A stretch of DNA of 64,000 nt from Bdellovibrionales bacterium CG10_big_fil_rev_8_21_14_0_10_45_34. Lineage in GTDB: Bacteria > Bdellovibrionota > Bdellovibrionia > Bdellovibrionales > 1-14-0-10-45-34. This document shows positions 1-64,000 of this stretch, in pieces. Position 1 is the stretch's first letter. Each line of letters begins with the position of its first letter. The notes below the pieces were generated by a model, which was given only the letters and a program-made list of their open reading frames with translations, was not told the origin of the DNA and ran no database searches. The position numbers were made by a program, and so were the translations under genes. The stretch covers positions 76,518 through 140,517 of the forward strand of contig PEZS01000006.1 of assembly GCA_002778785.1 (NCBI GenBank), written 5' to 3'.

Positions 1-794
1 TCCTGCGGGCTTGTTTGTGAGCCATGTTCCTGTAAATATTCTCGGGTCTTGAGATAGGCTTGCTCCAGAGAAGACAGAGCAAGCTGTGACCAAGGATGAG
101 AGTTCAAAAGATAACTTTTAATCAAAAAATCCTGCGAATAGCGCATCCGAAACAAGAATCGATCGAGTTCAGGACCGCTTTCGATCTTACGCGTCGACAT
201 TGTTCCCATGGAGTAAAGGACCCTAGCTATCCAGCTACTCTCTTTAGCGGAGCCGTCGATTTGTGATAGGAGTCGTAAATTTGCTTGTCGATAATGTCGT
301 TGTGCCTGATCCCATTGATCAAGTTGAGAATAAAGAGACCCCAGGCGAGAAGGTATTTCTATCTCACGAACAGCCAACCTTAAACCGCGTGATCGTCTTT
401 GAAGATCTAAGAGGGTTGATATCGCCATCTCATATTTTCTTTGTTCTTCGTAGCAAAGGCTTAATTGGTATAAAACTTCGATGCGTTGAAGCTCACCTTC
501 GGAGGGGACCCCTTGGTTCAAATCAGACAACATCGGGCAGCCCTTAGCATATTCATTGAGAGCAAGATGTGACAGAGCCAAGTAGTACTGAGACTTTTGA
601 GAATAGACATCCCCTTCGTGGCTCTTAAGAAACTTCTCGAATTGCTCCTTGGCCTCTTCAAAAAGGCCTTGTTCGTAAGACTTTACTGCAACTTGATAAG
701 CTAGCGGTGGTTGCGGCACTTGATGCTCGCTTCTTTGAAACAAAGTGCAGCTATTCAGAAGTAAAAAAACCAGTAAAAACCTAGGTCGAATCAA
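1..794 (-). CDS. TPR-like lipoprotein, 3' end outside window (partial)
   Basis: This frame is open from the left edge to a TTG start at 794, about 264 codons, and continues outside the window. The start is preceded by GGGGGC. The N-terminus IRPRFLLVFLLLNSC is a lipoprotein signal peptide with lipobox LNSC, so the mature protein should be membrane-anchored by a lipidated Cys. The rest reads like helical tetratricopeptide repeats: YEQGLFEEAKEQFEKFL, then YYLALSHLALNEYAKGC, then LSLCYEEQRKYEMAISTL. This resembles outer-membrane TPR lipoproteins of the BamD/YfiO style, but no specific family can be named. It lies 118 bp downstream of the two ArsA-like ATPase genes in the same direction and may share their transcript. 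Function is unknown; a protein-protein scaffold is the usual role of such repeats. Confidence 0.8.
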   Translation of the reverse strand, partial: MIRPRFLLVFLLLNSCTLFQRSEHQVPQPPLAYQVAVKSYEQGLFEEAKEQFEKFLKSHEGDVYSQKSQYYLALSHLALNEYAKGCPMLSDLNQGVPSEGELQRIEVLYQLSLCYEEQRKYEMAISTLLDLQRRSRGLRLAVREIEIPSRLGSLYSQLDQWDQAQRHYRQANLRLLSQIDGSAKESSWIARVLYSMGTMSTRKIESGPELDRFLFRMRYSQDFLIKSYLLNSHPWSQLALSSLEQAYLKTREYLQEHGSQTSPQ

Positions 795-912
795 ATTGCC
801 CCCGTCGCGATTGTCACCTGAATCTCAGTTCCGCAGACTTCTGAGGTGCCTCGTGCATGCTACAAATTATAGAAACAAAACTGGCGAGAATCTAGCTCCC
901 ATTTTGCTATTT

Positions 913-1983
913 CTAGTTTTTCAAAATATCGGCCAACTGATTGAGATTATCGAGCTCGTAGGGTTGCTTTTGAAGCTCTGGTACCTTTTTCACGTAGACG
1001 CGGGTGGAGAGCTGCGATTCAAAGTGAGCAATATCCTCTTTTGCAGACTCAAAGTGCTTAGCGACACGATGAAATACCTCAATCATTTTTTTAAGCTCGG
1101 AGTCTTGCGCGATCAGCTCAATGTCTGTGCCCTCAAGCGCCCATTCAGGGAAAGCCCGGTTAACAATAACAGCAGATAAGGAATGTCCACGTCGTTTGAG
1201 ATTTTGAAAAAACGAACGCGCCTCTTCAAGCTTGACGGAATCAGAGCTAGTCACAAGAACAAACTGGGTTGTCGGTGAAATCAGCAATGACTGAATCTTA
1301 GAACTGTGTTCGCGAATAGGTTCGGCAAGGGTTCTCACTGTCTTGAAGAATGTGCTCAGCTCAGTAAGGAAGACTTTTCCGGTGAGAGTTTCAAGCGCCT
1401 TAAAAACAACTTGAGTTCCTTTTGTAAGAATTGAACCCACAAAGGTTCCAGAAGCTTTGTCGGCTTTAGAAAGCCACGTAACAACCGACTCTTGGAATAG
1501 CGAAAAAAATTTTTGTGGCGCCATGAGAAAATCCATCGCATGTTGTGCGGGCGGTGTATCGAGTACAATTAAATCGTAGTTGGCCAGTGAGCTAACTTGA
1601 TAAAGCTTTTCCAGGCTCGAATACTCTTGGGAGCCCGACAGTGAAGTGGAGATTTGTTGAAATATGTTGTTGCTACGAATCTCTGCGGCGACTTCAGAAG
1701 GAGCATACTTCTCTACAAAAGAGTGAAAAACCCCTTCTGGATCTACCATGCTGGCCCAGAACTCCCCTCCACTTTCGTATCGGCTAACCAATCGGTCTTG
1801 GCCGTCCCAATGATCAAGGCCAAGTGCCGCCGCCAGGCGTCTGGCTGGATCAAGAGTCATCACAAGAACTTTGAGTCCGCTTTTTGCGCCTAAGACCCCC
1901 AGTGCAGATGAAATTGTGGTTTTTCCAACGCCTCCACTGCCGCAGCAAATAATTATTTTAGAGTCTTTTAGGAGGTCAATCAT
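913..1983 (-). CDS. ArsA/GET3-family ATPase (second of a pair)
   Basis: This is a 356-residue soluble P-loop ATPase of the ArsA/GET3 (anion-transporting ATPase / tail-anchored protein targeting) branch of the SIMIBI class. A deviant Walker A, GSGGVGKTT, sits at residues 15-23. The VMTLDPARRLA switch-like segment follows near 41-51, and DTPPAQHAMDFL near 142-153 is the typical family switch II. Only one ATPase half is present, as in GET3, rather than the fused halves of E. coli ArsA. No arsenite genes (arsB, arsR, arsD) are nearby, so arsenic export is not supported. The gene overlaps the upstream ArsA-like gene by 8 bp, which suggests translational coupling and a possible heterodimer. The client or substrate is unknown. 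Confidence 0.88.
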   Translation of the reverse strand: MIDLLKDSKIIICCGSGGVGKTTISSALGVLGAKSGLKVLVMTLDPARRLAAALGLDHWDGQDRLVSRYESGGEFWASMVDPEGVFHSFVEKYAPSEVAAEIRSNNIFQQISTSLSGSQEYSSLEKLYQVSSLANYDLIVLDTPPAQHAMDFLMAPQKFFSLFQESVVTWLSKADKASGTFVGSILTKGTQVVFKALETLTGKVFLTELSTFFKTVRTLAEPIREHSSKIQSLLISPTTQFVLVTSSDSVKLEEARSFFQNLKRRGHSLSAVIVNRAFPEWALEGTDIELIAQDSELKKMIEVFHRVAKHFESAKEDIAHFESQLSTRVYVKKVPELQKQPYELDNLNQLADILKN

Positions 1984-2881
1984 CCGTCACTCTTTCGATG
2001 AGATTCGACAACAGTTCAGCGATTCGCTTGTTTTTACTCTCATTCAAACACCAAGGCGCTTTATACAGAGACCGGGCGAGAGGTCGTAGGCGCGATACTG
2101 AATCTGTATAGTTGTTTTGCCATGCTTGACTAAAGAGGGTCAGCTCTTTTAGTCGCAGGAGTTCGACTTGTTCTTCGATTTCACGTGCGATTTTTTTGTA
2201 GTCAAAGTCGAGATCTAGCCATTTATTGATAACGATGTCGGCCTGAATGTCGAACTCGTTTCTCAGGGCATCGCACAGCTCTATGGTTTCTGTGATCGGG
2301 AGTTCTTCGGCCAACGAAACCACGACAAACCGTGTGAACAAAGAGTCTTTGATCGTTTCTATAATCGAGCGACTCTGTACACCCATAGCTCCGTCGACGA
2401 TCGTGCTGCCGATGCCTTGAGGAGCTCGCAGCAACGTTAGCGAATGACCGGTTGAATAGGAGTCGAGGACCAAGTCATCGAATTCAATGGGCGGGCCAAT
2501 TTTACGCCGACCACTCGTGAGCTTGCCTAATATTGCAAGCTCTTTGAGAGCCGGAGCGCCATCAATCAAAGACCTCATGATTTTGTTCTCAAAAAAGAGT
2601 CGATAGATACTTTCTGATTTTATATAATAGAGGATAAACTCATGGAGGCAGTCCATCGCATCCCATCGGGAAATCCAAAGATTCGGAGACACTTGGGTTG
2701 GGGAGTAGCCGACCTCTGAAAGTTCAAAGACCCGGGAATAATAGCTCTCTTCACCGAGCTCGACGAGAAGAGTTCTTCGCCCCCTGGCAGCAGCCTGGTG
2801 TGCGAGACTCAGAGCAATGGTCGACTTGCCGACCCCGCCCTTACCGGTCACTACAGTGATGGGATAATTGGTTGCACTCAC
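1976..2881 (-). CDS. ArsA/GET3-family ATPase (first of a pair)
   Basis: This 301-residue protein has Walker A GKGGVGKST at residues 13-21 followed by LLVELGEESYYSRVF, in the place where ArsA proteins have their DPA-type segment. It belongs to the same SIMIBI/ArsA class as the gene it overlaps, but the switch regions differ: the DTPP motif is replaced by a less canonical LDSYSTGHSL segment. One partner may therefore be catalytic and the other specialised. It is the first gene of the pair and lies divergently from trigger factor, with about 120 bp between them. Co-occurrence of two diverged half-size ArsA ATPases recalls the two halves of classical ArsA split into separate genes. Whether they target membrane proteins or serve another process cannot be told from sequence. 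Confidence 0.85.
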   Translation of the reverse strand: MSATNYPITVVTGKGGVGKSTIALSLAHQAAARGRRTLLVELGEESYYSRVFELSEVGYSPTQVSPNLWISRWDAMDCLHEFILYYIKSESIYRLFFENKIMRSLIDGAPALKELAILGKLTSGRRKIGPPIEFDDLVLDSYSTGHSLTLLRAPQGIGSTIVDGAMGVQSRSIIETIKDSLFTRFVVVSLAEELPITETIELCDALRNEFDIQADIVINKWLDLDFDYKKIAREIEEQVELLRLKELTLFSQAWQNNYTDSVSRLRPLARSLYKAPWCLNESKNKRIAELLSNLIERVTDD

Positions 2882-3002
2882 GACCTGTAAGATTTACTAG
2901 ATAGGGCAGAGAAGTCTACCTAGATAGCTTGCTTCTCGCACCTTGTAGAAAATATCTTTCTGGTGTAGTAGGTTGTGCACTCGCGTTAGAAAGGGTCCTT
3001 AA

Positions 3003-4283
3003 ATGAAAGTAGATCTAGAGAAGCTCTCTGGTTTAGAGAGAAAATTGAGTTTTGAAGTTCCCAGTGATTCTGTAGCTTCAGCCTTCAATCAGGCATATCA
3101 AGTTATTCAGAAACAGGTATCGGTAAAGGGATTTCGTAAAGGAAAGGCGCCTATTCAGACGCTCAAATCTATGTACGGCGACCACGCTAAGCAAGAAGCC
3201 CTCGAAAAGCTTTTGCAAAAGAGCTACGTCTCGGGCCTTCGAGAGCATGACCTAAATCCGGTAGGCTACCCTGACATTGAAGTACTTCATTTTCAAGAGG
3301 GAGAGCCGCTAAAGTTTGTTGCAAAATTCGAAGTTCGACCAGAATTAGAGCTTCAACAGTACGAGAACCTACCACTTAAAAAACAAAAGTTTGAACTCGA
3401 TACCAAGAAGGTTGATGAAATTCTCGAAGGCCTTCGACAAGATCGGGCACACTTGCACGAGGTTCAAGATAGAGAAGTTGCGCAAAAAGGTGATTTAGCC
3501 GTTGTTGATTTCGAAGGTAGCGTTGACGGAGCTCCACTCGAAAAGGGAGCCTCCAAAGATCATCAGTTAGAGTTAGGGGCAGGCCAATTTATACCGGGCT
3601 TTGAAGATGGCGTAATGGGTATGAAAATCGGCGAAGAAAAAACTTTAAAGCTCTTTTTTCCGTCGGATTATCATGAAGAGTCGTTAAAGGGGAAGCCCGT
3701 CGACTTTAAGGTTAAACTTAACGGACTCAAATACAAACACGCGCCTGAGCTCAATGATGAGTTCGCAAAAACATTTGGTACGGATTCCTTAGAAGATTTT
3801 AGAAAAAGAATCGAGCAGGACTATGTTGAGCGAGAAACAAAGAGAATCAAGGATGCCTTTAAAGAAGAAATTCTCACTGTTTTGGCCTCAAGAAATCCTT
3901 TAGAAGTTCCACGAGTTATGCTTCAGGAGCAAAAAACTTTGCTCATATCAGATACTTCGGAGCGCCTAAAGCGAGAAGGATTAGGGCAAGAACAAATCTC
4001 TGATTATGTTTCTAAATGGGATGAAGATTTCGGTAAAACAGCGCAAAAGATGGTTCATGTTGGGTTCCTCATTAACGCTATTGCAGATAAAGAGAACCTG
4101 GGTGCGACCGAAGACGACTTCCAAAAACGTCTAGAGGAATATCAAAAAACCACCGGCATCGAACTAGAATCCATTAGAAGCTTCTATAGCCAGTCCGAGC
4201 GAAAAGACAGGCTGATGTTTCAAATCACCGAAGACAAAGTGATCGATTTCGTCGCTTCCAAAGGCGCCGTAAGAGAAGAATAA
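3003..4283 (+). CDS. tig: Trigger factor, ribosome-associated chaperone and PPIase
   Basis: Trigger factor binds ribosomal protein L23 at the exit tunnel, shields nascent chains and isomerises prolyl bonds. The 426-residue product has the standard layout. The N-terminal ribosome-binding domain carries the signature GFRKGKAP at residues 43-50. An FKBP-type PPIase domain spans about 150-245 (GDLAVVDFEGSVDG, GAGQFIPGFEDGVMGMKIGE), and a helical C-terminal chaperone domain follows. The length is normal for the family. The usual downstream clpP-clpX are absent: the gene is followed 3 bp later by the convergent ctpA gene. A GGGTCC stretch precedes the ATG, so the ribosome site is weak. Assignment is secure. 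Confidence 0.97.
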   Translation: MKVDLEKLSGLERKLSFEVPSDSVASAFNQAYQVIQKQVSVKGFRKGKAPIQTLKSMYGDHAKQEALEKLLQKSYVSGLREHDLNPVGYPDIEVLHFQEGEPLKFVAKFEVRPELELQQYENLPLKKQKFELDTKKVDEILEGLRQDRAHLHEVQDREVAQKGDLAVVDFEGSVDGAPLEKGASKDHQLELGAGQFIPGFEDGVMGMKIGEEKTLKLFFPSDYHEESLKGKPVDFKVKLNGLKYKHAPELNDEFAKTFGTDSLEDFRKRIEQDYVERETKRIKDAFKEEILTVLASRNPLEVPRVMLQEQKTLLISDTSERLKREGLGQEQISDYVSKWDEDFGKTAQKMVHVGFLINAIADKENLGATEDDFQKRLEEYQKTTGIELESIRSFYSQSERKDRLMFQITEDKVIDFVASKGAVREE

Positions 4284-4286
4284 AAA

Positions 4287-5687
4287 CTAGAGCTTGATAC
4301 TTGTGAGAGCCCTTGCATAATTTACGGCCTGTATGAGTTGGTAATCCTGGGCAAATGGGCTTTTCTCAGAAAACACATTTTCGTCAAGTTCAAGTGTCGA
4401 ATCCGTGTCTTTTGCTTCATCTGCTCGTTTGGATTCTCTGTCTCCTAACAAGTGTCCCGCGATATCGCGTTCGCGAATCGCTAAGCGTTTTTGTTTCGCT
4501 TCTTTTAGAACTTTAGGGTCGTATTGCTCGACCCAGATATCAGGAACAATCCCTTCCGCCTGAATTGATCGGCCTGATGGAGTAAAGTATCTTGCGACTG
4601 TGAGTTTCATACCCGAACCGTCGCCGAGCTTTACCACCGATTGAACGCTTCCTTTGCCAAAACTACGCTGCCCTAATAGCACAGCACGCTTACCATCCTT
4701 TAAAGCACCTGCCACAATCTCACTAGCGCTTGCCGAGTACTCGTTTATAAGAACGACTATCGGGAAGTTGGAGTATGTATTTTCTTTCTGCGCAAAGGCA
4801 ACTTGTCGGTCACTTCTTCCTACAGTGCTGACAATTGGACCACTTTCTAAGAACAAATCAGAGACTTCGATAGCTTGATCAAGTAGGCCGCCCGGATTGT
4901 TCCTAAGATCAAGAAGTAGCGCACGGACCTTAACCTCCTTCTCGCTCTTGGAGCTGACTTCTCGCGAAGGAGAACCGGTATCTGACTTTCCGAGCCTCAT
5001 TTTATGAATTGAAGGACCACTCAGTTTACCATTTTGAAACTTTTCAATTGCGTCTCGAAGATTTTTAGCAGTTTGATCAATGAAGCTGGTAACCCTAATG
5101 AGCAGAATTCCCTCTCCGAGATCCGTAGGTTTTACTGAGGCTATTCGGATGCGATCCCGTACAATGCGAATATCAAAAGGAGCTTCAATTCCTTCGCGGC
5201 CAAGCGTTAGGGTGACGGCGACACCTTGCTTTCCTTTAAGTTTTTCTCCCAAGCGAGTGAGCGACCAACCCTTGGTGAGTTCGCCATTAACCTTAATAAT
5301 CTTATCTCCTGGTTTAATGCCAGCTTTGAAAGCTGGTGTATCTTCTATGGGAGCAATTATGGTTGGAGTCTTTTCCTGGATCGCGATCTCTATGCCTATT
5401 CCGCCGAATTCCCCTGAGGTTTCATCTTCGAGTCCTTTAAAACTCTCGGGCGGCAAAAAATGCGAATGAGGATCTAGCTCTTCGAGCATGCCTGCTATGC
5501 CGCCGTAAAGAAGCTTCTCCGCCTTTACCGGTTCAACATAGTGTTGCTCGATGAGACTGAGCGCTTTCGCAAAGATCTGAAGCTTTTCGTAGCGTACTTT
5601 TAAGTCATCTTGATTGAGTCCCAATAAAACGATGGAACTAAGGCCAACTGCGGAAAATGCTAATCTTCGAGAGAGTTTTATTTGCAC
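4287..5687 (-). CDS. ctpA: C-terminal processing peptidase (S41)
   Basis: This is a carboxy-terminal processing protease of family S41A, a periplasmic Ser/Lys protease that in other bacteria trims or degrades murein hydrolases and lipoproteins. The 466-residue protein starts with a membrane-targeting hydrophobic segment (about 8-24). A PDZ domain lies at about 85-165, and the catalytic core includes SASASE at 318-323 (Ser nucleophile) and GKGSVQ with catalytic Lys at 345. DLRNNPGGLLDQA at 260-272 is the conserved core strand. An unusual hydrophilic insertion, roughly residues 222-252, separates the helix before that strand. It overlaps the EnvC-like gene by 10 bp and is the last gene of the ftsEX operon. 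That fits control of EnvC-activated cell-wall cleavage by proteolysis. Confidence 0.93.
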   Translation of the reverse strand: MQIKLSRRLAFSAVGLSSIVLLGLNQDDLKVRYEKLQIFAKALSLIEQHYVEPVKAEKLLYGGIAGMLEELDPHSHFLPPESFKGLEDETSGEFGGIGIEIAIQEKTPTIIAPIEDTPAFKAGIKPGDKIIKVNGELTKGWSLTRLGEKLKGKQGVAVTLTLGREGIEAPFDIRIVRDRIRIASVKPTDLGEGILLIRVTSFIDQTAKNLRDAIEKFQNGKLSGPSIHKMRLGKSDTGSPSREVSSKSEKEVKVRALLLDLRNNPGGLLDQAIEVSDLFLESGPIVSTVGRSDRQVAFAQKENTYSNFPIVVLINEYSASASEIVAGALKDGKRAVLLGQRSFGKGSVQSVVKLGDGSGMKLTVARYFTPSGRSIQAEGIVPDIWVEQYDPKVLKEAKQKRLAIRERDIAGHLLGDRESKRADEAKDTDSTLELDENVFSEKSPFAQDYQLIQAVNYARALTSIKL

Positions 5688-6751
5688 GGTAAACTTCCTT
5701 TTCTATTCTTAAGACAATTATTGGGCCTTGAAAGTAAAATGGCTGGGTCGTGATTCTGCCAAAGGTATCTTGTCTCTAAGTCAAACTGATACCTGCTCGA
5801 ATACCAAGTGGATCTTCCGATCAAGTCTCCGGTAGCCAAGTCTTGATTCACTTGTACGTGAGTGTCAGTTACCCCATCAGCGACAACAAACCTCATTTGC
5901 CCCTCTGAGAGCACTATCGTCTTGGCGCCAAAGAACTTCGAGCTATCCTCGATCGCAACCACTCTCACGCTAGTAGGCGACTTTATGGTAATTGGTCTAG
6001 GGGCGAAAAAACTGATAGAGTTCACTTCTCCGCCGTGAAGATTCTTTTTGTAATGAAGCCTTTGAGAGCCTGTAGGAAGACCCTCCCAATGGGAGTCGGG
6101 AGCTACTTCAAAAAGCGAATCAAACTGAGAGGTGATGCTCGAAAGTATGGATGAAAAAGCCAGAGCATTTTTCTCTTTAAGAGAGGACATCTTAGTTTGC
6201 TGCAACTGCCACATCGCATGAGCTTCGCGAACTTTCGCATGAAGCTTACGTCGATCGGCTATAACATCCTTTTTGCTTTTCTCTAGTTCTGCGATTTCTT
6301 TGCTGAGCTCCTTGGCTTCAAGCTTATGCCGCTGAAGAGACTGAACAAAATTTGAAAACAAACTGCGAAAATAAGATAAGTAGAGATTGATTTTAATGAG
6401 TACGCTCTCGGAACTACCAAAAATATGAGACGTAGCAGTCCGCAACGCATCTACGAGCTGGAACTTGCCAACAAGGAAGATTCTCACAAACTGATTTATT
6501 TGAAGTGAGCTTTGTTCTACAGCCTCCACTTTCATTTTTAAGAGATCTTCTTTTTTTAAAATCTTTTTCTCTGTAGACTCTATGTGCTGCTTGAGCTGAG
6601 CAAGTTCTTCTTTTCGCTTTAACGACTCAGTCTGGGCATTCTTAATTGAAATAAGCGCCTCTCTGATGTTTACAGAAGTGCCTTTTGTTTCAGAAAACAC
6701 AAAGTTAGAGATGAGATAGGTGGTGGCAAAGGCAATTACTTGGATCCTCAT
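5678..6751 (-). CDS. envC: EnvC-like murein hydrolase activator, degenerate LytM domain
   Basis: The protein has 357 residues with an N-terminal signal peptide, then long coiled coil (about 30-75 and 120-205) and a C-terminal LytM/M23-like fold at about 235-345. In EnvC the coiled coil contacts the FtsX periplasmic loop, and the LytM domain, lacking zinc ligands, activates amidases. Here the strand pattern FFAPRPITIKSPTSVRVVAIED ... VQVNQDLATGDLIG matches LytM. The HxxxD and HxH metal motifs of active M23 enzymes are missing, as expected for an activator. It overlaps ftsX by 4 bp (ATGA) and ctpA by 10 bp. The amidase partner is not in this window. The assignment rests on architecture plus operon position; overall residue identity to E. 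coli EnvC looks low. Confidence 0.82.
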   Translation of the reverse strand: MRIQVIAFATTYLISNFVFSETKGTSVNIREALISIKNAQTESLKRKEELAQLKQHIESTEKKILKKEDLLKMKVEAVEQSSLQINQFVRIFLVGKFQLVDALRTATSHIFGSSESVLIKINLYLSYFRSLFSNFVQSLQRHKLEAKELSKEIAELEKSKKDVIADRRKLHAKVREAHAMWQLQQTKMSSLKEKNALAFSSILSSITSQFDSLFEVAPDSHWEGLPTGSQRLHYKKNLHGGEVNSISFFAPRPITIKSPTSVRVVAIEDSSKFFGAKTIVLSEGQMRFVVADGVTDTHVQVNQDLATGDLIGRSTWYSSRYQFDLETRYLWQNHDPAILLSRPNNCLKNRKGSLPCK

Positions 6752-7590
6752 GTTGAAGACACTCGCTGAGAGAGATTACTCAGAAATTTAGAACTAAGAG
6801 CGGCGCGAGCCTGCGCCACGCAGAAAATACTGCCCAGCAAGAAAGAGCCGCCAACTGCTAAATAGATCGTGGTAAGGTTTTCAGCAAAAGCAGTACCGAG
6901 AGGCGTATTCACCAGAACATGGGCAGAAGCGGCAACAGTCAACGATGCCAAGAGATTAGTAACGATGCCCCCAATTACTACCCGCCGCGAAAAAATACTT
7001 CTCGTAAACGGGAAGGAGGCGCCCAGTAAAAGAAATGTTTGTATCTCCTGGATTCTGCCAAGCACAATGGACCTGACAAGTCCGCTTAGAATACTAATGG
7101 CAACTACGAGTAAAAACAGGCCAAGCACCGATGGTAGCAAAAGTACTTTCTTAGCCTCGAAAGAAGAACTTGCTTGATCTATCCACTCTCCGGGATGTCT
7201 TTTTGAAAGCTGAGTTTTGTTTTCGATGGCCTCTCGTACAGAAATGTCACCCTCTGACACGTGAGATTTTTTTTCAATCGACAAAATCGAAGGAAGGTCG
7301 GCTTCACTTAGTTGGGGGAGGCCAAGTGCCTCGCTGGGGCTCTGCCAAGCGATGACAATATTTTCCTTCCAGTGCTCTAGAGCCTTGCTTGCGTCAGACA
7401 CGAGCGCCGTTTTCTGCTCAGAGGTCATCGGCTCATGCGAAATCCAGTAAATTTGGCTGACTCCGTTGCTACCAGACTGAAAAAACACTGTAGCTCCGAA
7501 CGCGAAAAACATGTGCAAAATAGTAAATATCCCCAAAAGAGAGATGAATGAGGCCACAAAAGATGGATTAGACAAAGTCCTTTCCTTCAT
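6748..7590 (-). CDS. ftsX: Cell division ABC transporter subunit FtsX
   Basis: FtsX is the membrane half of FtsEX. It does not transport a solute but passes ATP-driven shape changes to periplasmic peptidoglycan hydrolase regulators such as EnvC. The 280-residue product shows the family topology: a first membrane segment near 12-35, a periplasmic loop of about 115 residues (35-150), then three membrane segments (about 150-175, 203-227, 238-262). The loop is where EnvC-type partners bind. Start and stop overlap both neighbours by 4 bp, so ftsE, ftsX and the envC-like gene are translationally coupled. Primary sequence is divergent, as is normal for FtsX, but the FtsE neighbour and topology make the call firm. 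Confidence 0.9.
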   Translation of the reverse strand: MKERTLSNPSFVASFISLLGIFTILHMFFAFGATVFFQSGSNGVSQIYWISHEPMTSEQKTALVSDASKALEHWKENIVIAWQSPSEALGLPQLSEADLPSILSIEKKSHVSEGDISVREAIENKTQLSKRHPGEWIDQASSSFEAKKVLLLPSVLGLFLLVVAISILSGLVRSIVLGRIQEIQTFLLLGASFPFTRSIFSRRVVIGGIVTNLLASLTVAASAHVLVNTPLGTAFAENLTTIYLAVGGSFLLGSIFCVAQARAALSSKFLSNLSQRVSST

Positions 7591-8291
7591 GAGAACTCCA
7601 ATTGTTTTAAACTGGCGTCTCTAAAAACGGGATCCATCGTCTCGACAACCTGGCCTTCCTTTAGTCGTATCACTCGGTGAGATGTTTTCTCGAAGAGATC
7701 CCGGTCATGCGTAGCAAATAGTACGGTTGTTCCTTGAGCGTGAGCGTTCTGAAAGAGAACAAGAATTTCTTTGGCCAAGTCAGAATCGAGATTCCCGGTC
7801 GGTTCGTCGGCGATCAGAATGTTAGGCTGAAAGATGAGGGCTCTGGCAATAGAAACCCTTTGTTTTTCGCCACCGGAGAGTTGTTCGGGATAGAATTTTG
7901 CCCTTTGTTTTAAGCCAACCGAATCGAGTGCTTTAGCCACTTTTCTTTCAATCGAAAACTTATTTTCTCTTCGAATCCTCAATGGCAGGGCCACATTTTC
8001 TGCAACGGTGTATTCGTTGATGAGCCTGAAATCCTGAAAAACTATTCCAATCTGTTGGCGAATAAGGCCGAGCTTTTTAGTTTCAAGAGTTCCGAGCTGA
8101 TAACTTCCGACTTCGACGCCTCCAGAAGTTGGCAAATCGAAGCCGGCAATCAGTCTAAAGAGGGTCGATTTTCCTGCGCCACTGTGACCCGTGACAAAGG
8201 CAAACTCTCCGCGGTCTAACCGGAAAGAAACGTCACGCAGAGCGTGCGTTGGGCCAGGGTAGGTTTTATAAACGTGAGAAAAAGTGATCAC
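7587..8291 (-). CDS. ftsE: Cell division ATP-binding protein FtsE
   Basis: This is a cytoplasmic ABC ATPase that drives FtsX. The 234-residue product has Walker A GHSGAGKST at 35-43, Q-loop FQDFRL at about 85-90, ABC signature LSGGEKQR at 138-145 and Walker B ILIADE at 158-163, followed by the D-loop and ATHD switch His. The closest named families are FtsE and the related MacB/LolD ATPases; linkage to ftsX and an EnvC-like gene decides for FtsE. It follows the 91-aa gene by 2 bp and overlaps ftsX by 4 bp. The C-terminal extension beyond the nucleotide-binding domain is short and without special features. Confidence 0.95.
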   Translation of the reverse strand: MITFSHVYKTYPGPTHALRDVSFRLDRGEFAFVTGHSGAGKSTLFRLIAGFDLPTSGGVEVGSYQLGTLETKKLGLIRQQIGIVFQDFRLINEYTVAENVALPLRIRRENKFSIERKVAKALDSVGLKQRAKFYPEQLSGGEKQRVSIARALIFQPNILIADEPTGNLDSDLAKEILVLFQNAHAQGTTVLFATHDRDLFEKTSHRVIRLKEGQVVETMDPVFRDASLKQLEFS

Positions 8292-8293
8292 AC

Positions 8294-8569
8294 TTACATT
8301 GTATCGTTGCCGCTCAGTTCCTGACCAGAGAGCAGAAGGTCCAGAATTTTTTGATGTTGTTCGCGCATGACTAGACGTAGGACTTGTGATGGAGTGCGAT
8401 ACCCAATATCTTCGGTGATCTGCGCGTAAGACCGCTTATATGTTCTTAGCACGGCGCCTCCGCGAAAAACCGTTGTCGCAATAAAGCCTTTGGCGGTACC
8501 CCAGTCTTCAGTTTGTACATGATATCTGATGCCATTTGAAGTGACATCTGTGTTAAACCCCTTTTCCAT
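8294..8569 (-). CDS. Conserved small protein heading the ftsEX operon
   Basis: This 91-residue protein has no signal peptide or membrane segment. Its middle reads GIRYHVQTEDWG ... FIATTVFRGGAVLRTYKRSY, a compact beta-rich pattern. I recall similar HVQTED segments in small or TPR-linked uncharacterised proteins of delta-proteobacterial-type genomes, but no function is attached. The C-terminal half is helical (PSQVLRLVMREQHQKILDLLLSG). It ends 2 bp before the ftsE start, so it is almost certainly co-transcribed and probably co-translated with ftsEX. It may regulate or accompany FtsE in the cytoplasm, but that is inferred only from position. The start is the ATG at 8569, divergent from the esterase gene. 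Confidence 0.75.
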   Translation of the reverse strand: MEKGFNTDVTSNGIRYHVQTEDWGTAKGFIATTVFRGGAVLRTYKRSYAQITEDIGYRTPSQVLRLVMREQHQKILDLLLSGQELSGNDTM

Positions 8570-8647
8570 TGGCCCCCAAATTAAAACGACAACCGCTTCT
8601 AGGCAGAGTTATCAAAAGGTATTAGCATTGTCACGGGGGTAGTTTCT

Positions 8648-9562
8648 ATGGCGCAATCAAATACTTTGAATGTCGTGAGGGCTATTAGCAAGAAGCAACG
8701 AACGACGGCTTTTGTGTTTGCACTTTCTCTATTTTGGGGACTGATCGCAAATGCGTATTCTTGTAAAGAAACATCTGCACAGAGCCTACCTTTTGAATAT
8801 TGTTACGAATCGCTAGGCGAGAATGCTCATCAAAGCCACGTCATTTATTATTTGCATGGGATGGGCTCAGACGCTCGAGCTGCATTTACTGGCTCAGCAA
8901 AGCCTCTGCGTGATGAACTTTTGCAAAGAAAAGATCAGGCGATGCTCGTGGGAGTCAGCTTGGGGCCGCGGTGGTTTCTCATTGAAAAGCACCCCACGCC
9001 CACCGGAAGAGTAAATACTTTGCAGATTTTCGCTGAAATCTTATTGCCCAACATAGAGCGCGAGATGGGTCTTGCTAGCGACGTCAAGCGGAGTATTGTC
9101 TCAGAATCCATGGGCGGCTTCAATGCTATTCAATTACTTACTTATTATCCAAAGCTTTGGCAGAGGGTGAGTCTTAATTGTCCGGCTATTTTTAATCTCA
9201 CACCATTTTCGACTCAACAAGAGGTTAATGCCTACATTGATCGTCACAAACCCTATTCAAACGCCGAAAAAATTTGGGAATATTATCATCTGGCGAGATA
9301 TCTATTTGAAAGCTTACCCGAGTGGCAGAGGCACGATCCCTTGCTCCTGGCATCGCGATTAAGCCCGCTTTCAGCCAAGCTACTCGTATCTGTTGGTGAT
9401 CAAGATGACTTGGGTGTGAACGAGGGAACGCTTCAGTTTTACTTCTTGGCTCAATCAACGGGCACTCGTGCAATGTTGCAATTATTGAGTGGCGGGCACT
9501 GTGTCTTTGATTGGCAGAGCATTGCTGAGTTTGTTGGTGCCGAAAGTAGAGCACGCCCTTAG
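8648..9562 (+). CDS. Secreted alpha/beta-hydrolase, esterase-like
   Basis: The 304-residue protein has an N-terminal hydrophobic signal segment (about 19-36), so it is likely exported. It belongs to the alpha/beta-hydrolase fold, nearest to the esterase D/feruloyl-esterase style family. The oxyanion loop HGMGSD is at about 70-75, the nucleophile elbow S-E-S-M-G-G places Ser154 as nucleophile, an acidic site is in DQDD at 251-254, and the catalytic His is in GGHCVFDW near 284. The first Gly of GxSxG is Ser here, which is tolerated in this fold. The gene stands alone, divergent from the ftsEX operon, with GGGGGT upstream of the ATG. The substrate is unknown. Confidence 0.8.
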   Translation: MAQSNTLNVVRAISKKQRTTAFVFALSLFWGLIANAYSCKETSAQSLPFEYCYESLGENAHQSHVIYYLHGMGSDARAAFTGSAKPLRDELLQRKDQAMLVGVSLGPRWFLIEKHPTPTGRVNTLQIFAEILLPNIEREMGLASDVKRSIVSESMGGFNAIQLLTYYPKLWQRVSLNCPAIFNLTPFSTQQEVNAYIDRHKPYSNAEKIWEYYHLARYLFESLPEWQRHDPLLLASRLSPLSAKLLVSVGDQDDLGVNEGTLQFYFLAQSTGTRAMLQLLSGGHCVFDWQSIAEFVGAESRARP

Positions 9563-9739
9563 GGTTTCAGCTGAGACCGAGCAACTTGCGATAATTTTTG
9601 TTTAAGTGAGACGCAAAAGATTTGGCTCAATTTGAGAACGAGCCTATTTACGGCAATAAGTGCAGCGAACAGTGTCGCACTCTGAGATTTCGAACTTGAT
9701 CGAATCAACTGGCGCCGCGAAATTTCCGATTCGTCATTG

Positions 9740-11536
9740 ATGGGCCGTATTTTCACAACAGGAATTCTTGGGTTCCTACTTAGCACTTTTTTGCTTTCGG
9801 GTTGCTCCAAGGGTGGATCGACGACTAGCTCGGAGGTTGCCCCCGTCGTATTGAAAGAAGTGGATCCGTGCACGGCTACGACCACCTACTCGAGCGCTGT
9901 TACAGTTACGGGATCGGCTAAATACACACGAAGGGAATTTGAATCGTCCTATCTGGGAGCGACGGGAACTGCTAAAGCAATTCGCTTTGCTGAAATCAGA
10001 GTTACAGATGCAGTTGGGTCAGTCGTTCAGTGCTCACAAACTGACAGTTCGGGTGACTTCTCTTTTCAATTGCCGTTAAATAATCAGACCTACTTAGTAT
10101 CTGTTAATTCCCGTGGGCTCAATAGTTCCCTTAAAGCCAGTGTCCTTAATAACCCTACCGACAATCAGTTCTATTCACTTTCTACTTCGGTCGTGGCTGA
10201 TCAAGACAGAAGCGTCGGTACCTTAACCGCCGAAGGCGATTCGGCTGACGTGCTTGGTGGTGCGTTTAACATTCTGGACGTGATTGTAAGAGCGAATGAA
10301 TTCTTGAGAGATAAAGTAGGTTCTTGCTCCGGCTATACGGGATGCGCGGCCTTTACGGTTGCCGACAAGGTTTCTGTATTCTGGGGCAAGGGTGTCAACC
10401 CAGCCACTTACGTGGGGGGATCAGCGTCTACTGGTTTAAGCTTTTACCTTCCTGGTAGATCTCAACTCTACATTTTGGGCGGAATTGGCGGAGACGTGGA
10501 TAACACGGATACAGATCACTTTGATGACAGCGTGATAGCCCACGAGTACGGTCACTTCATAGAAGATCTCTATGCGGAAACAGACTCTCCGGGCGGAGCC
10601 CATGATGCCAACAGCATTATTGATCCGCGACTGGCGTGGGGAGAAGGTTGGGCTAATTTCTTTTCTCTGGCTGTAAATGGTAGTTCGACTTATCGAGATT
10701 CTTTTGGAAACGTTTCTGGAACTTCACGTGGCTATTACTTTAATCACAATTTAGAAAATACAACGAGAGATTACAATTCGGGCGGCACAAGTGGCGAAGG
10801 AAACTTTCGTGAGTTTGCTGTAACAAGGGCGCTGTGGGACCTCATGGATGCACCCGCTGATGCGAGCTTTCCGGGTATGTCTAATGAAGCAAGCGGGCCG
10901 CCAACTGGGAATAATTTGTATACACCGTCTTTAGAAGACGGTGTTCAAGGCAACTTTGCTGAACTGTGGGCTATCTTCTCGAACTCCTTTAAATCTTCGA
11001 CCTACGCCTTTCGAGACTACGGTCTTTTTATGTATTTGTATTCCAATTTTAATAGTCCGTCTTTGACAGGCATGGCGGGCATATACACTGCTGAAAAACA
11101 AAAGAACACACGCGCAGACTACGCAGCTGGCTACACTCTTTCTGGCACAGACTGCGGCAGCGTCTCTATCTCGAGCACTGTACCTTCGGGGTCATCGGGG
11201 TACGGCTCTGCAGCAGCTGCAGCTAATCAATTTTATCGGAACGATTTTTACCTTGTCGATCACCCCGGCGGAGTTATGTCGCTCGCCTTAAGCTGGACAG
11301 GAGGACAAGATCTTGATCTCTATGTTTACGGCGAAGGGTACACCTACGGAAGCAGCTCTTCTGTTGTTGCAAAAAGTGACCGAGTTAACGGAACAGTAAC
11401 GCCACCGGTGGACTATTCAGAATCGGTATCGCAAGCGATTGCCGCTGGTAAGTACTTGGTTAACGTAAATCTTTGGTCAGGATCAGGGACTGCCAGTTAT
11501 AAACTTCAACTAGGGGGGCAATATGTCTGCCCGTAA
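9740..11536 (+). CDS. M36 (fungalysin)-like metalloprotease lipoprotein
   Basis: This is a 598-residue exported lipoprotein. The ATG at 9740 directly follows an in-frame TTG; MGRIFTTGILGFLLSTFLLSGC gives lipobox LSGC. After a beta-rich carboxypeptidase-regulatory-like segment (about 45-150) comes a gluzincin core. It consists of HEYGH with His268 and His272 as zinc ligands and Glu269 as base, then WGEGWANF with Glu302 in the place of the third ligand. HEYGH followed by GEGW is the layout of family M36, so M36-like is the best call. The C-terminus (about 510-598, DLDLYVYGEG) resembles a pre-peptidase C-terminal domain, common in secreted proteases. It overlaps the next gene by 14 bp. A role in degrading extracellular or prey proteins is inference. 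Confidence 0.82.
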   Translation: MGRIFTTGILGFLLSTFLLSGCSKGGSTTSSEVAPVVLKEVDPCTATTTYSSAVTVTGSAKYTRREFESSYLGATGTAKAIRFAEIRVTDAVGSVVQCSQTDSSGDFSFQLPLNNQTYLVSVNSRGLNSSLKASVLNNPTDNQFYSLSTSVVADQDRSVGTLTAEGDSADVLGGAFNILDVIVRANEFLRDKVGSCSGYTGCAAFTVADKVSVFWGKGVNPATYVGGSASTGLSFYLPGRSQLYILGGIGGDVDNTDTDHFDDSVIAHEYGHFIEDLYAETDSPGGAHDANSIIDPRLAWGEGWANFFSLAVNGSSTYRDSFGNVSGTSRGYYFNHNLENTTRDYNSGGTSGEGNFREFAVTRALWDLMDAPADASFPGMSNEASGPPTGNNLYTPSLEDGVQGNFAELWAIFSNSFKSSTYAFRDYGLFMYLYSNFNSPSLTGMAGIYTAEKQKNTRADYAAGYTLSGTDCGSVSISSTVPSGSSGYGSAAAAANQFYRNDFYLVDHPGGVMSLALSWTGGQDLDLYVYGEGYTYGSSSSVVAKSDRVNGTVTPPVDYSESVSQAIAAGKYLVNVNLWSGSGTASYKLQLGGQYVCP

Positions 11537-12128
11537 TCGAAGCCGTCAAATTTTAGGCATTCAAGTTACTTTGCTGGTGATTTCTTTTGCTGTCGGCGCG
11601 TGGTATGTCAGCAAAAAGAAGAGCACAAATTTCGATCTCTCTCAAAAGATCGAAAGCGGTAAGCTAGCCAGTTTGAGTACAGAATCTCAGAAGGGCCTAT
11701 CCGAACTGAAGTTTCATTCCAAACCAGGCTCTGAATATTCCGTTCGCGTTTACGAGCCTTATCCCAATAATGATATCGATGATGAGGGAATGGTTGAGAT
11801 CACATTACTAGCAGAGGCCATAGTGTTGGGTGAGGGTCGCCAGGTGAGCTACGTTTGGCACTTACCAGAAGAAGTCATAAACGTATCCGGCGAACTGTCG
11901 GGGACAAGACACTTACAAAACGAGAATAGTGGCAGCGAAACCTTGCGCGTTCGCGTTCCGCATGGACTCACTAAGCCCATTGTCTTTGGCTTGAATGAGA
12001 AAAATGGCACTGGTTTCTCCCAGGGTTATATCAAAGACTGGTCGACTTCTTCTGAAGAAGAAGTCTCTCTACAAAAGGTATTGTCGCCAGCACTACCGCT
12101 CGAGCCAGATCAAAAAATATTCTATTAG
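11523..12128 (+). CDS. Membrane-anchored protein coupled to the metalloprotease
   Basis: The 201-residue product has one N-terminal membrane segment (ILGIQVTLLVISFAVGAWYV, about 10-29) and a soluble, beta-strand-rich remainder facing the periplasm. No known family is recognised. Its start lies 14 bp inside the metalloprotease gene, so the two are translationally coupled. It may be an inhibitor, chaperone or anchor of that protease; this is a guess from position alone. An acidic stretch (YPNNDIDDEG) and a strand-rich centre (EITLLAEAIVLGEGRQVSYVW) are the only notable features. Confidence 0.7.
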   Translation: MSARNRSRQILGIQVTLLVISFAVGAWYVSKKKSTNFDLSQKIESGKLASLSTESQKGLSELKFHSKPGSEYSVRVYEPYPNNDIDDEGMVEITLLAEAIVLGEGRQVSYVWHLPEEVINVSGELSGTRHLQNENSGSETLRVRVPHGLTKPIVFGLNEKNGTGFSQGYIKDWSTSSEEEVSLQKVLSPALPLEPDQKIFY

Positions 12129-12179
12129 TGGTGTTGCGTTGGCTCGCTACACTGAGGGAGTGGGCAAAAGCTCCTAGTC

Positions 12180-12218
12180 CTGGGCGTAGGGCTGCTGGGG
12201 TAGGCGCTCGGCGCCCAG
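12180..12218 (+). terminator. GC-rich hairpins between two genes, possible terminator
   Basis: Two mutually exclusive hairpins can form here. CTGGGCG (12180-12186) pairs with CGCCCAG (12212-12218), or GGCGC (12203-12207) pairs with GCGCC (12211-12215) around a TCG loop. The sequence after it (ACTTTCGCATTTC) is only mildly T-rich, so an intrinsic terminator is possible but not strong. Confidence 0.3.
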
Positions 12219-12316
12219 ACTTTCGCATTTCAAATTGGCCTTCTGTCTAAAAGTAACAAAGTAAGTTGATAAGACTCGAAGATTCTCCCGATAGGTTCGA
12301 TGACGAGGACTTCACA

Positions 12317-12946
12317 GTGAGAACACCTTTGTTTAAACTCAGCCGAGCGCTTACCTGTCTTTTAATCTTGCCGAATTGTTCGAGCCCCCAGTTTGTGGTC
12401 GACTCTGAACCAAACGGTGCCCAAGTAGTCGTAACTTCAGATTCTCACTCCCCCCAAATGATAGGTAGCACACCAATCACAACGTCCCCAAGTGCCTTTG
12501 CAAGTGGCAGCTCTTCAACAATTGTAGAGATAAAAAAGGCGGGTTTTGTTTCAAGACTAGTCCATTTACCCGAAACCACTTTTTCTCGATCTACACATAT
12601 CAAGGTCAAGCTGACTGAAGATCGGGTGCCAGCAAGCTGCGAGAATCAGAATTTGGCGGTGCGAGACGTCTCTAGAGGAATTGCCAGGGCTCAATCTTTG
12701 ATTGCATCAAAGAAAATGGACGAAGCAATGAACCTGCTTAAAAACCTAATTGCACGTTTTCCAGAGAATCCCGTGCTCTACGATCTCATCGGAAACATCT
12801 ACTATATGCAGCGTGAACTCCAGTTAGCGTTAAGTGCTTACAAAAAATCGAATCAGATAGAGCCCGGAAACTCTGAAACAGAAAATATGATTGAGAAAAT
12901 AAAGCTAATTAGTGGAGATCGATCCCCGGCTGAAGCAGGAACTTAA
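12317..12946 (+). CDS. PEGA/TPR lipoprotein, first gene of the motor-like operon
   Basis: I chose the GTG at 12317 because it gives a good lipoprotein signal peptide (RTPLFKLSRALTCLLILPNC, lipobox LPNC) and has GAGGAC about 8 bases upstream. The TTG at 12266 would add 17 hydrophilic residues before the signal. The product is about 209 residues. A PEGA-type beta domain follows the lipid Cys (VDSEPNGAQVVV ... IGSTPITTSPSAF), and the C-terminal half holds tetratricopeptide repeats (MDEAMNLLKNLIARFPENP, YDLIGNIYYMQRELQLALSAYKKS). PEGA domains are common on surface lipoproteins, and TPRs bind partners. It ends 22 bp before the MotA-like gene and so probably belongs to that operon as an envelope scaffold. 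Confidence 0.78.
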   Translation: MRTPLFKLSRALTCLLILPNCSSPQFVVDSEPNGAQVVVTSDSHSPQMIGSTPITTSPSAFASGSSSTIVEIKKAGFVSRLVHLPETTFSRSTHIKVKLTEDRVPASCENQNLAVRDVSRGIARAQSLIASKKMDEAMNLLKNLIARFPENPVLYDLIGNIYYMQRELQLALSAYKKSNQIEPGNSETENMIEKIKLISGDRSPAEAGT

Positions 12947-12968
12947 TTCGGCAACAGGAGAAAGATAA

Positions 12969-13766
12969 GTGGCGTTTTTATTAGGAATTCTTTTAGCATT
13001 GACTGCTTTCGCATCGGCACTAATACATCTTGGGCAATCTGCTTCTTCCTATTTCGATTTTGTAGCCTGCACTGTAGTTCTCGGCGGTACGGTGGCAGTT
13101 TCGATAATGGTTTTGCCTTGGCAACAGCGCGCGGAAATGATCGAGAAATTCAAGTTCGCATTAGGAAGCTCCAAGTTCAATATTAATCAGACCTATATGG
13201 ACGTGTTGGAAGCGGTTCGGGCCTTACAAGCGGGCAAAGTTCTATCATTTGAAAAGGGGAGCGACCTTGCACAGCGAGTTCTCTCAACCGCTTTTGAACT
13301 AAGGTCGTTGGGGTTTTCAAACGAAGAGATAAAAAACATCCTTTCTCAAATGATTGTGCAAAAGGCACAGAGAGGAAAAAGAATTGCAGATTCCATAAAG
13401 GGACTGAGCAAGTATCCGCCGGCATTTGGGCTTGTAGGAACAGTTCTAGGATTAGTTAATTTGATGAGGTCACTGTCCGATGGTCTAACTCCAGCCGAAA
13501 CGGGAGTGGAGATGGCAGTGGCACTTATTGCCACATTTTACGGACTGCTTGTTGCAAACTTAGTAGTGAATCCCTTAGGCGAGATCATATCAAAAAACAA
13601 CGGTATGGAGATTCGCTGCGCTGAAATGGCTTTGCGTGGTGCTCTGCTCGGAATGACGGAAACTTCTTTCTTGAAAGCCCGTGAACTTCTTCGAGTTTAC
13701 TTATCAGACGCCGCAGCTGAAAACTACGACAGATCAGGGGCTCAGGTTGTAGAAGGAGCTGCATGA
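12969..13766 (+). CDS. MotA-like stator protein, non-flagellar operon
   Basis: The 265-residue product starts at GTG with AACAGGAGAAA upstream. Four membrane segments fit MotA topology: two near the N-terminus (about 3-20 and 28-47), then a large cytoplasmic loop, then PPAFGLVGTVLGLVNLM (about 143-160) and MAVALIATFYGLLVANLVV (about 177-196) with the conserved Pro and Gly residues of the ion channel. MotA forms a ring around a MotB dimer and uses ion flow to push FliG. The gene overlaps the MotB-like gene by 4 bp. It is clearly diverged from the flbD-linked motA of this window (35984-36751) and lies beside a FliG-like gene, not flagellar genes. That suggests a separate rotary or force-transducing machine. 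Confidence 0.85.
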   Translation: MAFLLGILLALTAFASALIHLGQSASSYFDFVACTVVLGGTVAVSIMVLPWQQRAEMIEKFKFALGSSKFNINQTYMDVLEAVRALQAGKVLSFEKGSDLAQRVLSTAFELRSLGFSNEEIKNILSQMIVQKAQRGKRIADSIKGLSKYPPAFGLVGTVLGLVNLMRSLSDGLTPAETGVEMAVALIATFYGLLVANLVVNPLGEIISKNNGMEIRCAEMALRGALLGMTETSFLKARELLRVYLSDAAAENYDRSGAQVVEGAA

Positions 13767-14485
13767 GTACGAATATGGATCTTATTGAATTCGAAGAGTC
13801 TTCTGCCGAGGAGCCTGACTCTGAAGGCACTTGGGCGATCAGTTACGGTGACATGATCACTTTGCTTTTAGGGTTTTTCGTGTTGTTTTTTTCCTTTGAC
13901 CCTAGCCAAACAAAACAAGCAGGTGTCACTCAAGCAATTATCCAGGCAATCAGTACAAATGTAGAAAAGAATTCGAGCGAAAGGTCTCCAGCGGCGCTAT
14001 CAAAGTTTTCTAGTTCCCGCGAAGGAATCGACGAAGTTACTATTGAAAAACTGGGTGCCAAGGCATATCAAGTGGGCGCTAAAGTGCTTGTAGAGTTTCC
14101 AGGCGTATCTTTTTTCGACTCAGGTGAAACAAGTTTAACACTTCAAGGTAGAGCAGCCCTTGAAAAATTTGTTGTGAAATACCTGCCGTATGCGGGAGGC
14201 CATAATTTATCAATCATGGCCTATACAGATCCCAAGCCAGTCATCGCGAGCGCAAAGAGGAAATTTCAAGATAACTTGGAACTGTCGGCACTGCGCTCGG
14301 TCAGTGCGATGAGGCGACTCCAACATTCAGGTCTACCCTTAGATACAATGAGAATTTCAGGCTACGGCGTCAGCGAGTTTAATGAGAGTGAAAAGGGGCA
14401 GCTTCCGGAACATCTTAAGAAGTCGGATCTCCACGCACTTCATCGAAAAGTATTACTTGTGATTTCGCCGAGAGGTACAATATGA
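13763..14485 (+). CDS. MotB-like stator protein with OmpA-type domain
   Basis: The 240-residue protein has a short acidic cytoplasmic tail, a single membrane helix (ISYGDMITLLLGFFVLFFSF) with the essential ion-binding Asp at residue 30, a periplasmic linker, and a C-terminal OmpA/MotB peptidoglycan-binding domain. That domain includes FFDSGETSLTLQGRAALEKF and NLELSALRSVSAMRRL, matching the usual NxxLSxxRA helix. It should form the stator core with the MotA-like neighbour and anchor it to the cell wall. ATGA overlaps join it to both neighbours. The acidic, Glu-rich N-terminus before the plug helix differs from the basic tail typical of flagellar MotB. Confidence 0.87.
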   Translation: MSTNMDLIEFEESSAEEPDSEGTWAISYGDMITLLLGFFVLFFSFDPSQTKQAGVTQAIIQAISTNVEKNSSERSPAALSKFSSSREGIDEVTIEKLGAKAYQVGAKVLVEFPGVSFFDSGETSLTLQGRAALEKFVVKYLPYAGGHNLSIMAYTDPKPVIASAKRKFQDNLELSALRSVSAMRRLQHSGLPLDTMRISGYGVSEFNESEKGQLPEHLKKSDLHALHRKVLLVISPRGTI

Positions 14486-16149
14486 AATTGATCCATCTAA
14501 TTTTAACTTGTGTGGCTTTTAGTAGCGTCGGATTCGCTCAAGCACAAAAACATCCAAGAGTACTCGAGTTAGAAGAGAAACTGACAAAAGATGCGATGAC
14601 CTATCTTAAGGGCAGGTTTCCGAGCTCCCCTTTTTTGGCAATTGTTCGGGTTGATCCGCTCCATAGGAGCACGTCGGAGACATCAAGAGGTGAAAGACTC
14701 CCGTATCTCGACCTCCAAGAAACTGAAATTACGGATGAGTGGGATGATCCTTCGTTAAGCATGCATGAGTTGCTGCGTAGGACAACGAAGGTTGAAGTTA
14801 AAGTGGAACTTCCAAAGGAGCTTTCTGAAGACAGATCCAATGAAGTTAAGGAAAATTTGATTTCATTACTTAGTCTTACGCCAGCAAGAGATGATATAGT
14901 CATCATCCGCCGCGACTGGGAGACGACGGGGAACTACTGGCTACAGGTTAGCTTTGCGATCGGCGGTTTACTTCTGTTTTTGATTGGTCTTTATTTCATC
15001 CTAAGGGCCTCTACATCAAGGATTGCCGATGCCGTCGTAAATATGAAGCCTAGTGGTAGTGGTGCCGGCTCAAATCTAGCGGGCGCGGCAATGCACAACA
15101 TGGTAGATCATACTTCGGCACGTTCGGGAGTTCAGGATTTGAATTTTTCCGATCCCATTCGAATTCGGGAAATGACTGGAGAGATTGTAGGGGCTCTAAG
15201 CAAAGATTCCCACTTCCCAAATTTTGAAGCCATGGTCGAACTTGACGGCTTTTGTGAAAAAGACCAGCGTGCCTTTGGGGCGCTGATAAAGGAATTCCCT
15301 ATCGAACTCAGAGAAAAACTTTTTTCTCTGAGTTATTCGGAGAAGTGGTTCGAGGCTCTAACAAATCCGGGTGATTTAAATCAGCAGGCACTTTCGTTAC
15401 TTTTAAGGATTCATCGTCTTGAGAAAAGCACGAAAACAAATCCCCAATGGGAAAGACTATTGATTCAGGCGTGGAGACTTGACGAAAGGCGCTCGGAATT
15501 TTTTGCAAAAATGCATGAAACTGAAGCATTTGCAATTCTAAGATCCCTGCCAAATTCCATAGCACTTCCGATTGCAAGAGATGTGTTCCCTGGTAAATGG
15601 GGATTCCTGCTCGATCTGGAGTCAACGGTAGAGAGAATAAAAGAACAACGTATTGTGGAGCTTATCGAAATAGCAATAGCATTGAAGTCGCCGCGCGATT
15701 TTTCTCAGGTCACCAGGTATAGAAAAGATCGAGATCTCTTAAAGTTCTTAGATACAGCCGAAGTTCACGAAGAAAAAGAAGTGTACCGTGCCTTACGTAA
15801 AGACTCTATTGTTCATCAATTGCGCCCCCCTTTCTTTAAGGTACTGGAGGAGCAGACTGCTGAAATAGGGGAATTTGTCGCGAATGTTCCAGTTTCTGAT
15901 TGGGCGATGGCGTTGTTTAACGTTTCTAAAGCAGAACGAAAAAACGTGGAGGCAATCTTTAATGAAAAACAGCGATTGTTTTTTGTCGAGAACCTCAAAT
16001 CCTTCGATGGCGTCCCTCCCAATAAAGATCTCGTCGGTAAGAAGCGGGCTAGCATTGCAAAATTTTTCAAGGATTGGAAAGAGATACTCGATAAAACAAA
16101 GGGCGAAGTCCAAAATGACGACAAGAGCACAGAAACTCTCGCGGCTTAA
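14482..16149 (+). CDS. Membrane-anchored FliG-like protein (possible FliF/FliG fusion)
   Basis: The 555-residue protein has a signal peptide (1-20), a periplasmic domain (about 22-150), one membrane helix (about 151-175) and a long helical cytoplasmic part (about 225-540). The cytoplasmic part reads like FliG ARM repeats. The end aligns by eye with FliG C-terminal domain layout: VPVSDWAMALFNVSKAERKN, then IFNEKQRLFFVENL, then GVPPNKDLVGKKRASIAKFF. These correspond to the FliG VD..LA.ALKG, NMS.RAA..L.EDL and GPV...DVE.AQ..I blocks. The part before the helix, including KVEVKVELP and DDIVIIRRDW, looks like the end of a FliF/YscJ-type ring domain. In flagella FliF holds FliG on the membrane; here one chain may do both. 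ATGA overlap with the MotB-like gene supports a stator-rotor pairing. The homology is distant and needs profile searching. Confidence 0.68.
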   Translation: MKLIHLILTCVAFSSVGFAQAQKHPRVLELEEKLTKDAMTYLKGRFPSSPFLAIVRVDPLHRSTSETSRGERLPYLDLQETEITDEWDDPSLSMHELLRRTTKVEVKVELPKELSEDRSNEVKENLISLLSLTPARDDIVIIRRDWETTGNYWLQVSFAIGGLLLFLIGLYFILRASTSRIADAVVNMKPSGSGAGSNLAGAAMHNMVDHTSARSGVQDLNFSDPIRIREMTGEIVGALSKDSHFPNFEAMVELDGFCEKDQRAFGALIKEFPIELREKLFSLSYSEKWFEALTNPGDLNQQALSLLLRIHRLEKSTKTNPQWERLLIQAWRLDERRSEFFAKMHETEAFAILRSLPNSIALPIARDVFPGKWGFLLDLESTVERIKEQRIVELIEIAIALKSPRDFSQVTRYRKDRDLLKFLDTAEVHEEKEVYRALRKDSIVHQLRPPFFKVLEEQTAEIGEFVANVPVSDWAMALFNVSKAERKNVEAIFNEKQRLFFVENLKSFDGVPPNKDLVGKKRASIAKFFKDWKEILDKTKGEVQNDDKSTETLAA

Positions 16150-16705
16150 AAGTCCATTTCTTCAGGTTATGGGTATAGTCCTGGGATTGTCTCTGGTCAC
16201 TATGACCCACGCGAAGGGAAAGCTTCACCTTGGCGCAGGAGCCTTCAGCTTGAATGCTTCCACGCCCTCAAGGTCAAAGACGATCAGTGGCCCGGGCTCC
16301 TACAGTGTCTCTTATCTTCATCCCTTATTTAGGAAACTGATGTTAGAGGCAGGATATTCAGTAATTATGTCTGAAGGAATTTCTGGAGATATGGGTTTCG
16401 GACTTGATATAGGATTAACATTCTATCCACTGACAGAAAGTCAGGAATTCGGAATAGAAGAAGACAATGTGAAAGTGAAAATCGATGAAATCTGGAGGCC
16501 ATTCCTTTCTGGATACTTTCATCAAAGACAGTTTCAGTCTGTTTCAAGCAGCTATGCCGGATTCGGTTTTGGCGCGGGAATAGAAAGACTGTTTAATGAA
16601 AAATATGGCTTATTGGTGAAAGCCCGTTACCAAATTTTGGCGGGCCCGCAGTCTTCGAGCGCGAGCAATATAGATTTCTTAATTGGTTTGATGGTGAAGC
16701 TATGA
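16115..16705 (+). CDS. Small outer-membrane beta-barrel protein
   Basis: The ATG at 16115, overlapping the FliG-like gene by 35 bp, gives a 196-residue product with a signal peptide (SPFLQVMGIVLGLSLVTMTHA). Longer in-frame starts lie deep inside the upstream gene and lack a signal. The mature part alternates polar and hydrophobic residues in about eight strands (KLHLGAGAFSL, GSYSVSYLHPL, MLEAGYSVIM, SSYAGFGFGAGIERLF, LVKARYQIL). It ends in NIDFLIGLMVKL, consistent with an OmpA- or OmpW-size barrel. The next gene begins with an ATGA overlap. Its likely role is as the outer-membrane partner of the stator/rotor-like proteins; this is inferred from the operon. Confidence 0.7.
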   Translation: MTTRAQKLSRLKSPFLQVMGIVLGLSLVTMTHAKGKLHLGAGAFSLNASTPSRSKTISGPGSYSVSYLHPLFRKLMLEAGYSVIMSEGISGDMGFGLDIGLTFYPLTESQEFGIEEDNVKVKIDEIWRPFLSGYFHQRQFQSVSSSYAGFGFGAGIERLFNEKYGLLVKARYQILAGPQSSSASNIDFLIGLMVKL

Positions 16706-19700
16706 ATGCAAAAGTCCTTCATTCCATATCTCGATCGTTTGTAGTTCCACTTTTGGTGGGCCTGGTTTTGGCCTCTTGCAAATCGGGTGGCGGCGGTGGG
16801 GAGTCGGCCTTTAGCTTTCTAGAGCCTGAAGTTCCGCTTCAGAATCAAGATGGCACAATTAAAATTGAAAGTGCCTCCCCCGTGGAGAGTCCTGTAGTTA
16901 TTGTTGGATCTGCTTCCACAAACTTCGGAATAGTTGTCAACTCAGAGGCGGGTAATTCCGTGAGTTTTAAGTGGTCGCTAGCAGGTACTCAGGTCGCGAG
17001 TACGAGCGTTCCCTTTTACTCATTACAGGGCGATCTCGCCTACCCTGGAGTTCAAACTCTCTCAGTAACTGCGACTAACTCGGTAAGCACTGCCACGCAT
17101 GAGTTTATAATTCGAAAGAACTCCCCACCAAGGTTATCCTTCTTACAGCCTTCTCAAAGTGGCGGTTCAGTCGCCTGTGGCTCGGGTTCTTTGAATATGT
17201 CGGCCACCGGGACAGATGCTGACTCAGATAGTCTGACTTTCACATGGAAGCTGAATGGGGCAATTTCACCAAGCACACTTCCGGCAACTACGCTTGCAAA
17301 TTCGTCGTCAGCGACATTTTCGCCAACCTGTGCACTTAGCGGAAGCCATACAATATCTCTGGAGGTAAGCGATGGATACGAAGCTACAACCTACTCTTGG
17401 GTAGTCAGTGTTGCGGATCCTACGGTCGCAAACATAAGTTCGTACTCACCCACGGCAGCGACAATCATTATCCCTAGCACCGGTAATCAAAGTTTTAGCG
17501 TCGCCGCGACCGGAAAGGCTCCTTTGTCGTATAGCTGGAAGTTGAACGGCACATCTATACCGTCAGCAACGACATCCATTCTAAATTTGGCAGCCTCGAG
17601 TCTGACGAACGGACCTCATACACTTGTTGTTACAGTCTCTGATAGCGATAGTTCAGATAGTCACACATTCAGCATTGTAAAGAACTCTCCTCCAGTCATT
17701 TCAAACGCGAATCCAGCTTTATCGACGCTCAACACCAACTTCCAGACGCTCAAAACTTTTCGTGTCGATGTGACCGATGCCAATTCTGATGCACTCACCT
17801 ACACTTGGACTCTGGACGGAATCAATCACGGAAGTCTTTCAGCCAGCACTCCGGCGGGAGGAGCACAGGTCATATTTTCGCCGACCATAGGGCTCGTGGG
17901 GAGCCATACTATTCAGTTAGTGGCGAGTGATGGTGTTGAGACTGCGTCCCAAACTTGGACTGTCAATGTTAACTTCTTTAGCAATGCGTGTAACGATCTT
18001 GCTGCTGGGCAAATCTGCACTCTTGTTGGCAAAGCGGGATTGGGCGATGGCGGCAACCCACAAAGCAGCTCGGATCGTGTAGTTTTCCAGGCAACTCAGG
18101 TCGCTCGTGATGGTTCAACAGGATACTTTTTTTCAGACGCTGTGAATGATTTGATTTGGTATTACAACATTTCTGGAGCAGCAGTCACTAGGCTTGGAAT
18201 TTCTATTCCTCCAGCGGCAGCTAAGATTGTTGTGGGCACTGGTGCAGACGGCGCAGGTAGCGACGGGCAGACGAACACGAACTTCAAAATAGCTCAACCG
18301 CAGGCAATTGTGTGGGACGCTGCAAACTCTCGCCTGTTTCTGGCAGACTATCTCAACAATCGTGTCGTCATGTTTGACTCAGCTGGGGTTGGTCGAAGAG
18401 TTTTCGGCAACGGAAGCAATGGTAACAATCAGGCAAATCACACTGATGGGGCAGCTGCCACGACTCATGCCTGCTACCGACCAACAGGTTTGGCGTTAGA
18501 TTCTGTAAGAGAACGCCTGTATGTTGCGTGCAATGAGCATCATTACATTAAGTATGTTGATATTAGTGCCGCCGATCTAGAAGACTGGACGGCAACAGTT
18601 TTACTCGGAAGAAAAAACGGATCGGGCACAATCTCAGGGGGCAGTGAGGACGGTGTTATTGGTACTTCAGGTTCAGCAGCAAGAGCAAATAGACCGTGGG
18701 ATATCACTCTTGATCATCAGGGCAATCTTTACTTTTCGGAGTATGCTGGATGCCGTGTGCGGGTTATCAATCTTAGCGGGGCAGGGAAAACCTATTTTGG
18801 CGGAGATGTCTCTGTAAGTGACGGCAGAGTAGGGAGTCTCTTTGGTGTTTATAACAGTTGCGATACAACTCTCGGAGCAAGAACGTCTCTGAAACTAAAT
18901 AGACCTCGAGGAGTCGCTCTTCATCTGGACGGCTCTACACTCAAGGGATTTTTTGTTGCGAGTACGGATCACCACCGCGTTCTATACATCAACCAGTCTG
19001 GGGCAACTGCGCAGTACGGCTCAAAGCAAGTACTCGATAAGCAGGGTCAAAATATATTTGGAAATGGTACGGCAGATTACAACGGCCATGGGCTTTCTGG
19101 TTCTTTAACTTATGTCTCCTCACCAATGGGTATTGATTATGACTCGGCAGGTTCGCGCTTGATAGTGGCAGATACGGGCAACTTTCGCCTAAGGGGGCTA
19201 GATATCAGTGTTCCTAACGGAATAGTATCTCAAATTGCAAAAGGAGTTTCTAAAGCTGGATTTAGCGGTGATGCGGATCAAGCGGCAACCGCGGTTGAAA
19301 TGAGTCAACCTTCAATGATGAGTGTTGATCGCGCCAATAATCTTATGTACTTCGGTGATGCCGGTAACGGGCGTATCAAGACAGTTGACTTATCAACGGG
19401 TCTCGTCAAAACCGCGCTGGGTGGCGGTATTGGTAACGCCACAGTAGAGAACGAAACTCCGCTTGCTGTCTTGAGTCGGGCTATTCGGGGAATTGCTCTT
19501 GTAGGAAGCGATCTCTTATACGCAGATCGCAACAACAACAACTGCATGGTGAGATTTTGGAATCGATCAGGCGCTGATAAGGTCGAGTTCAATTCACTTG
19601 TAGAAAACAACCGAGTCAGGACAGTTCTGGGCTCCTATGGTGGCTGCACCGGATGGGTGGCCGGAAATGAAGGAGCACAAGCGAACTCCGTTACTTTGGA

Positions 19701-20355
19701 TGATTTTGAAGGTATGGCCGTACGCTCTGGAGAATTGATTGCAGTGCTTTCGGTAAACCACTGCCTGGTAAAAGTTGCACCTGGAGGAACCCTAAGTTCT
19801 TTTGTAGGTAAATGCGGTACGGCCGCAAATGTGGACGGAGACATCTCATCGGGTCTTGTGCGTTTGAGATCACCAGTTGGATTGAACGAAGATCCGAGGA
19901 TTGCGGGAAACTACTTTATAGTAGACGCCTCGGATCAAGGTACCAGCTACATAAAGTACCTAAATCTTTCCAGCTCCAATGTGACGATAGCTAGTAGTAG
20001 CGTGCCGCCCAATCAGATTATGACTGTGATAACAACGGCGGGATACTCGACAGGAGTGGCGGCTTTTGACAACCAGATCTGTTACACGAGCGGACAGCCT
20101 GGGAGCGGCGCCAACGGTGCTCACCACGTTATTTGCATTAATAGGGACGACTCTCTTGGCAATACAACAATGCGTGCTGGACCAGCGATGGGGCCCATCC
20201 GCGGAGGTAACCAGTTATCAACAAACCACGAAGGGATATCTGCTTCAAGTGCCCTTATGTTTGCTCCGTATGGGTTAGACTTTGACAACAGCGGCAATCT
20301 TTACATCACCGAACAAAGTAACCACGTCATTCGAAAAGTGAAACGCTGGTGGTAA
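16702..20355 (+). CDS. Large lipoprotein with Ig-like and NHL beta-propeller repeats
   Basis: The 1217-residue lipoprotein (lipobox LASC, Cys26) is followed by a Gly-rich spacer. Four Ig/PKD-like repeats, about 90-100 residues apart, each carry the core strand with a conserved Trp: SFKWSLAG near 88, TFTWKLNG near 178, SYSWKLNG near 275 and TYTWTLDG near 366. From about 437 to the end come NHL-type beta-propeller repeats (for example GIDYDSAGSRLIVADTGNFRLRGLD and GLDFDNSGNLYITEQSNHVIRKV), a fold used for protein or glycan binding. It is probably surface-exposed. It overlaps the barrel gene by 4 bp and ends the motor-like operon. An adhesive or substrate-contact role at the outer end of that machine is plausible but inferred. 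Confidence 0.82.
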   Translation: MNAKVLHSISRSFVVPLLVGLVLASCKSGGGGGESAFSFLEPEVPLQNQDGTIKIESASPVESPVVIVGSASTNFGIVVNSEAGNSVSFKWSLAGTQVASTSVPFYSLQGDLAYPGVQTLSVTATNSVSTATHEFIIRKNSPPRLSFLQPSQSGGSVACGSGSLNMSATGTDADSDSLTFTWKLNGAISPSTLPATTLANSSSATFSPTCALSGSHTISLEVSDGYEATTYSWVVSVADPTVANISSYSPTAATIIIPSTGNQSFSVAATGKAPLSYSWKLNGTSIPSATTSILNLAASSLTNGPHTLVVTVSDSDSSDSHTFSIVKNSPPVISNANPALSTLNTNFQTLKTFRVDVTDANSDALTYTWTLDGINHGSLSASTPAGGAQVIFSPTIGLVGSHTIQLVASDGVETASQTWTVNVNFFSNACNDLAAGQICTLVGKAGLGDGGNPQSSSDRVVFQATQVARDGSTGYFFSDAVNDLIWYYNISGAAVTRLGISIPPAAAKIVVGTGADGAGSDGQTNTNFKIAQPQAIVWDAANSRLFLADYLNNRVVMFDSAGVGRRVFGNGSNGNNQANHTDGAAATTHACYRPTGLALDSVRERLYVACNEHHYIKYVDISAADLEDWTATVLLGRKNGSGTISGGSEDGVIGTSGSAARANRPWDITLDHQGNLYFSEYAGCRVRVINLSGAGKTYFGGDVSVSDGRVGSLFGVYNSCDTTLGARTSLKLNRPRGVALHLDGSTLKGFFVASTDHHRVLYINQSGATAQYGSKQVLDKQGQNIFGNGTADYNGHGLSGSLTYVSSPMGIDYDSAGSRLIVADTGNFRLRGLDISVPNGIVSQIAKGVSKAGFSGDADQAATAVEMSQPSMMSVDRANNLMYFGDAGNGRIKTVDLSTGLVKTALGGGIGNATVENETPLAVLSRAIRGIALVGSDLLYADRNNNNCMVRFWNRSGADKVEFNSLVENNRVRTVLGSYGGCTGWVAGNEGAQANSVTLDDFEGMAVRSGELIAVLSVNHCLVKVAPGGTLSSFVGKCGTAANVDGDISSGLVRLRSPVGLNEDPRIAGNYFIVDASDQGTSYIKYLNLSSSNVTIASSSVPPNQIMTVITTAGYSTGVAAFDNQICYTSGQPGSGANGAHHVICINRDDSLGNTTMRAGPAMGPIRGGNQLSTNHEGISASSALMFAPYGLDFDNSGNLYITEQSNHVIRKVKRWW

Positions 20356-20368
20356 TAAAATTTCGTAG

Positions 20369-20992
20369 TTAGTGGACTTCAATCACAATTTCGGGATCAA
20401 ACTCAGCACGCAAAATTCCTTCGATGGCTTCCATGGTCGCAGACGTAGAACTCGGGCAGGTGCCGCAAGCGCCTTCGTAGCGCACACGTAAGATCTTTCC
20501 ATCCAACTCAAGAACTTGAATGTCACCACCATCACCTTGTAAGCCAGGGCGAACAGTCCTGTCCAAAATTTCTTCTATCTTTTGATGCTCGGGGGAGAGG
20601 CTTTGGCGCCGAGCTATCTCATCAAGCTTTTCGCCAAAGTTAGGGTTGTGAACGGGCATGCGTGTTTCAATAACGGCCCTTACATTAAATTCAAGATCTT
20701 CCCACGCGACCAGTGAATTTTTGGTGACGGTAATAACATTCTCAAAAAAATGTATCTGCTCGATCCCGTTAAGATTTAACAAATCTTTTGCCAGCACGCT
20801 CTCCGCCGGCACATCCCCTTGGACGAATGTGGCCTTTCCACTTGTTTTAACATCTTGGCTTAAAATGAACTTCAATGCTTCAGGATTTGGCGTTGGTTGA
20901 ACGTAAATCTGAACGGGAATATTCTTCATCTTCTCCTCACGAGAATTTTTAAGTGTTGCTTCATCATGGTGATCAACTGTTTGAGAGTCCAT
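20369..20992 (-). CDS. Nfu-type Fe-S cluster carrier
   Basis: This 207-residue Nfu protein accepts and passes on Fe-S clusters made by SUF. It has two domains: an N-terminal Nfu_N module (VQPTPNPEALKFIL at about 31-44) and a C-terminal NifU-like domain with GDGGDIQVLEL and the cluster-binding CxxC in GACGTCPSS (Cys176 and Cys179). The ATG at 20992 begins 5 bp after sufS. A second in-frame ATG at 20929, with GAGGAG close upstream, begins right at the conserved domain (MKNIPVQIYVQ) and may be the true start, which would give 186 residues. It is the last gene of the suf operon. The layout is like eukaryotic and alphaproteobacterial NFU1. Confidence 0.92.
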   Translation of the reverse strand: MDSQTVDHHDEATLKNSREEKMKNIPVQIYVQPTPNPEALKFILSQDVKTSGKATFVQGDVPAESVLAKDLLNLNGIEQIHFFENVITVTKNSLVAWEDLEFNVRAVIETRMPVHNPNFGEKLDEIARRQSLSPEHQKIEEILDRTVRPGLQGDGGDIQVLELDGKILRVRYEGACGTCPSSTSATMEAIEGILRAEFDPEIVIEVH

Positions 20993-20997
20993 TTGTG

Positions 20998-22215
20998 TTA
21001 CCCCAGCATCCTTTGAGCCTTTTGCAGTCCGTAAATGAGTCGATCAACATCTTCATGGTTGTTGTAAAGAGCAAATGACGCACGTAAAGTGCCTGTCACA
21101 CCGAGTCTTTTCATAAGTGGCTGAGTGCAATGATGGCCAGAGCGCACGGCTATCCCTAATTGATCGAGAATCATAGCGACATCTTGATGATGGTGTCGAT
21201 CGAGAACAAATGAAAAAATCGCAGTACGGTCAGGGTGTGTGCCAAGAATTCTAAGCCCTTCCACTTGATTCAATCTCTCAAAAGCATATTGGGTAATGTC
21301 GCGATCGTGGGCCTGAATCTCATCCCATCCCGTCTCGTCGATGTAATTAAGGGCCTCTGCGAGGCCCAACGCACCTACAATGTGCGGAGTGCCGGCTTCA
21401 AATCTGTGCGGCGAATCCAAATATGTTGCCCGCGTTTCGTTAACATCCGAAATCATGGACCCGCCACCCATAAAGGGAGGCATGCTGTTTAGGAGCTCTC
21501 TTCTTCCCCAAAGTACTCCAATTCCACTGGGACCAAAAGTTTTGTGCGCAGAAAAGGCCAAGAAGTCGACTCCGAGTTTTGCAACGTCCGTAGGTGCATG
21601 CGCAGTAGACTGTGCAGCGTCGACCAACAGAGGGACGTTTTTTGATTTACAAATATTAGCAACTTGGGTGACGGGTACGTTGATTCCTAAGGTGTTGGAT
21701 GTTGCTGTGACGGACACTAGCAGCGTGTTTTCGTCTATAAGCGACTGGAGATGTTCCAAGTTGAGGTTTCCTTCATCAAAGATTTCTGCAAATCGAACTT
21801 CGAGCCCAGCTCGTTCTTTCAACAATAGCCAGGGAACAATATTCGAGTGGTGCTCTAGTTTTGTAATAACTACGTTAGATTTGCCGCCATCTTGAATCTT
21901 GGGGGCAACATAAGAATGTGCCACAAGATTTATTGATTCCGTTGTCCCGCGTGTAAAGACAATTTCATCTGGGTTTGCTGCTCGCAAAAATTGGGCAACT
22001 TTTGAGCGCGCGCTTTCGAAGTTGGTCGTTGCCTCGTTACTTAGGCCGTGAATTCCTCGATGCACATTTGAAACTTCATTTTCGTAAGCGCGATGGATCC
22101 GCTCTATGACGACCTTTGGTTTAAAGGAAGTTGCAGCACTATCGAGGTAAGTCAGAAGCTGACCGTTAATTTGTCGCTTTAAATTTGGAAAATCGTCCCT
22201 GTAGGATTTCATCAC
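20998..22215 (-). CDS. sufS: Cysteine desulfurase SufS
   Basis: This PLP enzyme takes sulfur from cysteine as a persulfide for Fe-S assembly. The 405-residue product is class-V aminotransferase fold. SAHKTFGPSG carries the PLP Lys225, RSGHHCTQP carries the catalytic Cys363 with the short loop typical of the SufS (group II) type, and EHHSN at about 121-125 holds the PLP-stacking His. It overlaps sufD by 4 bp and precedes nfu by 5 bp. No SufE or SufU gene, the usual sulfur-accepting partner, is in the operon, so it must lie elsewhere or be replaced. Confidence 0.96.
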   Translation of the reverse strand: MMKSYRDDFPNLKRQINGQLLTYLDSAATSFKPKVVIERIHRAYENEVSNVHRGIHGLSNEATTNFESARSKVAQFLRAANPDEIVFTRGTTESINLVAHSYVAPKIQDGGKSNVVITKLEHHSNIVPWLLLKERAGLEVRFAEIFDEGNLNLEHLQSLIDENTLLVSVTATSNTLGINVPVTQVANICKSKNVPLLVDAAQSTAHAPTDVAKLGVDFLAFSAHKTFGPSGIGVLWGRRELLNSMPPFMGGGSMISDVNETRATYLDSPHRFEAGTPHIVGALGLAEALNYIDETGWDEIQAHDRDITQYAFERLNQVEGLRILGTHPDRTAIFSFVLDRHHHQDVAMILDQLGIAVRSGHHCTQPLMKRLGVTGTLRASFALYNNHEDVDRLIYGLQKAQRMLG

Positions 22216-23417
22216 GTAGGCCCTCCCTCCTTGGGAATTTCAAAAAATTGACTCGAGCAACCTGCCTCTAACAATTTAAAGTTTGCCGTCTCGTGACTAA
22301 GTTTTTCGATCGACACTTCGCGCAGAACAAGACTCTTGAGAAGCTCGGTGACTTCGAGCGTATAACCGTGAAGTAGCATCTGAAGAGCTTCGGGCCGAGA
22401 GATTCCACGGCTCTCTAGATAAAAAAGCTCCTCAGGGTTCATGCTACCAGTGGCACTTCCATGAGAGGCCTTAACATCATCACACAATATATGAAGCTCC
22501 GGAATAGAGTTGGCCTCAGCGCGCTCCGAAAGTACGAGGTTTTTTGAGCTCTGATAGGCCTCACATTTGATTGCCTTTTGCGCAATATGAATCTTGCCCC
22601 TGAAGAAGCTGCGCCCCTCGTCAGAAACGACCGCCTTAAATAGCTGCCGACTCGTCGTGCTTCCACTGCTGTGTTTAATGTCGACGTGCAAATCATGGGA
22701 GGTCTTTGCCTGAGAGAGAGTTATCCCGCCCATATGACAGCTGGCGTACGGCTCGAGAAGCTCACTTGCCAATAGCGTTCGCACACGTGACGTTGAAGAT
22801 GTCAACTGCACGTAGTTCCAATGGGAGTTCAGGTGCTGGAAGGCTGAAAAGCTAATGTAACTTTGAGAGTTCGACTCTAAAGAATTAGATACCAACACTT
22901 CGAGTTCAGAATTTTTCTCAGTAACAACTATAGCGTGGCAGTTGAGAAATCCAGGGTTTCCAATGATTTCTATATGCAAGCTGGAGCGAGAATCTTCTTC
23001 GGCGAAAATGAAGAACTGAAGCATCGAAGGACGCTCAGCATGAGAAACAATTTCTAACTTTAGCGGCTTCTGGCTTTGTCGATTTTTAGGAAGAATAAGG
23101 CATCGTGATTTTAAAGCAAATGTATCTGCTAAAGACTGCAATGAATCCCGCTGTCTCGCTGCATTCTTTTCTATGTAATAAGTTAGCTTTAGTAGCTGCT
23201 CCTCTGAAAGCATTTCTGCGGTATTAAAAACAACATCCTGATCATCAGATGTGAGACCAATAGAGGCCGCCTCAAAAGAACTCGAATGTAGTCTTAAGTC
23301 AGAAAAGGAAAGATATCGCCATAGCTCCTCTTTTCTGGTGGGAGGTCCAAACTTGTTGAACCGCTCCTCCGAAGCGTTGGCAATTTCTCTGAGACCTTCT
23401 GCGCCGTCCAAGCTCAT
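22212..23417 (-). CDS. sufD: Fe-S assembly scaffold subunit SufD
   Basis: SufD forms the SufBC2D scaffold with SufB and SufC. The 401-residue product shows a helical N-terminus ([14 protein letters not shown] at about 27-40), a right-handed beta-helix core, and the SufBD C-terminal block. That block includes [40 protein letters not shown], where the His after KAS corresponds to the conserved SufD His at the SufB-SufD interface. The primary sequence is weakly conserved in the first half, usual for SufD. It overlaps both sufC and sufS by 4 bp. Assignment is by family signature plus perfect operon position. Confidence 0.94.
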
Positions 23418-24193
23418 GTTAACAGGGCCTCTTGTTGGGGTGCGTTTTCTAACCAGTCGTAGCCGGTCTTTTCAAGTTCGGCGGCGAGAGATTTATCTCC
23501 TGAGCGCACAATCCTACCTTTGTAAAGAACGTGCACAAAGTCAGGTTTGATATGTTCGAGAAGTCTTTGATAATGAGTTACCAAAATGATGGCGTTGCTT
23601 TTTGTTCGTAAGCCATTAACTCCATTGGCAACAACCTTAAGTGCGTCTATGTCTAAACCAGAGTCAGTTTCATCCAATATCGCTAATCGCGGTTGAAGTA
23701 CGGCCATTTGAAGTATTTCATTCTTCTTCTTTTCGCCGCCTGAAAACCCTTGATTAACAAATCGATCAAAAAACTTTTGATCAATTCCGACGATCTGGCT
23801 TTTCTTTTCTAAGAGGGCGCGGAAACTTTCGCGGTCGGCTTCGGCCGCGCCGTTGTGTTTGCAAATGGCATTATAGCTAGAGTGCAGAAGCGAAAAATTT
23901 GTAACTCCTGGAATTTCCGTTGGGTACTGGTATGCTAAAAAAACTCCTTCGCGAGCCCGTTCAAATGGTTCCAGGTCCAAAAGGTTTTTCTTTCGAAAGT
24001 TAACTTCGTAGTGAATTGACCCGCCGGTTACTTTATAGTCCGGGTGGCCAGCGATAACTTTAGATAAGGTGCTTTTGCCAGAACCATTAGGCCCCATAAT
24101 CGCATGCACTTCCCCGGCTTTTACTTCTAAAGAAAGGCCTTTTAAAATTTCGGTGCCTTCAACCGAAGCATGCAGGTGTTCAATTTGTAACAT
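23414..24193 (-). CDS. sufC: Fe-S assembly ATPase SufC
   Basis: This ABC-type ATPase powers the SufBCD scaffold in the cytoplasm. The 259-residue product has Walker [10 protein letters not shown] near residue 35, the SufC-type signature region [19 protein letters not shown], Walker [17 protein letters not shown], and [10 protein letters not shown] with the switch His. The EKKKNE variant after SGG is typical of SufC and separates it from transport ATPases. It overlaps sufD by 4 bp and lies 8 bp after sufB. Confidence 0.97.
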
Positions 24194-24201
24194 TGATTCT
24201 C

Positions 24202-25641
24202 CTAACCGACACTGTTTTCAAGTTTCAATTCTAATAGCTTCACGGCTTCAACAGAAAACTCTAAAGGAAGCTGTTCAATCACTTCGGCACAAAAACCATG
24301 AATCAAAAGAGACACGGCGCCTTCGGTATCGATGCCTCGAGACTGCAAGTAAAAAAGCTGATCTGCACTTATCTTCGAAGTTGTGGCCTCGTGTTCAACC
24401 GTCGCCGTTGGATTTTTTACTTCAATATACGGTATTGTATTTGCTGAACATTGATCTTCTACCAACATCGAATCACACTGAGAAAAGTTGCGGGCCCCTT
24501 TGGCTGAAGGCATGATTTTCACAAGGCCTCGATAAGTGTTCATAGACTGGTCGGCTGAAATACCTTTTGAAATAATGCGGCTCTTTGTGTTCTTTCCTAT
24601 GTGAATCATCTTAGTGCCCGTATCCGCCTGCATCCGACCGTTTGTAAGGGCTACCGAGTAGAACGCTCCTTCAGAGTTTTCGCCCTTAAGGATGCAGCTT
24701 GGGTACTTCCAAGTGATAGAAGATCCTGCTTCAACTTGCGTCCATGAAATCTTGGAATTAATGCCATCGCAGCGGCCGCGTTTTGTCACAAAGTTGTAGA
24801 CGCCCCCAACCCCTTCGGCATCCCCGGCGTACCAGTTCTGAACCGTGGAGTATTTAATTTCTGCGCGGTCTTTTGCTATGAGTTCGACAACCGCAGCATG
24901 AAGCTGATTCGAGTCAAACTGAGGTGCTGTGCAGCCTTCAAGATAATTAACGTAGCTATCATCTTCGGCAACAATAAGAGTTCTTTCAAACTGACCTGAC
25001 TCTTTGTTGTTTATTCTAAAGTAAGTAGAAAGGTCTATCGGGCATCTTACTCCTTTAGGGATGTAACAAAAAGATCCATCCGAAAAGACGGCCGCATTTA
25101 GAGCGGCAAAGTAGTTGTCAGTGTAGGGCACTACGGAGCCAAGATATTTCTCTATAAGTTCGGGATGCGTTTTTACAGCCTCTGAGAATGAGCAAAAAAC
25201 AATTCCCAATTCATTCAAGACTTCCATATTGGTGGTGCCGACGGATACGCTATCAAAAACGACGTCGATCGCAATTCCGGAAATTCGCTTTTGCTCCGTT
25301 AACGGTATACCGAGCTTCTCGAAGGTTCTCAAAAGCTCGGGGTCGAGCTCGTCGAGTGACTTTGGTTTTTCGGCATTCTGTTTAGGTGCGGAATAGTATT
25401 GAACGCTTTGATAATCAATCGCTGGGTAATGGACGCTAGACCAAGTAGGTTCCGTCATAGTGAGCCAGTGCCGAAATGCTCTCAAACGATAGTTCAGTAA
25501 GAATTCGGGCTCTTGTTTTCTCAGAGATATCTCACGAACAATGCCTTCATTAAGGCCCTTGGGAAAGTCTTCCGTTTTAACATCGCTTACGAAACCGTAT
25601 TTGTATTCGGACTTTTTGAGTTCAACAGTACTAGACTTCAT
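24202..25641 (-). CDS. sufB: Fe-S assembly scaffold subunit SufB
   Basis: SufB is the main scaffold on which the SUF Fe-S cluster is built. The 479-residue product is highly conserved: [60 protein letters not shown] and the C-terminal [23 protein letters not shown] are hallmark SufB blocks. The length is normal. It overlaps the regulator gene by 4 bp, so the whole operon reads regulator, sufB, sufC, sufD, sufS, nfu. Cys residues in EGCTAP and near the C-terminal half are candidate persulfide or cluster ligands. Confidence 0.97.
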
Positions 25642-26144
25642 CGCAGCACCTCTGCAGCGTTACTACTTTCGACGTTAAAAGACGTGGAAAAATTGGGCTT
25701 ACCTAAATAACTCTCGGAGGAGCTGTCGGCAACAAGGTCGCTCACTAGAATAGTTTCATAAAAATCTATTATCCTGCGATTTAGACGTGTGATTGGGGCT
25801 TTAATATTGCAGTTAGATTCGAGATTGCAGGGGGTCTGTGACTTTCCGCTCTGCAAACAGCGAGCAATATCAACGGGACCTACGACAATCTCAGAAAGTT
25901 CGCGTAAGTTAATATCTTCAAGGCTACGGCAAAGTCTGTACCCACCCTTCATTCCGTGCTCTGAAACTAAAATGCCTCTGTGAGTTAAGCTTTGAAGAAC
26001 TTTCGACAATACATCAAAAGAGAGCCCATGCCCTTCGGCAATCTCTTTGGCGGAGACTAAACGGTTGGAGGTTTGAATGCGCCCCTCCGCTACGAACTTA
26101 ATGGCGATCAGCGCATACTCGAGTTTCCTGTTAAGCTTCAACAT
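25638..26144 (-). CDS. Rrf2-family (IscR-like) regulator of the suf operon
   Basis: The 168-residue winged-helix protein is of the Rrf2 family. The N-terminal reading head ([15 protein letters not shown], then [42 protein letters not shown]) is typical. A cluster-binding loop holds three Cys in the order C-x9-C-x5-C ([18 protein letters not shown]), comparable to the C-x5-C-x5-C of IscR, so it probably senses Fe-S status through a [2Fe-2S] cluster. It is the first gene of the suf operon and overlaps sufB by 4 bp. An IscR type-1-like palindrome lies about 60 bp upstream, so it most likely represses its own operon when clusters are plentiful. The spacing of the first two Cys is wider than in E. 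coli IscR. Confidence 0.9.
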
Positions 26145-26201
26145 AACGGGTTTTGGCTCCTTAAGACCCTTGTAGTTGAAAGCGAATTGAAAGTCTAGAA
26201 A

Positions 26202-26226
26202 ATATAAGACTAAAATAGTCTATTTT
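26202..26226. promoter_or_regulatory. IscR type-1-like operator upstream of suf operon
   Basis: The core GACTAAAATAGTC (26208-26220) matches the published IscR type-1 core GACTRWWWYAGTC at every position. The wider arms, TAGAAAAT on the left and ATTTTCTA on the right, extend the inverted symmetry with a 3-base insertion on the left. It sits about 60-80 bp upstream of the Rrf2 gene start; a TATATT on the minus strand just downstream could be its -10 box. This supports autoregulation by the adjacent regulator. Confidence 0.72.
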
Positions 26227-26328
26227 CTAATTTATTGAAATATGGACGCTTTTGTAGAACAATCGCGTTTTCTCCACTCACTTTGCCAGGCCTTTTGAGT
26301 GTAGATCGACGCCTGTTGGGGAATCTTT

Positions 26329-27258
26329 TTGAGACTATTTAAATCGATCTTAGCCGTCTTTATATTGTTGGCAGCATTATGGGGGGCACTCTTTTCAGTC
26401 TCGGAGATGCGCCTCTCAGAAAAGCTGGGCGAGGTCACCGCAAAGGCCGCAGAAAAAGCCACAGAGAAAGCCACAGAGAAAAACCCAGACACGATCTCGC
26501 CACCAAAGTCTGAGAGGGGTTTTTATTCAAAAGCAGAGAAGAGTTCAGCGGAGCCTAGATGGGTTGCGATGGGGCCGGCAGAACTATCCGTTTGGCCTTC
26601 GCAGACGAAGGTCCAGTACGAATCTGTGCTAGAGGCCGATCCCCAGGCCATATTGTATGCGAGAGTTAGAACAACAAGCGATGGTGTGCCGGTTTTGTTT
26701 GCTCCTGACTCCTTGGAGGCAATTTCCGGCAAAAAAGAATTCGTTTTCAATTACGATTATGAGGAATTTCGGCAGCAGCCGGGCTTAAGTACAATTCTGA
26801 CTGTGGAGGAGTTCAACGAGATCTTTGGCGCATCCGAAGCTGTTTTTGAGTTAATGGATTCTCATCTTCAAACCCTAAAGCTTCTCGAATCGGTTTTAGC
26901 GAAGCGTCACTCAGACGTGCGTTTTTGGGTAACTTCTCCACATGCGCGAACCGCAGAAGAAGTTTCACATACGCTGGGGCCGTCGAAGTTGGTCATTCCA
27001 ACCGACAAGCTTAAGTTACTGAGGATGTTAGACACTCTCATGCTGAGCGGCCTACTGAATATTGAGGGGTACGCGATCACCTCGCCGCTTCGAGAAGGAA
27101 AAGTTCAATTGGTAACAGATTCTGTTTTAAGCTCGCTAGCTCGTCGAGGCATAGCATGGTGGGCAAGGGTAGATTCGAATGCAGAATATGAAACGGCGCG
27201 AGATCTCGGCGCCAAGGCCATTATGTCTCGAGAAAAGTTTGGCAATTTAGCGAAATAA
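26329..27258 (+). CDS. Secreted GDPD-fold protein lacking catalytic residues
   Basis: The 309-residue protein starts at TTG with TTGGGGA upstream, carries an N-terminal membrane segment (FKSILAVFILLAALWGALF) and a short Ala/Glu/Lys repeat (AEKATEKATEK) before the main domain. The domain follows the glycerophosphodiester phosphodiesterase TIM barrel. ILYARVRTTSDGVPVLFAPDSLE aligns with the family block (E-x-D-V-x-x-T-x-D-G-x-x-V-x-x-H-D), and the C-terminal WWARVDSNAEYETARDLGAKAIMS matches the closing strand. The family's Glu and Asp are replaced by Tyr110 and Arg112, and His-Asp by Ala-Pro (125-126), so it is probably not an active GDPD. It lies between the suf regulator (divergent) and tolQ. 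A binding or structural role at the membrane is inferred. Confidence 0.72.
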   Translation: MRLFKSILAVFILLAALWGALFSVSEMRLSEKLGEVTAKAAEKATEKATEKNPDTISPPKSERGFYSKAEKSSAEPRWVAMGPAELSVWPSQTKVQYESVLEADPQAILYARVRTTSDGVPVLFAPDSLEAISGKKEFVFNYDYEEFRQQPGLSTILTVEEFNEIFGASEAVFELMDSHLQTLKLLESVLAKRHSDVRFWVTSPHARTAEEVSHTLGPSKLVIPTDKLKLLRMLDTLMLSGLLNIEGYAITSPLREGKVQLVTDSVLSSLARRGIAWWARVDSNAEYETARDLGAKAIMSREKFGNLAK

Positions 27259-27393
27259 CTTCGCCTCCTCTTTTGCGACAACGAGCAACGCAGCAATTCA
27301 TTTTGTTGCGTCTGCAGAGTAGTTTGGACGAAATGGCAACAGTTCTCAGAATCGCACTTGAAAGTCTTTCCTACAGACAATAGCCTAGAGAGC

Positions 27394-28104
27394 ATGAATA
27401 AAGCACAAATGGCCATGGACTACTCAGTTTGGGATTCCCTGCTTCACGCAAGTCTCGTTGTACAATTAACTTTGCTAACACTTGCGATTATGTCAGTGAT
27501 TTCTTGGGCAATATTTTTTGCTAAAAGAAAACAATTGGATACTGCCGAAGAAGGAAACACGCTATTTTCTGACTTGTTTTGGAAGGCCCGATCCTTAGAT
27601 GAAGTTGACGAAAAAGCGGATCGATTTGCTACGAGTCCGATTGCAAAGATGTTCAAATCTGGCTTTAGCGAGTTGAATCGTCTTGCGGATTCAAAAGGGG
27701 ATTCTACCAAGACATCTGTACCTAAGTTAACTGGCTCAGACAACGTGGCACGTGCGCTCACAAGATCAATGGATATTGAAATTTCTAATTTAGAAAAGCG
27801 CCTAAGTTTTCTGGCGACGACTGGAAGCACGGCCCCTTTTATTGGTTTGTTTGGAACCGTTTGGGGAATCATGTCTGCGTTTCACAATATTGGAAAGACC
27901 GGAGCCGCCAGTCTGGCAGTTGTGGCACCGGGAATTTCTGAAGCGTTGGTGGCTACGGCAATTGGACTCGCGGCAGCCATTCCGGCCGTGGTGACGTACA
28001 ACCATTTCGTAGCGCGGCTGAAAAGAATTGAGCTTCAAATGTCTAATTTTTCTTCTGACTTTCAAAACATTGTTCGCCGTAATTTCTTTGTGGACGAGAA
28101 GTAA
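27394..28104 (+). CDS. tolQ: Tol-Pal system proton channel TolQ
   Basis: TolQ with TolR forms the ion-driven motor that energises TolA to constrict the outer membrane at division. The ATG at 27394 (AGAGAG just upstream) gives 236 residues; a TTG at 27358 would add 12 less plausible residues. Membrane segments are at about 20-40, then after a cytoplasmic loop STAPFIGLFGTVWGIMSAFHNIG and APGISEALVATAIGLAAAIPAVVTYN, the characteristic TolQ/ExbB blocks. The gene lies 3 bp before tolR, within a tolQ-tolR-tolA-tolB cluster. ExbB is the alternative, but the tolB partner decides. Confidence 0.93.
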   Translation: MNKAQMAMDYSVWDSLLHASLVVQLTLLTLAIMSVISWAIFFAKRKQLDTAEEGNTLFSDLFWKARSLDEVDEKADRFATSPIAKMFKSGFSELNRLADSKGDSTKTSVPKLTGSDNVARALTRSMDIEISNLEKRLSFLATTGSTAPFIGLFGTVWGIMSAFHNIGKTGAASLAVVAPGISEALVATAIGLAAAIPAVVTYNHFVARLKRIELQMSNFSSDFQNIVRRNFFVDEK

Positions 28105-28107
28105 GCG

Positions 28108-28530
28108 ATGGGAATGAGTGCTTCAGGAGGCGGAAAATCCAGAGTGACTATCAACGAGATCAACGTGACTCCTCTCGTAGATGTCATGCTTGTTTTGTTG
28201 ATTATTTTTATGGTCACGGCTCCGATGATGCAGCAGGGGATTGAAGTAGATCTTCCAGAAACAGCGAATACGGGCGTGACTGTTAACGATGAACCGTTTG
28301 TGCTTGTTGTGCAAAGTAACGGACGGATCCTTGCCGGTGAAGCTCACATAGAGATCGGGCAGCTCCGAAAAAAGCTTGCGGCTATATTTGCCACAAGAAA
28401 AAATAAGCAGGTTTACCTTCAAGCTGATCGTAAAGTTGACTATGGCGTAGTGGCAGAAGTGATGGGCGAAATTAAGTCTGCCGGGATTTCACAGATTGGA
28501 CTCATCACACTTCCGAAGACAGATTTATAA
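28108..28530 (+). CDS. tolR: Tol-Pal system protein TolR
   Basis: This 140-residue protein has a single membrane helix, VDVMLVLLIIFMVTAPMM, whose first Asp is the proton-binding residue conserved in TolR/ExbD. The periplasmic part (QGIEVDLPETANTG, QLRKKLAAIFATRKNKQVYLQADRKVDYGVVAEVMGEIKSAGI) is standard for the family. It couples proton flow through TolQ to TolA. It begins 3 bp after tolQ. The stop lies 25 bp before the chosen tolA start. Confidence 0.94.
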   Translation: MGMSASGGGKSRVTINEINVTPLVDVMLVLLIIFMVTAPMMQQGIEVDLPETANTGVTVNDEPFVLVVQSNGRILAGEAHIEIGQLRKKLAAIFATRKNKQVYLQADRKVDYGVVAEVMGEIKSAGISQIGLITLPKTDL

Positions 28531-28555
28531 GGACCAACTAAAAGGCGCAGGAGAA

Positions 28556-29305
28556 ATGCCATTGTCACAATCTTCACCTCTAGCTACTGAGCACGGGGAT
28601 GAAAAGTTTCAAAAGTATATTGGTTACTCCTTGATTTTTCACGGACTTGTCGTTTTGCTGTTCACTGCTCGGGCTCTCGTGTTTCCAAGTGACGATATAA
28701 TCCTGCATCCCTCCATTCGAGTCGACATTGTTGATTTGCCAGACAAGTTGACTCCACAAGTGAAGATTGCGGAAGCTCCGCAACCTTTGACAGAACAAGC
28801 GCCGGCCCCAGTGCCGCCAAAGCCGGTGCCAGAAGTAAAGAAAGTAGAAGTACCAAAGAAAGTAGTGTCTAAGCAGAAAGAAATCTCAGAAACTGAGGCT
28901 GCACTACAAAGATTAAAGGCATTGGAGTCGATTGAGAATGAAGTCAAATCTGTCAACAAACCTAAAGCTGTGCAGGCGAAGGGCCAAACGCTGAGCAAAG
29001 GTAATCAGCTGAAAGGGCTCGCTAAGCTTGAGCATGATCAATATATTTCTGATTTAGAATCCCATATTAAATCAAACTGGGTGCTCCCGGAGTGGATGGC
29101 AAAAAGTGCCTACAAATGCATATTAAGAGCAAAGTTTAATTTTCGTGGCTTCGTTACCGAAGTGGGAGTGGTGGAGTCTTCAGGAGACTCTCAGTTCGAT
29201 CAGTATGCAATTAAGGCTGTGGAGGCTTCAAATCCATTTCCGGTGCCGCCCGATGACTTGAAAGATTTGTTTAACGCACGAGGAGTGACTCTGTCGTTTC
29301 CCTGA
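28556..29305 (+). CDS. tolA: TolA/TonB-type energy transducer
   Basis: The ATG at 28556 follows AGGAGAA and is preferred to the upstream ATG at 28496, which lies inside tolR. The 249-residue product has a cytoplasmic N-tail, a membrane segment (IGYSLIFHGLVVLLFTARALVF), a Pro- and Lys-rich periplasmic arm (APAPVPPKPVPEVKKVEVPKK), a helical stretch and a C-terminal TolA/TonB domain (SAYKCILRAKFNFRGFVTEVGVVESSGDSQFDQYAIKAVEASNPFPVPP). The Pro/Lys arm recalls TonB, but its position between tolR and tolB points to TolA function. No separate tonB was found in the window, though the B12 receptor at 60081 would need one. Confidence 0.85.
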   Translation: MPLSQSSPLATEHGDEKFQKYIGYSLIFHGLVVLLFTARALVFPSDDIILHPSIRVDIVDLPDKLTPQVKIAEAPQPLTEQAPAPVPPKPVPEVKKVEVPKKVVSKQKEISETEAALQRLKALESIENEVKSVNKPKAVQAKGQTLSKGNQLKGLAKLEHDQYISDLESHIKSNWVLPEWMAKSAYKCILRAKFNFRGFVTEVGVVESSGDSQFDQYAIKAVEASNPFPVPPDDLKDLFNARGVTLSFP

Positions 29306-29484
29306 ATGAATTGGTAGTTCCGAGAAGAGGCGAGTAGATCTGTGGTCATAAAAATAGAAAGATGGCGAAAGGTCTTAATTTTTGTGCCACAAAAATGGAA
29401 GAATTTAGCCAGCGAAATTGGTAGTTAGATAAAGTGAATGTCAGTAGAGTGAGCGATAGAGCAGTTTTTTAACAGGGGGATTCA

Positions 29485-30951
29485 GTGAATTTTAATATTT
29501 TTAATAGCCTAGGGTCTGCGGCCCATTCCTTTTATTGCATACTCGAATTATTTAGGACGAAATGCCAACGGCCCGCACTTATAGCTCTTTCAACTATCGT
29601 GAGCGTTGCAGCTCTACCCATTGCAGGGCAGGCTGCGGATGTTTACATTAACGTTGGAGAGGCAAACTTCAAAAAAAGCTTAATGGCCCTTCCTGAGTGC
29701 AAATACTTAGGCGCCGCCGAAAAACCGTCGTCGGCTAAATCTATCAGTTTGGATCTCTCAAGTACGCTTCTCAACGATTTAGATTCGACAGGTTACTTTC
29801 AATTTGTAAAACAAGATGCTTACCTGGAGGACCCAGAAAAAGTGGGTCTTAAGCCAGCTCCTGGTGAAAGCAACGGTTTTAAGTATGAAAACTGGTCAAA
29901 AATCGGCACAGAATTTTTGATACGCTGTGGGTTTAGCGTGATAAAGGGGCAGATTACTTTGAAGGCTTTTCTTTATGACGTGAAAAAAGCCAAATCTATT
30001 GTGGCGAAGGAGTATTCCGGGCCAGAGGATAAAGTTCGAAAAGTGGCTCACACTTTTGCGAATGATGTGGTGGAAGGGCTTACCGGGAAGCCAGGATATT
30101 TCTTAACCCGAATTGTTGTTGGCTCAGACCGCGGCGGAAACAGCTGGAAAGAAATTTACATAATGGATTGGGATGCCAAAAACCCAAAACAAATAACTCG
30201 GCACAAGTCTATTGCGCTTTCACCAAACTGGTCACCAGAAGGTAAGAAAGTTGCCTACACCGCCTATGTCGTTCATACAAAAAGTAAAAAAAGGAATGCC
30301 GATTTATTCACCTACGAAATCTTCACTGGCAAGAGAGAGCTCATTTCTTCAAGGCCGGGTATCAATTCGGGGGCGGCGTTTAGCCCGGATGGCAAGCATA
30401 TCTTTATGACCATATCTCAGGCTGGTAGCCCCGATATTTTTCGCGTCGGTTCAAGTGGCGACGGTCTAAAGCAAATCACAAAAGGACCAGCTGGGGCTAT
30501 GTATGTGGAGCCCGCAGTGTCTCCCGATGGTAAGAAAATTGCTTTTTCATCTGATAGAAGCGGAAAACCAATGGTCTACACCATGGATATCGACGGAACA
30601 AACATGAAGAGAATCACGTTTGCGGGTAAATACAATGCATCGCCAAGTTGGTCCCCAGATGGAAAGAAAATAGCGTTTGCGGGATTTGATAAAGATCACT
30701 TTGATGTCTTCGTGATGAATGCGGACGGGACAAATATGGTGCGCCTCACCACAGAGAAGAAAATAAATGGTAAGATGTCAAACAATGAAGACCCTGCCTT
30801 TTCGCCCGATGGCAGGCAGGTGATGTTTGTGAGCGACCGAACGAAAAATAAGCAGATTTACTTGATAAATGCTGATGGAACCAATGAGCGGCGCCTCACT
30901 GTAGACAAGCACAATTATTTTAAACCCAAATGGTCATGGGTAAATGATTAA
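29485..30951 (+). CDS. tolB: Tol-Pal system beta-propeller protein TolB
   Basis: The 488-residue protein starts at GTG with CAGGGGGA upstream, has a signal peptide ending near GQAADVYI, a TolB N-terminal domain (about 50-190) and a six-bladed WD40-like beta-propeller. The propeller shows the repeated motif LSPNWSPEGKKVAYT, AAFSPDGKHIFMT, PAVSPDGKKIAFSSDRSG, PSWSPDGKKIAFAG, PAFSPDGRQVMFVSDRT. TolB links the inner-membrane TolQRA motor to Pal. It follows tolA by about 180 bp of non-coding DNA and is followed by a cyclophilin gene, with no pal in between. Confidence 0.96.
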   Translation: MNFNIFNSLGSAAHSFYCILELFRTKCQRPALIALSTIVSVAALPIAGQAADVYINVGEANFKKSLMALPECKYLGAAEKPSSAKSISLDLSSTLLNDLDSTGYFQFVKQDAYLEDPEKVGLKPAPGESNGFKYENWSKIGTEFLIRCGFSVIKGQITLKAFLYDVKKAKSIVAKEYSGPEDKVRKVAHTFANDVVEGLTGKPGYFLTRIVVGSDRGGNSWKEIYIMDWDAKNPKQITRHKSIALSPNWSPEGKKVAYTAYVVHTKSKKRNADLFTYEIFTGKRELISSRPGINSGAAFSPDGKHIFMTISQAGSPDIFRVGSSGDGLKQITKGPAGAMYVEPAVSPDGKKIAFSSDRSGKPMVYTMDIDGTNMKRITFAGKYNASPSWSPDGKKIAFAGFDKDHFDVFVMNADGTNMVRLTTEKKINGKMSNNEDPAFSPDGRQVMFVSDRTKNKQIYLINADGTNERRLTVDKHNYFKPKWSWVND

Positions 30952-30994
30952 GGGTCGATAAATCTCTTTGACCAAGCCCATCGCTTCTCGATAG

Positions 30995-31016
30995 CCTCCC
31001 TGGGATTGACGGGAGG
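30995..31016 (+). promoter_or_regulatory. Hairpin masking the ribosome site of the cyclophilin gene
   Basis: CCTCCC (30995-31000) can pair fully with GGGAGG (31011-31016) around a 10-base loop, with one extra G-U pair outward. The right arm is the Shine-Dalgarno sequence of the TTG start at 31023. Folding would reduce translation; whether it responds to a signal is unknown. Confidence 0.45.
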
Positions 31017-31022
31017 TGCTAC

Positions 31023-31958
31023 TTGAAATCAAACGGTTCTTGTTTTTCTGCGGGATTAATTGCTCGCGTAGTGCTGGTTTATCTTTTAGCCTTTGCGTTT
31101 TTTCACTGGAAGGCCGATGCGCAAGACGCTAGTGGCGGGGACAACCAAAAGCTCGATCAGCTAGCTCAAGAGGGAGTAAAGCGGCCTGACCCGGCGCAAG
31201 TTGTAGAAGAAAAAGCCAAGCCAGTGACAAAGGATGTAAAACAAAATTTATCTAACACTGTAAAAGACGCAATCGCTGAAAAAGAAGCAAAAACAGAAGA
31301 CAACGCCGACAAAAAAGTAGATAAGAACCAAGAGAGCTCGATCGTCGAATCTGGTTCTGACGCCCAAAAAACGTCAGAAAAGAAAGACAGCGAGATAGAA
31401 AAAAAGAGCGATCAAAAGAGAAAATCTAAAAAAAGAGGTCTTTCAAAAGTGTTTGCAATATTCGATACTTCAAAAGGTAAAATTAAAATTGAATTGTTCG
31501 AGGGTTACGCCCCTAAGACAGTGGCTAACTTTATTGGCCTAGCTTCTGGAACAAAAGAGTTTACCAATCCTAAGACAGGTAAAAAAGAAAAGTCTCCCTT
31601 TTATGATGGTTTGATTTTTCACCGAGTTATTCCCGGATTTATGATTCAGGGCGGTTGCCCGCTAGGAACCGGAACTGGTGGGCCGGGCTACACTTTTGAA
31701 GATGAAACGAAGGGTAACCCCAAAAAGCACACCAAGCCTGGTATTCTCTCAATGGCAAATGCCGGACCAAACACCAACGGGAGTCAGTTTTTTCTCACAG
31801 TTGCAGAAACTCCTTGGTTAGATGGCAAGCACACCGTTTTCGGAGAGGTTGTTGAGGGGATGGATGTGGTTAATAATATATCAAAAGTCTCTCGTGATCC
31901 TCGCGACAAACCGCTAGAGGATGTCAAACTTAACTCCGTAAAGATCGAACGAGAATAG
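31023..31958 (+). CDS. Exported cyclophilin-type peptidyl-prolyl isomerase
   Basis: The 311-residue protein starts at TTG behind a strong GGGAGGTG. An N-terminal signal/membrane segment ([19 protein letters not shown]) is followed by a very Lys/Glu/Asp-rich linker (about 35-140), then a cyclophilin domain (about 143-310). The domain has [37 protein letters not shown] with the catalytic Arg, [14 protein letters not shown] and [17 protein letters not shown]. It probably assists folding of envelope or outer-membrane proteins. It lies 71 bp after tolB, where many genomes have pal. The highly charged linker is unusual and may span or touch the peptidoglycan. Confidence 0.93.
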
Positions 31959-31967
31959 CGAAAAGTT

Positions 31968-33329
31968 CTATTTGGTGTCCTCGTAAACTCTTTGTTTGTC
32001 TTGAATAAAACTATGGACCTCTTTCATAAAAGAGAGCTTCTTGTTGTCTGCCTCAATAATGAATGACGACAAGGGTTCTCCATAGCATTCATTAAAAGTG
32101 TCTTCGCCGCTAAAGGCATTTTCTGTGAATTTAACAATCTTATCTCGGCAAATACTTTTGATGCGATACAGCCGATCGTAGGCTCGGAAGTTCCAATCGT
32201 TGGAAAAAAGTAAGAAATAAAGAACCCAAAGGGCTGCGAGACCTCGGTGCTTCAGTCTCTCGGGTAGAATCCAAGAAAAAGCGATGATCGGAACGAGAAT
32301 CAGTGGCATTGCAAACTCTGCGTATCGGGAGACTTTACTAAAATCTGATGAAAAACCTGCCCTCCCGGCCGCAACAGACGCGAGAGTCGCTAAAACAAAA
32401 CCAGTGGCCATAAACACAGGCCACCAACTATTTCGAGAAGACCGCTGGGAGCTATGTGCTGATTTGAAAAACCAAATGATCAGAACAAGAGCTAGTCCAA
32501 TCGCAAATAATGTAGAAAGTGCCAGCGACTTGATCGTCACGCCAAATCCAAACGAAACAAGATTAACGAAAAGACTCCAGAACCGACTATCCGTTGGCAA
32601 AACCATCGCGGGGTGATGGGACGGCTGCTGATAGTGTGAACTGTAAACCAGTGAAATCACAATCGCTACTAACAAAAGAAAAACGAGTTTTGTAGCGGCA
32701 GGCTTACTTTGCTCAGGGATCTGTTTGTCGAAGTAATGGGCTATTAAGATTAGCGGCAGAGCAATGGCCCAAGTTATGGTTGAAGCGAAGCTAATTGAGC
32801 AAAGAAAGAGCAAAGCGGCGAGTGTTAAGGTGCGTCTCCACTTGAGACTGCCGCTAAAAGATTTATCGCATACGTAAAAAAGGAAGATCATCGAAAGGTG
32901 TACAACTGTTTGCACGGGCAAATAGTGGTTCATATCGTTGATCGGAGACAGAAAAAAGACAGCAAACCAAAAAACAGTTTCTCTTTTCACGCCGTTTGAG
33001 TGTCGCTCGGTAAAAGAGATAAGGTAAGTTACATAAATTCCGTAGACGAGAAAGTTGAAAATCTGAAGCCACGCAAGATTCCATCCGTTAAAAAGATAAA
33101 GGAAGGAGTGCCATAACTTTGTAAAAACCATGAGGTGCTCGTTATGCGGCAAAAACAGGTGCGAAACGCTGGTGCCGGGAAAAAGAAGCCATTCATCTAT
33201 GAAAGGAACATTCACCGACGTTTTGGCTATATAAAGCCAGTGAAACAGAAAGAGGCTGCCAAAAACTAGCGGACCACTTGCGAGGAGTTTACGAAAAAAC
33301 AGATCAAAGATTTTTTTAGCGTTCATCAT
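31968..33329 (-). CDS. Polytopic membrane protein, GT-C glycosyltransferase-like
   Basis: The 453-residue protein has about 10-11 predicted membrane segments and a soluble C-terminal tail of roughly 70 residues. The first extracytoplasmic loop carries an acidic motif, VPFIDEW (Asp45-Glu46), followed by LPHNEHLM. This position and pattern resemble GT-C glycosyltransferases that use polyprenyl-phosphate sugar donors. No specific family is recognised; an O-antigen or capsule membrane protein is an alternative. It is convergent with the cyclophilin gene (9-bp gap) and followed upstream by a secreted phosphatase-fold gene in the same direction. Function is uncertain. Confidence 0.6.
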   Translation of the reverse strand: MMNAKKIFDLFFRKLLASGPLVFGSLFLFHWLYIAKTSVNVPFIDEWLLFPGTSVSHLFLPHNEHLMVFTKLWHSFLYLFNGWNLAWLQIFNFLVYGIYVTYLISFTERHSNGVKRETVFWFAVFFLSPINDMNHYLPVQTVVHLSMIFLFYVCDKSFSGSLKWRRTLTLAALLFLCSISFASTITWAIALPLILIAHYFDKQIPEQSKPAATKLVFLLLVAIVISLVYSSHYQQPSHHPAMVLPTDSRFWSLFVNLVSFGFGVTIKSLALSTLFAIGLALVLIIWFFKSAHSSQRSSRNSWWPVFMATGFVLATLASVAAGRAGFSSDFSKVSRYAEFAMPLILVPIIAFSWILPERLKHRGLAALWVLYFLLFSNDWNFRAYDRLYRIKSICRDKIVKFTENAFSGEDTFNECYGEPLSSFIIEADNKKLSFMKEVHSFIQDKQRVYEDTK

Positions 33330-33416
33330 TCACGTCCACAATTTCTCGGCCTATTTTTTACGGGCGCTTGCGTATTTTGTGCGGCGATCTGACTATCATT
33401 ACTGAATGTAAGAATA

Positions 33417-34997
33417 CTAAGGAAGTTTTTCGTCTTGAATATCCATAACTACAACTTTGTGATCAGAAATGGCCTCATACTGAGTCTCTTCCATGCCGCG
33501 AAGGTTTACCACAGTTTCGTGTCTGTGAGGCCCAAAACCAAAAATGTAGTTTTTTACAGCCGTGGGTCTTCTTGTGCGAATTGCGAATCCGTCGCTTCGC
33601 GCTGGAATTATTCTTCCTTCTTGGTCAGCCCACGAAGTCGTAAACCCTTCCTTAAACAGAGGATTTGATTTTTGGGGGCCGCCCGTCATTGCTAACCAGT
33701 TGGAGCCGCTATAATCATCGGATTTCGAATTAGGCTTTATATAGTTTCCAGGATTTGGGGCATAGAAACCACTTTCTCTAAGAACATCTATATCTGTAGA
33801 TGTAAGGCTCAAATCGACATTCCAGTCTCCACCCAAAAGCAACGTAGCATTCTTATGGTGCGGCAAACTTTGAATTCTTTGAACAATAGACATGGTAGCG
33901 GTTAGTTCTCGCCTGCGAATCTCTTGCATTCGCCTTGCCCATGTCGGATCAGGCCTTGAGCCCCGGCTCGACTTTAAATGGAGTCCACCAATTATGAAGA
34001 GACACTCACCGCTCGAGTTATAGATGCCTAAAAAAGGCGGCACTCTGTAAAACTGCGAAGCAAGCAGCTGGGCTTCTTCGCTGTCCATGCCCATTTCTCT
34101 TTCGTAAAGCGCTGACACCGTTAGATGAGCGTCTTCAAAGGCCCTTCTTCGCACAAGAATGAGGGTCTTGCTGTACTCATTTGATGAATAGGTGCGCGCT
34201 AATTGGGTCTCCATTTCATGGGCACTCAAGTCTCTGATATCAGATCGAATAAATTTCTCTTGAGGATCTTGGGGCCTCGCAGGGGGCGGCGAATTAGACA
34301 GTTTTGAAGGTTGATCTCGCAGTTGGTTACTACCGAGAGTTGGTTCCTGAGTTGCTTCATTTGAGAGACCGGTAGATGGCATTGCCGATGTGAAAGAGCC
34401 CACCGCAATGTAGTTGTTCCGAAGTTCAGTCGCGCTAAATGAAGGGTAGTCCTCTAGTTTGTCGACTTCGGAGAGTACTATTATGTCGGACTCAGACTCT
34501 AAAATAATACTCGCAAGTCTCTTAAGAGCTCGGCTCTGTGCGCCCTGTGAGGCCACTTCGTAGTTGGCAATTGGCCGCCCATTTATGGTTTTCGGAAACC
34601 CGTAACGTCGCTCAGAATTAAAATGTTGGGCATTAAGAGCCATAACCCTCATTTGGCTTTGATGTTTTTCAGGAAACTGAATTAACCCCCTGGTTGGTGC
34701 TGTTTTTACATATCCGGCCGGTGCAAAACCATGATTATCAGTTTTTTTAAAGAGCGTTATATGGGGGTCGAAAAGTCGAAAGGGATTCTGAGGTGTCTCT
34801 GAAAAGATACTGCAGACGTGGGGTCCTCGCTCAACGCTCGGTCTAATCGAGGGGACCGGCGACGCCGAGGAGGTAGCGTTTGCATGTGCCGACCATGGCG
34901 AGCAAAACAAAATACAAACAGAAAGTAGTGCAAAAAGCTTCAACGCCTTTGCGGCAAACATGTTGCTCAAAAATATTTTATGCCCCGTCTGAAACAT
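33417..34997 (-). CDS. Secreted endonuclease/exonuclease/phosphatase-fold protein
   Basis: The 526-residue protein starts at ATG with GGGGGAG 7 bases upstream and has a signal peptide ending near SAHANA (about 40). Motifs of the EEP (DNase I-like) superfamily are present in order: MRVMALNAQHF (Asn122), DIIVLSEVD (Glu177), GGLHLKS (His in the central strand), LLLGGDWNVD (the DxN pair) and AISDHKVVVMD (the SDH triad end). All key residues appear intact, so hydrolysis of a nucleic acid, phospholipid or other phosphodiester is likely. A Pro/Ser-rich insertion (about 215-260, SKLSNSPPPARPQDPQE) is unusual. An extracellular nuclease would suit a scavenger or predator, but the substrate cannot be decided. 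Confidence 0.82.
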   Translation of the reverse strand: MFQTGHKIFLSNMFAAKALKLFALLSVCILFCSPWSAHANATSSASPVPSIRPSVERGPHVCSIFSETPQNPFRLFDPHITLFKKTDNHGFAPAGYVKTAPTRGLIQFPEKHQSQMRVMALNAQHFNSERRYGFPKTINGRPIANYEVASQGAQSRALKRLASIILESESDIIVLSEVDKLEDYPSFSATELRNNYIAVGSFTSAMPSTGLSNEATQEPTLGSNQLRDQPSKLSNSPPPARPQDPQEKFIRSDIRDLSAHEMETQLARTYSSNEYSKTLILVRRRAFEDAHLTVSALYEREMGMDSEEAQLLASQFYRVPPFLGIYNSSGECLFIIGGLHLKSSRGSRPDPTWARRMQEIRRRELTATMSIVQRIQSLPHHKNATLLLGGDWNVDLSLTSTDIDVLRESGFYAPNPGNYIKPNSKSDDYSGSNWLAMTGGPQKSNPLFKEGFTTSWADQEGRIIPARSDGFAIRTRRPTAVKNYIFGFGPHRHETVVNLRGMEETQYEAISDHKVVVMDIQDEKLP

Positions 34998-35248
34998 TGC
35001 GGCTCCCCCTTTGAGTGCCTACCACTTTTTTCGGATGCAGTAGGTCAAAACACTTTCTTATGGTTCTAAAATCCAACACCCTTTAAACGAACTCAACCGT
35101 AGCGAATATAAATATGCATCAGGTTAAAGTGAAACCAATCTAAGAAACCCGGATAGGCTGCAACCTAAAATGAAACCACTCGAGAACCTAGAGTTTCCGA
35201 TGAGTTAGCACTTTATTTGAATTTTTTTCAGACTCAAAAAGCCGAAAA

Positions 35249-35983
35249 CTAACGGACAATGATGACTTCCGTCCGGTTGTTGCGTTCTTTTGAGGATTCG
35301 GGGTTTCGAACGAGGGGTTTGTTATCTGCATAAGCGGCCATAGATATTTTCTCTATAGGAAAACCGCTAATTTCAACAACAAAACGAAGAAGGCTTGTGG
35401 CCCGTGCAGAAGTGAGATTCCAAAGATTTCCGACTGCTTTAGAAAAACGCGTGTTATTGGCGGCATGACCTTCAACAATAATTTGTTCGGCTCCTTGCAC
35501 GAGAATTGCCAAAATGGTTTTTAACGACTCAAAAACTTCGCGGCGAAGTTTTTCATTTTCGCTCAAAAAAAGCATCTCGTTGTTAAAGGCAATGTGCAAT
35601 CCTTGGTCGTCGCGGTATATGCCAACAATTATTTCGTCTAACACTTCCTTTTTGACTGCGCTTGCAAGCTGAGTGCGGATTTGATCTTCGAGCTCGGCTC
35701 CAATACGCCCCCTTGGGAATAAATTTATCGGTGGAGGTATAGGGCTTCCTAATGGGTCAAATCGATTGTGATCGCCTTGTCCTGAAGTGCCAGGAAGCTG
35801 CACAAGAGCAGCGAATGCTGCTCGAATGGATTCTTCAAACTGTTTTTGCTTCTCCTCATCGTGGGTGGATGTGGCATAAAGTACCGTGAAAAAAGCAAAA
35901 AGAAGAGTGATGAAGTCTGCATAAGAGACAAGCCATCTCTCTAAGTTGGGCTCTTCATCGTGCGACCGACGTTTGCGATTCAT
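35249..35983 (-). CDS. motB: Flagellar stator protein MotB
   Basis: The 244-residue protein has a basic N-terminus (NRKRRSHDEEP), the plug/membrane helix LVSYADFITLLFAFFTVLYATS with the ion-binding Asp23, and an OmpA-like peptidoglycan-binding domain (about 130-244; FLSENEKLRREVFESLKTI, IIVEGHAANN, NLTSARATSLLRFVVE). It anchors the stator to the wall. The start follows directly after the motA stop with no gap. The order flbD-motA-motB is a standard flagellar arrangement, which separates it from the second MotB-like gene at 13763. Confidence 0.95.
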   Translation of the reverse strand: MNRKRRSHDEEPNLERWLVSYADFITLLFAFFTVLYATSTHDEEKQKQFEESIRAAFAALVQLPGTSGQGDHNRFDPLGSPIPPPINLFPRGRIGAELEDQIRTQLASAVKKEVLDEIIVGIYRDDQGLHIAFNNEMLFLSENEKLRREVFESLKTILAILVQGAEQIIVEGHAANNTRFSKAVGNLWNLTSARATSLLRFVVEISGFPIEKISMAAYADNKPLVRNPESSKERNNRTEVIIVR

Positions 35984-36751
35984 TTATGTTCGGCCTTTTG
36001 AGCGACTTTGACTCTTATAACTCTCTAGCTTTTCTCTTAAGAGATGGGGGTTAATACCTGCAAGAATGCCAAGTGCGCCTTCGAGGATCATTTCTTTTGC
36101 AATGGACTCTTCTTGAACTTTTCGCTTTAGCTTGTTGCCAAGTGGGATAAAGAAAAGATTCGCAGAGCCAATACCGTATACCGTGGCCACAAAGGCGATC
36201 GCGATACCAGAGCCAAGCTTAGCTGTATCCGTAAGATTCTCCATAACATGTATCAAGCCGAGCACCGCACCGATGATACCTATTGTAGGAGCAAACCCTC
36301 CCGCCTCGGAGAAAACTTTTGCACCGGCAATTCGGCGCTCTTCGCTCATTGCGATTTCCGTTTCAAAAACGCTTCGAATGTGCGCCGGGTCTACGCCGTC
36401 AATAACGAACCGAAAAATATTCTGCATGTAAGAATTAGAGAACTTCGGTATGCGAGACTCCAAAGCCAAGATGGATTGCTTACGGGCAATATGTGCTGAC
36501 TCCGATATTTCCTCAATGAGACTATCGATATCGAATTCTTTGGAATCCTTGAAAGCTCTTGGCAGTAAATTACCAGCCATTCTAAGATCAGCAGGTGGAG
36601 CACTGACAAGGACGGCTCCAAGCGTACCGCCAAACACGATAATGGCAGCCGTGAGTTGTATCAGCGAGTTCACATGACCGCCTTCAAGAATTTGCCCAAA
36701 CAGAATGGCTCCAACCCCTAAAACAACTCCAAAAATACTTGCTCTATCCAC
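35984..36751 (-). CDS. motA: Flagellar stator protein MotA
   Basis: The 255-residue protein has four membrane segments: FGVVLGVGAILFGQIL, LIQLTAAIIVFGGTLGAVLV, then after the cytoplasmic loop FAPTIGIIGAVLGLIHVM and GIAIAFVATVYGIGSANLFFIPL, with the conserved channel Pro. The cytoplasmic loop carries charged residues (SEERRIAGAKVFSEAGG) that contact FliG. It begins 1 bp after flbD and abuts motB. PomA (sodium type) versus MotA (proton type) cannot be decided by eye. Confidence 0.95.
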   Translation of the reverse strand: MDRASIFGVVLGVGAILFGQILEGGHVNSLIQLTAAIIVFGGTLGAVLVSAPPADLRMAGNLLPRAFKDSKEFDIDSLIEEISESAHIARKQSILALESRIPKFSNSYMQNIFRFVIDGVDPAHIRSVFETEIAMSEERRIAGAKVFSEAGGFAPTIGIIGAVLGLIHVMENLTDTAKLGSGIAIAFVATVYGIGSANLFFIPLGNKLKRKVQEESIAKEMILEGALGILAGINPHLLREKLESYKSQSRSKGRT

Positions 36752-36752
36752 G

Positions 36753-36983
36753 CTACCCCTCGCTCAATGACAATCTATGGTTCAAAATATCTCGGAAAGG
36801 CCCTACAAAAATTTTCTGTCGATAATCTAAGATCAACTGAGCAATCTCCTGGGCAGACTCCTTTACTAGCAAGGTTTCGCCGTCTCTAAACTGAATGCGC
36901 GAATCGGGACCTGGATCAACCGACTGCACCAAATCGGGGTTGAGAAGAATTTTTCGTCCATCCATGCGCGTAAGCTCAATCAT
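36753..36983 (-). CDS. flbD: Flagellar protein FlbD
   Basis: This 76-residue protein has the family core MIELTRMDGRKILLNPDLVQSVDPGPDSRIQFRDGETLLVKES and a helical tail. FlbD-family small proteins usually precede motA in Firmicutes, spirochetes and Bdellovibrio-like genomes; their role is not well defined. It starts the flbD-motA-motB unit and ends 1 bp before motA. This is not the Caulobacter FlbD response regulator of the same name. Confidence 0.9.
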   Translation of the reverse strand: MIELTRMDGRKILLNPDLVQSVDPGPDSRIQFRDGETLLVKESAQEIAQLILDYRQKIFVGPFRDILNHRLSLSEG

Positions 36984-37127
36984 GAAATCTATTCTGACAC
37001 GAACTCACTCAATTGGTAAAAGAGCACATCTAGACAAAAGTCTGAGTTCCTTCTAAGTATTGTGGGTACTGAATTCGTTCAACCTATATTAGCCTAGGGA
37101 ACAGGCAGTAATCGGGATGGGTAGTTT

Positions 37128-37691
37128 TTGAAAACATGGGATGCAGAATTGTTTTACTGGATCAATGGTGGGTGGTCTGCCGAGTGGTGGGATCCGTTCT
37201 GGATTGCAATGAGCGATCTGCACAAAATTGGTTGGTTTGCCTGGGGTATAATACCGGCGGCGGTATTGCTGATACTCTTAAAATATCGCGCCTCTGGGTT
37301 GGCATTTCTGCTCGGCCTGTTGTTATCACTTGGTGCTGCGGATTTAGTTGCCTACCGAGGGGTTAAGATTTGGATTAAGCGTCCAAGGCCAGAGGTACAA
37401 GGGTTACAAGTTCAGTTAAAAACCATCTCGCACTCTGGGTACAGCTTTCCGTCAAATCATGCGGCAAATACGATGGCTATGGCGGTTTACTCCTGCATCT
37501 TTAACCCCGTACTCGGCGCTTTTATGTTATTGGGTGCGTTGCTCGTCGGCTTAAGCCGAATCTACGTGGGGGTGCACTTTCCGTTAGATGTACTTTCAGG
37601 ATGGGCCATCGGGGCATTTTTAGGGCTTATCATTGGAAGAGTTTATCTTCGTTCAGTTCTTAAACGCATCAAAAGCGCGGCTTTCGTTTAA
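37128..37691 (+). CDS. PAP2-family phosphatase, membrane-bound
   Basis: The 187-residue protein starts at TTG with GGGATGGG upstream and has five to six membrane segments. The three PAP2 motifs are complete: KIWIKRPRP (Lys80 to Arg85-Pro), PSNHA (108-112; Ser/His pair) and SRIYVGVHFPLDV (Arg144, His150, Asp154). It should dephosphorylate a lipid phosphate such as undecaprenyl diphosphate or phosphatidic acid, or a lipid A phosphate, at the membrane's outer face. It is 23 bp upstream of an epimerase gene, with which it is probably co-transcribed. The substrate cannot be settled from sequence. Confidence 0.9.
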   Translation: MKTWDAELFYWINGGWSAEWWDPFWIAMSDLHKIGWFAWGIIPAAVLLILLKYRASGLAFLLGLLLSLGAADLVAYRGVKIWIKRPRPEVQGLQVQLKTISHSGYSFPSNHAANTMAMAVYSCIFNPVLGAFMLLGALLVGLSRIYVGVHFPLDVLSGWAIGAFLGLIIGRVYLRSVLKRIKSAAFV

Positions 37692-37714
37692 CTCGAATTC
37701 CTATAGGGTAGGTT

Positions 37715-38689
37715 ATGAATAAAATATTGGTCACCGGGGCGTCTGGATTTATTGGGAAGAGACTTCTCGAAAAACTTATAGAAAGTTCAGGGGGCTCGAT
37801 TCGCGTGCTTGGTAGAAAAGAGAATCCAAATTGGGCGGCGACGGGGGTTGAGTTCATCAAGGGCGACATCACCGACGTTACTTCGGTGGAAAAAGCTGTG
37901 AGGGGTGTGGATTTTGTATACCACCTTGCCGGGCTTATTGCGTACAAGGCTTCCGAGCGTCAAAAAATGGAAGACATCAATGTTGGCGGCACAAAAAATA
38001 TCGGTGAAGCTTGCGTTAAGTACGGAGTCAAAAAGCTTGTTTATATGAGCAGTGTTTGTGCTATCGGCGCGAGTGAAACTCCACAAGCTCTAGATGAGAA
38101 CTCAGAGTACACCATCGGCAAATACAACTTGGGATATTTTGAGACAAAACGGAAATCAGAAATCGAGCTAAAGAAGTTGATTGGCGAGAAGGGTTTAGAC
38201 GCTGTTTTTGTGAATCCATCAACAGTTTACGGCAAAGGCGATGTCGAAAAAGGCAGTCGCTCAGCGCAGGTGAAGGTGGCGCAAGGCCGCTTTAAGTTTT
38301 ACGCTCCCGGCGGGGTGAGTATTGCGGATCTTGATAGCGTGGTTGCAGCGACACTCAAAGCGCGTGAAGTCGGCAGAACTGGGGAGCGATATATTTTGAG
38401 CGGTGATAACATCACCATCAAACAACTCTTTGAAATGATTGCAGCTGAGGCAGGAGTAGAAGCGCCGAAGATTCGATTGCCTCGTTCAGTTCTCATGGCG
38501 CTGGGTCACATAGGAGATTTTGCCACAAGTTTAGGATTAAAAGGCGGGTTCAGTTTAGAGAACGCGATCAGTTCGAGTTTGTTTCATTGGTTTAATCACG
38601 ACAAGGCAAAGCGTGAACTCGGTTACAATCCTTTGCCCGCACGAGAAGCCATTAAACACTCCGTGCAATATTTTCTGCAGAACAAATAA
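37715..38689 (+). CDS. NAD-dependent epimerase/dehydratase (extended SDR)
   Basis: The 324-residue protein has an N-terminal Rossmann motif ILVTGASGFIGKRLLEKL (TGxxGxxG), a DxxD-type site (KGDITDVTSVEKAVRGVDFVYHLAG), active-site Ser in VYMSSVCAIG and the Tyr-x-x-x-Lys pair in YFETKRKSE. It is nearest to the dihydroflavonol-4-reductase / hopanoid-associated HpnA-like branch of extended SDRs. The upstream PAP2 gene hints at a lipid-linked or isoprenoid pathway, but the substrate is unknown. It starts after TAGGTT near 37708. Confidence 0.88.
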   Translation: MNKILVTGASGFIGKRLLEKLIESSGGSIRVLGRKENPNWAATGVEFIKGDITDVTSVEKAVRGVDFVYHLAGLIAYKASERQKMEDINVGGTKNIGEACVKYGVKKLVYMSSVCAIGASETPQALDENSEYTIGKYNLGYFETKRKSEIELKKLIGEKGLDAVFVNPSTVYGKGDVEKGSRSAQVKVAQGRFKFYAPGGVSIADLDSVVAATLKAREVGRTGERYILSGDNITIKQLFEMIAAEAGVEAPKIRLPRSVLMALGHIGDFATSLGLKGGFSLENAISSSLFHWFNHDKAKRELGYNPLPAREAIKHSVQYFLQNK

Positions 38690-38726
38690 CAGCGTAAGTG
38701 TTTGGTTCCTGAAAATCTTTTCCGAA

Positions 38727-39599
38727 CTACTGATTGATGGCGGCGGGGGCGCCGGTGCGAGCCTTGAAAAAAGCCATTGCAGCAAGTGTGACGACAAAAG
38801 GCATTGCTGTTAAGAACTGCGAAGGAAGTACTTCTACATTCATACCCTGAAGTTGAATCTGTAGGGCATCAAGTATTCCAAAGGCTGCACATGCCGCAAA
38901 CGTTGTTACTGGTTTCCAGCGGCCCAATATGAGAGCGGCAAGAGCAAGAAATCCGCGTCCGGCACTCATTTGATTCACATAGCCTGCGCCTTCTGAAATG
39001 CTCAAATAAACTCCGCCCAAGGCACAGATCAAACCACCGGCAACGACGCTAAAGAATCGCACTTTGGTTGGCAAAACTCCCGTCGAACTCAGCGCAGTAG
39101 GGTTTTCTCCGGCTGCCCTTAAGTAAAGACCCCATTTTGTTTGAAACAAAAACCAATGGGTGAAGACGAAAAGCGAAACGGCTACAACGCTAAAAAGAAT
39201 CGTGGAATCGAGACGTTCAGAAATTTCAAGGCGAGGCGTTGAGCCAGTGACTCCAAATAGTGTTCTGGTCATCACCGGTAAGAATCCAATGGCAAGGAAG
39301 TTAATGCCGGTGCCGACCACAATGTGGTCGCCTCGTCCAAAGATACAAGTGAAAGCAAACAATCCGGCGATAAGAGCACCGGCCAAAAGCCCTGCTAAGA
39401 GACCGAGCCAAGGATTGTGCGTGAGAGCCGTTACGGCGGCAGCTGCGAAGGCTGAAGTTAAAAGCTTTCCTTCAAGTGCAATATTGGCGACTCCGCTCTT
39501 TTCACTCCATAGACCGCCCAAAGAAGCCAATAGCAAGGGCAAACTTAGTCGCCAACTAGAAGCTATCAACTCTATCAAAGCTTGCATGAATTCTCCCAC
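38727..39599 (-). CDS. BMP-family ABC importer permease (second)
   Basis: This 290-residue polytopic permease is of the BPD_transp_2 family (YufQ type), with about eight membrane segments and the conserved LWSEKSGVANIALEGKLL and ALAALILGRWKPVTTFAACAAFG blocks. It pairs with the permease at 39609 to import nucleosides or a related solute supplied by the BMP lipoprotein at 42251. It starts 9 bp after the first permease gene and is the last gene of the operon. Confidence 0.92.
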   Translation of the reverse strand: MGEFMQALIELIASSWRLSLPLLLASLGGLWSEKSGVANIALEGKLLTSAFAAAAVTALTHNPWLGLLAGLLAGALIAGLFAFTCIFGRGDHIVVGTGINFLAIGFLPVMTRTLFGVTGSTPRLEISERLDSTILFSVVAVSLFVFTHWFLFQTKWGLYLRAAGENPTALSSTGVLPTKVRFFSVVAGGLICALGGVYLSISEGAGYVNQMSAGRGFLALAALILGRWKPVTTFAACAAFGILDALQIQLQGMNVEVLPSQFLTAMPFVVTLAAMAFFKARTGAPAAINQ

Positions 39600-39608
39600 G
39601 TCTAAAAC

Positions 39609-40637
39609 TCAAACCTTTCTTTTCACAAACCGATTCCGGAGGCTTCCCAGCCAATGGGAAATCCCCGACTGAGAGCTGAGGATTAAAATTATAAGAGCTT
39701 GAATGACGAACGAAAAATCTTTGCTGACGTTTTCTGTATCAATATCAAGATCGATAGCCCCTTTTGTGAGAGCTCCAAAAAACAGTGCTGAAAAAATAAT
39801 CAGGACCGGATTAGCTCTTGATATGAGTGCGACGGCGATCCCAAAGAAACCCGCACCACTCATGAAATTTTCCTTCAAATAAAGAGCATCGCCCAAAAGA
39901 AAATTCAAAGAGGCCATCCCCGCGAATCCCCCAGCAACAAATAGAGAAGCAATTTGATTATTGTCCAAATTGACTCCTAATCGCCGGGCAAACTCAGGAG
40001 CCTCCCCAGTGAGTCGTTGCTCAAGCCCAAACCGAGTGCGCTTTGCTATCCACCAGGCTAAGACGGCGGTCAATATCGAAAAGAAAAACATCCAGTTGGC
40101 AGAGCTGTCACTGATGTTGAGGGCCGGTAGTCTGTAAGACTCGCTGAGTGGCAAAGTTTGCGGTGAGGCGGAGCTTCTGTCGCGAAATGGTTCTACGACC
40201 ATAAAAGCCAACAACGCGTAGGCCACATAGTTTAAGAGTATAGTGATAAGCACTTCATGAGTGCCTCTCTTTGCCCGAAACCAACCAGCAATTGCACCCC
40301 AGGCGCCTGCTCCGACAAAGCATGCAATCACCACTACGAAGCTGGCCACCAACGGGTTTAATTCCTTAAGAAAATGGCCGACCAAGTAGGCACAGAGACC
40401 CCCGATTGCCATTTGCCCTTCTGCGCCGATATTGAAAAGCCCAGCACGCAGAGCCCAAGAAACACTTAGGCCTGTCATTATAAGCGGCGTTGCCAGATAA
40501 ATCGTGTATCCAGCAGCATCAAGACTTCCAAAGCTTCCTACAACGAGAATGCGAGCCACGGTGAGTGGATTTTCGCCGACGACTAACACACTCATAAGTG
40601 CGAGAATGGTTGAAGCAACTCCGAGCAGAACTTTCAC
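39609..40637 (-). CDS. BMP-family ABC importer permease (first)
   Basis: The 342-residue permease is of the YufP type. GLSVSWALRAGLFNIGAEGQMAIGGLCAYLVG and MSGAGFFGIAVALISRANPVLIIFSALFFGAL are typical BPD_transp_2 signatures; about ten membrane segments are visible. It overlaps the ATPase gene by 4 bp and precedes the second permease by 9 bp. Together with its partner it forms the channel of the nucleoside-type importer. Confidence 0.93.
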   Translation of the reverse strand: MKVLLGVASTILALMSVLVVGENPLTVARILVVGSFGSLDAAGYTIYLATPLIMTGLSVSWALRAGLFNIGAEGQMAIGGLCAYLVGHFLKELNPLVASFVVVIACFVGAGAWGAIAGWFRAKRGTHEVLITILLNYVAYALLAFMVVEPFRDRSSASPQTLPLSESYRLPALNISDSSANWMFFFSILTAVLAWWIAKRTRFGLEQRLTGEAPEFARRLGVNLDNNQIASLFVAGGFAGMASLNFLLGDALYLKENFMSGAGFFGIAVALISRANPVLIIFSALFFGALTKGAIDLDIDTENVSKDFSFVIQALIILILSSQSGISHWLGSLRNRFVKRKV

Positions 40638-42241
40638 TCTTTAACTCCGGTCATCAACTGGCCAATAGTGTTTACGTTGTAAGGAGGTGTTAGCGCCACT
40701 GAGAGACTACCCGAGTAGATAACATGAATCTTGTGGCAAAGACTGAAAAGTTCTTCTAGATCAGCGCTAAAAAGAAGGCTTGCTCCCCCCGCTAGTGCAT
40801 GAGCTCGAAGGAGCTCGTGGATATGTTCCGTCGACTTAAGGTCAACTCCTCGAGTGGGCTGGTGACATATTAAAAGTTTTGGTTTTCGCAGCAGCGCCTC
40901 TCTCGCAAAAACAAGCTTCTGTTGGTTACCGCCACTCATCGATACGATCTGGGTCGACAAAGAGGGATACGCAACAGACATCTCTTTTAAAGAGGCAATA
41001 GCTTCGTCGTAAGGTCTGGCGAAATCAACAAGCCCCCTCGGGGTGTAAGTTGTTGGAAGTCCAACTACAGTGTTGATATAAACCGACTCCTGACACCACA
41101 AACTTTGTGAGTGCCGGTCTTGTGCTATAAAACCAACTCCTAGGTTCCTAATTTCTTTGGTAGAAAGTTTGCATATCTCTTCGCCCATAATTTTGGCGGA
41201 TCCCGTATAGGGCTCAAGGCCCAACAAAACATTCACAAGCAGAGATTGACCACTTCCTTCGACGCCAGCTATGCCGATTATTTCTCCGGCATTGAGCTCA
41301 AGTTCTAATTGCGATAAGTTCGACTGAGAAAATGCGTTCTCGGCAGAAAGCTTAAGGCTGAGAAGGTTGTTCGGCAGATCACTTTGCACTTCTAGGTTTG
41401 GGGACTGAATTGGCTTTTCAGACAAGGAAGCTGCCTTCATCTCACCCATTAAGAGGGACACGACATCACTTTCTTTTGAATCGGCGATTTGGCCCGTTTT
41501 TACAAGTTCGCCTTTTCTGAGTACCGCGTAAGAATCACAAACAGAAAAAACCTCCGCCACTTTGTGAGTAACAATAACAATGGTTTTTCCGGATAACTTG
41601 AGCTGTTTAAGTACGCTAAAGAATTCTGTCTTCTCTGACGGAGAAAGTACGGCCGTAGGTTCATCTAAAAACAGAATATCTGCCCCCCCATAAAGAAGCT
41701 TTACAATCTCGAGGCGTTGTTTTTGGCCGACACTGAGATCTCTCACAAACAAATCAGGATTTAATTCAAACGAAGCAGAAGGGAGAACCTTTCTTACGTC
41801 ATTCAAGATTGCGTCTTTATCGAAGACCCCAATAGCACTCGTCGGAGCACCAGATAACAAAATATTCTCATAGACCGTTAAATTTTCTACCAGAGAAAAG
41901 TGTTGTTCTAACAACCCAACACCAAAGTTTTTTGCTTTCATTGGATTTATCGGAAAGGCTCTTTCGCCTTTTATAAAGAGGCTTCCAGAATCACTTTTGT
42001 AGAGGCCAAATAGACACTTTAAGAGAGTTGATTTTCCGGCGCCGTTTTCGCCAAGAAGCCCAAGCACTTCACCTTTTCGCACTTTAACTGAGCACGGTTT
42101 TAAGGCCTGAAAATCTCCAAACCTTTTAGATATGTCATTAGCTATTATGGCCCATTCATTCATAACATGAGTGCCAGCGGGTTCACTGATTGACCTGACG
42201 GTGAGGCTTTGAGATGAGTGGGTCACTTTTGGATCAGTCAA
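40634..42241 (-). CDS. BMP-family ABC importer ATPase (two nucleotide-binding domains)
   Basis: The 535-residue protein has two ABC domains, as in YufO/RbsA-type ATPases. The first has Walker A GENGAGKST, signature LSVGQKQR and Walker B DILFLDEPTAVLSPSE. The second is degenerate (GVEGSGQSLL in place of Walker A; SGGNQQK; LLICHQPTRGVD in place of the DEPT box). Such asymmetry is normal in this family. The first possible start is TTG at 42241; an ATG 26 codons later (at 42163, MNEWAIIANDISKRFG) begins right at the conserved domain and may be the true start. The gene lies 9 bp after the binding-protein gene and overlaps the first permease gene by 4 bp. Confidence 0.94.
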   Translation of the reverse strand: MTDPKVTHSSQSLTVRSISEPAGTHVMNEWAIIANDISKRFGDFQALKPCSVKVRKGEVLGLLGENGAGKSTLLKCLFGLYKSDSGSLFIKGERAFPINPMKAKNFGVGLLEQHFSLVENLTVYENILLSGAPTSAIGVFDKDAILNDVRKVLPSASFELNPDLFVRDLSVGQKQRLEIVKLLYGGADILFLDEPTAVLSPSEKTEFFSVLKQLKLSGKTIVIVTHKVAEVFSVCDSYAVLRKGELVKTGQIADSKESDVVSLLMGEMKAASLSEKPIQSPNLEVQSDLPNNLLSLKLSAENAFSQSNLSQLELELNAGEIIGIAGVEGSGQSLLVNVLLGLEPYTGSAKIMGEEICKLSTKEIRNLGVGFIAQDRHSQSLWCQESVYINTVVGLPTTYTPRGLVDFARPYDEAIASLKEMSVAYPSLSTQIVSMSGGNQQKLVFAREALLRKPKLLICHQPTRGVDLKSTEHIHELLRAHALAGGASLLFSADLEELFSLCHKIHVIYSGSLSVALTPPYNVNTIGQLMTGVKE

Positions 42242-42250
42242 AATTGAAAC

Positions 42251-43309
42251 TTACTTTTTTTGTTTTTCATAATAGTCGGGCACTTTTATGCGGCCATCGA
42301 TAATTTGCTGACGAATTTCCTCGACGTCTTTAACATACTTAGCAATAAGATCTCGGTTGTGATCATCAAGTGAAAAGCCAACACCGTTGTTTTTTAAATC
42401 CATTGCAAGAGTTCCACCCTTTAGTTCTGATTTTTTGAAGGAGGAGATGGCTTGAAATACCGCCTCATCCACTCTCTTTACCATGCTCGTAATGATTCGG
42501 CCCGGCTTAATCCAATTTTGATTGCTATCAACTCCAATAGCAAAGGCGGATCTTTCTTCGGCGGCATCAAACAAACCCAAATTGCTTTTGCCGGCAGCTC
42601 CAAAAATGATATCAATCCCTTTTGAGTAAAGATTTTTGGCAAGTTCTTTTGCTCGATTTGGATTGGCCCAAGCCTCTCCCGTGACTCCCACATATTGAAC
42701 GTTCAACTCAATCTTTGGATTGAAATGTTTTGCTCCCGCCTCGTAACCCAAGTGAAATCGTCTAATCAGAGGCACATCCATGCCGCCCAAAAATCCGATC
42801 CTGCTAGTTTTTGAGTGACGAGCCGCCAGATAGCCAACCAAAAAAGAGCCTTCGTGGTCGGCAAACACTGCTGACGTCACATTTGGGGCATTCACTTCAG
42901 CATCAATTAGTAAAAAATGGGTCTTTGGATGTTTAGGCGCTACCCGTTCAACGGCAGCTTTTTGAGTGAAGCCGACGGCAATAATTAGCGGAACCCCTCT
43001 TTGTGCAAGAGCATTCAAGCTGGGCTCGTAAGAGTTATCGTCGTTGGGCTCGACATCTTTGATTTCTACTGAGTGCTCGGCCTTAGCGCGGGCAAGGCCC
43101 TCTTCTACCATCGAGTTAAAGGCCTTATCGTCTTTGCCCCCTTTGTCGTAAACTACACCCACCGTGAATGTTGGATTTATAGAGGCTTCTTTTTCTTTTT
43201 CAGAAGTGCATCCAGCCGTAATAAGAAAGCAAGCGCAGGCTCTAACGAGGACTGGGGTCCATTGCAGTCTCAGCGAATGCCCGGGGATGATTGACAATAG
43301 GTTTTTCAC
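42251..43309 (-). CDS. BMP-family lipoprotein, ABC importer binding protein
   Basis: The 352-residue lipoprotein has signal VRACACFLITAGC with lipobox ITAGC. The mature part is a basic membrane protein (BMP/PnrA/TmpC) fold: FTVGVVYDKGGKDDKAFNSMVEEGL, PLIIAVGFTQ, GFLGGMDVPLIRRFHLGYEAGAKH and DIIFGAAGKSNLGLFDAAEE. Such proteins bind purine nucleosides in spirochetes and streptococci. It is the first gene of the importer operon (binding protein, ATPase, two permeases). The nucleoside substrate is expected from the family, not shown here. Confidence 0.93.
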   Translation of the reverse strand: MKNLLSIIPGHSLRLQWTPVLVRACACFLITAGCTSEKEKEASINPTFTVGVVYDKGGKDDKAFNSMVEEGLARAKAEHSVEIKDVEPNDDNSYEPSLNALAQRGVPLIIAVGFTQKAAVERVAPKHPKTHFLLIDAEVNAPNVTSAVFADHEGSFLVGYLAARHSKTSRIGFLGGMDVPLIRRFHLGYEAGAKHFNPKIELNVQYVGVTGEAWANPNRAKELAKNLYSKGIDIIFGAAGKSNLGLFDAAEERSAFAIGVDSNQNWIKPGRIITSMVKRVDEAVFQAISSFKKSELKGGTLAMDLKNNGVGFSLDDHNRDLIAKYVKDVEEIRQQIIDGRIKVPDYYEKQKK

Positions 43310-43441
43310 AGAAAATTCTCCTCTTTCTTGATAAAAATGGGAGGGACTGTACTTACTTTTAAATAGTCTAAGTGGTTGTTCAATTTAAGAGTAATACAGT
43401 ATAGTCCCAGTCTCGTGAACTATAAGTTTTCAAAGGGCAAA

Positions 43442-44389
43442 ATGGCGAGGGAAAAGAAAAGAAAACACCTTAAGGAGGGTATTCGCGTTTTGCTGGCGAT
43501 ACTGCTAGCGGCTACATGCCTTGTTGGCCTATTTGCCCTAGGCCTTTTGTTTGCGTTTACCCGACTGCCTGATGTGTCAGTTATGAAAAAGTGCGTGCGG
43601 ACCTCGATGTACGGGGTGGATTTGTGCCCTTCTTCATCTAAATTTGCAAAGTTGTCAGAAGTTTCGCCGACATTCTTGCAGGCGCTTGTTCAAACCGAAG
43701 ACGCCAGTTTTTATGCTCACAACGGTTTTGATTTTAATGAGGTCAGAAACTCTCTTCGTACGAACTTACAACTTGGCACTTCGGCTCGAGGGGCCTCAAC
43801 AATCACTCAGCAGCTGGCAAAAAATGTTTTTTTAAGTCCAGAAAAGACAATGCAGCGCAAGTTTCTCGAGGCCTACCTCACCACGCAGATTGAAAAAAAG
43901 TTTTCAAAAGCGGAGATCCTGGAGAGGTATATAAATGTTGTCGAGTTTGGCGAACAAATTTACGGGGTAAAAGCCGCTTCGCAGTTTTATTTTTCTAAAT
44001 CGCCATCGAAGCTCAATTCATTGGAATCGGCGTTTTTGGTAATGCTTCTTCCGAATCCGAAGAAATACAGCGCCAGCTTTCGAGCAAAGAAACTGACAGA
44101 TTTTGACAAAAGCCGCATTCGACTCATCACCCAGAGGTTGTTTAAGTCTGGCCGAATTAGTGAATTGGAATACCGATGGTCAAAGAGACATATAGAGGAT
44201 TTTCCGTGGCGGGGAATTCCCACGGCTCATGAAGAAGTTTTTGAATCGGGAGAGTGGAGTTTTGCTGATGACGAAAACGTTGAAGTTATAGAAGACGAGT
44301 CGTTTGAAGAAGAAGTCGCTCCCAGGTTTGAGCCAGAAAACTCCGGACTTTCTATAGAAGACGAAATCAAACACGAAACTGGCGACTAA
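43442..44389 (+). CDS. mtgA: Monofunctional peptidoglycan glycosyltransferase (GT51)
   Basis: This enzyme polymerises lipid II into glycan strands. The ATG at 43442 (AAGGGCAA upstream) gives 315 residues; a TTG at 43376 would add 22 residues and overlaps likely promoter sequence (TATAGT near 43400). It has a basic N-tail, a membrane helix (IRVLLAILLAATCLVGLFALGLLFAF) and a GT51 domain. The domain shows EDASFYAHNGFDF with catalytic Glu, RGASTITQQLAKNVFLSPEKTMQRKFLEAYLTTQIEKKFSKAEILERYINVVEFG and the following YFSKSPSKLNSLESAFLVMLLPNPKKY. There is no transpeptidase domain. A strongly acidic C-terminal tail (about 45 residues, DDENVEVIEDESFEEEVAP) is unusual for MtgA. The stop overlaps the convergent permease gene by 4 bp. 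Confidence 0.93.
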   Translation: MAREKKRKHLKEGIRVLLAILLAATCLVGLFALGLLFAFTRLPDVSVMKKCVRTSMYGVDLCPSSSKFAKLSEVSPTFLQALVQTEDASFYAHNGFDFNEVRNSLRTNLQLGTSARGASTITQQLAKNVFLSPEKTMQRKFLEAYLTTQIEKKFSKAEILERYINVVEFGEQIYGVKAASQFYFSKSPSKLNSLESAFLVMLLPNPKKYSASFRAKKLTDFDKSRIRLITQRLFKSGRISELEYRWSKRHIEDFPWRGIPTAHEEVFESGEWSFADDENVEVIEDESFEEEVAPRFEPENSGLSIEDEIKHETGD

Positions 44390-45198
44390 GGAATCAATCT
44401 TCGGTGAAAGCTTCTAATGGCCCAAACAGTCGAGAGCATAAGAAAACCAAGCAGTACCAAAACGTGAACCCAAAGCGAGTGATCCCACTCTTGGTAACTG
44501 AGAGATCTTGAAACTATTACTGCGTGAGTGATTGGCGATACATAGGAGAGATTCATAAGAAGCGGCGGTAAGCGATCGAGCGGGAAGTATGTGCCACTAA
44601 AAAGCGTCAGAGGAAGCACAACCCCAGAAATAAGATAAGTAAAGGAGTCATAGTTAGATACTCGAGTTGTGATGGCGAGGCCGGCACCGGCAAAAATCAT
44701 AGCAGTTAGAAATACAATAAATAGCGAAGGCAAGATCCAGGCTGTAGTTACGACGCCGGCGACCGTCCCAACCAATAAAACGCAAACCGCTCCGAGCATG
44801 GACTTTGAAGCCGCCCAGAGTACTTCGCCGAATACAATGTCGGTGGGACTCAGCGGGGTAAGAGAAATGGCTGAATACGTGCCTTGATACTTTAGCTTCG
44901 AAAGGCACGGGAAGGTGCATTCTAATGTAGCAATCCAAACAGAACTAAATATTAACAAGGCCGGAAAGAAAAATTCAACGTACCGCCGATCACCAATTTT
45001 TTCGACCATTTCGCCCAATCCAAAACCGACTGCAAATAAATACAAGATCGGCTCCACCACAGACCAACCTAAAGCAGAGAGCCAATACCTTTTAAAGTAG
45101 ACGAAGTTTCTCACCCATATGGCTGTAAACCCTCTAGTCGGTAGATAGGCTATGCCAATGTTTTCAGCCCTCAAGTTAAGTGGCGTCGTCGAGTCCAT
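44386..45198 (-). CDS. ABC-2 type exporter permease, NodJ-like
   Basis: The 270-residue protein has six membrane segments and the ABC-2 permease pattern closest to NodJ: VRNFVYFKRYWLSALGWSVVEPILYLFAVGFGLG, FFFPALLIFSSVWIATLECTFP and LPLTLFSGTYFPLDRLPPLLMNLSYVSPITHAV. NodIJ exports lipo-oligosaccharides in rhizobia; relatives elsewhere have unknown cargo. The gene overlaps the ATPase gene by 23 bp, so the start may lie slightly later, but GTG/ATG options within the first residues do not change the family. Confidence 0.88.
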   Translation of the reverse strand: MDSTTPLNLRAENIGIAYLPTRGFTAIWVRNFVYFKRYWLSALGWSVVEPILYLFAVGFGLGEMVEKIGDRRYVEFFFPALLIFSSVWIATLECTFPCLSKLKYQGTYSAISLTPLSPTDIVFGEVLWAASKSMLGAVCVLLVGTVAGVVTTAWILPSLFIVFLTAMIFAGAGLAITTRVSNYDSFTYLISGVVLPLTLFSGTYFPLDRLPPLLMNLSYVSPITHAVIVSRSLSYQEWDHSLWVHVLVLLGFLMLSTVWAIRSFHRRLIP

Positions 45199-46105
45199 AG
45201 CCGGTTATCCTTATAAAGACATCTTCAAGATTAGCTCGCCGGATTCTCATATCTTCAGCACTAAGAATCGAGAGAGCATTTTTTACTTCGCTACCGGCCT
45301 TTGCAAACAGCCGAACGTGACCGGGAAACGATTGAAAGTCGTATTTGTCTTTCACTCTCATGAGCAAATAGTCTTGCTCGACGGGTCTACATCGAAACTC
45401 TAAAACTTCGCTGCCAACATACAGAGAAATAAGTTCGGCAGGATGTCCAATGCATTTCATTTCGCCTCGGTCCATTATTGCCACGCGGTCGCAAAGTCTT
45501 TCTGCTTCGTCCATGTAGTGAGTTGTAAGCAAAATTGTTAGTCCCTCGCTTTTTAGCTCTTCAAGTCGGCTCCAAAGCCAAATACGAGCTTGAGGGTCGA
45601 GTCCAGTTGTCGGTTCGTCAAGAATGAGCACCTGGGGAGTATGGATGAGTGCTCGCGCAATAGAAACTCGTCGTTTCATGCCGCCGCTGAGCGATTCAAC
45701 AATGTCGTCTGTGCGGTCTTCCATTTGAAGAAACCTCAGGAGTTCGCGTGCTCGCGGATAAGCCTTGTTTTCGTCAATTCCAAAGTATCTTGCATAGATG
45801 AGAAGGTTTTCAATCACAGAAAGATCCGGATCCAGCCAATCTTCTTGAGTAACAACTCCGATACGTTTTTTGACCTCTCTGCTTTGCCTTTGAGCATCGA
45901 GCCCAAGAACTAAAATTTGGCCCGAGTTCGGACGAAGAGCTCCAAACAACATTTTCAGCAAAGATGTCTTGCCGGCACCATTTGGTCCGAGGAGTCCAAA
46001 AAATTCTCCTTTGCGTATAATGAAATCAAGTCGATCAACGGCAGTTCGGCTTCCGTATTTTCGGGTGACGTTTTTTACTTCAACTATGATCTCATGCTGT
46101 GACAC
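45176..46105 (-). CDS. ABC exporter ATPase, NodI-like
   Basis: The 309-residue ATPase has Walker A GPNGAGKTS at about 40-48, Q-loop VTQEDWLDPDLSVIENL, signature LSGGMKRR and Walker B VLILDEPTTGLDPQAR, followed by TTHYMDEAERLCDRVAIMDRG. This is the drug/NodI subclass. Its C-terminal extension ends in ANLEDVFIRITGYGL, typical of these exporters. It forms an exporter with the downstream NodJ-like permease. Cargo is unknown; a cell-envelope glycolipid or toxic compound is possible. Confidence 0.92.
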   Translation of the reverse strand: MSQHEIIVEVKNVTRKYGSRTAVDRLDFIIRKGEFFGLLGPNGAGKTSLLKMLFGALRPNSGQILVLGLDAQRQSREVKKRIGVVTQEDWLDPDLSVIENLLIYARYFGIDENKAYPRARELLRFLQMEDRTDDIVESLSGGMKRRVSIARALIHTPQVLILDEPTTGLDPQARIWLWSRLEELKSEGLTILLTTHYMDEAERLCDRVAIMDRGEMKCIGHPAELISLYVGSEVLEFRCRPVEQDYLLMRVKDKYDFQSFPGHVRLFAKAGSEVKNALSILSAEDMRIRRANLEDVFIRITGYGLDDAT

Positions 46106-46210
46106 GAAGTCCTCTCACTGGGGTTTTTGCCGCTGCTATTAGTTTTTCACTCTAAAGAGAGAGCATCAACGAGCTATCTAGTGTTTAAGAATGTCTCGTC
46201 CTTTGTCGTG

Positions 46211-47251
46211 CTAGCCGTGGCCGCCCATCAGGAAGGGTTCGCTTCGAGTATCTTGTTGGCAAATATTCTTTATTTCAGAAAAATAGCTTGAGATCACACT
46301 TTGTACGTCCTCTAGCCCTTTGCTTTGAAAGAGATCCTTCCGAAACTTTGAAGCACCTGGAAACCCTGTAGAATACCAGCTAGCGAATTTTTTAAGCTGA
46401 ATGTACTGGATTTGTTCATCGCAGCTGGGAGTGATGTAAGAAAATAAACGGTTAAGGGCATAAGAGGAAGTGCGTTCCTCTTTAGAAAGTCGGTGAGAAA
46501 AGTCCCGAGCACCCTCGGCCCACTGCTCAAGGCATTCCAAAAATATCCATGGATTTTTTAGGGCCCCACGGCCAATCATCACGCCGTCACAAGCCGAATT
46601 TTCTAGCCGAGAAATCGCTTCTGCAGCAGTTTGAATGTCGCCATTTCCGATGATAGGCAGCTTAGCACGCGATTTCACTTCGGTAATAAAATCCCAATCG
46701 GCTAAGCCCGAGTAGCCTTGCGCGCGTGTTCGACCGTGAATAGCAACCCAGGCAACGCCTTCATCGAAAGCCAACTGGGCAATCTCATGTGCCGTTCTTT
46801 GGTTTTGATCCCACCCCGTTCGGATTTTGATAGTCAGTGGAATCTGAATGGCTCTTTTGATCGCTGATATCATATGGGTCATAGTTGTGAGATCTTTTAG
46901 AAGCGCGGATCCAGCCCCTTTCTTAACCACTTTAGGTACGGGGCAACCGAAGTTGAGATCGACAAAGTCAGCCCCCAGGTCTTGAACAAAAAGTGCGGCG
47001 TCGGCCATAATCTGCGGATCCTCTCCAAAAATTTGCATTCCGACGGGTCTTTGGGCCTCACTATAGTTCAAGAGTTTTAGGGTTCTTTCGCCCCCATACC
47101 GAATGCCGTGAGCGGATACGAGCTCTGATATGACGATTCCGGCTCCCATTTCTTTCATAAAAGAGCGAAACGGCGAGTCGGTGATCCCAGCCATTGGCGC
47201 AAGTACAAATGGATTTAGTTTGAGATTTTCGAGAAGTTTGCAGTCAGTCAC
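46211..47251 (-). CDS. dusB: tRNA-dihydrouridine synthase (DusB type)
   Basis: This FMN enzyme reduces uridines in the tRNA D-loop using NADPH. The 346-residue protein starts at GTG. It shows the FMN barrel blocks FVLAPMAGITDSPFRSFMKEMGAG, VDLNFGCPVPKVVKKGAGSALLKD with the catalytic Cys, IPLTIKIRTGWD, VAWVAIHGRTRAQGYSGLADW and IGNGDIQTAAEA ... DGVMIGRGALKNPWIF. The length is normal, and the RNA-binding helical C-terminal domain is present. DusB versus other Dus types is judged from the CPxxKVxKxGxGSAL pattern and is likely rather than certain. Confidence 0.94.
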   Translation of the reverse strand: MTDCKLLENLKLNPFVLAPMAGITDSPFRSFMKEMGAGIVISELVSAHGIRYGGERTLKLLNYSEAQRPVGMQIFGEDPQIMADAALFVQDLGADFVDLNFGCPVPKVVKKGAGSALLKDLTTMTHMISAIKRAIQIPLTIKIRTGWDQNQRTAHEIAQLAFDEGVAWVAIHGRTRAQGYSGLADWDFITEVKSRAKLPIIGNGDIQTAAEAISRLENSACDGVMIGRGALKNPWIFLECLEQWAEGARDFSHRLSKEERTSSYALNRLFSYITPSCDEQIQYIQLKKFASWYSTGFPGASKFRKDLFQSKGLEDVQSVISSYFSEIKNICQQDTRSEPFLMGGHG

Positions 47252-47355
47252 GGGGACTATCTGGCCTAGATTGACGTCTCAGGTCAAGATAAGGATAGCT
47301 GGGCTGGCTTGACTTATTCTATGTAGGGCTCAAGTTTATAGGTAAAGGAGGCCTT

Positions 47356-47727
47356 ATGAACGCAAAATCGATCGACATGATGAGCCTCGGTGATTCCGGC
47401 GATGTGCTCAATGAAGTAAAGGCCCACCTCTATCAGCAGGTGGAGCTTATTTCTGAGCGGGTAAGACCACTCGGCGATATCGAAGCGACCATTGAAGAGT
47501 TCGAAGGTCGTGGGGGCAGAACTGCCTACAGGACTCGTTTCGTTTTGAACTCCGAAATGGGCGTGATCCATGTGAAGGGAGCTGGCTATCATCCTTTTAA
47601 CTCAATTAGGCGAGCGACGGATCGTCTAGACCAGGTGGCCTTGGCACTCAGTGAAGGTAATCAAGGGGCAGATTCCCACCGTGATGCTTTAGTGAAGGCA
47701 ATCGCGAACTCTGAGTTTCTCCACTAA
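47356..47727 (+). CDS. Small protein of unknown function, weakly HPF-like
   Basis: This 123-residue soluble protein is preceded by AAAGGAGG, a very strong ribosome site, so it is probably well expressed. The strand-strand-helix order (LGDIEATIEEFEGRGGRTAYRTRFVLNSEMGVIHVKGAGYHPFNSIRRATDRLDQVALAL) recalls the ribosome hibernation factor / sigma-54 modulation fold, in which a final helix follows a D/GxYxxFxSI-type turn. Key basic residues of HPF are not obvious, so this is only a weak resemblance. It lies 104 bp from the divergent dusB gene. Function is unknown. Confidence 0.7.
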   Translation: MNAKSIDMMSLGDSGDVLNEVKAHLYQQVELISERVRPLGDIEATIEEFEGRGGRTAYRTRFVLNSEMGVIHVKGAGYHPFNSIRRATDRLDQVALALSEGNQGADSHRDALVKAIANSEFLH

Positions 47728-48017
47728 AGACAATCGCGGTCTCTCGATCCCTCCTTTATAGGCTATAGGCACTCACAGTTGATCAATCCTCCTCCATTTT
47801 GTTGGGGTCAGTCCGAAGCGCGTGTGGCTAGTCTAAGGTGTTTCGTCATCCGAAAAAGGTAGTAGCACTGATACATCAAACGTCTCAGAATAGGAGAGTG
47901 GGGACACTTCTGTCTCACTTTTAAACAAACGCTGTTTCTTTGCGAAATCATTAAGTCGTCCTCGAAAAGACTCCGATATTACTACTGTGGCGAAACTTTT
48001 TGACAAAGGTGGATCGT
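47728..48017. other. Non-coding stretch upstream of the surface-protein gene
   Basis: No credible gene is seen on either strand. It contains a terminator-like hairpin near 47897 and, at its end, AAAGGTGG that serves as ribosome site for the start at 48018. A promoter for the large surface-protein gene should lie between about 47925 and 48010, but no strong consensus pair stands out. Confidence 0.5.
47897..47922 (+). terminator. Possible terminator hairpin
   Basis: AGTG (47897-47900) plus GACA can pair with TGTC plus CACT (47916-47919) around a CTTC tetraloop, with a small internal bulge, followed by TTTT. It lies 170 bp after the small gene ending at 47727. Confidence 0.35.
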
Positions 48018-48098
48018 ATGTTGAATGTCAGTAACACAAATAGTTTGTTCCTAAAGGCTCTGGTGCTCTTACAGTTGGTCTCCTGTGGTTACCTTTAG
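48018..48098 (+). pseudogene. Lipoprotein signal peptide cut off from the next gene by an in-frame TAG
   Basis: The ATG at 48018 has AAAGGTGG six bases upstream and encodes 26 residues ending FLKALVLLQLVSCGYL, a good lipoprotein signal with lipobox LVSC. A TAG stop at 48096-48098 follows. The same frame continues (GAG CAA ATG) straight into the 1532-residue surface-protein gene, whose first ATG at 48105 is codon 30 of this frame. So this looks like the 5' end of that gene, separated by one nonsense codon. It could also be a real small lipoprotein or a leader peptide. The TAG lies inside TAGGAG, the ribosome site for the ATG at 48105. Confidence 0.65.
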
Positions 48099-48104
48099 GA
48101 GCAA

Positions 48105-51100
48105 ATGTCAGATCTTAGTTCCAAAGATGCAATGCCTGATCTCTTTCAAATCCAAAAGCTACATGGTGAAGATATAGGTGATGAAGACCAAATTATTTAC
48201 GGTGACGCTGAGCCTTCCCTCGAGTGGTCAGATAGTAAAAACGCCTCCCGCTATGTCGTAAGAATTTATAGAGCTGATGATGCGGCTCTCATTTGCAGTC
48301 AATCCGTTACGGATGTTTCTACTTTTATTGAAAATTGCAACATTCCTGAAGACTCTCTCGTGAAGATCTCTGTTCAGGCTCTTTCGCCCGCTGGCAAGTC
48401 CCGCGACGCATTAAAGCGACCTTATTTTATGCTCGATCGAACGCCGCCAAATGTCGCCTTCACATCTACTCCGGGCGCAGCCATCAATACTAGCACTGCC
48501 TCATTCTTGATTGGTGCATCGGACTCCGGAAGCGGCGTTCAAAGAGTCGAATGTCGACTGGGGAATTCAGGCGTTTTTACAGCGTGTCCTTATGGCGACA
48601 GCCCGTATTCCGTAACCGTGGATACACCAGGGAGCTACTCCCTTTATGTTAGGGCGTATGATAACGCCGGCAAAGTATCTTCAACAGTGACACACACATT
48701 CGCCTACGACCCAACAGTCATAGGCACTTTTTCCATCGTCGGCGTCACGGGCGGAGCAGACAGTGTCGCAGACGTTTGCTTAACTTCAGGAAGTACGCCA
48801 ACCTTTTCATGGGGAGCGTCAACAAATGCCGACTCCTACGATGTCACCGTCTACCAGGCTGATGGAGTAACAGAAGCCTGTGCCACTCAAAACACAACCT
48901 CGACATCTTTTGCGCCAGCGGGGTGTAACCTGACGAGCGGCTCTTATAGGCTTGCTGTTGCGGCAAAGCGTTCTAGTGGTACGGGTTTGGACGCCTCAAA
49001 CAATTTGTTCGCATTCACAGTCGATACCGTAGCGGCCTCAGCCAATTCAACGATTGCTGGAACGACGCCAGTTGTAGCAAATGGTACATCGACTTCAACT
49101 ATAACGATCACGTTATTAAACAGCTCTTTGTGTTCGATACAAGGAATAACCCCAACATTTGGCGCAACGGATACTGGTAGCGCAAACGCCTATGCCGCAT
49201 GTTCTGCGAGCAACAGCGCTGGTGTGAGCACTTGTACCATGACGTCAACTAAGGCGGAGTCAAAAACGCTTTCTATTACCGGACCGCTGGCTAAATCAGG
49301 CGGTACCGTGATCTTTACCCATGGAGCAGCTTCTGCAGTTTTGTTTGCACAGCAACCAAGTACGTCGACTGTAGCCGGTGTAGATTTTGCCTCTCAGCCC
49401 ATTGTGCACGTAGTGGATGCCAATGGTAATATTATTACCTCTGGCGTAGACGCCTCTGCGCAGGTGACTTTGTCGGTTACAACTGGCGTTGGCTCGATCA
49501 ACGGAACAACCACTGTTACAGCATCTTCAGGTGTTGCGACATTTACCGGACTCGATATGACGGTGTCTGGCGCTAAGGTGATGACCGCAACAAAGCAAGA
49601 TTTGTCAGGCAGTGGTGGTATTGGCGCTCTAGCAGTTGCATCGAATGGATACACGATCACACATGCTGCGGCTTCAAAGATTGTGTTTGCAACCTCGCCT
49701 GGTTCTGCAAAATACGGTCAGGCCTTTAACCCTCAAGGTATTATTGAGGTACAAGATCAATACGATAACAGAGTTACAACGGGTGCTGATGCTTCCGCGA
49801 CAATAACTATTAGTAAGCATGCAGGCTCTGGCACCCTTGCGGGTACTCTCACTGAAGCGGCATCTTCTGGTGTGGCTGATTTAAGCGGCAATGGTATTGC
49901 TAATGACACGGTTGGCACCATCACCCTGAGGGCCACAAAACCAGATCTTACAGGTTCAGGCGGTGTAGGGGTGTTAACTGTCGATGCGAGCGTAGTAGTG
50001 ACCCCAGTATCTTGCGACTCTGGTAATTTCGCAACGACGTGTACAATAAGTACGGTACAAGATGTTCCAAACGGAGCGACGATAGCGGCGAACAACCTCA
50101 CCATCGCAAGTTCTGGGCAGCTTCGAAATCTCAACAACCTTGAGGGGTTTACAATTAACCTCACCGGTAATTTGACAACAGATGGTGCCTCAAAGATTCA
50201 GGCAAACGTTGAAGTCAACGCAGTTAACATGCAGTTTAATAATACCCCCAATGACACAGTCGCCTGCGGGGGAGCTATTAATGCCGCAGGTCTTGGGGGA
50301 CTGGGCGGAAAGCGAACAGGCAATGATTCCATTACCGGCCTAGGTAGTGGCGGCGGTACTTGTATAGACTCATCAGGGTGGTCATGTTCAGGAGCAAGTC
50401 ACGCTGGATTGGGCGGCGCCGGCGAGGCTGTGCCAGCCGTAGCAGCTGTTTATGGTTCATCAAGTTTAGCAAATACTTTTGGATCGGGCGGCGGGGGGCC
50501 AAGCGTCTATGCAGCCGGAGGAAGTGGCGGGGGTCGCATTCGCCTGGTTGCTAGCGGTACCATCACCGCTCCATCGACCGGCTTCATCGCATCGGCTTGC
50601 GGAGGTTCAGGCGGAGCTTGGAACAACTTGAACGCTGGCGGCGGTTCAGGAGGTTCAATTTATGTTGAGGCGACTGGCTTTAGTGGAGAGGTGAGGCTCA
50701 ACGCCAGAGGCGGAACCTCTGGAGGCGGTCTTACTTCGACCTACAAGGGCTCAGGTGGCGGCTCAGGAGGTTACATAAAAGTTGTAAGTCCTAAGCTGCT
50801 CTCTGCAACCAACGTGATTGTTTTTGGACTGTCAGGAACACATGCGACAGGGGAAGACGGAATGTATGAGCAAACGGTTGCTGACTGGAGTGTGGCACTT
50901 TGCGATTCTGGCGACTTGGCTACGACCTGCACGGTATCATCAAAAAAATTCGTTCCGCATGGGGCCAACATAGTAGGTACAGGTAGCATAGTGGTGGCAA
51001 GCGGTGGCCAGATTGTAAACAATCAAAGACTTGCAACGTACTCTATTAATTTGGGTGGAAACTTCACTGTCAATTCTGGCGGCTCCGTTACCGGAAACCT

Positions 51101-52703
51101 TTACCCATTGGTTGCCACGAACATCACCCTGAACGGGCAAATTATTGCGAGCAGTATTGGATACCCTGGTGCAGGGCCGATGGGCGGTACAACGAGGGCA
51201 AATGGAGGAGGTCCCGGCGGCGGGCAATCTGGCGAGTCCGGCGGAGTTAGAAGTGGCGGCGGTGGCGGCTATGGTGGAGCAGGTGGAAGTGGTGCTTTCG
51301 CTGGCTCTACTGGCGGAGCTGCATATGGATCGGTGAATGATCCGACTGATTTCGGATCAGGCGGAGCTTTGAATGGTCTTGGGGGTTATTCATCTGCTGG
51401 AAGCGGCGGTGGTAAATTGAGCCTTCAAGCAAGCGGCAATATTGTTATCTCGAGTACAGGGGGAGTTTTGGCCGATGGAGGAGGCCCAGGTGGCGACAAT
51501 GCCGGCGGGGGATCAGGCGGAACGATAAGAATTGCGGCTTCGAACTTCACGTTGGCAAGTTTGGACACAAATCTGTCTGCCCAAGGAGGCCAGGGGGGAC
51601 CTGTCGGTACTTCAGGTGTAGGCGGCGGTGGTGGCGGAGGGGGTAGGATTTGGATTGATCCTGCTACTAAAATCGTAGTGACATCGGGGCCTAACACTTC
51701 CTTTTTTAGAGCATTTGATGTGCGCCCAGGACCAGTGTCGTCAGGCAGCTCTGCAGAGTATGGTTCGATTGGCTACGAATACGCAGTGGCGGACGATATT
51801 TGTGATACCGGAAGCTTAAATACGACGTGCAATATCCATTACTTTAAACCGATCCCAGATGGCTACACGGTTTCAGGAACAGGGAGCTTAGTGATCGGGG
51901 ATGGTTCGACGTCAAACGGTGGTTTGTCTAATTTAAATACTGAAGAGAGCTTCACCGTAAACATGTCGGGAGACGTTACGCTACGAACTGGTGCCGGATG
52001 GATTAGAGGCAACGCAACAATAAACGCAGCTAATTTAACTCTTGAGCAAGGATCTGGAATTACGGCTACATCGCAGGGGCACCCGGGTGCAAATACTCAC
52101 GGCTCTAACTCTTACAATGGCGTGGGAGTAGGTGGCGGGTTATTTGGTCAAGCAGCTGCCCAATCTCAAAGGGTAGGAGCCGCAGGCGGAGGAGGACACG
52201 GAGGGGCCGGTGGAGCAGGTAGCGTCGCCGGGGCATCTGGTGGAGCCACTTACGGCTTGAACACAGCACCCATAACCTTTGGTTCTGGCGGAGCAGGCAC
52301 GGAAAACTGGGCATGGTCAACAGTGCTATGTAATGGTGGTATAGGCGGCGGTGCTTTAGCAATAAATGTGACGGGTGATCTTACGATGGGCCACCTAACA
52401 AATATTACCGCGAGTGGTTCATCAGGTGGTTCACACGTGTATATGTGCGGGGGCGGCGGCGCCGGAGGAAGTATATACATTAATGCCGGTGGCGCTGTTT
52501 CTCTGTTTTCCGCGACTAGTCAAATTCAAGCTAGAGGCGGCGATGGTGGAACGGGCAGTACTTATCAGTGCGGAGGCGGGGGCGGCGGTCGAATTTCCAT
52601 CGTGCGCGGCTCAGGTTCAGCTGTGGACACGGCCTCTTTATCTGTTACAGGTGGCGCATCTTCAAGCGAAGCTGGCGCTGCTGGGACGATTTATCAAAAC
52701 TAA
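48105..52703 (+). CDS. Giant Ig-like/Gly-rich surface protein
   Basis: The 1532-residue reading frame has no signal of its own from ATG 48105; the likely signal lies upstream behind a TAG (48018-48098). The N-terminal third holds Fn3/Ig-like units (SLEWSDSKNASRYVVRIYRAD near 37; PPNVAFTSTPGAAI near 113; TFSWGASTNADSYDVTVYQADG near 232). Then come invasin-like Big_1 units (about 310-630; VHVVDANGNIITSGVDASAQVTL, IEVQDQYDNRVTTGADASATITI). Residues 637-1532 are three tandem units of about 296, 300 and 300 residues. Each begins C-D-(S/T)-G and carries a Gly-rich, probably beta-helical part full of GGGxGG and SGG. It looks like an adhesin or surface fibre. If the TAG is read as stop, the protein starting at 48105 would stay in the cytoplasm, making it functionally a pseudogene. 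Confidence 0.82.
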   Translation: MSDLSSKDAMPDLFQIQKLHGEDIGDEDQIIYGDAEPSLEWSDSKNASRYVVRIYRADDAALICSQSVTDVSTFIENCNIPEDSLVKISVQALSPAGKSRDALKRPYFMLDRTPPNVAFTSTPGAAINTSTASFLIGASDSGSGVQRVECRLGNSGVFTACPYGDSPYSVTVDTPGSYSLYVRAYDNAGKVSSTVTHTFAYDPTVIGTFSIVGVTGGADSVADVCLTSGSTPTFSWGASTNADSYDVTVYQADGVTEACATQNTTSTSFAPAGCNLTSGSYRLAVAAKRSSGTGLDASNNLFAFTVDTVAASANSTIAGTTPVVANGTSTSTITITLLNSSLCSIQGITPTFGATDTGSANAYAACSASNSAGVSTCTMTSTKAESKTLSITGPLAKSGGTVIFTHGAASAVLFAQQPSTSTVAGVDFASQPIVHVVDANGNIITSGVDASAQVTLSVTTGVGSINGTTTVTASSGVATFTGLDMTVSGAKVMTATKQDLSGSGGIGALAVASNGYTITHAAASKIVFATSPGSAKYGQAFNPQGIIEVQDQYDNRVTTGADASATITISKHAGSGTLAGTLTEAASSGVADLSGNGIANDTVGTITLRATKPDLTGSGGVGVLTVDASVVVTPVSCDSGNFATTCTISTVQDVPNGATIAANNLTIASSGQLRNLNNLEGFTINLTGNLTTDGASKIQANVEVNAVNMQFNNTPNDTVACGGAINAAGLGGLGGKRTGNDSITGLGSGGGTCIDSSGWSCSGASHAGLGGAGEAVPAVAAVYGSSSLANTFGSGGGGPSVYAAGGSGGGRIRLVASGTITAPSTGFIASACGGSGGAWNNLNAGGGSGGSIYVEATGFSGEVRLNARGGTSGGGLTSTYKGSGGGSGGYIKVVSPKLLSATNVIVFGLSGTHATGEDGMYEQTVADWSVALCDSGDLATTCTVSSKKFVPHGANIVGTGSIVVASGGQIVNNQRLATYSINLGGNFTVNSGGSVTGNLYPLVATNITLNGQIIASSIGYPGAGPMGGTTRANGGGPGGGQSGESGGVRSGGGGGYGGAGGSGAFAGSTGGAAYGSVNDPTDFGSGGALNGLGGYSSAGSGGGKLSLQASGNIVISSTGGVLADGGGPGGDNAGGGSGGTIRIAASNFTLASLDTNLSAQGGQGGPVGTSGVGGGGGGGGRIWIDPATKIVVTSGPNTSFFRAFDVRPGPVSSGSSAEYGSIGYEYAVADDICDTGSLNTTCNIHYFKPIPDGYTVSGTGSLVIGDGSTSNGGLSNLNTEESFTVNMSGDVTLRTGAGWIRGNATINAANLTLEQGSGITATSQGHPGANTHGSNSYNGVGVGGGLFGQAAAQSQRVGAAGGGGHGGAGGAGSVAGASGGATYGLNTAPITFGSGGAGTENWAWSTVLCNGGIGGGALAINVTGDLTMGHLTNITASGSSGGSHVYMCGGGGAGGSIYINAGGAVSLFSATSQIQARGGDGGTGSTYQCGGGGGGRISIVRGSGSAVDTASLSVTGGASSSEAGAAGTIYQN
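50013..52703 (+). repeat. Three tandem coding repeats of about 0.9 kb
   Basis: Units start at 50013, 50901 and 51801 (Cys at residues 637, 933 and 1233) and are 888, 900 and 903 bp long, the last including the stop codon. Each opens with CD[ST]G.[LF].TTC, then a short Asn/Ser beta stretch (for example LTIASSGQLRNLNNLEGFTINLTGNLT), then a Gly-rich stretch. The DNA copies are well diverged, so this is an old protein-level duplication. Confidence 0.75.
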
Positions 52704-52739
52704 ACGCAACAACTAGATTCGTTGTAGGCGTGGAAGGCT

Positions 52740-52754
52740 GCCCAAGGATTGGGC
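52740..52754 (+). terminator. Hairpin after the surface-protein gene, possible terminator
   Basis: GCCCAA (52740-52745) pairs with TTGGGC (52749-52754) around GGA, followed by GATTTCTT. It lies 37 bp after the 52703 stop. The T-tract is imperfect. Confidence 0.42.
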
Positions 52755-52967
52755 GATTTCTTCGTTGGAGTGAATTTCTTACCCTCAGTCTCGATGAGTT
52801 TATTGGTTCATCGACGGCTTGTGGTAAACTAGGCTTAACCGACCAACTTAAATATCTATTCAGTTGTGGGATTAACTAGCTTTCTGTCCGAAAAGACATA
52901 AAGCCTGAAAAGCCCTGCTGAGTGATATGCACGTGATAATCGTGTAGCTTTAAAAAATAGGTTTTAA

Positions 52968-53621
52968 ATGGGTATCACTTCTAAACCACTTGTAAAAATA
53001 ATCTTATTATTGTCGCTTTCACCCTCTCTGTGGGCTTGGCCTTCAAACTCTGACGAGTCAGGGGATGCAGCGAGCGAAAGCTCGATCAACTCCTCGGATA
53101 CTGATACAGAAGAAGGCGTGCGCGGCTCGCAGTTTGCTTTTATAAAATTCCCATTCACGATGAAGTTTAAGAGGAAATATAACGACCCAAATGAGGATCG
53201 TTCGAGCAGCTCGACACTTTTCTTCACGATGTTTGATAAAGCAAATTTTGAGATTCGCGATGAACTGGGCCGAATATGGACAACTCGCGCCACCTTGTCT
53301 CGAGATTTACCCTCGCCAGAGGGTAGAGCCAGTTTTGTAATTTTGGATTATACGAGCTCAGTTATTGCCATTTCCAGGCGGCGCCAAAAGATTTTAATTT
53401 CTTTTTCTAGGATAGAAACAGGCCGAGTATTTGTTGAGTATAGTAGGCAGGCAGGCCTGTCACTTTTGTTGCATCGGGAACCAAAAAAATTTTTTATCCT
53501 TAAAGACTTGGTAGAAAACGACCCGCAGCTTCTAGAAGACACAGCTGATAAAAGCCGTTGGCGTTGGAGCTCAGAGAATCAAGAAGCCGCAGACTCTTGT
53601 CAGACTCTGTTTGGCAGCTAA
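52968..53621 (+). CDS. Small secreted protein of unknown function
   Basis: The 217-residue product has a signal peptide ending SPSLWAWP, then a Ser/Asp/Glu-rich low-complexity stretch (SDESGDAASESSINSSDTDTEEG, about 26-50) and a beta-rich domain (FTMKFKRKYND, ANFEIRDELGRIWTTRATL, RASFVILDYTSSVIAI, GRVFVEYSRQAGLSLLLHR). No family is recognised. The ribosome site is weak (ATAGG). It follows the surface-protein gene by 264 bp, with a possible terminator between, and ends just before the inverted-repeat element at 53642. Function is unknown. Confidence 0.72.
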   Translation: MGITSKPLVKIILLLSLSPSLWAWPSNSDESGDAASESSINSSDTDTEEGVRGSQFAFIKFPFTMKFKRKYNDPNEDRSSSSTLFFTMFDKANFEIRDELGRIWTTRATLSRDLPSPEGRASFVILDYTSSVIAISRRRQKILISFSRIETGRVFVEYSRQAGLSLLLHREPKKFFILKDLVENDPQLLEDTADKSRWRWSSENQEAADSCQTLFGS

Positions 53622-53641
53622 ACCCGCAGACGTTATTACCA

Positions 53642-53749
53642 AATCGTACGGAGTCACTTGTGGGACTTATTGCGTTAAACCTGTGCTTTAAAACGCCAAC
53701 ACGGCGCCAACTATAATGCGATGAGTCCCACAAGTGACTCCGTACGATT
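53642..53749. repeat. 108-bp element with perfect 26-bp inverted ends
   Basis: The arm at 53642-53667 (AATCGTACGGAGTCACTTGT plus GGGACT) is the exact reverse complement of 53724-53749. Partial pairing continues inward (TATTGCGTT against CATCGCATT), leaving a loop of roughly 30-56 bases. It fills the gap between two convergent genes, touching the stop codon at 53750. It may act as a two-way terminator or be a MITE/REP-like mobile or palindromic repeat. No flanking target duplication or second copy was seen in the window. Confidence 0.75.
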
Positions 53750-55699
53750 CTAGAATGGTGGTGGGTTAAGGATAGCGCCTTTCACGGATGGTCCGCCAAG
53801 CTCTAGATCTTTTCGGGTCAAATAATTGTGAGAGACAATTTTGACACTGTAGCCAACGCGAGAACCAATGGCGCAACTTCCGGGTATGGGATCTTTTCCT
53901 TCGTTGTAGCATTCACCAAAGCTCGCCGGAAAGCGAAAGTCAGAAGGCCCAGTTGGCGACCAGCCGGTCAAAAGATGATGATAAGACTTTAAAAGATAAA
54001 AATTGGTCTGAGGGTCACTGAGTCGAACTGCAAAATCCATTTGATCGCGAATGTTCATCAGCACTTCATCGCGTGTGCCAAGATCTCCAAGTATAAACTG
54101 CCCTTTCAAAATACCTTGCTGCATTCTCTGCCGATAGTTGGAATCAAAACTGGGGTCGACGGAATAATAAGTGGAATCAAAAAGATCGGGCGCAACGGCT
54201 GATATTTCTAAATCGCGAATCCAAGGGCCAATGCTTTTGTCGTTTGCAAGCGGACGGTTCAGTTGTGGTTTTAGTGCCCACGCCAAAGGATCAGATCCTT
54301 TGCTCTCGAAGCTTGCGGGCAGAAGCCCCCACCAGTCGGTCGTCATTCCCGTTACTTTTTGAAAGGTGCTCGCAAATAACGAGAGCGCTAACCGGGAGTT
54401 GAGACCCAAAGCGTCGCCTGGAAATCTGGAATAGTTGGGCACGCTCGATGAAGTAAACTCTTGAGGAGCACCATCTTCATAGCGCTCTGGAGTAAGAGGT
54501 TCTAGCTTTTCTCCGCCCGAAGATTTTTCAGATCCGTAGGGCCAGAGTGAATTCATCCATGGACCGATTCTTCCGCCAAATGGTTTTGCGTAAGAAACGG
54601 CTGTTAATGTGATGGGCTTACCGAATGGCGCAAACGGCTTACGAGGCTTTGATGTGATTTTCACACCAACGTAACCCATAATCCAGGGATTCTTTTCAAC
54701 TCCTAGCAGAGATTTGTACGGGCTGCTCTTTGGCGGCTCAAGATAAAGATCAGCAAGAATGCCTTGGGGATCTATCTTTGACTTGTTGGCGTTGTAAAAA
54801 TTTGGAAGCCCCTGCCACAGTGGTTTGACTTGTCCGCTACAGCCGCCCGCAGTGTTAGAAAAATCAGTGTAAAGAACTGTCGGATAGATTTCGATCTCTT
54901 TCAGCCAACGGTCGAATGGTATGCCGCCAAAGGAGTTGAAAATTTCAAATTCATAGTCCTCTAGGTTGGCCCGAGTTAAGTTGTTCGAGAGCGTTTTTTC
55001 CGCTCCCTCTCGAGCGCTCCTTCCGTCGAGATCCGTGAAGTCCTCGGGTGAGCGTGCAACTTCCGCGGCCAGAGCTCGAATGGTTTTGAGCCTCGAGCCA
55101 ACCTCTAGCCGATAAGAAATCATCCATGTTGCCGCGATGGCCCAGTTGATGCTTCCCGACGTTTGGCAACTGTGTTCGATCACTTGGCCTGCATCTTTGA
55201 CTATGCCTGCTATGCGCTCATTCAAATCTGCCAACGGTCCGAAAAGGCCTGGGATAAGCGTGAGTTCTTGAAATTTAGGAATCCGAATTCGCGCCTCGTG
55301 GCAAAGGTTTTGGCGACTGCTTTTGCCTGACCAAAAACTTGAGGCAATACAAACTGAAGGAACGGAATCACCTAAGTGATAAGGTGCCTCAAGCTTAGAG
55401 GTCTCATTTGAAATGAAAGCGGGGTGACTTCTACGGGAGTTGTCACCAAGAACTCGCAGTCGCCAGGCAAGAAGCTTCCAAGCCTGGCGAATCTGATAAT
55501 TCTCGTGGGCGATAGCTCCCAAAAGCTGAGCCTGCTTAGCTGCTGCATAGTAAGCGGCTATGTCTGCACTGTTTTGAAGATTGATTTTATCATGCACGAC
55601 CAAACCGACATTGATGACCATTGCAAAAAGCACGAAGAGTATTTGAAAAATGAGAGCAATAAGTATGGCCATCTGGCCACGTTGATTTTTGCAGGACAT
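53750..55699 (-). CDS. TadG-like pilus-associated or secreted protein
   Basis: The 649-residue protein opens with RGQMAILIALIFQILFVLFAMVINVGLVVHDKINLQNSADIAAYYAA. This is the TadE/TadG-type N-terminus: basic residue, one long hydrophobic segment, then the DKINLQNSADxAAxxAA block found in Flp-pilus TadG. The long remainder is probably periplasmic or extracellular with no recognised domain. It stands alone, with no cpaA, tadA or other tad genes beside it; in related bacteria solitary TadG-like genes are known. The ribosome site lies just before ATG 55699, and the stop touches the inverted-repeat element. Confidence 0.78.
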   Translation of the reverse strand: MSCKNQRGQMAILIALIFQILFVLFAMVINVGLVVHDKINLQNSADIAAYYAAAKQAQLLGAIAHENYQIRQAWKLLAWRLRVLGDNSRRSHPAFISNETSKLEAPYHLGDSVPSVCIASSFWSGKSSRQNLCHEARIRIPKFQELTLIPGLFGPLADLNERIAGIVKDAGQVIEHSCQTSGSINWAIAATWMISYRLEVGSRLKTIRALAAEVARSPEDFTDLDGRSAREGAEKTLSNNLTRANLEDYEFEIFNSFGGIPFDRWLKEIEIYPTVLYTDFSNTAGGCSGQVKPLWQGLPNFYNANKSKIDPQGILADLYLEPPKSSPYKSLLGVEKNPWIMGYVGVKITSKPRKPFAPFGKPITLTAVSYAKPFGGRIGPWMNSLWPYGSEKSSGGEKLEPLTPERYEDGAPQEFTSSSVPNYSRFPGDALGLNSRLALSLFASTFQKVTGMTTDWWGLLPASFESKGSDPLAWALKPQLNRPLANDKSIGPWIRDLEISAVAPDLFDSTYYSVDPSFDSNYRQRMQQGILKGQFILGDLGTRDEVLMNIRDQMDFAVRLSDPQTNFYLLKSYHHLLTGWSPTGPSDFRFPASFGECYNEGKDPIPGSCAIGSRVGYSVKIVSHNYLTRKDLELGGPSVKGAILNPPPF

Positions 55700-55833
55700 C
55701 CCTTCATTTTAGTGAAATCCAGAAAAAAGTCTCTGTAGAAGCTTGGACGTTGGCCGAGCTCTGAGTGATTTTGACATTCGTAAAGAGTTTGAGAGAATAA
55801 GAACGACTCAAAAAACCAACGAGGTATACGGAA

Positions 55834-56958
55834 TTGGCTTTAAACATTCACATAGCTAAAAATTTTCGCGATTTTCAGAAAAAAGGAAACTACTGTATTG
55901 CGGCTGCGACGTTTGCGGCAAGTTTGGGTGCCGCCTGTGCTGTGAATGCCGGAGTCATCAGCGAAGGCTGGTACAAGGTCTTGATGTCTGGTGAGCACCA
56001 AGGATACATGGTTGAAAGGACTAACTACGACCCAAGCACCAAACTTTACACGGTGAATACGTTCTTAAGAACGCATCCTAAGAGTGGCAATGCATCAGAA
56101 AGCACAAGCGCCGTGTTTCACGGAGCGGAAAAGAATTTTGCACCCGTAAGTTCAAAGTATATTTGGCTAGGTGGCGATTCTGCCCGCACCGTCGAGGCCA
56201 AATACAACGGACGCATAGTCAGCGCGATCATCAATCAACACAACAATAAAAAACCCCTTTCTTTTACGAAAGAACTTCAGTCGGATGGCCGCAAGTCAGA
56301 AGATGCCAAAGAAAAAGCTCAACCAGACCTTATTTTGGCGGCAGCAGTGCGAATGAGAATTTTCTTAGGCCCAGAGAGTCTGAAGAGTGGCATCAAGGTT
56401 GGCCAGCGGTTTGATTTTGATGCCATTGCCGAAGAGGGAGCCAAAAGTAATGGAGACAGCCAAGGCTACTACGACACTTTGAACGTCTATCCGTACAAAG
56501 TTCAAATTGTGGATTTGGCGAATGAGGGAGGATTTGAGACTTTTCGGTTCGTGACAAGTTATCTAGGTCAAGAGTCAGTCAGTTATTACACTCTTACAGG
56601 GGATCTTGTAAGAGTCAGTGTTCCGCAAAAAGGAATCGAAATTGTCAGAGTCGACTCAGAGGCTTCAGCAGTGTACGGGCTTCCAAAAAGTGAAAAAAGC
56701 TTGAAAGAACAATTTGGAACCGTGCCCGTAGCGACTCCGCTAAGACGCCTACCGACCCGACAAGAAAGACCAAAGCTGAAAAACCTTGAGGGCGAGCCAA
56801 ATCCCAATGTGCCGAAGGGTTTGTCTGTGCCACCGGGTAAGGGTATAGAAATTCAGCCAAATATTGAGAAAGAAAAAGGAAACAAATCGGGCCAAGAAAG
56901 CGGCGCAGGCGATAACAAAGCGAAAGAAGTGCCAAAAGTTAAAAAGGATGCTGAGTGA
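55834..56958 (+). CDS. Secreted protein of unknown function upstream of permease genes
   Basis: The 374-residue protein starts at TTG (GAGG upstream) and has a signal peptide in KKGNYCIAAATFAASLGAACAVNAG. The mature domain (about 45-290) is beta-rich with repeated long strands (GWYKVLMSGEHQGYMVERTNYDPSTKLYTVNTFLRT, VQIVDLANEGGFETFRFVTSYLGQESVSYYTLTGDLVRVSV). This is reminiscent of exported beta-sheet lipid-binding folds, but no family is assigned. The C-terminal 80 residues are Pro/Lys/Glu-rich and disordered. It overlaps the permease gene by 4 bp, so it is translationally coupled to it and may be an accessory or binding partner in place of a normal solute-binding protein. Confidence 0.7.
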   Translation: MALNIHIAKNFRDFQKKGNYCIAAATFAASLGAACAVNAGVISEGWYKVLMSGEHQGYMVERTNYDPSTKLYTVNTFLRTHPKSGNASESTSAVFHGAEKNFAPVSSKYIWLGGDSARTVEAKYNGRIVSAIINQHNNKKPLSFTKELQSDGRKSEDAKEKAQPDLILAAAVRMRIFLGPESLKSGIKVGQRFDFDAIAEEGAKSNGDSQGYYDTLNVYPYKVQIVDLANEGGFETFRFVTSYLGQESVSYYTLTGDLVRVSVPQKGIEIVRVDSEASAVYGLPKSEKSLKEQFGTVPVATPLRRLPTRQERPKLKNLEGEPNPNVPKGLSVPPGKGIEIQPNIEKEKGNKSGQESGAGDNKAKEVPKVKKDAE

Positions 56959-57875
56959 TTTCGTTCTTGGTCCGAAGGCTGATAATGACAGTTCCAGTTT
57001 TGGTTGGTGTTGCCACATTTACCTTTTTGCTCATTCACTTTGTGCCTGGTGATCCGATTGATTTGATGTTGGGTGAGAGCGCCTCTTACGAAGACAAACT
57101 TCAGCTACGTGAGGAGATGGGTTTAAATCAACCACTTCTCACCCAGTACAAAGACTATTGGACAAAGCTCAGCCAACTTGACCTTGGTAGATCCTACCTA
57201 AGCCGCCGCCCTGTATTTGACGAAATCAACGATCGAGTAGGCGCAACGGTGGAGCTAGCCCTTGCGGCCATATTTATTTCGCTATTCGTAGGCGTTCCGT
57301 TAGGTATCATTGCAGCTGTGAAACAGTATACAAAGTTTGATCACTCGATATCAGTGTTGGGACTATTAGGTATGTCGCTTCCTGGGTTTTGGGTTGGTCC
57401 AATGCTGATTCTTATCTTTTCAATAAAGCTGGGCTGGTTTCCGGTGAGTGAGCGTGGGGGACTTGAGAGTTTGATTTTGCCGGCTGTGAGCTTGGGCCTT
57501 CCTTTGGCGGCAATTATGATGCGAATGACCCGTGCTTCAATGTTAGATGTTATTAAAGAGGATTACATTCGTACAGCCCGCTCTAAAGGAATGGGCAACT
57601 TTTTGGTGTACTCAAAGCATGCTCTTAGGAACGCGCTGATGCCTGTAATTACTATTCTTGGAATTCAGCTCGGAGCACTTCTTACGGGCACAGTTATTAC
57701 TGAAACCATTTTTGACTGGCCTGGCATTGGCACGCTCTTCTTCTCTTCAATTCAGCAGCGAAATTACCCTCTTGTTCAAGGATGTGTGCTTTTAATTTCA
57801 ACGACATATGTTGTCGTCAATCTAGCAACCGACGTGATGTACGGAGTTGTTAATCCGAAAGTTAGAGTGCAATGA
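56955..57875 (+). CDS. Dipeptide/oligopeptide-type ABC permease (DppB-like)
   Basis: The 306-residue permease has six membrane segments and the full DppB/OppB signature: VATFTFLLIHFVPGDPIDLMLGESAS near the N-terminus, LPAVSLGLPLAAIMMRMTRASMLDVIKEDYIRTARSKGMGNFLVYSKHALRNALMPVITILGIQLGALLTGTVITETIFDWPGIGTLF with the EAA loop, and RNYPLVQGCVLL at the end. It pairs with the DppC-like protein. There is no ATPase or classical binding protein beside it. Overlaps of 4 bp link it to both neighbours. Confidence 0.95.
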   Translation: MISFLVRRLIMTVPVLVGVATFTFLLIHFVPGDPIDLMLGESASYEDKLQLREEMGLNQPLLTQYKDYWTKLSQLDLGRSYLSRRPVFDEINDRVGATVELALAAIFISLFVGVPLGIIAAVKQYTKFDHSISVLGLLGMSLPGFWVGPMLILIFSIKLGWFPVSERGGLESLILPAVSLGLPLAAIMMRMTRASMLDVIKEDYIRTARSKGMGNFLVYSKHALRNALMPVITILGIQLGALLTGTVITETIFDWPGIGTLFFSSIQQRNYPLVQGCVLLISTTYVVVNLATDVMYGVVNPKVRVQ

Positions 57876-58699
57876 CAGAGGCGAATCTCTTAAAGATAAT
57901 AAAAAAGAGACCCCTTCTCATTGCTGCAGCCGTGTTGCTTGGGTCAATGTGTTTAATAGCTATTTTTGCACCGTTCATAGCCACTCATGATCCGCGAAGT
58001 ATTTCTCTTCCGGACCAGTTTCAAAATCCCAACTCTTCGCATCTCTTTGGAACAGATCAAAATGGTAGCGACGTCTTTTCACGAGTGGTATACGGGGCGA
58101 GAATCAGCTTAATCGTCTCTTTGAGTGTCGTTTTGATTTCGGCAACAGTCGGAACTTTTTTGGGAAGTTTGGCAGGCTATTTTGGCGGCTGGGTAGATAC
58201 ACTTCTTATGCGTTTTATCGACATGCTATACGCCTTCCCGGGCTTTTTATTAGCATTGAGTATCGTGGCTTTTCTTGGGCCGTCTATTGGCAATCTCATA
58301 CTCGCATTATGCATCACCGGGTGGACGGGCTACGCCAGACTTGTCAGAGGAGAGGCCCTTCATCTTAAAACACGAGATTTTGTCACGGCATCTAGAGCCG
58401 TTGGTGCTGGCTCGTTTCGGCTCGTAGGAATTCACATTCTGCCAAATTTAGTTGGCCCACTTGTTGTTCAAATGACCTTTGGTATGGCCGGTACGTTGAT
58501 CGCGGAGTCGTCTTTAAGTTTCTTGGGTTTGGGTGCGCCGCCCACAGAGCCAACGTGGGGTGGTTTACTCAATGTTGGAAGAGTTTATCTTGTAGAAGCC
58601 CCACACTTGAGCTTTTTTCCGGGTGTCATGATTGTGATGGTTGTACTCAGTTTTAATTTGTTCGGAGACGGTCTTCGAGATTATTTAGATCCGAAGTGA
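57872..58699 (+). CDS. Dipeptide/oligopeptide-type ABC permease (DppC-like)
   Basis: The 275-residue permease has an OppC_N membrane segment (PLLIAAAVLLGSMCLIAIFAPFIATHDP), HLFGTDQNGSDVFSRVVYGARISLIVSLSVV, and the EAA loop in RGEALHLKTRDFVTASRAVGAGSFRLVGIHILPNLVGPLVV. It completes the channel with the DppB-like partner. ATPases (DppD/F) and binding protein must be elsewhere. The next gene, about 100 bp on, is nagZ, so transport of murein peptides is a reasonable hypothesis. Confidence 0.95.
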   Translation: MTEANLLKIIKKRPLLIAAAVLLGSMCLIAIFAPFIATHDPRSISLPDQFQNPNSSHLFGTDQNGSDVFSRVVYGARISLIVSLSVVLISATVGTFLGSLAGYFGGWVDTLLMRFIDMLYAFPGFLLALSIVAFLGPSIGNLILALCITGWTGYARLVRGEALHLKTRDFVTASRAVGAGSFRLVGIHILPNLVGPLVVQMTFGMAGTLIAESSLSFLGLGAPPTEPTWGGLLNVGRVYLVEAPHLSFFPGVMIVMVVLSFNLFGDGLRDYLDPK

Positions 58700-58799
58700 T
58701 CGCGACCTTGGTCTGATTTGCTAAAGCAAACTAATTTCATTCGGCATTTGAATGCATGACTCATTGTCTTTGAGATAAATAACGTATTCAATCATATTA

Positions 58800-59927
58800 G
58801 TGGCTTTATCTCTTAGACAGAAAATCGGTCAAAATTTTTTCATTGGGCTCTCCGGTAAAGAGCTGACCGACGAAGAGCGTTCATTTATCATCGCAAACAA
58901 TATCGGCGGAGTGGTTTTGTTTGCAAGAAACTGCGAAACCCCTGAGCAGATTCATCAACTCATTTGTCAGGTTCAAGAAGCTGGGCAGAAGTCAGAAGAA
59001 AAGGTACCCCTTTGGGTAGGTATTGATATGGAGGGCGGAAGAGTTCATCGCCTGAAATCTCCCTTCACAATTTGGCCGGCTATGAGGCAACTGGGTAAAC
59101 TCGACTCCCCCTCGATGGCGTTTCGATTTGCAGAAGCGTTGGGCCGGGAGTTAAAGGCAGTTGGTATCAACCTCAACTTCTCACCGAGCGTGGATGTACT
59201 TACAAACCCAATGAATCAGGTCATTGGCGATCGCGCACTTTCAAGTGATCCTGAGCAAGTGTCAAAGCTGGGGTCAGGGATCGTAAGGGGATTTATCAAA
59301 GCGGATATACTTCCGGTGGCAAAACACTTTCCGGGTCATGGGCAGACGAGTGTAGATTCCCATGTTGATTTGCCTGTGGAATCTACAACTCTTAGCGAAC
59401 TCAAAGAAAGAGAGCTCATCCCTTTTAAGAAGGTCTTTCGCGCGCGCTTGGACATTGTAATGACGGCGCATGTTTTGTTTCAAGCGATCGATCCAGACTG
59501 GCCGGCTTCGCTTTCTGAAGTTTTTCTCCATCAAATTCTTAGAAAAGACATTGGTTACAGGGGGCTAGTAATCACCGACGATCTCGACATGGGCGCTCTC
59601 AGGAATCGATGGAGTCAAGAAGAGATCGCTGTTCAAGCCGTCCATGCAGGGGCCCACTTTCTCTTGTATTGCAACGATCCCTCATCTCCTGAGAAGGCAA
59701 TAACAGCGATTGAGAAAGCCTTGGAGTCCAACATTATATCGAAAAATATTATCGAAAATAATCACAAACTCGCAATAGAGTTGAAATCAAAAAAACTGAA
59801 AAGTTACTCTGTTAGTAGCTACAATGAGCTCAAGCACTTTATTGGATGCGGAGAACATCAGGAGCTTGCCCTTGCCATTAAAGAGGGGCGCATTCTCGAG
59901 GCTACTAGTCAAGCCGACTCGGCTTGA
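58800..59927 (+). CDS. nagZ: Beta-N-acetylhexosaminidase NagZ (GH3)
   Basis: The 375-residue cytoplasmic glycosidase releases N-acetylglucosamine from peptidoglycan fragments. Its family marks are GIDMEGGRVHRLKSPFT, VAKHFPGHGQTSVDSHVDLP with the Asp/His catalytic dyad, and VITDDLDMGALRNRW with the nucleophile Asp. The start is GTG at 58800; no clear ribosome site is visible, so a nearby alternative start cannot be excluded. The length (about 375) is longer than E. coli NagZ (341) because of a C-terminal tail. The TGA stop sits inside a stable hairpin just ahead of the cobalamin riboswitch. Confidence 0.94.
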   Translation: MALSLRQKIGQNFFIGLSGKELTDEERSFIIANNIGGVVLFARNCETPEQIHQLICQVQEAGQKSEEKVPLWVGIDMEGGRVHRLKSPFTIWPAMRQLGKLDSPSMAFRFAEALGRELKAVGINLNFSPSVDVLTNPMNQVIGDRALSSDPEQVSKLGSGIVRGFIKADILPVAKHFPGHGQTSVDSHVDLPVESTTLSELKERELIPFKKVFRARLDIVMTAHVLFQAIDPDWPASLSEVFLHQILRKDIGYRGLVITDDLDMGALRNRWSQEEIAVQAVHAGAHFLLYCNDPSSPEKAITAIEKALESNIISKNIIENNHKLAIELKSKKLKSYSVSSYNELKHFIGCGEHQELALAIKEGRILEATSQADSA

Positions 59928-59928
59928 C
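59908..59928 (+). terminator. Hairpin overlapping the nagZ stop codon
   Basis: GTCAAGCCG (59908-59916) pairs perfectly with CGGCTTGAC (59920-59928) around ACT. It includes the nagZ TGA and directly precedes the riboswitch. No T-run follows, so if it is a terminator it is a weak one; it may also insulate the riboswitch. Confidence 0.4.
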
Positions 59929-59929
59929 A

Positions 59930-60068
59930 GGTCGAATCTTTCAAAGCAACTTGTGAAAAATCTTTGGGTAGTGGGGAAGTCCGGTGAAAATCCGGCGCTG
60001 TGCCGCAACGGTAAAGAGGTTATGCTTCTTAGCCCGAATGCCAATGCCCATGATAACTCTCGAGCAAG
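59930..60068 (+). promoter_or_regulatory. Cobalamin (B12) riboswitch
   Basis: The conserved core is plain: GGGAAGTCCGGTGAAAATCC (59974-59993) then GGCGCTGTGCCGCAACGGTAA (59994-60014), followed by a 3' element AGCCCGAATGCC (60031-60042) that fits the class AG-C-G-A-CC pattern. It lies in the leader of the TonB-dependent receptor gene, 12-150 bp upstream of its ATG. A small hairpin (CTCT with AGAG) can cover the ribosome site AGAGG near 60070, pointing to control of translation. Binding of adenosylcobalamin should shut off the btu operon. Confidence 0.93.
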
Positions 60069-60080
60069 AGGTATTTTTTT

Positions 60081-61931
60081 ATGTATTTTGCATTTGCCCT
60101 TTCGGCCTTTGCATTCCTTTCAACTTCTGCCGCGTTTTCTGATTTGCCCACAACCGTGCAAAAGCCCTCGCCGTCTGCGAGCAAACTTAAAGATGGGTGG
60201 GTTGAGGCCACACCGTTAAAACCATTTTCTCCCCAGCTGGGCATTTGGCCACACAAAACTATTCACAACAATGAGGGCACCTTTTCCCGCGTTCTTTTTT
60301 CTGACTCCCTTCTTCGCGATCCGTCGCTTTTTGCAAGCGAGCAGGGATCACCAACGATTTCCATTCGAGGCTCCGGTGCAGCGGGCAGAATTACAGGACT
60401 CGTCAATGGGGTAAACCTCAACCTTGCCGATGGACTTGGGGCCAGAAGGTTATTCTTTCCGGTGGAGGTTGTTGAGAAAACCTCTGTTTTAATGAACCCG
60501 GCCTCCACGTATTTAGGAACAGGAGCCTTAGGCGGGGCAATCAGCTTTTCAGTGGAGCCCACGACAAACAAAAAATTGAGAGTAGGAATTGCAGACTTCG
60601 GCAGTCGAAACATTTTAACTTCGTGGGGACAAAAAGAAGTTGGACAGATATCTTACTTTCACGACCACACGAATGGGGATTTTGAATACAACCTGCAAAG
60701 TGCAGAAGCTGGCGGCAAAAGAGTTCGAAACGACAAAAGCCTTCAGAGAGTCGTCGCCGTATCAGACTCCTCAATAGGCAACTGGCAACTTCAAACTTTT
60801 GGTTTGTTTGCACAAGAAGTCGGTTCGCACCCAGGGATGGTTGGGCAGGCGGCTAGTAACTTTAAAGATACAGGATCCGTCGTAAGCGTGGCTATGACAT
60901 CAAGTCGTTTCTCTTTTGGACAGTTCTCGCAAAGCGTCTCGCGCGTCGGGTTAGATTCGGAATTTGGTCCGACAGAAGGGTACTCCTCAACTTCTCGCTT
61001 CGAATCTCGAACAAATTGGAAAAAGCAATTTGTAGATGACCTTGAGTTGGAATTTTTTAACGATCTCATTTGGGATGAATTCACTTCTAGTTACACGATC
61101 GATTCAAAAAAGTTAACCCAAACACGGGCTGAGCCAGGTTTTCGCACAAGGTTCTCCGCATTCGATGACTGGATACTAGAGGCCGGCAGCCGCTATTCAT
61201 CAAGTGTAGAGTCGTTTGCCAACTCGCTGGGTATATCGAGAGAAATCTCAGGGCACGTAGTTCAGTTAGGTTATTCAGAGGGATACCGAATTCCTTCTTT
61301 AACAGATCTTCATGCAAATGCTCCAACTTTTCAGGGAAACTCTCGGTTAGAGCCAGAAGGCTCAGGTCAAATACAAGCGTCTTTCCAAAGAGAATCTCAA
61401 AGGCTGGCCCCTAATGTATTAGAACACTTCGGCTATAGTGTGCAGATTTACCGAACTGACTTCAGGAACTACTGGGTGAGTGAAGATTTGGGTAGTGGTG
61501 TTTTTTCTAAGAGAAATGCCGCTGCTGCTCAGGTAGATGGATTTGAGCTCTCAATGAATTATGAAGATTTACTTGCGGATGTAACTTTGAGTTACACCTA
61601 TACTGATGCCGTAGATGCTAACACAAAGGAACGATTAGTAACATCTCCAGAGCAGAAGGCTCGTTTAATATTAGTAGTCTACTGGGGTCCCTTAGCTTTT
61701 GAAAATCATCTCACCCATAGCTCCACCTACTTCGTTCAGGATTTTTCTTCGAATTCACGTCGTGAACTTCCGGGATGGACGAAATGGGATTTTCAACTTT
61801 CAACAGTCAGAGTTGGCTCTACCCGAGCCGTTTTTGGTGTAAGAAATATCACCAATCAACCCATCGAGCTCTCGCTCGGCTACCCTGAGAGACAAAGGTT
61901 TTGGTATTGCTCTTTGGAATATGAAATATGA
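60081..61931 (+). CDS. btuB: TonB-dependent outer-membrane receptor, BtuB type
   Basis: The 616-residue protein has a signal peptide (FAFALSAFAFLSTSAAFS). A plug domain follows (SRVLFSDSLLRDPSLFASEQGSPTISIRGSGAAGRITGLVNGVNLNLADG ... VEKTSVLMNPASTYLGTGALGGAISF), then a beta-barrel whose strands run to the C-terminal RFWYCSLEYEI. The riboswitch and the following btuF-btuC-btuD genes make it the cobalamin receptor. A clear TonB box near the mature N-terminus is not evident. The final residue is Ile rather than the usual Phe. Uptake needs a TonB-ExbBD system encoded elsewhere, unless the TolA/TonB-like protein here serves. Confidence 0.9.
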   Translation: MYFAFALSAFAFLSTSAAFSDLPTTVQKPSPSASKLKDGWVEATPLKPFSPQLGIWPHKTIHNNEGTFSRVLFSDSLLRDPSLFASEQGSPTISIRGSGAAGRITGLVNGVNLNLADGLGARRLFFPVEVVEKTSVLMNPASTYLGTGALGGAISFSVEPTTNKKLRVGIADFGSRNILTSWGQKEVGQISYFHDHTNGDFEYNLQSAEAGGKRVRNDKSLQRVVAVSDSSIGNWQLQTFGLFAQEVGSHPGMVGQAASNFKDTGSVVSVAMTSSRFSFGQFSQSVSRVGLDSEFGPTEGYSSTSRFESRTNWKKQFVDDLELEFFNDLIWDEFTSSYTIDSKKLTQTRAEPGFRTRFSAFDDWILEAGSRYSSSVESFANSLGISREISGHVVQLGYSEGYRIPSLTDLHANAPTFQGNSRLEPEGSGQIQASFQRESQRLAPNVLEHFGYSVQIYRTDFRNYWVSEDLGSGVFSKRNAAAAQVDGFELSMNYEDLLADVTLSYTYTDAVDANTKERLVTSPEQKARLILVVYWGPLAFENHLTHSSTYFVQDFSSNSRRELPGWTKWDFQLSTVRVGSTRAVFGVRNITNQPIELSLGYPERQRFWYCSLEYEI

Positions 61932-62788
61932 GAAGACAATCAGTTGTACTATTGTTTTCTCTGGGTTTCGCATTTGCGGCAAAGGCCGCTTCAGATGCTG
62001 GCCCGTCTAATTTTCATCGCGTCGTCTCTCTCTCACCAGCGATTACGGAAATCCTTACTCATCTAGGTATAACAGATAAGTTAGTTGGCATAACCGAACA
62101 GTGTGACGACTATGACCCGAGCTTAGCTAAAATAGAAAGTGTCGGTGATTACTTTAAGCCAAACTTTGAAAAGGTAGCAATGCTTAAGCCAGATATCCTA
62201 CTTGTACCTGATGAGGGCGTAGGTTACTCAGAGCGCGAACCAAAGAGAATAGGCTTGAGATATGAAGTCATGCGTCTGAAGGCTTTGTCTGACTATCCAT
62301 TTGTGGTTGAAAAGCTGGGGGAATTATTTAAGCGAAAAGATGTTGCTCAAAAAATGTCGCGTCAGTGGCGATCTCAGTGGGAGGCGCTAGATAAAAAAAA
62401 CCAAGGGAACGTTCTTATACAGCTTCAGTTGTCCCCGCCGATCTTTGCGGGCGGCGGTACCTTCTTGAGCGAGGCTTTCGCGCGGTGTGGTTTCACGAAT
62501 ATCCTATCAAAGCAAGTGGGCTATCCGCAGGTTTCAAGAGAGGCTCTTGCCAAGTTTGACGAAGAGTTTCTTGTGGTGCCGCTTATTCACGAGAAGACTA
62601 GGTCCGTTTCAGATTTTTGGAAGTTTCAGAGCAGAGCTATCTTGCTTGATGAAAGACTGTTTGAAAAACAATCTCCCCCAGTAAACATTGTGAGGCTAGG
62701 TCCCTCGTTTTTAATTGCAGCAAAAGCTGTTTGTGAGGCCTTGGCGCGACAGCTTCATTCGAAGAAGTCATCAAATGAAATGGAATAA
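61928..62788 (+). CDS. btuF: Periplasmic cobalamin-binding protein BtuF
   Basis: This 286-residue protein of the BtuF/FhuD class has a signal peptide (VVLLFSLGFAFAAKA). It is a two-lobed helical-backbone binding protein with VVSLSPAITEILTHLGITDKLVGITEQCDDYDP, the block typical of B12-binding proteins, and KPDILLVPDEG. It delivers cobalamin to BtuCD. It overlaps btuB by 4 bp and btuC by 14 bp. The length is slightly above E. coli BtuF (266). Confidence 0.92.
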   Translation: MRRQSVVLLFSLGFAFAAKAASDAGPSNFHRVVSLSPAITEILTHLGITDKLVGITEQCDDYDPSLAKIESVGDYFKPNFEKVAMLKPDILLVPDEGVGYSEREPKRIGLRYEVMRLKALSDYPFVVEKLGELFKRKDVAQKMSRQWRSQWEALDKKNQGNVLIQLQLSPPIFAGGGTFLSEAFARCGFTNILSKQVGYPQVSREALAKFDEEFLVVPLIHEKTRSVSDFWKFQSRAILLDERLFEKQSPPVNIVRLGPSFLIAAKAVCEALARQLHSKKSSNEME

Positions 62789-63749
62789 TATCAATCGGTA
62801 CCCCATGGTTTATCTAACACTTCTCGTGTTATTTGCCGTTTTTTTATTCTTCTCTCTTTCAGATATTCGCTTGTTTTCGGATGCGTGGGTCGAACTTCGA
62901 CTCCTTAGGTTTTTTTCCATACTGATTACCGGGATTTGTTTGGGAATATCGGGCAGCGTTTTTCAGTCTGTCACACAAAATCCAATTGCCGATTCTTACA
63001 CTCTCGGAGTCAGCGGTGGCGCCTCTCTTGGCGCCGCACTTGCTCTAGGATTAGGTGTTGGTTTGCAAGAGATCTCGTTTCTCGCCGGAAGTTTTTTCGG
63101 TGCGCTATGCTCCGTGCTCTTGCTTCTCGCTTTGGTGAGAAATATGGACTTAGCTGATTCGAACCGTTTACTGCTAGTTGGCTTTTCTCTTAGCCTCATT
63201 TGTGGAGCCTTCGTATCGATGATTATGATGGTACTTTCGGCCGCAGATTTGCAAAAATCTTACTACTGGATGGCTGGACAATTTGGTACATGGAGAGACG
63301 GGCTAGCGATTTATCTTTGGGCGCCTGTTTTGATGACAACCCTGTTGTTGAGCGGTCTATCACGAAAGCTAGACGTACTTAGTTTGGGTTCGGATTTTGT
63401 TCGCGCCTGTAAACTAAGACCTGAAAAAATTGTAAGACACGCGCTCTTGTTAGGCTCTCTGTTGGTTTGTTTCGCCGTTTCTTTGTGTGGAGTTATGGCT
63501 TTTGTAGGAATCGTATCTCCACATCTAGCAAGAAGAATCTCGCTGCGGTATAGCCATAGAGATCATTTCGTGTATGCCTCGTTCATTTCGGTGTTACTGC
63601 TACTTCTCTCGGATTGCATTGCGCAAAGCCTGTTCTATCCGAGGGAAATTCCTACTGGTGCGATTGTCGCCGTACTTGCCGGCCCAGCGCTCATAATTCA
63701 GATCGCCATGCAATACAGTCGTTTTTCAAAAAGGAATGTGGGTTTATGA
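62775..63749 (+). CDS. btuC: Cobalamin ABC permease BtuC
   Basis: The ATG at 62775 (overlapping btuF by 14 bp) gives 324 residues. Earlier in-frame starts would push deep into btuF and add charged residues. About ten membrane segments follow, with FecCD-family blocks: ILITGICLGISGSVFQSVTQNPIADSYTLGVSGGASLGAALAL, LVGFSLSLICGAFVSMIMM, and the coupling loop region FVGIVSPHLARRISL near the end. It forms the channel with BtuD. ATGA overlap connects it to the ATPase gene. Confidence 0.93.
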   Translation: MKWNNINRYPMVYLTLLVLFAVFLFFSLSDIRLFSDAWVELRLLRFFSILITGICLGISGSVFQSVTQNPIADSYTLGVSGGASLGAALALGLGVGLQEISFLAGSFFGALCSVLLLLALVRNMDLADSNRLLLVGFSLSLICGAFVSMIMMVLSAADLQKSYYWMAGQFGTWRDGLAIYLWAPVLMTTLLLSGLSRKLDVLSLGSDFVRACKLRPEKIVRHALLLGSLLVCFAVSLCGVMAFVGIVSPHLARRISLRYSHRDHFVYASFISVLLLLLSDCIAQSLFYPREIPTGAIVAVLAGPALIIQIAMQYSRFSKRNVGL

Positions 63750-64000
63750 CATCTTGCAAAAGCACTGTGCAAAATGTGTCAGAGTTCCTCAGTGACAATG
63801 TTTCATTTCAAATTGTCTGGCTGTGTGGTCTAAATGGCAGCGGCAAAACCACCTTTCTAAAAAATGTCCTTGAAGTGCTAAGCCGTGAAAAAGGCGAGTC
63901 TCAGAAAAGCAGCATTGGCTACTTGCCGACCTATCTACCTAGACCCGATGGGATGCGAGTGCGGGACTTGTTAGAGATTTTGGGGTCCACAAAACCTTTT
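63746..64000 (+). CDS. btuD: Cobalamin ABC ATPase BtuD, 3' end outside window (partial)
   Basis: The gene runs off the right edge; 85 codons are visible. The sequence IVWLCGLNGSGKTTFLKNVLEVL carries the Walker A motif GLNGSGKTT, and YLPTYLPRPDGMRVRDLLEIL follows in the Q-loop region. Overlap with btuC by 4 bp (ATGA) makes it the transport ATPase of the B12 importer. Signature, Walker B and switch motifs lie outside the window. Confidence 0.87.
   Translation, partial: MTSCKSTVQNVSEFLSDNVSFQIVWLCGLNGSGKTTFLKNVLEVLSREKGESQKSSIGYLPTYLPRPDGMRVRDLLEILGSTKPF

Follow-up and report, generated by a model that had tools for sequence, protein, structure and literature searches.

A candidate minimal rotary motor without a flagellum: flagellar-type stators and a putative one-piece FliF-FliG rotor in Bdellovibrionota

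What would a bacterium drive with an operon that pairs MotA/MotB-like stators with a membrane-anchored FliG-like protein, when the remaining genes encode lipoproteins and an outer-membrane barrel? As far as I know, no FliG-type rotor has been described outside flagella. The operon in question lies in the 3.06 Mb genome of a Bdellovibrionales bacterium, within a window (the whole stretch of 64,000 nucleotides analyzed, G000:C6:76518-140517) where it occupies positions 12317-20355 as six tightly packed genes in one direction (Table 1). A sequence-only reading had proposed this set of genes, and all six are present with gene types borne out by domain matches; its claim of overlaps of at least 4 bp at every junction holds for four of the five (4 bp, 4 bp, about 35 bp and 4 bp), the first being a gap of 22 bp instead. 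The separate flagellar stator pair that it placed in the same window was also recovered, as motA-motB at 35249-36751. The leading TPR lipoprotein, predicted to be a periplasmic or outer-membrane component, is read from a GTG at 12317, with a TTG at 12266 as a possible alternative start. Upstream of the operon, a flagellar sigma-28 promoter was not enriched over shuffles (mean best score 10.6 vs 10.3), and a gene at 9737-11536 encodes a 599-aa lipoprotein that combines a carboxypeptidase-regulatory-like domain with a metallopeptidase-like HEYGH motif. In this article, I will argue that the operon fairly probably specifies a minimal rotary motor that is not flagellar and is coupled to the outer envelope, consisting of flagellar-type MotA/MotB and a one-piece FliF-FliG rotor.

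Table 1. Features of the operon and of its putative rotor protein, in window coordinates.
Feature	Position	Strand	Evidence
PEGA/TPR lipoprotein, 209 aa	12317..12946	+	TPR_2 E 1e-6, weak PEGA match; orthologues lead the operon in all intact loci
MotA-like stator subunit, flagellar type, 265 aa, C-terminus ...GAA	12969..13766	+	MotA_ExbB E 1e-18
C-terminal Ala-Ala of MotA	13758-13763	+	AA in 18/28 module MotAs
MotB-like stator subunit: channel Asp, plug region, OmpA-type peptidoglycan-binding domain	13763..14485	+	MotB_plug E 2e-10, OmpA E 5e-5, PDB MotB matches
Putative FliF-FliG fusion rotor protein, 555 aa	14482..16149	+	Profile, fold and profile-profile searches
FliF RBM3-like periplasmic domain, residues 22-147	14545..14922	+	VIA-align vs FliF 8z5v_A Z 12.4, 2.4 Å, 94 residues aligned; further FliF rows
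Single transmembrane helix	14938..15015	+	Hydrophobic stretch within predicted helix 146-186
FliG C-terminal (torque) domain, residues 450-537	15829..16092	+	VIA-align vs 8ucs_H Z 11.8, 1.6 Å, 86/88 residues
C-terminal Ala-Ala of fusion	16141..16146	+	AA in 22/27 fusions
Small outer-membrane beta-barrel	~16115..16705	+	Weak OMP_b-brl match; orthologue follows the fusion in all intact loci
Lipoprotein, 1217 aa, PKD/Ig repeats and NHL beta-propeller, lipobox LASC	16702..20355	+	NHL E 1e-10, PKD, Big_9

The central piece is the fourth gene, whose 555-aa product reads, from N to C terminus, as a signal peptide, a FliF RBM3 domain that lacks the collar insertion, a single transmembrane helix and FliG, and which sequence comparison and modeling identify as a natural FliF-FliG fusion. 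The sequence-only reading had recognized the membrane-anchored FliG-like part and suggested profile and fold checks against FliG and FliF; these found similarity to both and confirmed the FliG part, while the identity of the periplasmic part as FliF RBM3 had been missed, and it is this identity that would make one polypeptide both the anchor of a rotor ring and the receiver of torque. In the AlphaFold model of the window protein (pLDDT 80), Foldseek rows 1-28 are all FliG or FliF, with E-values of only 0.01-0.1, and PrgK and EscJ come lower in the list; the torque domain superimposes on the FliG of the MotAB-FliG complex 8UCS, and the FliG middle domain is covered in the VIA-align match as well. 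The RBM3 domain of flagellar FliF bears a long collar insertion, which in the fusion is replaced by a loop at about residues 60-90 that is short, poorly modeled and carries a conserved LPYxD...EWD. At the level of sequence, the profile of the window family has FliG C-terminal domains as its top four matches in the PDB (E 0.004-0.03), and 10 of 16 close family members match Pfam FliG_C (best 1.3e-5), the window copy itself giving no match. Direct profile comparisons by hhalign are weak for both flagellar FliG (E 0.03) and FliF (E 0.0076), so the sequence link of the window family to both rests on intermediates and structure. By my own mapping, all 17 close fusions aligned have a basic residue where E. 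coli FliG has R281, and the positions of D288/D289 commonly hold an acidic one; the FliG EHPQ motif is not apparent in the window family, and degenerate forms such as EHPK occur in divergent fusions.

These intermediates come from divergent module types. A second locus (L067, in genome G011) has the same genes and a FliG_C match of 1.6e-13, its large lipoprotein carrying He_PIG Ig domains and FG-GAP propeller repeats, not NHL. With this locus as query, fusions of about 580-615 aa were found in the genus Bdellovibrio, including single-contig genomes such as G030, near genes for MotA, MotB, a TPR lipoprotein and barrels, and several of them match FliG_C, FliG_M and FliG_N above the curated cut-offs. 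The divergent family aligns by hhalign with the window family over 513 columns (E 6.4e-15) and with flagellar FliG over 290 columns (E 5.3e-17), and its comparison with FliF RBM3 gives E 5.9e-4. A model of a divergent Bdellovibrio-type fusion in its own right (pLDDT 75) aligns with FliG along 268-563 (287 residues) and with FliF RBM3 over 97 residues (1.6 Å, 23% identity), the first 32 fold rows all being FliG or FliF. On sequences and models, the divergent versions settle the homology to FliF and FliG.

Now turning to the stators, the window MotA matches only flagellar MotA/PomA in the PDB (best 2e-23), along its length and across the cytoplasmic part of the flagellar protein. The channel residues of the pair, on which the sequence-only reading had made its proposal depend, are kept in alignments: Pro151 of TM3 and Thr189 of TM4 of MotA are invariant, the channel Asp is present in the window MotB (SYGDMITLLLGFFVLFFSF), and each of the 41 module MotBs whose sequence covers the N-terminus has the motif S-Y/F-G/A/S-D-M/L/I; the OmpA domain completes this set of flagellar stator features. 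A tree of 50 A subunits sets the module and flagellar MotAs together apart from the ExbB/TolQ types (100/99), and in it the flagellar MotAs of the local genomes form a clade with two unassigned pairs (99/96) that leaves all module MotAs outside. This supports, by sequence, stators of flagellar type in a lineage separate from that of the local flagellar stators. Orphan MotA/MotB pairs of flagellar type also occur (L161 8519-10364, L162 7599-9631 and L165 6279-7755); no fusion was detected near these three, and in the MotB-like protein of L162 a coiled-coil is present and OmpA is replaced by another periplasmic domain.

A search with the single sequence recovered the 555-aa protein from 17 of 59 relatives, and a 16-sequence profile, with weak matches removed and with Bdellovibrionota as the only phylum searched, placed the fusion in about 70 of 368 genomes; named relatives are MAGs assigned to Bdellovibrionales, Bacteriovoracaceae, Halobacteriovoraceae and Oligoflexia. 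The gene order across Bdellovibrionota, another point raised from the sequence alone, is conserved: TPR, MotA, MotB, fusion and barrel follow one another on one strand in all intact loci examined, which rules out chance synteny, and absent members coincide with contig ends. The one exception is a decayed locus (L037 9036-12322, in G024:C107), where the fusion is broken by a stop, the barrel and NHL genes are in pieces and MotA/MotB were not detected, suggesting a recent loss of the module in that lineage. In most loci the Ig/NHL lipoprotein adjoins the module, its strand and side varying, and among loci with long flanks on both sides it is absent only in L076, L080 and L098; in the five genomes checked, its only strong homologue sits at the module, and it is therefore a dedicated partner. 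Weak profile matches near residues 143-242 in L068 and G030 were rejected as methyl-accepting proteins beside ordinary flagellar motAB. The window genome also has, at L064 9648-10112 (G000:C9, minus strand), a stand-alone 154-aa FliG_C-like protein (40 bits to FliG_C, ending in KVA) that is encoded away from the true fliG; its neighbors are aspS/hisS-like genes and, on the opposite strand, a probable CpaF/TadA-like ATPase gene.

The presence of the module in the genus Bdellovibrio, which the sequence-only reading, right in substance as it was, did not recognize, connects it to genes that already have names. The fusion is accompanied by its own MotA in the divergent module types too, and G030 has three flagellar-type MotA genes, near 0.13, 2.92 and 3.17 Mb, in an order that fits motAB1, motAB2 and motAB3, the middle one belonging to the divergent fusion module of L120, whose fusion gene spans 9421-11154. 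Going by gene position, the stators of this module are very probably motA2-bd3021/motB2-bd3020 of B. bacteriovorus, where all three mot pairs are treated as flagellar stators (PMC11323537); no description of a fusion protein beside motAB2 was found in the literature searched. Beside the divergent module (L120 7673-18999, G030) is a gene for a SpoIIE-type phosphatase that includes a membrane sensor part; the other side of the module has a von Willebrand-type domain protein and a partner, found around L118 as well; these flanking genes are possible regulators or output parts. Genome G017, besides a window-type module, has at L160 7695-13082 (G017:C7) genes for a TPR/PEGA lipoprotein, a 659-aa fusion-like protein, a barrel, MotA, MotB and a small helical-repeat protein with a single transmembrane helix, a probable third module type, although a FliG profile match was not obtained for the 659-aa protein.

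Could all of this simply belong to the flagellum? The main rival to a separate motor, which I consider unlikely though worth taking seriously, is a flagellar accessory: the fusion would make up an additional or alternative rotor ring, with the module MotAB serving as extra stators of the same flagellar motor or of its sheath. FlhA is present in all 30 carriers of the window-type fusion tested, and in the carriers sampled in the order set, whereas the fusion is missing from all of the roughly 21 FlhA-negative genomes of the order (within family f4, 12/29 FlhA-positive against 0/18 FlhA-negative genomes, P 0.001 with kinship ignored), and a link to the flagellum is therefore possible. In B. bacteriovorus, motAB2 is also reported to contribute to flagellar motility (Morehouse 2011, as cited in PMC11323537) and is altered in expression in a fliL mutant (PMC11323537). 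However, the FlhA-negative genomes are mostly small and reduced, a confounder by which genome reduction may explain the absence of the fusion, and FliL-Bd1076 binds MotB3, not MotB2 (PMC11323537). The module also lies outside the flagellar gene clusters, the FlhA of the window genome being on another contig; its MotAs fall outside the flagellar MotA clade, and its partners are outer-membrane and surface proteins. Compared to a full-length FliF (TM1, RBM1, RBM2, RBM3 with collar, TM2), the fusion has only RBM3 and one transmembrane helix; with TM1, RBM1-2, the collar and the C-terminal region of FliF all missing, it would not be expected to hold a rod or export gate, and a complete FliF is encoded separately in every genome examined. 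Among the operon genes of the window there are none for an export gate, rod, hook or filament. The module is likely non-flagellar. Judged by the features tested it is no flagellum, though very probably it works like a flagellar motor.

A different reading, to which I would give little credence, keeps the module out of the flagellum and also denies it rotation: in the manner of Tol or Ton, MotAB would energize a periplasmic or outer-membrane process by conformational pulling, with the FliG part an adaptor or leftover and no rotating ring. The TPR lipoprotein, the barrel and the OmpA-type MotB do recall envelope systems in the style of Tol-Pal, and ring formation by the fusion is a prediction only; yet the MotA is of flagellar and not of ExbB/TolQ type, the torque domain is conserved and has charged positions, RBM domains build rings in known families and the fusion keeps a MotA of its own across divergent module types. 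More basic still is the objection that the folds themselves are false positives arising from all-helical repeats and a common alpha/beta fold, given the modest Foldseek values, the weak direct profile scores and the fact that a Z near 12 can arise by chance for helical bundles. This objection is nearly excluded when FliG_C, FliG_M and FliG_N are matched above curated cut-offs in syntenic homologues, and when two unrelated rotor domains appear in the right order around a transmembrane helix in two separate models.

A separate, minimal motor is the reading to set beside known machines. It resembles the flagellar motor in having flagellar-type MotA/MotB with channel and peptidoglycan-binding parts, and in the order in which a FliF RBM3 and a FliG torque domain are placed across the membrane, but it joins FliF and FliG in one polypeptide without FliF TM1, RBM1-2 and collar, and its locus has lipoproteins and an outer-membrane barrel where the flagellum has export gate, rod, hook and filament genes. 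A full FliF-FliG fusion made in the laboratory forms rings in a non-motile host (PMC6079021), indicating that a fused rotor can assemble, although such fusions are engineered from complete flagellar proteins, whereas the module fusion is natural, reduced and in an operon of its own. SctJ/PrgK of the type III injectisome ring likewise has a signal peptide, an RBM periplasmic domain and one C-terminal transmembrane helix; however, it lacks a FliG part and operates together with an export apparatus, and FliF RBM3 matches the fusion better. ExbBD, TolQR, AglRQS, GldLM and ZorAB are non-flagellar relatives or analogues of MotAB that do envelope work. None of them, as far as I am aware, has a FliG/FliF-type rotor. 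The A subunits of ExbB/TolQ type, and with them the Tol-Pal, TonB and Agl motors, belong to another clade than the module MotA (PMC12505986; tree here), and no TolA/TonB partner domain was found at the operon. Unlike ZorA, the 265-aa MotA-like protein has no long tail, and partners of ZorC/D/E type gave no Pfam or NCBIfam match there.

An additional feature points to how such a motor might be controlled. Ala-Ala tails (Table 1) fall exactly on the two subunits with expected cytosolic C-termini, the fusion and MotA, compared to 1 of 231 neighboring genes (the sequences are related and P-values overstate this difference), and they are found in 0/29 MotB, 0/27 TPR, 0/25 barrel and 0/20 NHL proteins of the module. 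Not all divergent fusions keep the tail. Ala-Ala is the classical ClpXP degron, and the tails may thus be ClpXP-type degrons through which the motor is removed in a regulated way. In Caulobacter, flagellar FliF is known to be a substrate of ClpAP (PMC8119881). A flagellar MotA3-type protein in G030 (L163 5480-6346) ends in ...KKAA, and the tail may therefore occur on some true flagellar stators too.

Sequence and models support the components, their order across the membrane, their conservation and the separate stator lineage, and from these I infer a ring, its rotation, an output path and a function. The fusion subunits would form a ring in the inner membrane, and MotA5MotB2 units, held to peptidoglycan through the OmpA domain, would turn with the flow of ions and push the FliG_C torque domains of that ring, so that the RBM3 ring would rotate in the periplasm. 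By way of the TPR lipoprotein and barrel, torque would then reach the large surface lipoprotein or an adhesive surface structure, and at some stage ClpXP might remove the motor through the cytosolic tails of rotor and MotA. The most likely use, suggested with low confidence, would be surface movement of the gliding type, or the shifting of surface lipoproteins during contact with cells or surfaces. Whether this amounts to a new class of rotary nanomachine, with a flagellar-type stator and rotor but no flagellum, turning or dragging outer-membrane and surface lipoproteins and possibly serving as the gliding motor of Bdellovibrionota, is a proposal that I hold at slightly better than even.

No description of a non-flagellar FliF-FliG fusion or FliG-like rotor was found in the literature searched, a search whose coverage excluded bioRxiv and most subscription papers. 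A 2025 survey divides the MotAB relatives into flagellar stators (the FIT clade) and generic transporters without flagellar features (PMC12505986), and a module with flagellar-type stators and a reduced rotor of its own breaks this division. It would also give structural and single-motor studies a minimal stator and rotor to work on, and would be a natural test of what a rotary motor requires as well as evidence on how flagellar parts are re-used. In B. bacteriovorus, the flagellar-stator role of motAB2 becomes a matter for direct re-test, and if the divergent version is indeed a separate motor, motAB2 would not primarily be a flagellar stator. Furthermore, the motor behind Bdellovibrio gliding is still unknown (PMC13104615), and with a divergent copy in this genetically tractable genus the module bears directly on that problem. 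If the motor reading is true, many relatives of the predatory Bdellovibrio would possess a new kind of bacterial motor, and a candidate engine for movements that are still unexplained.
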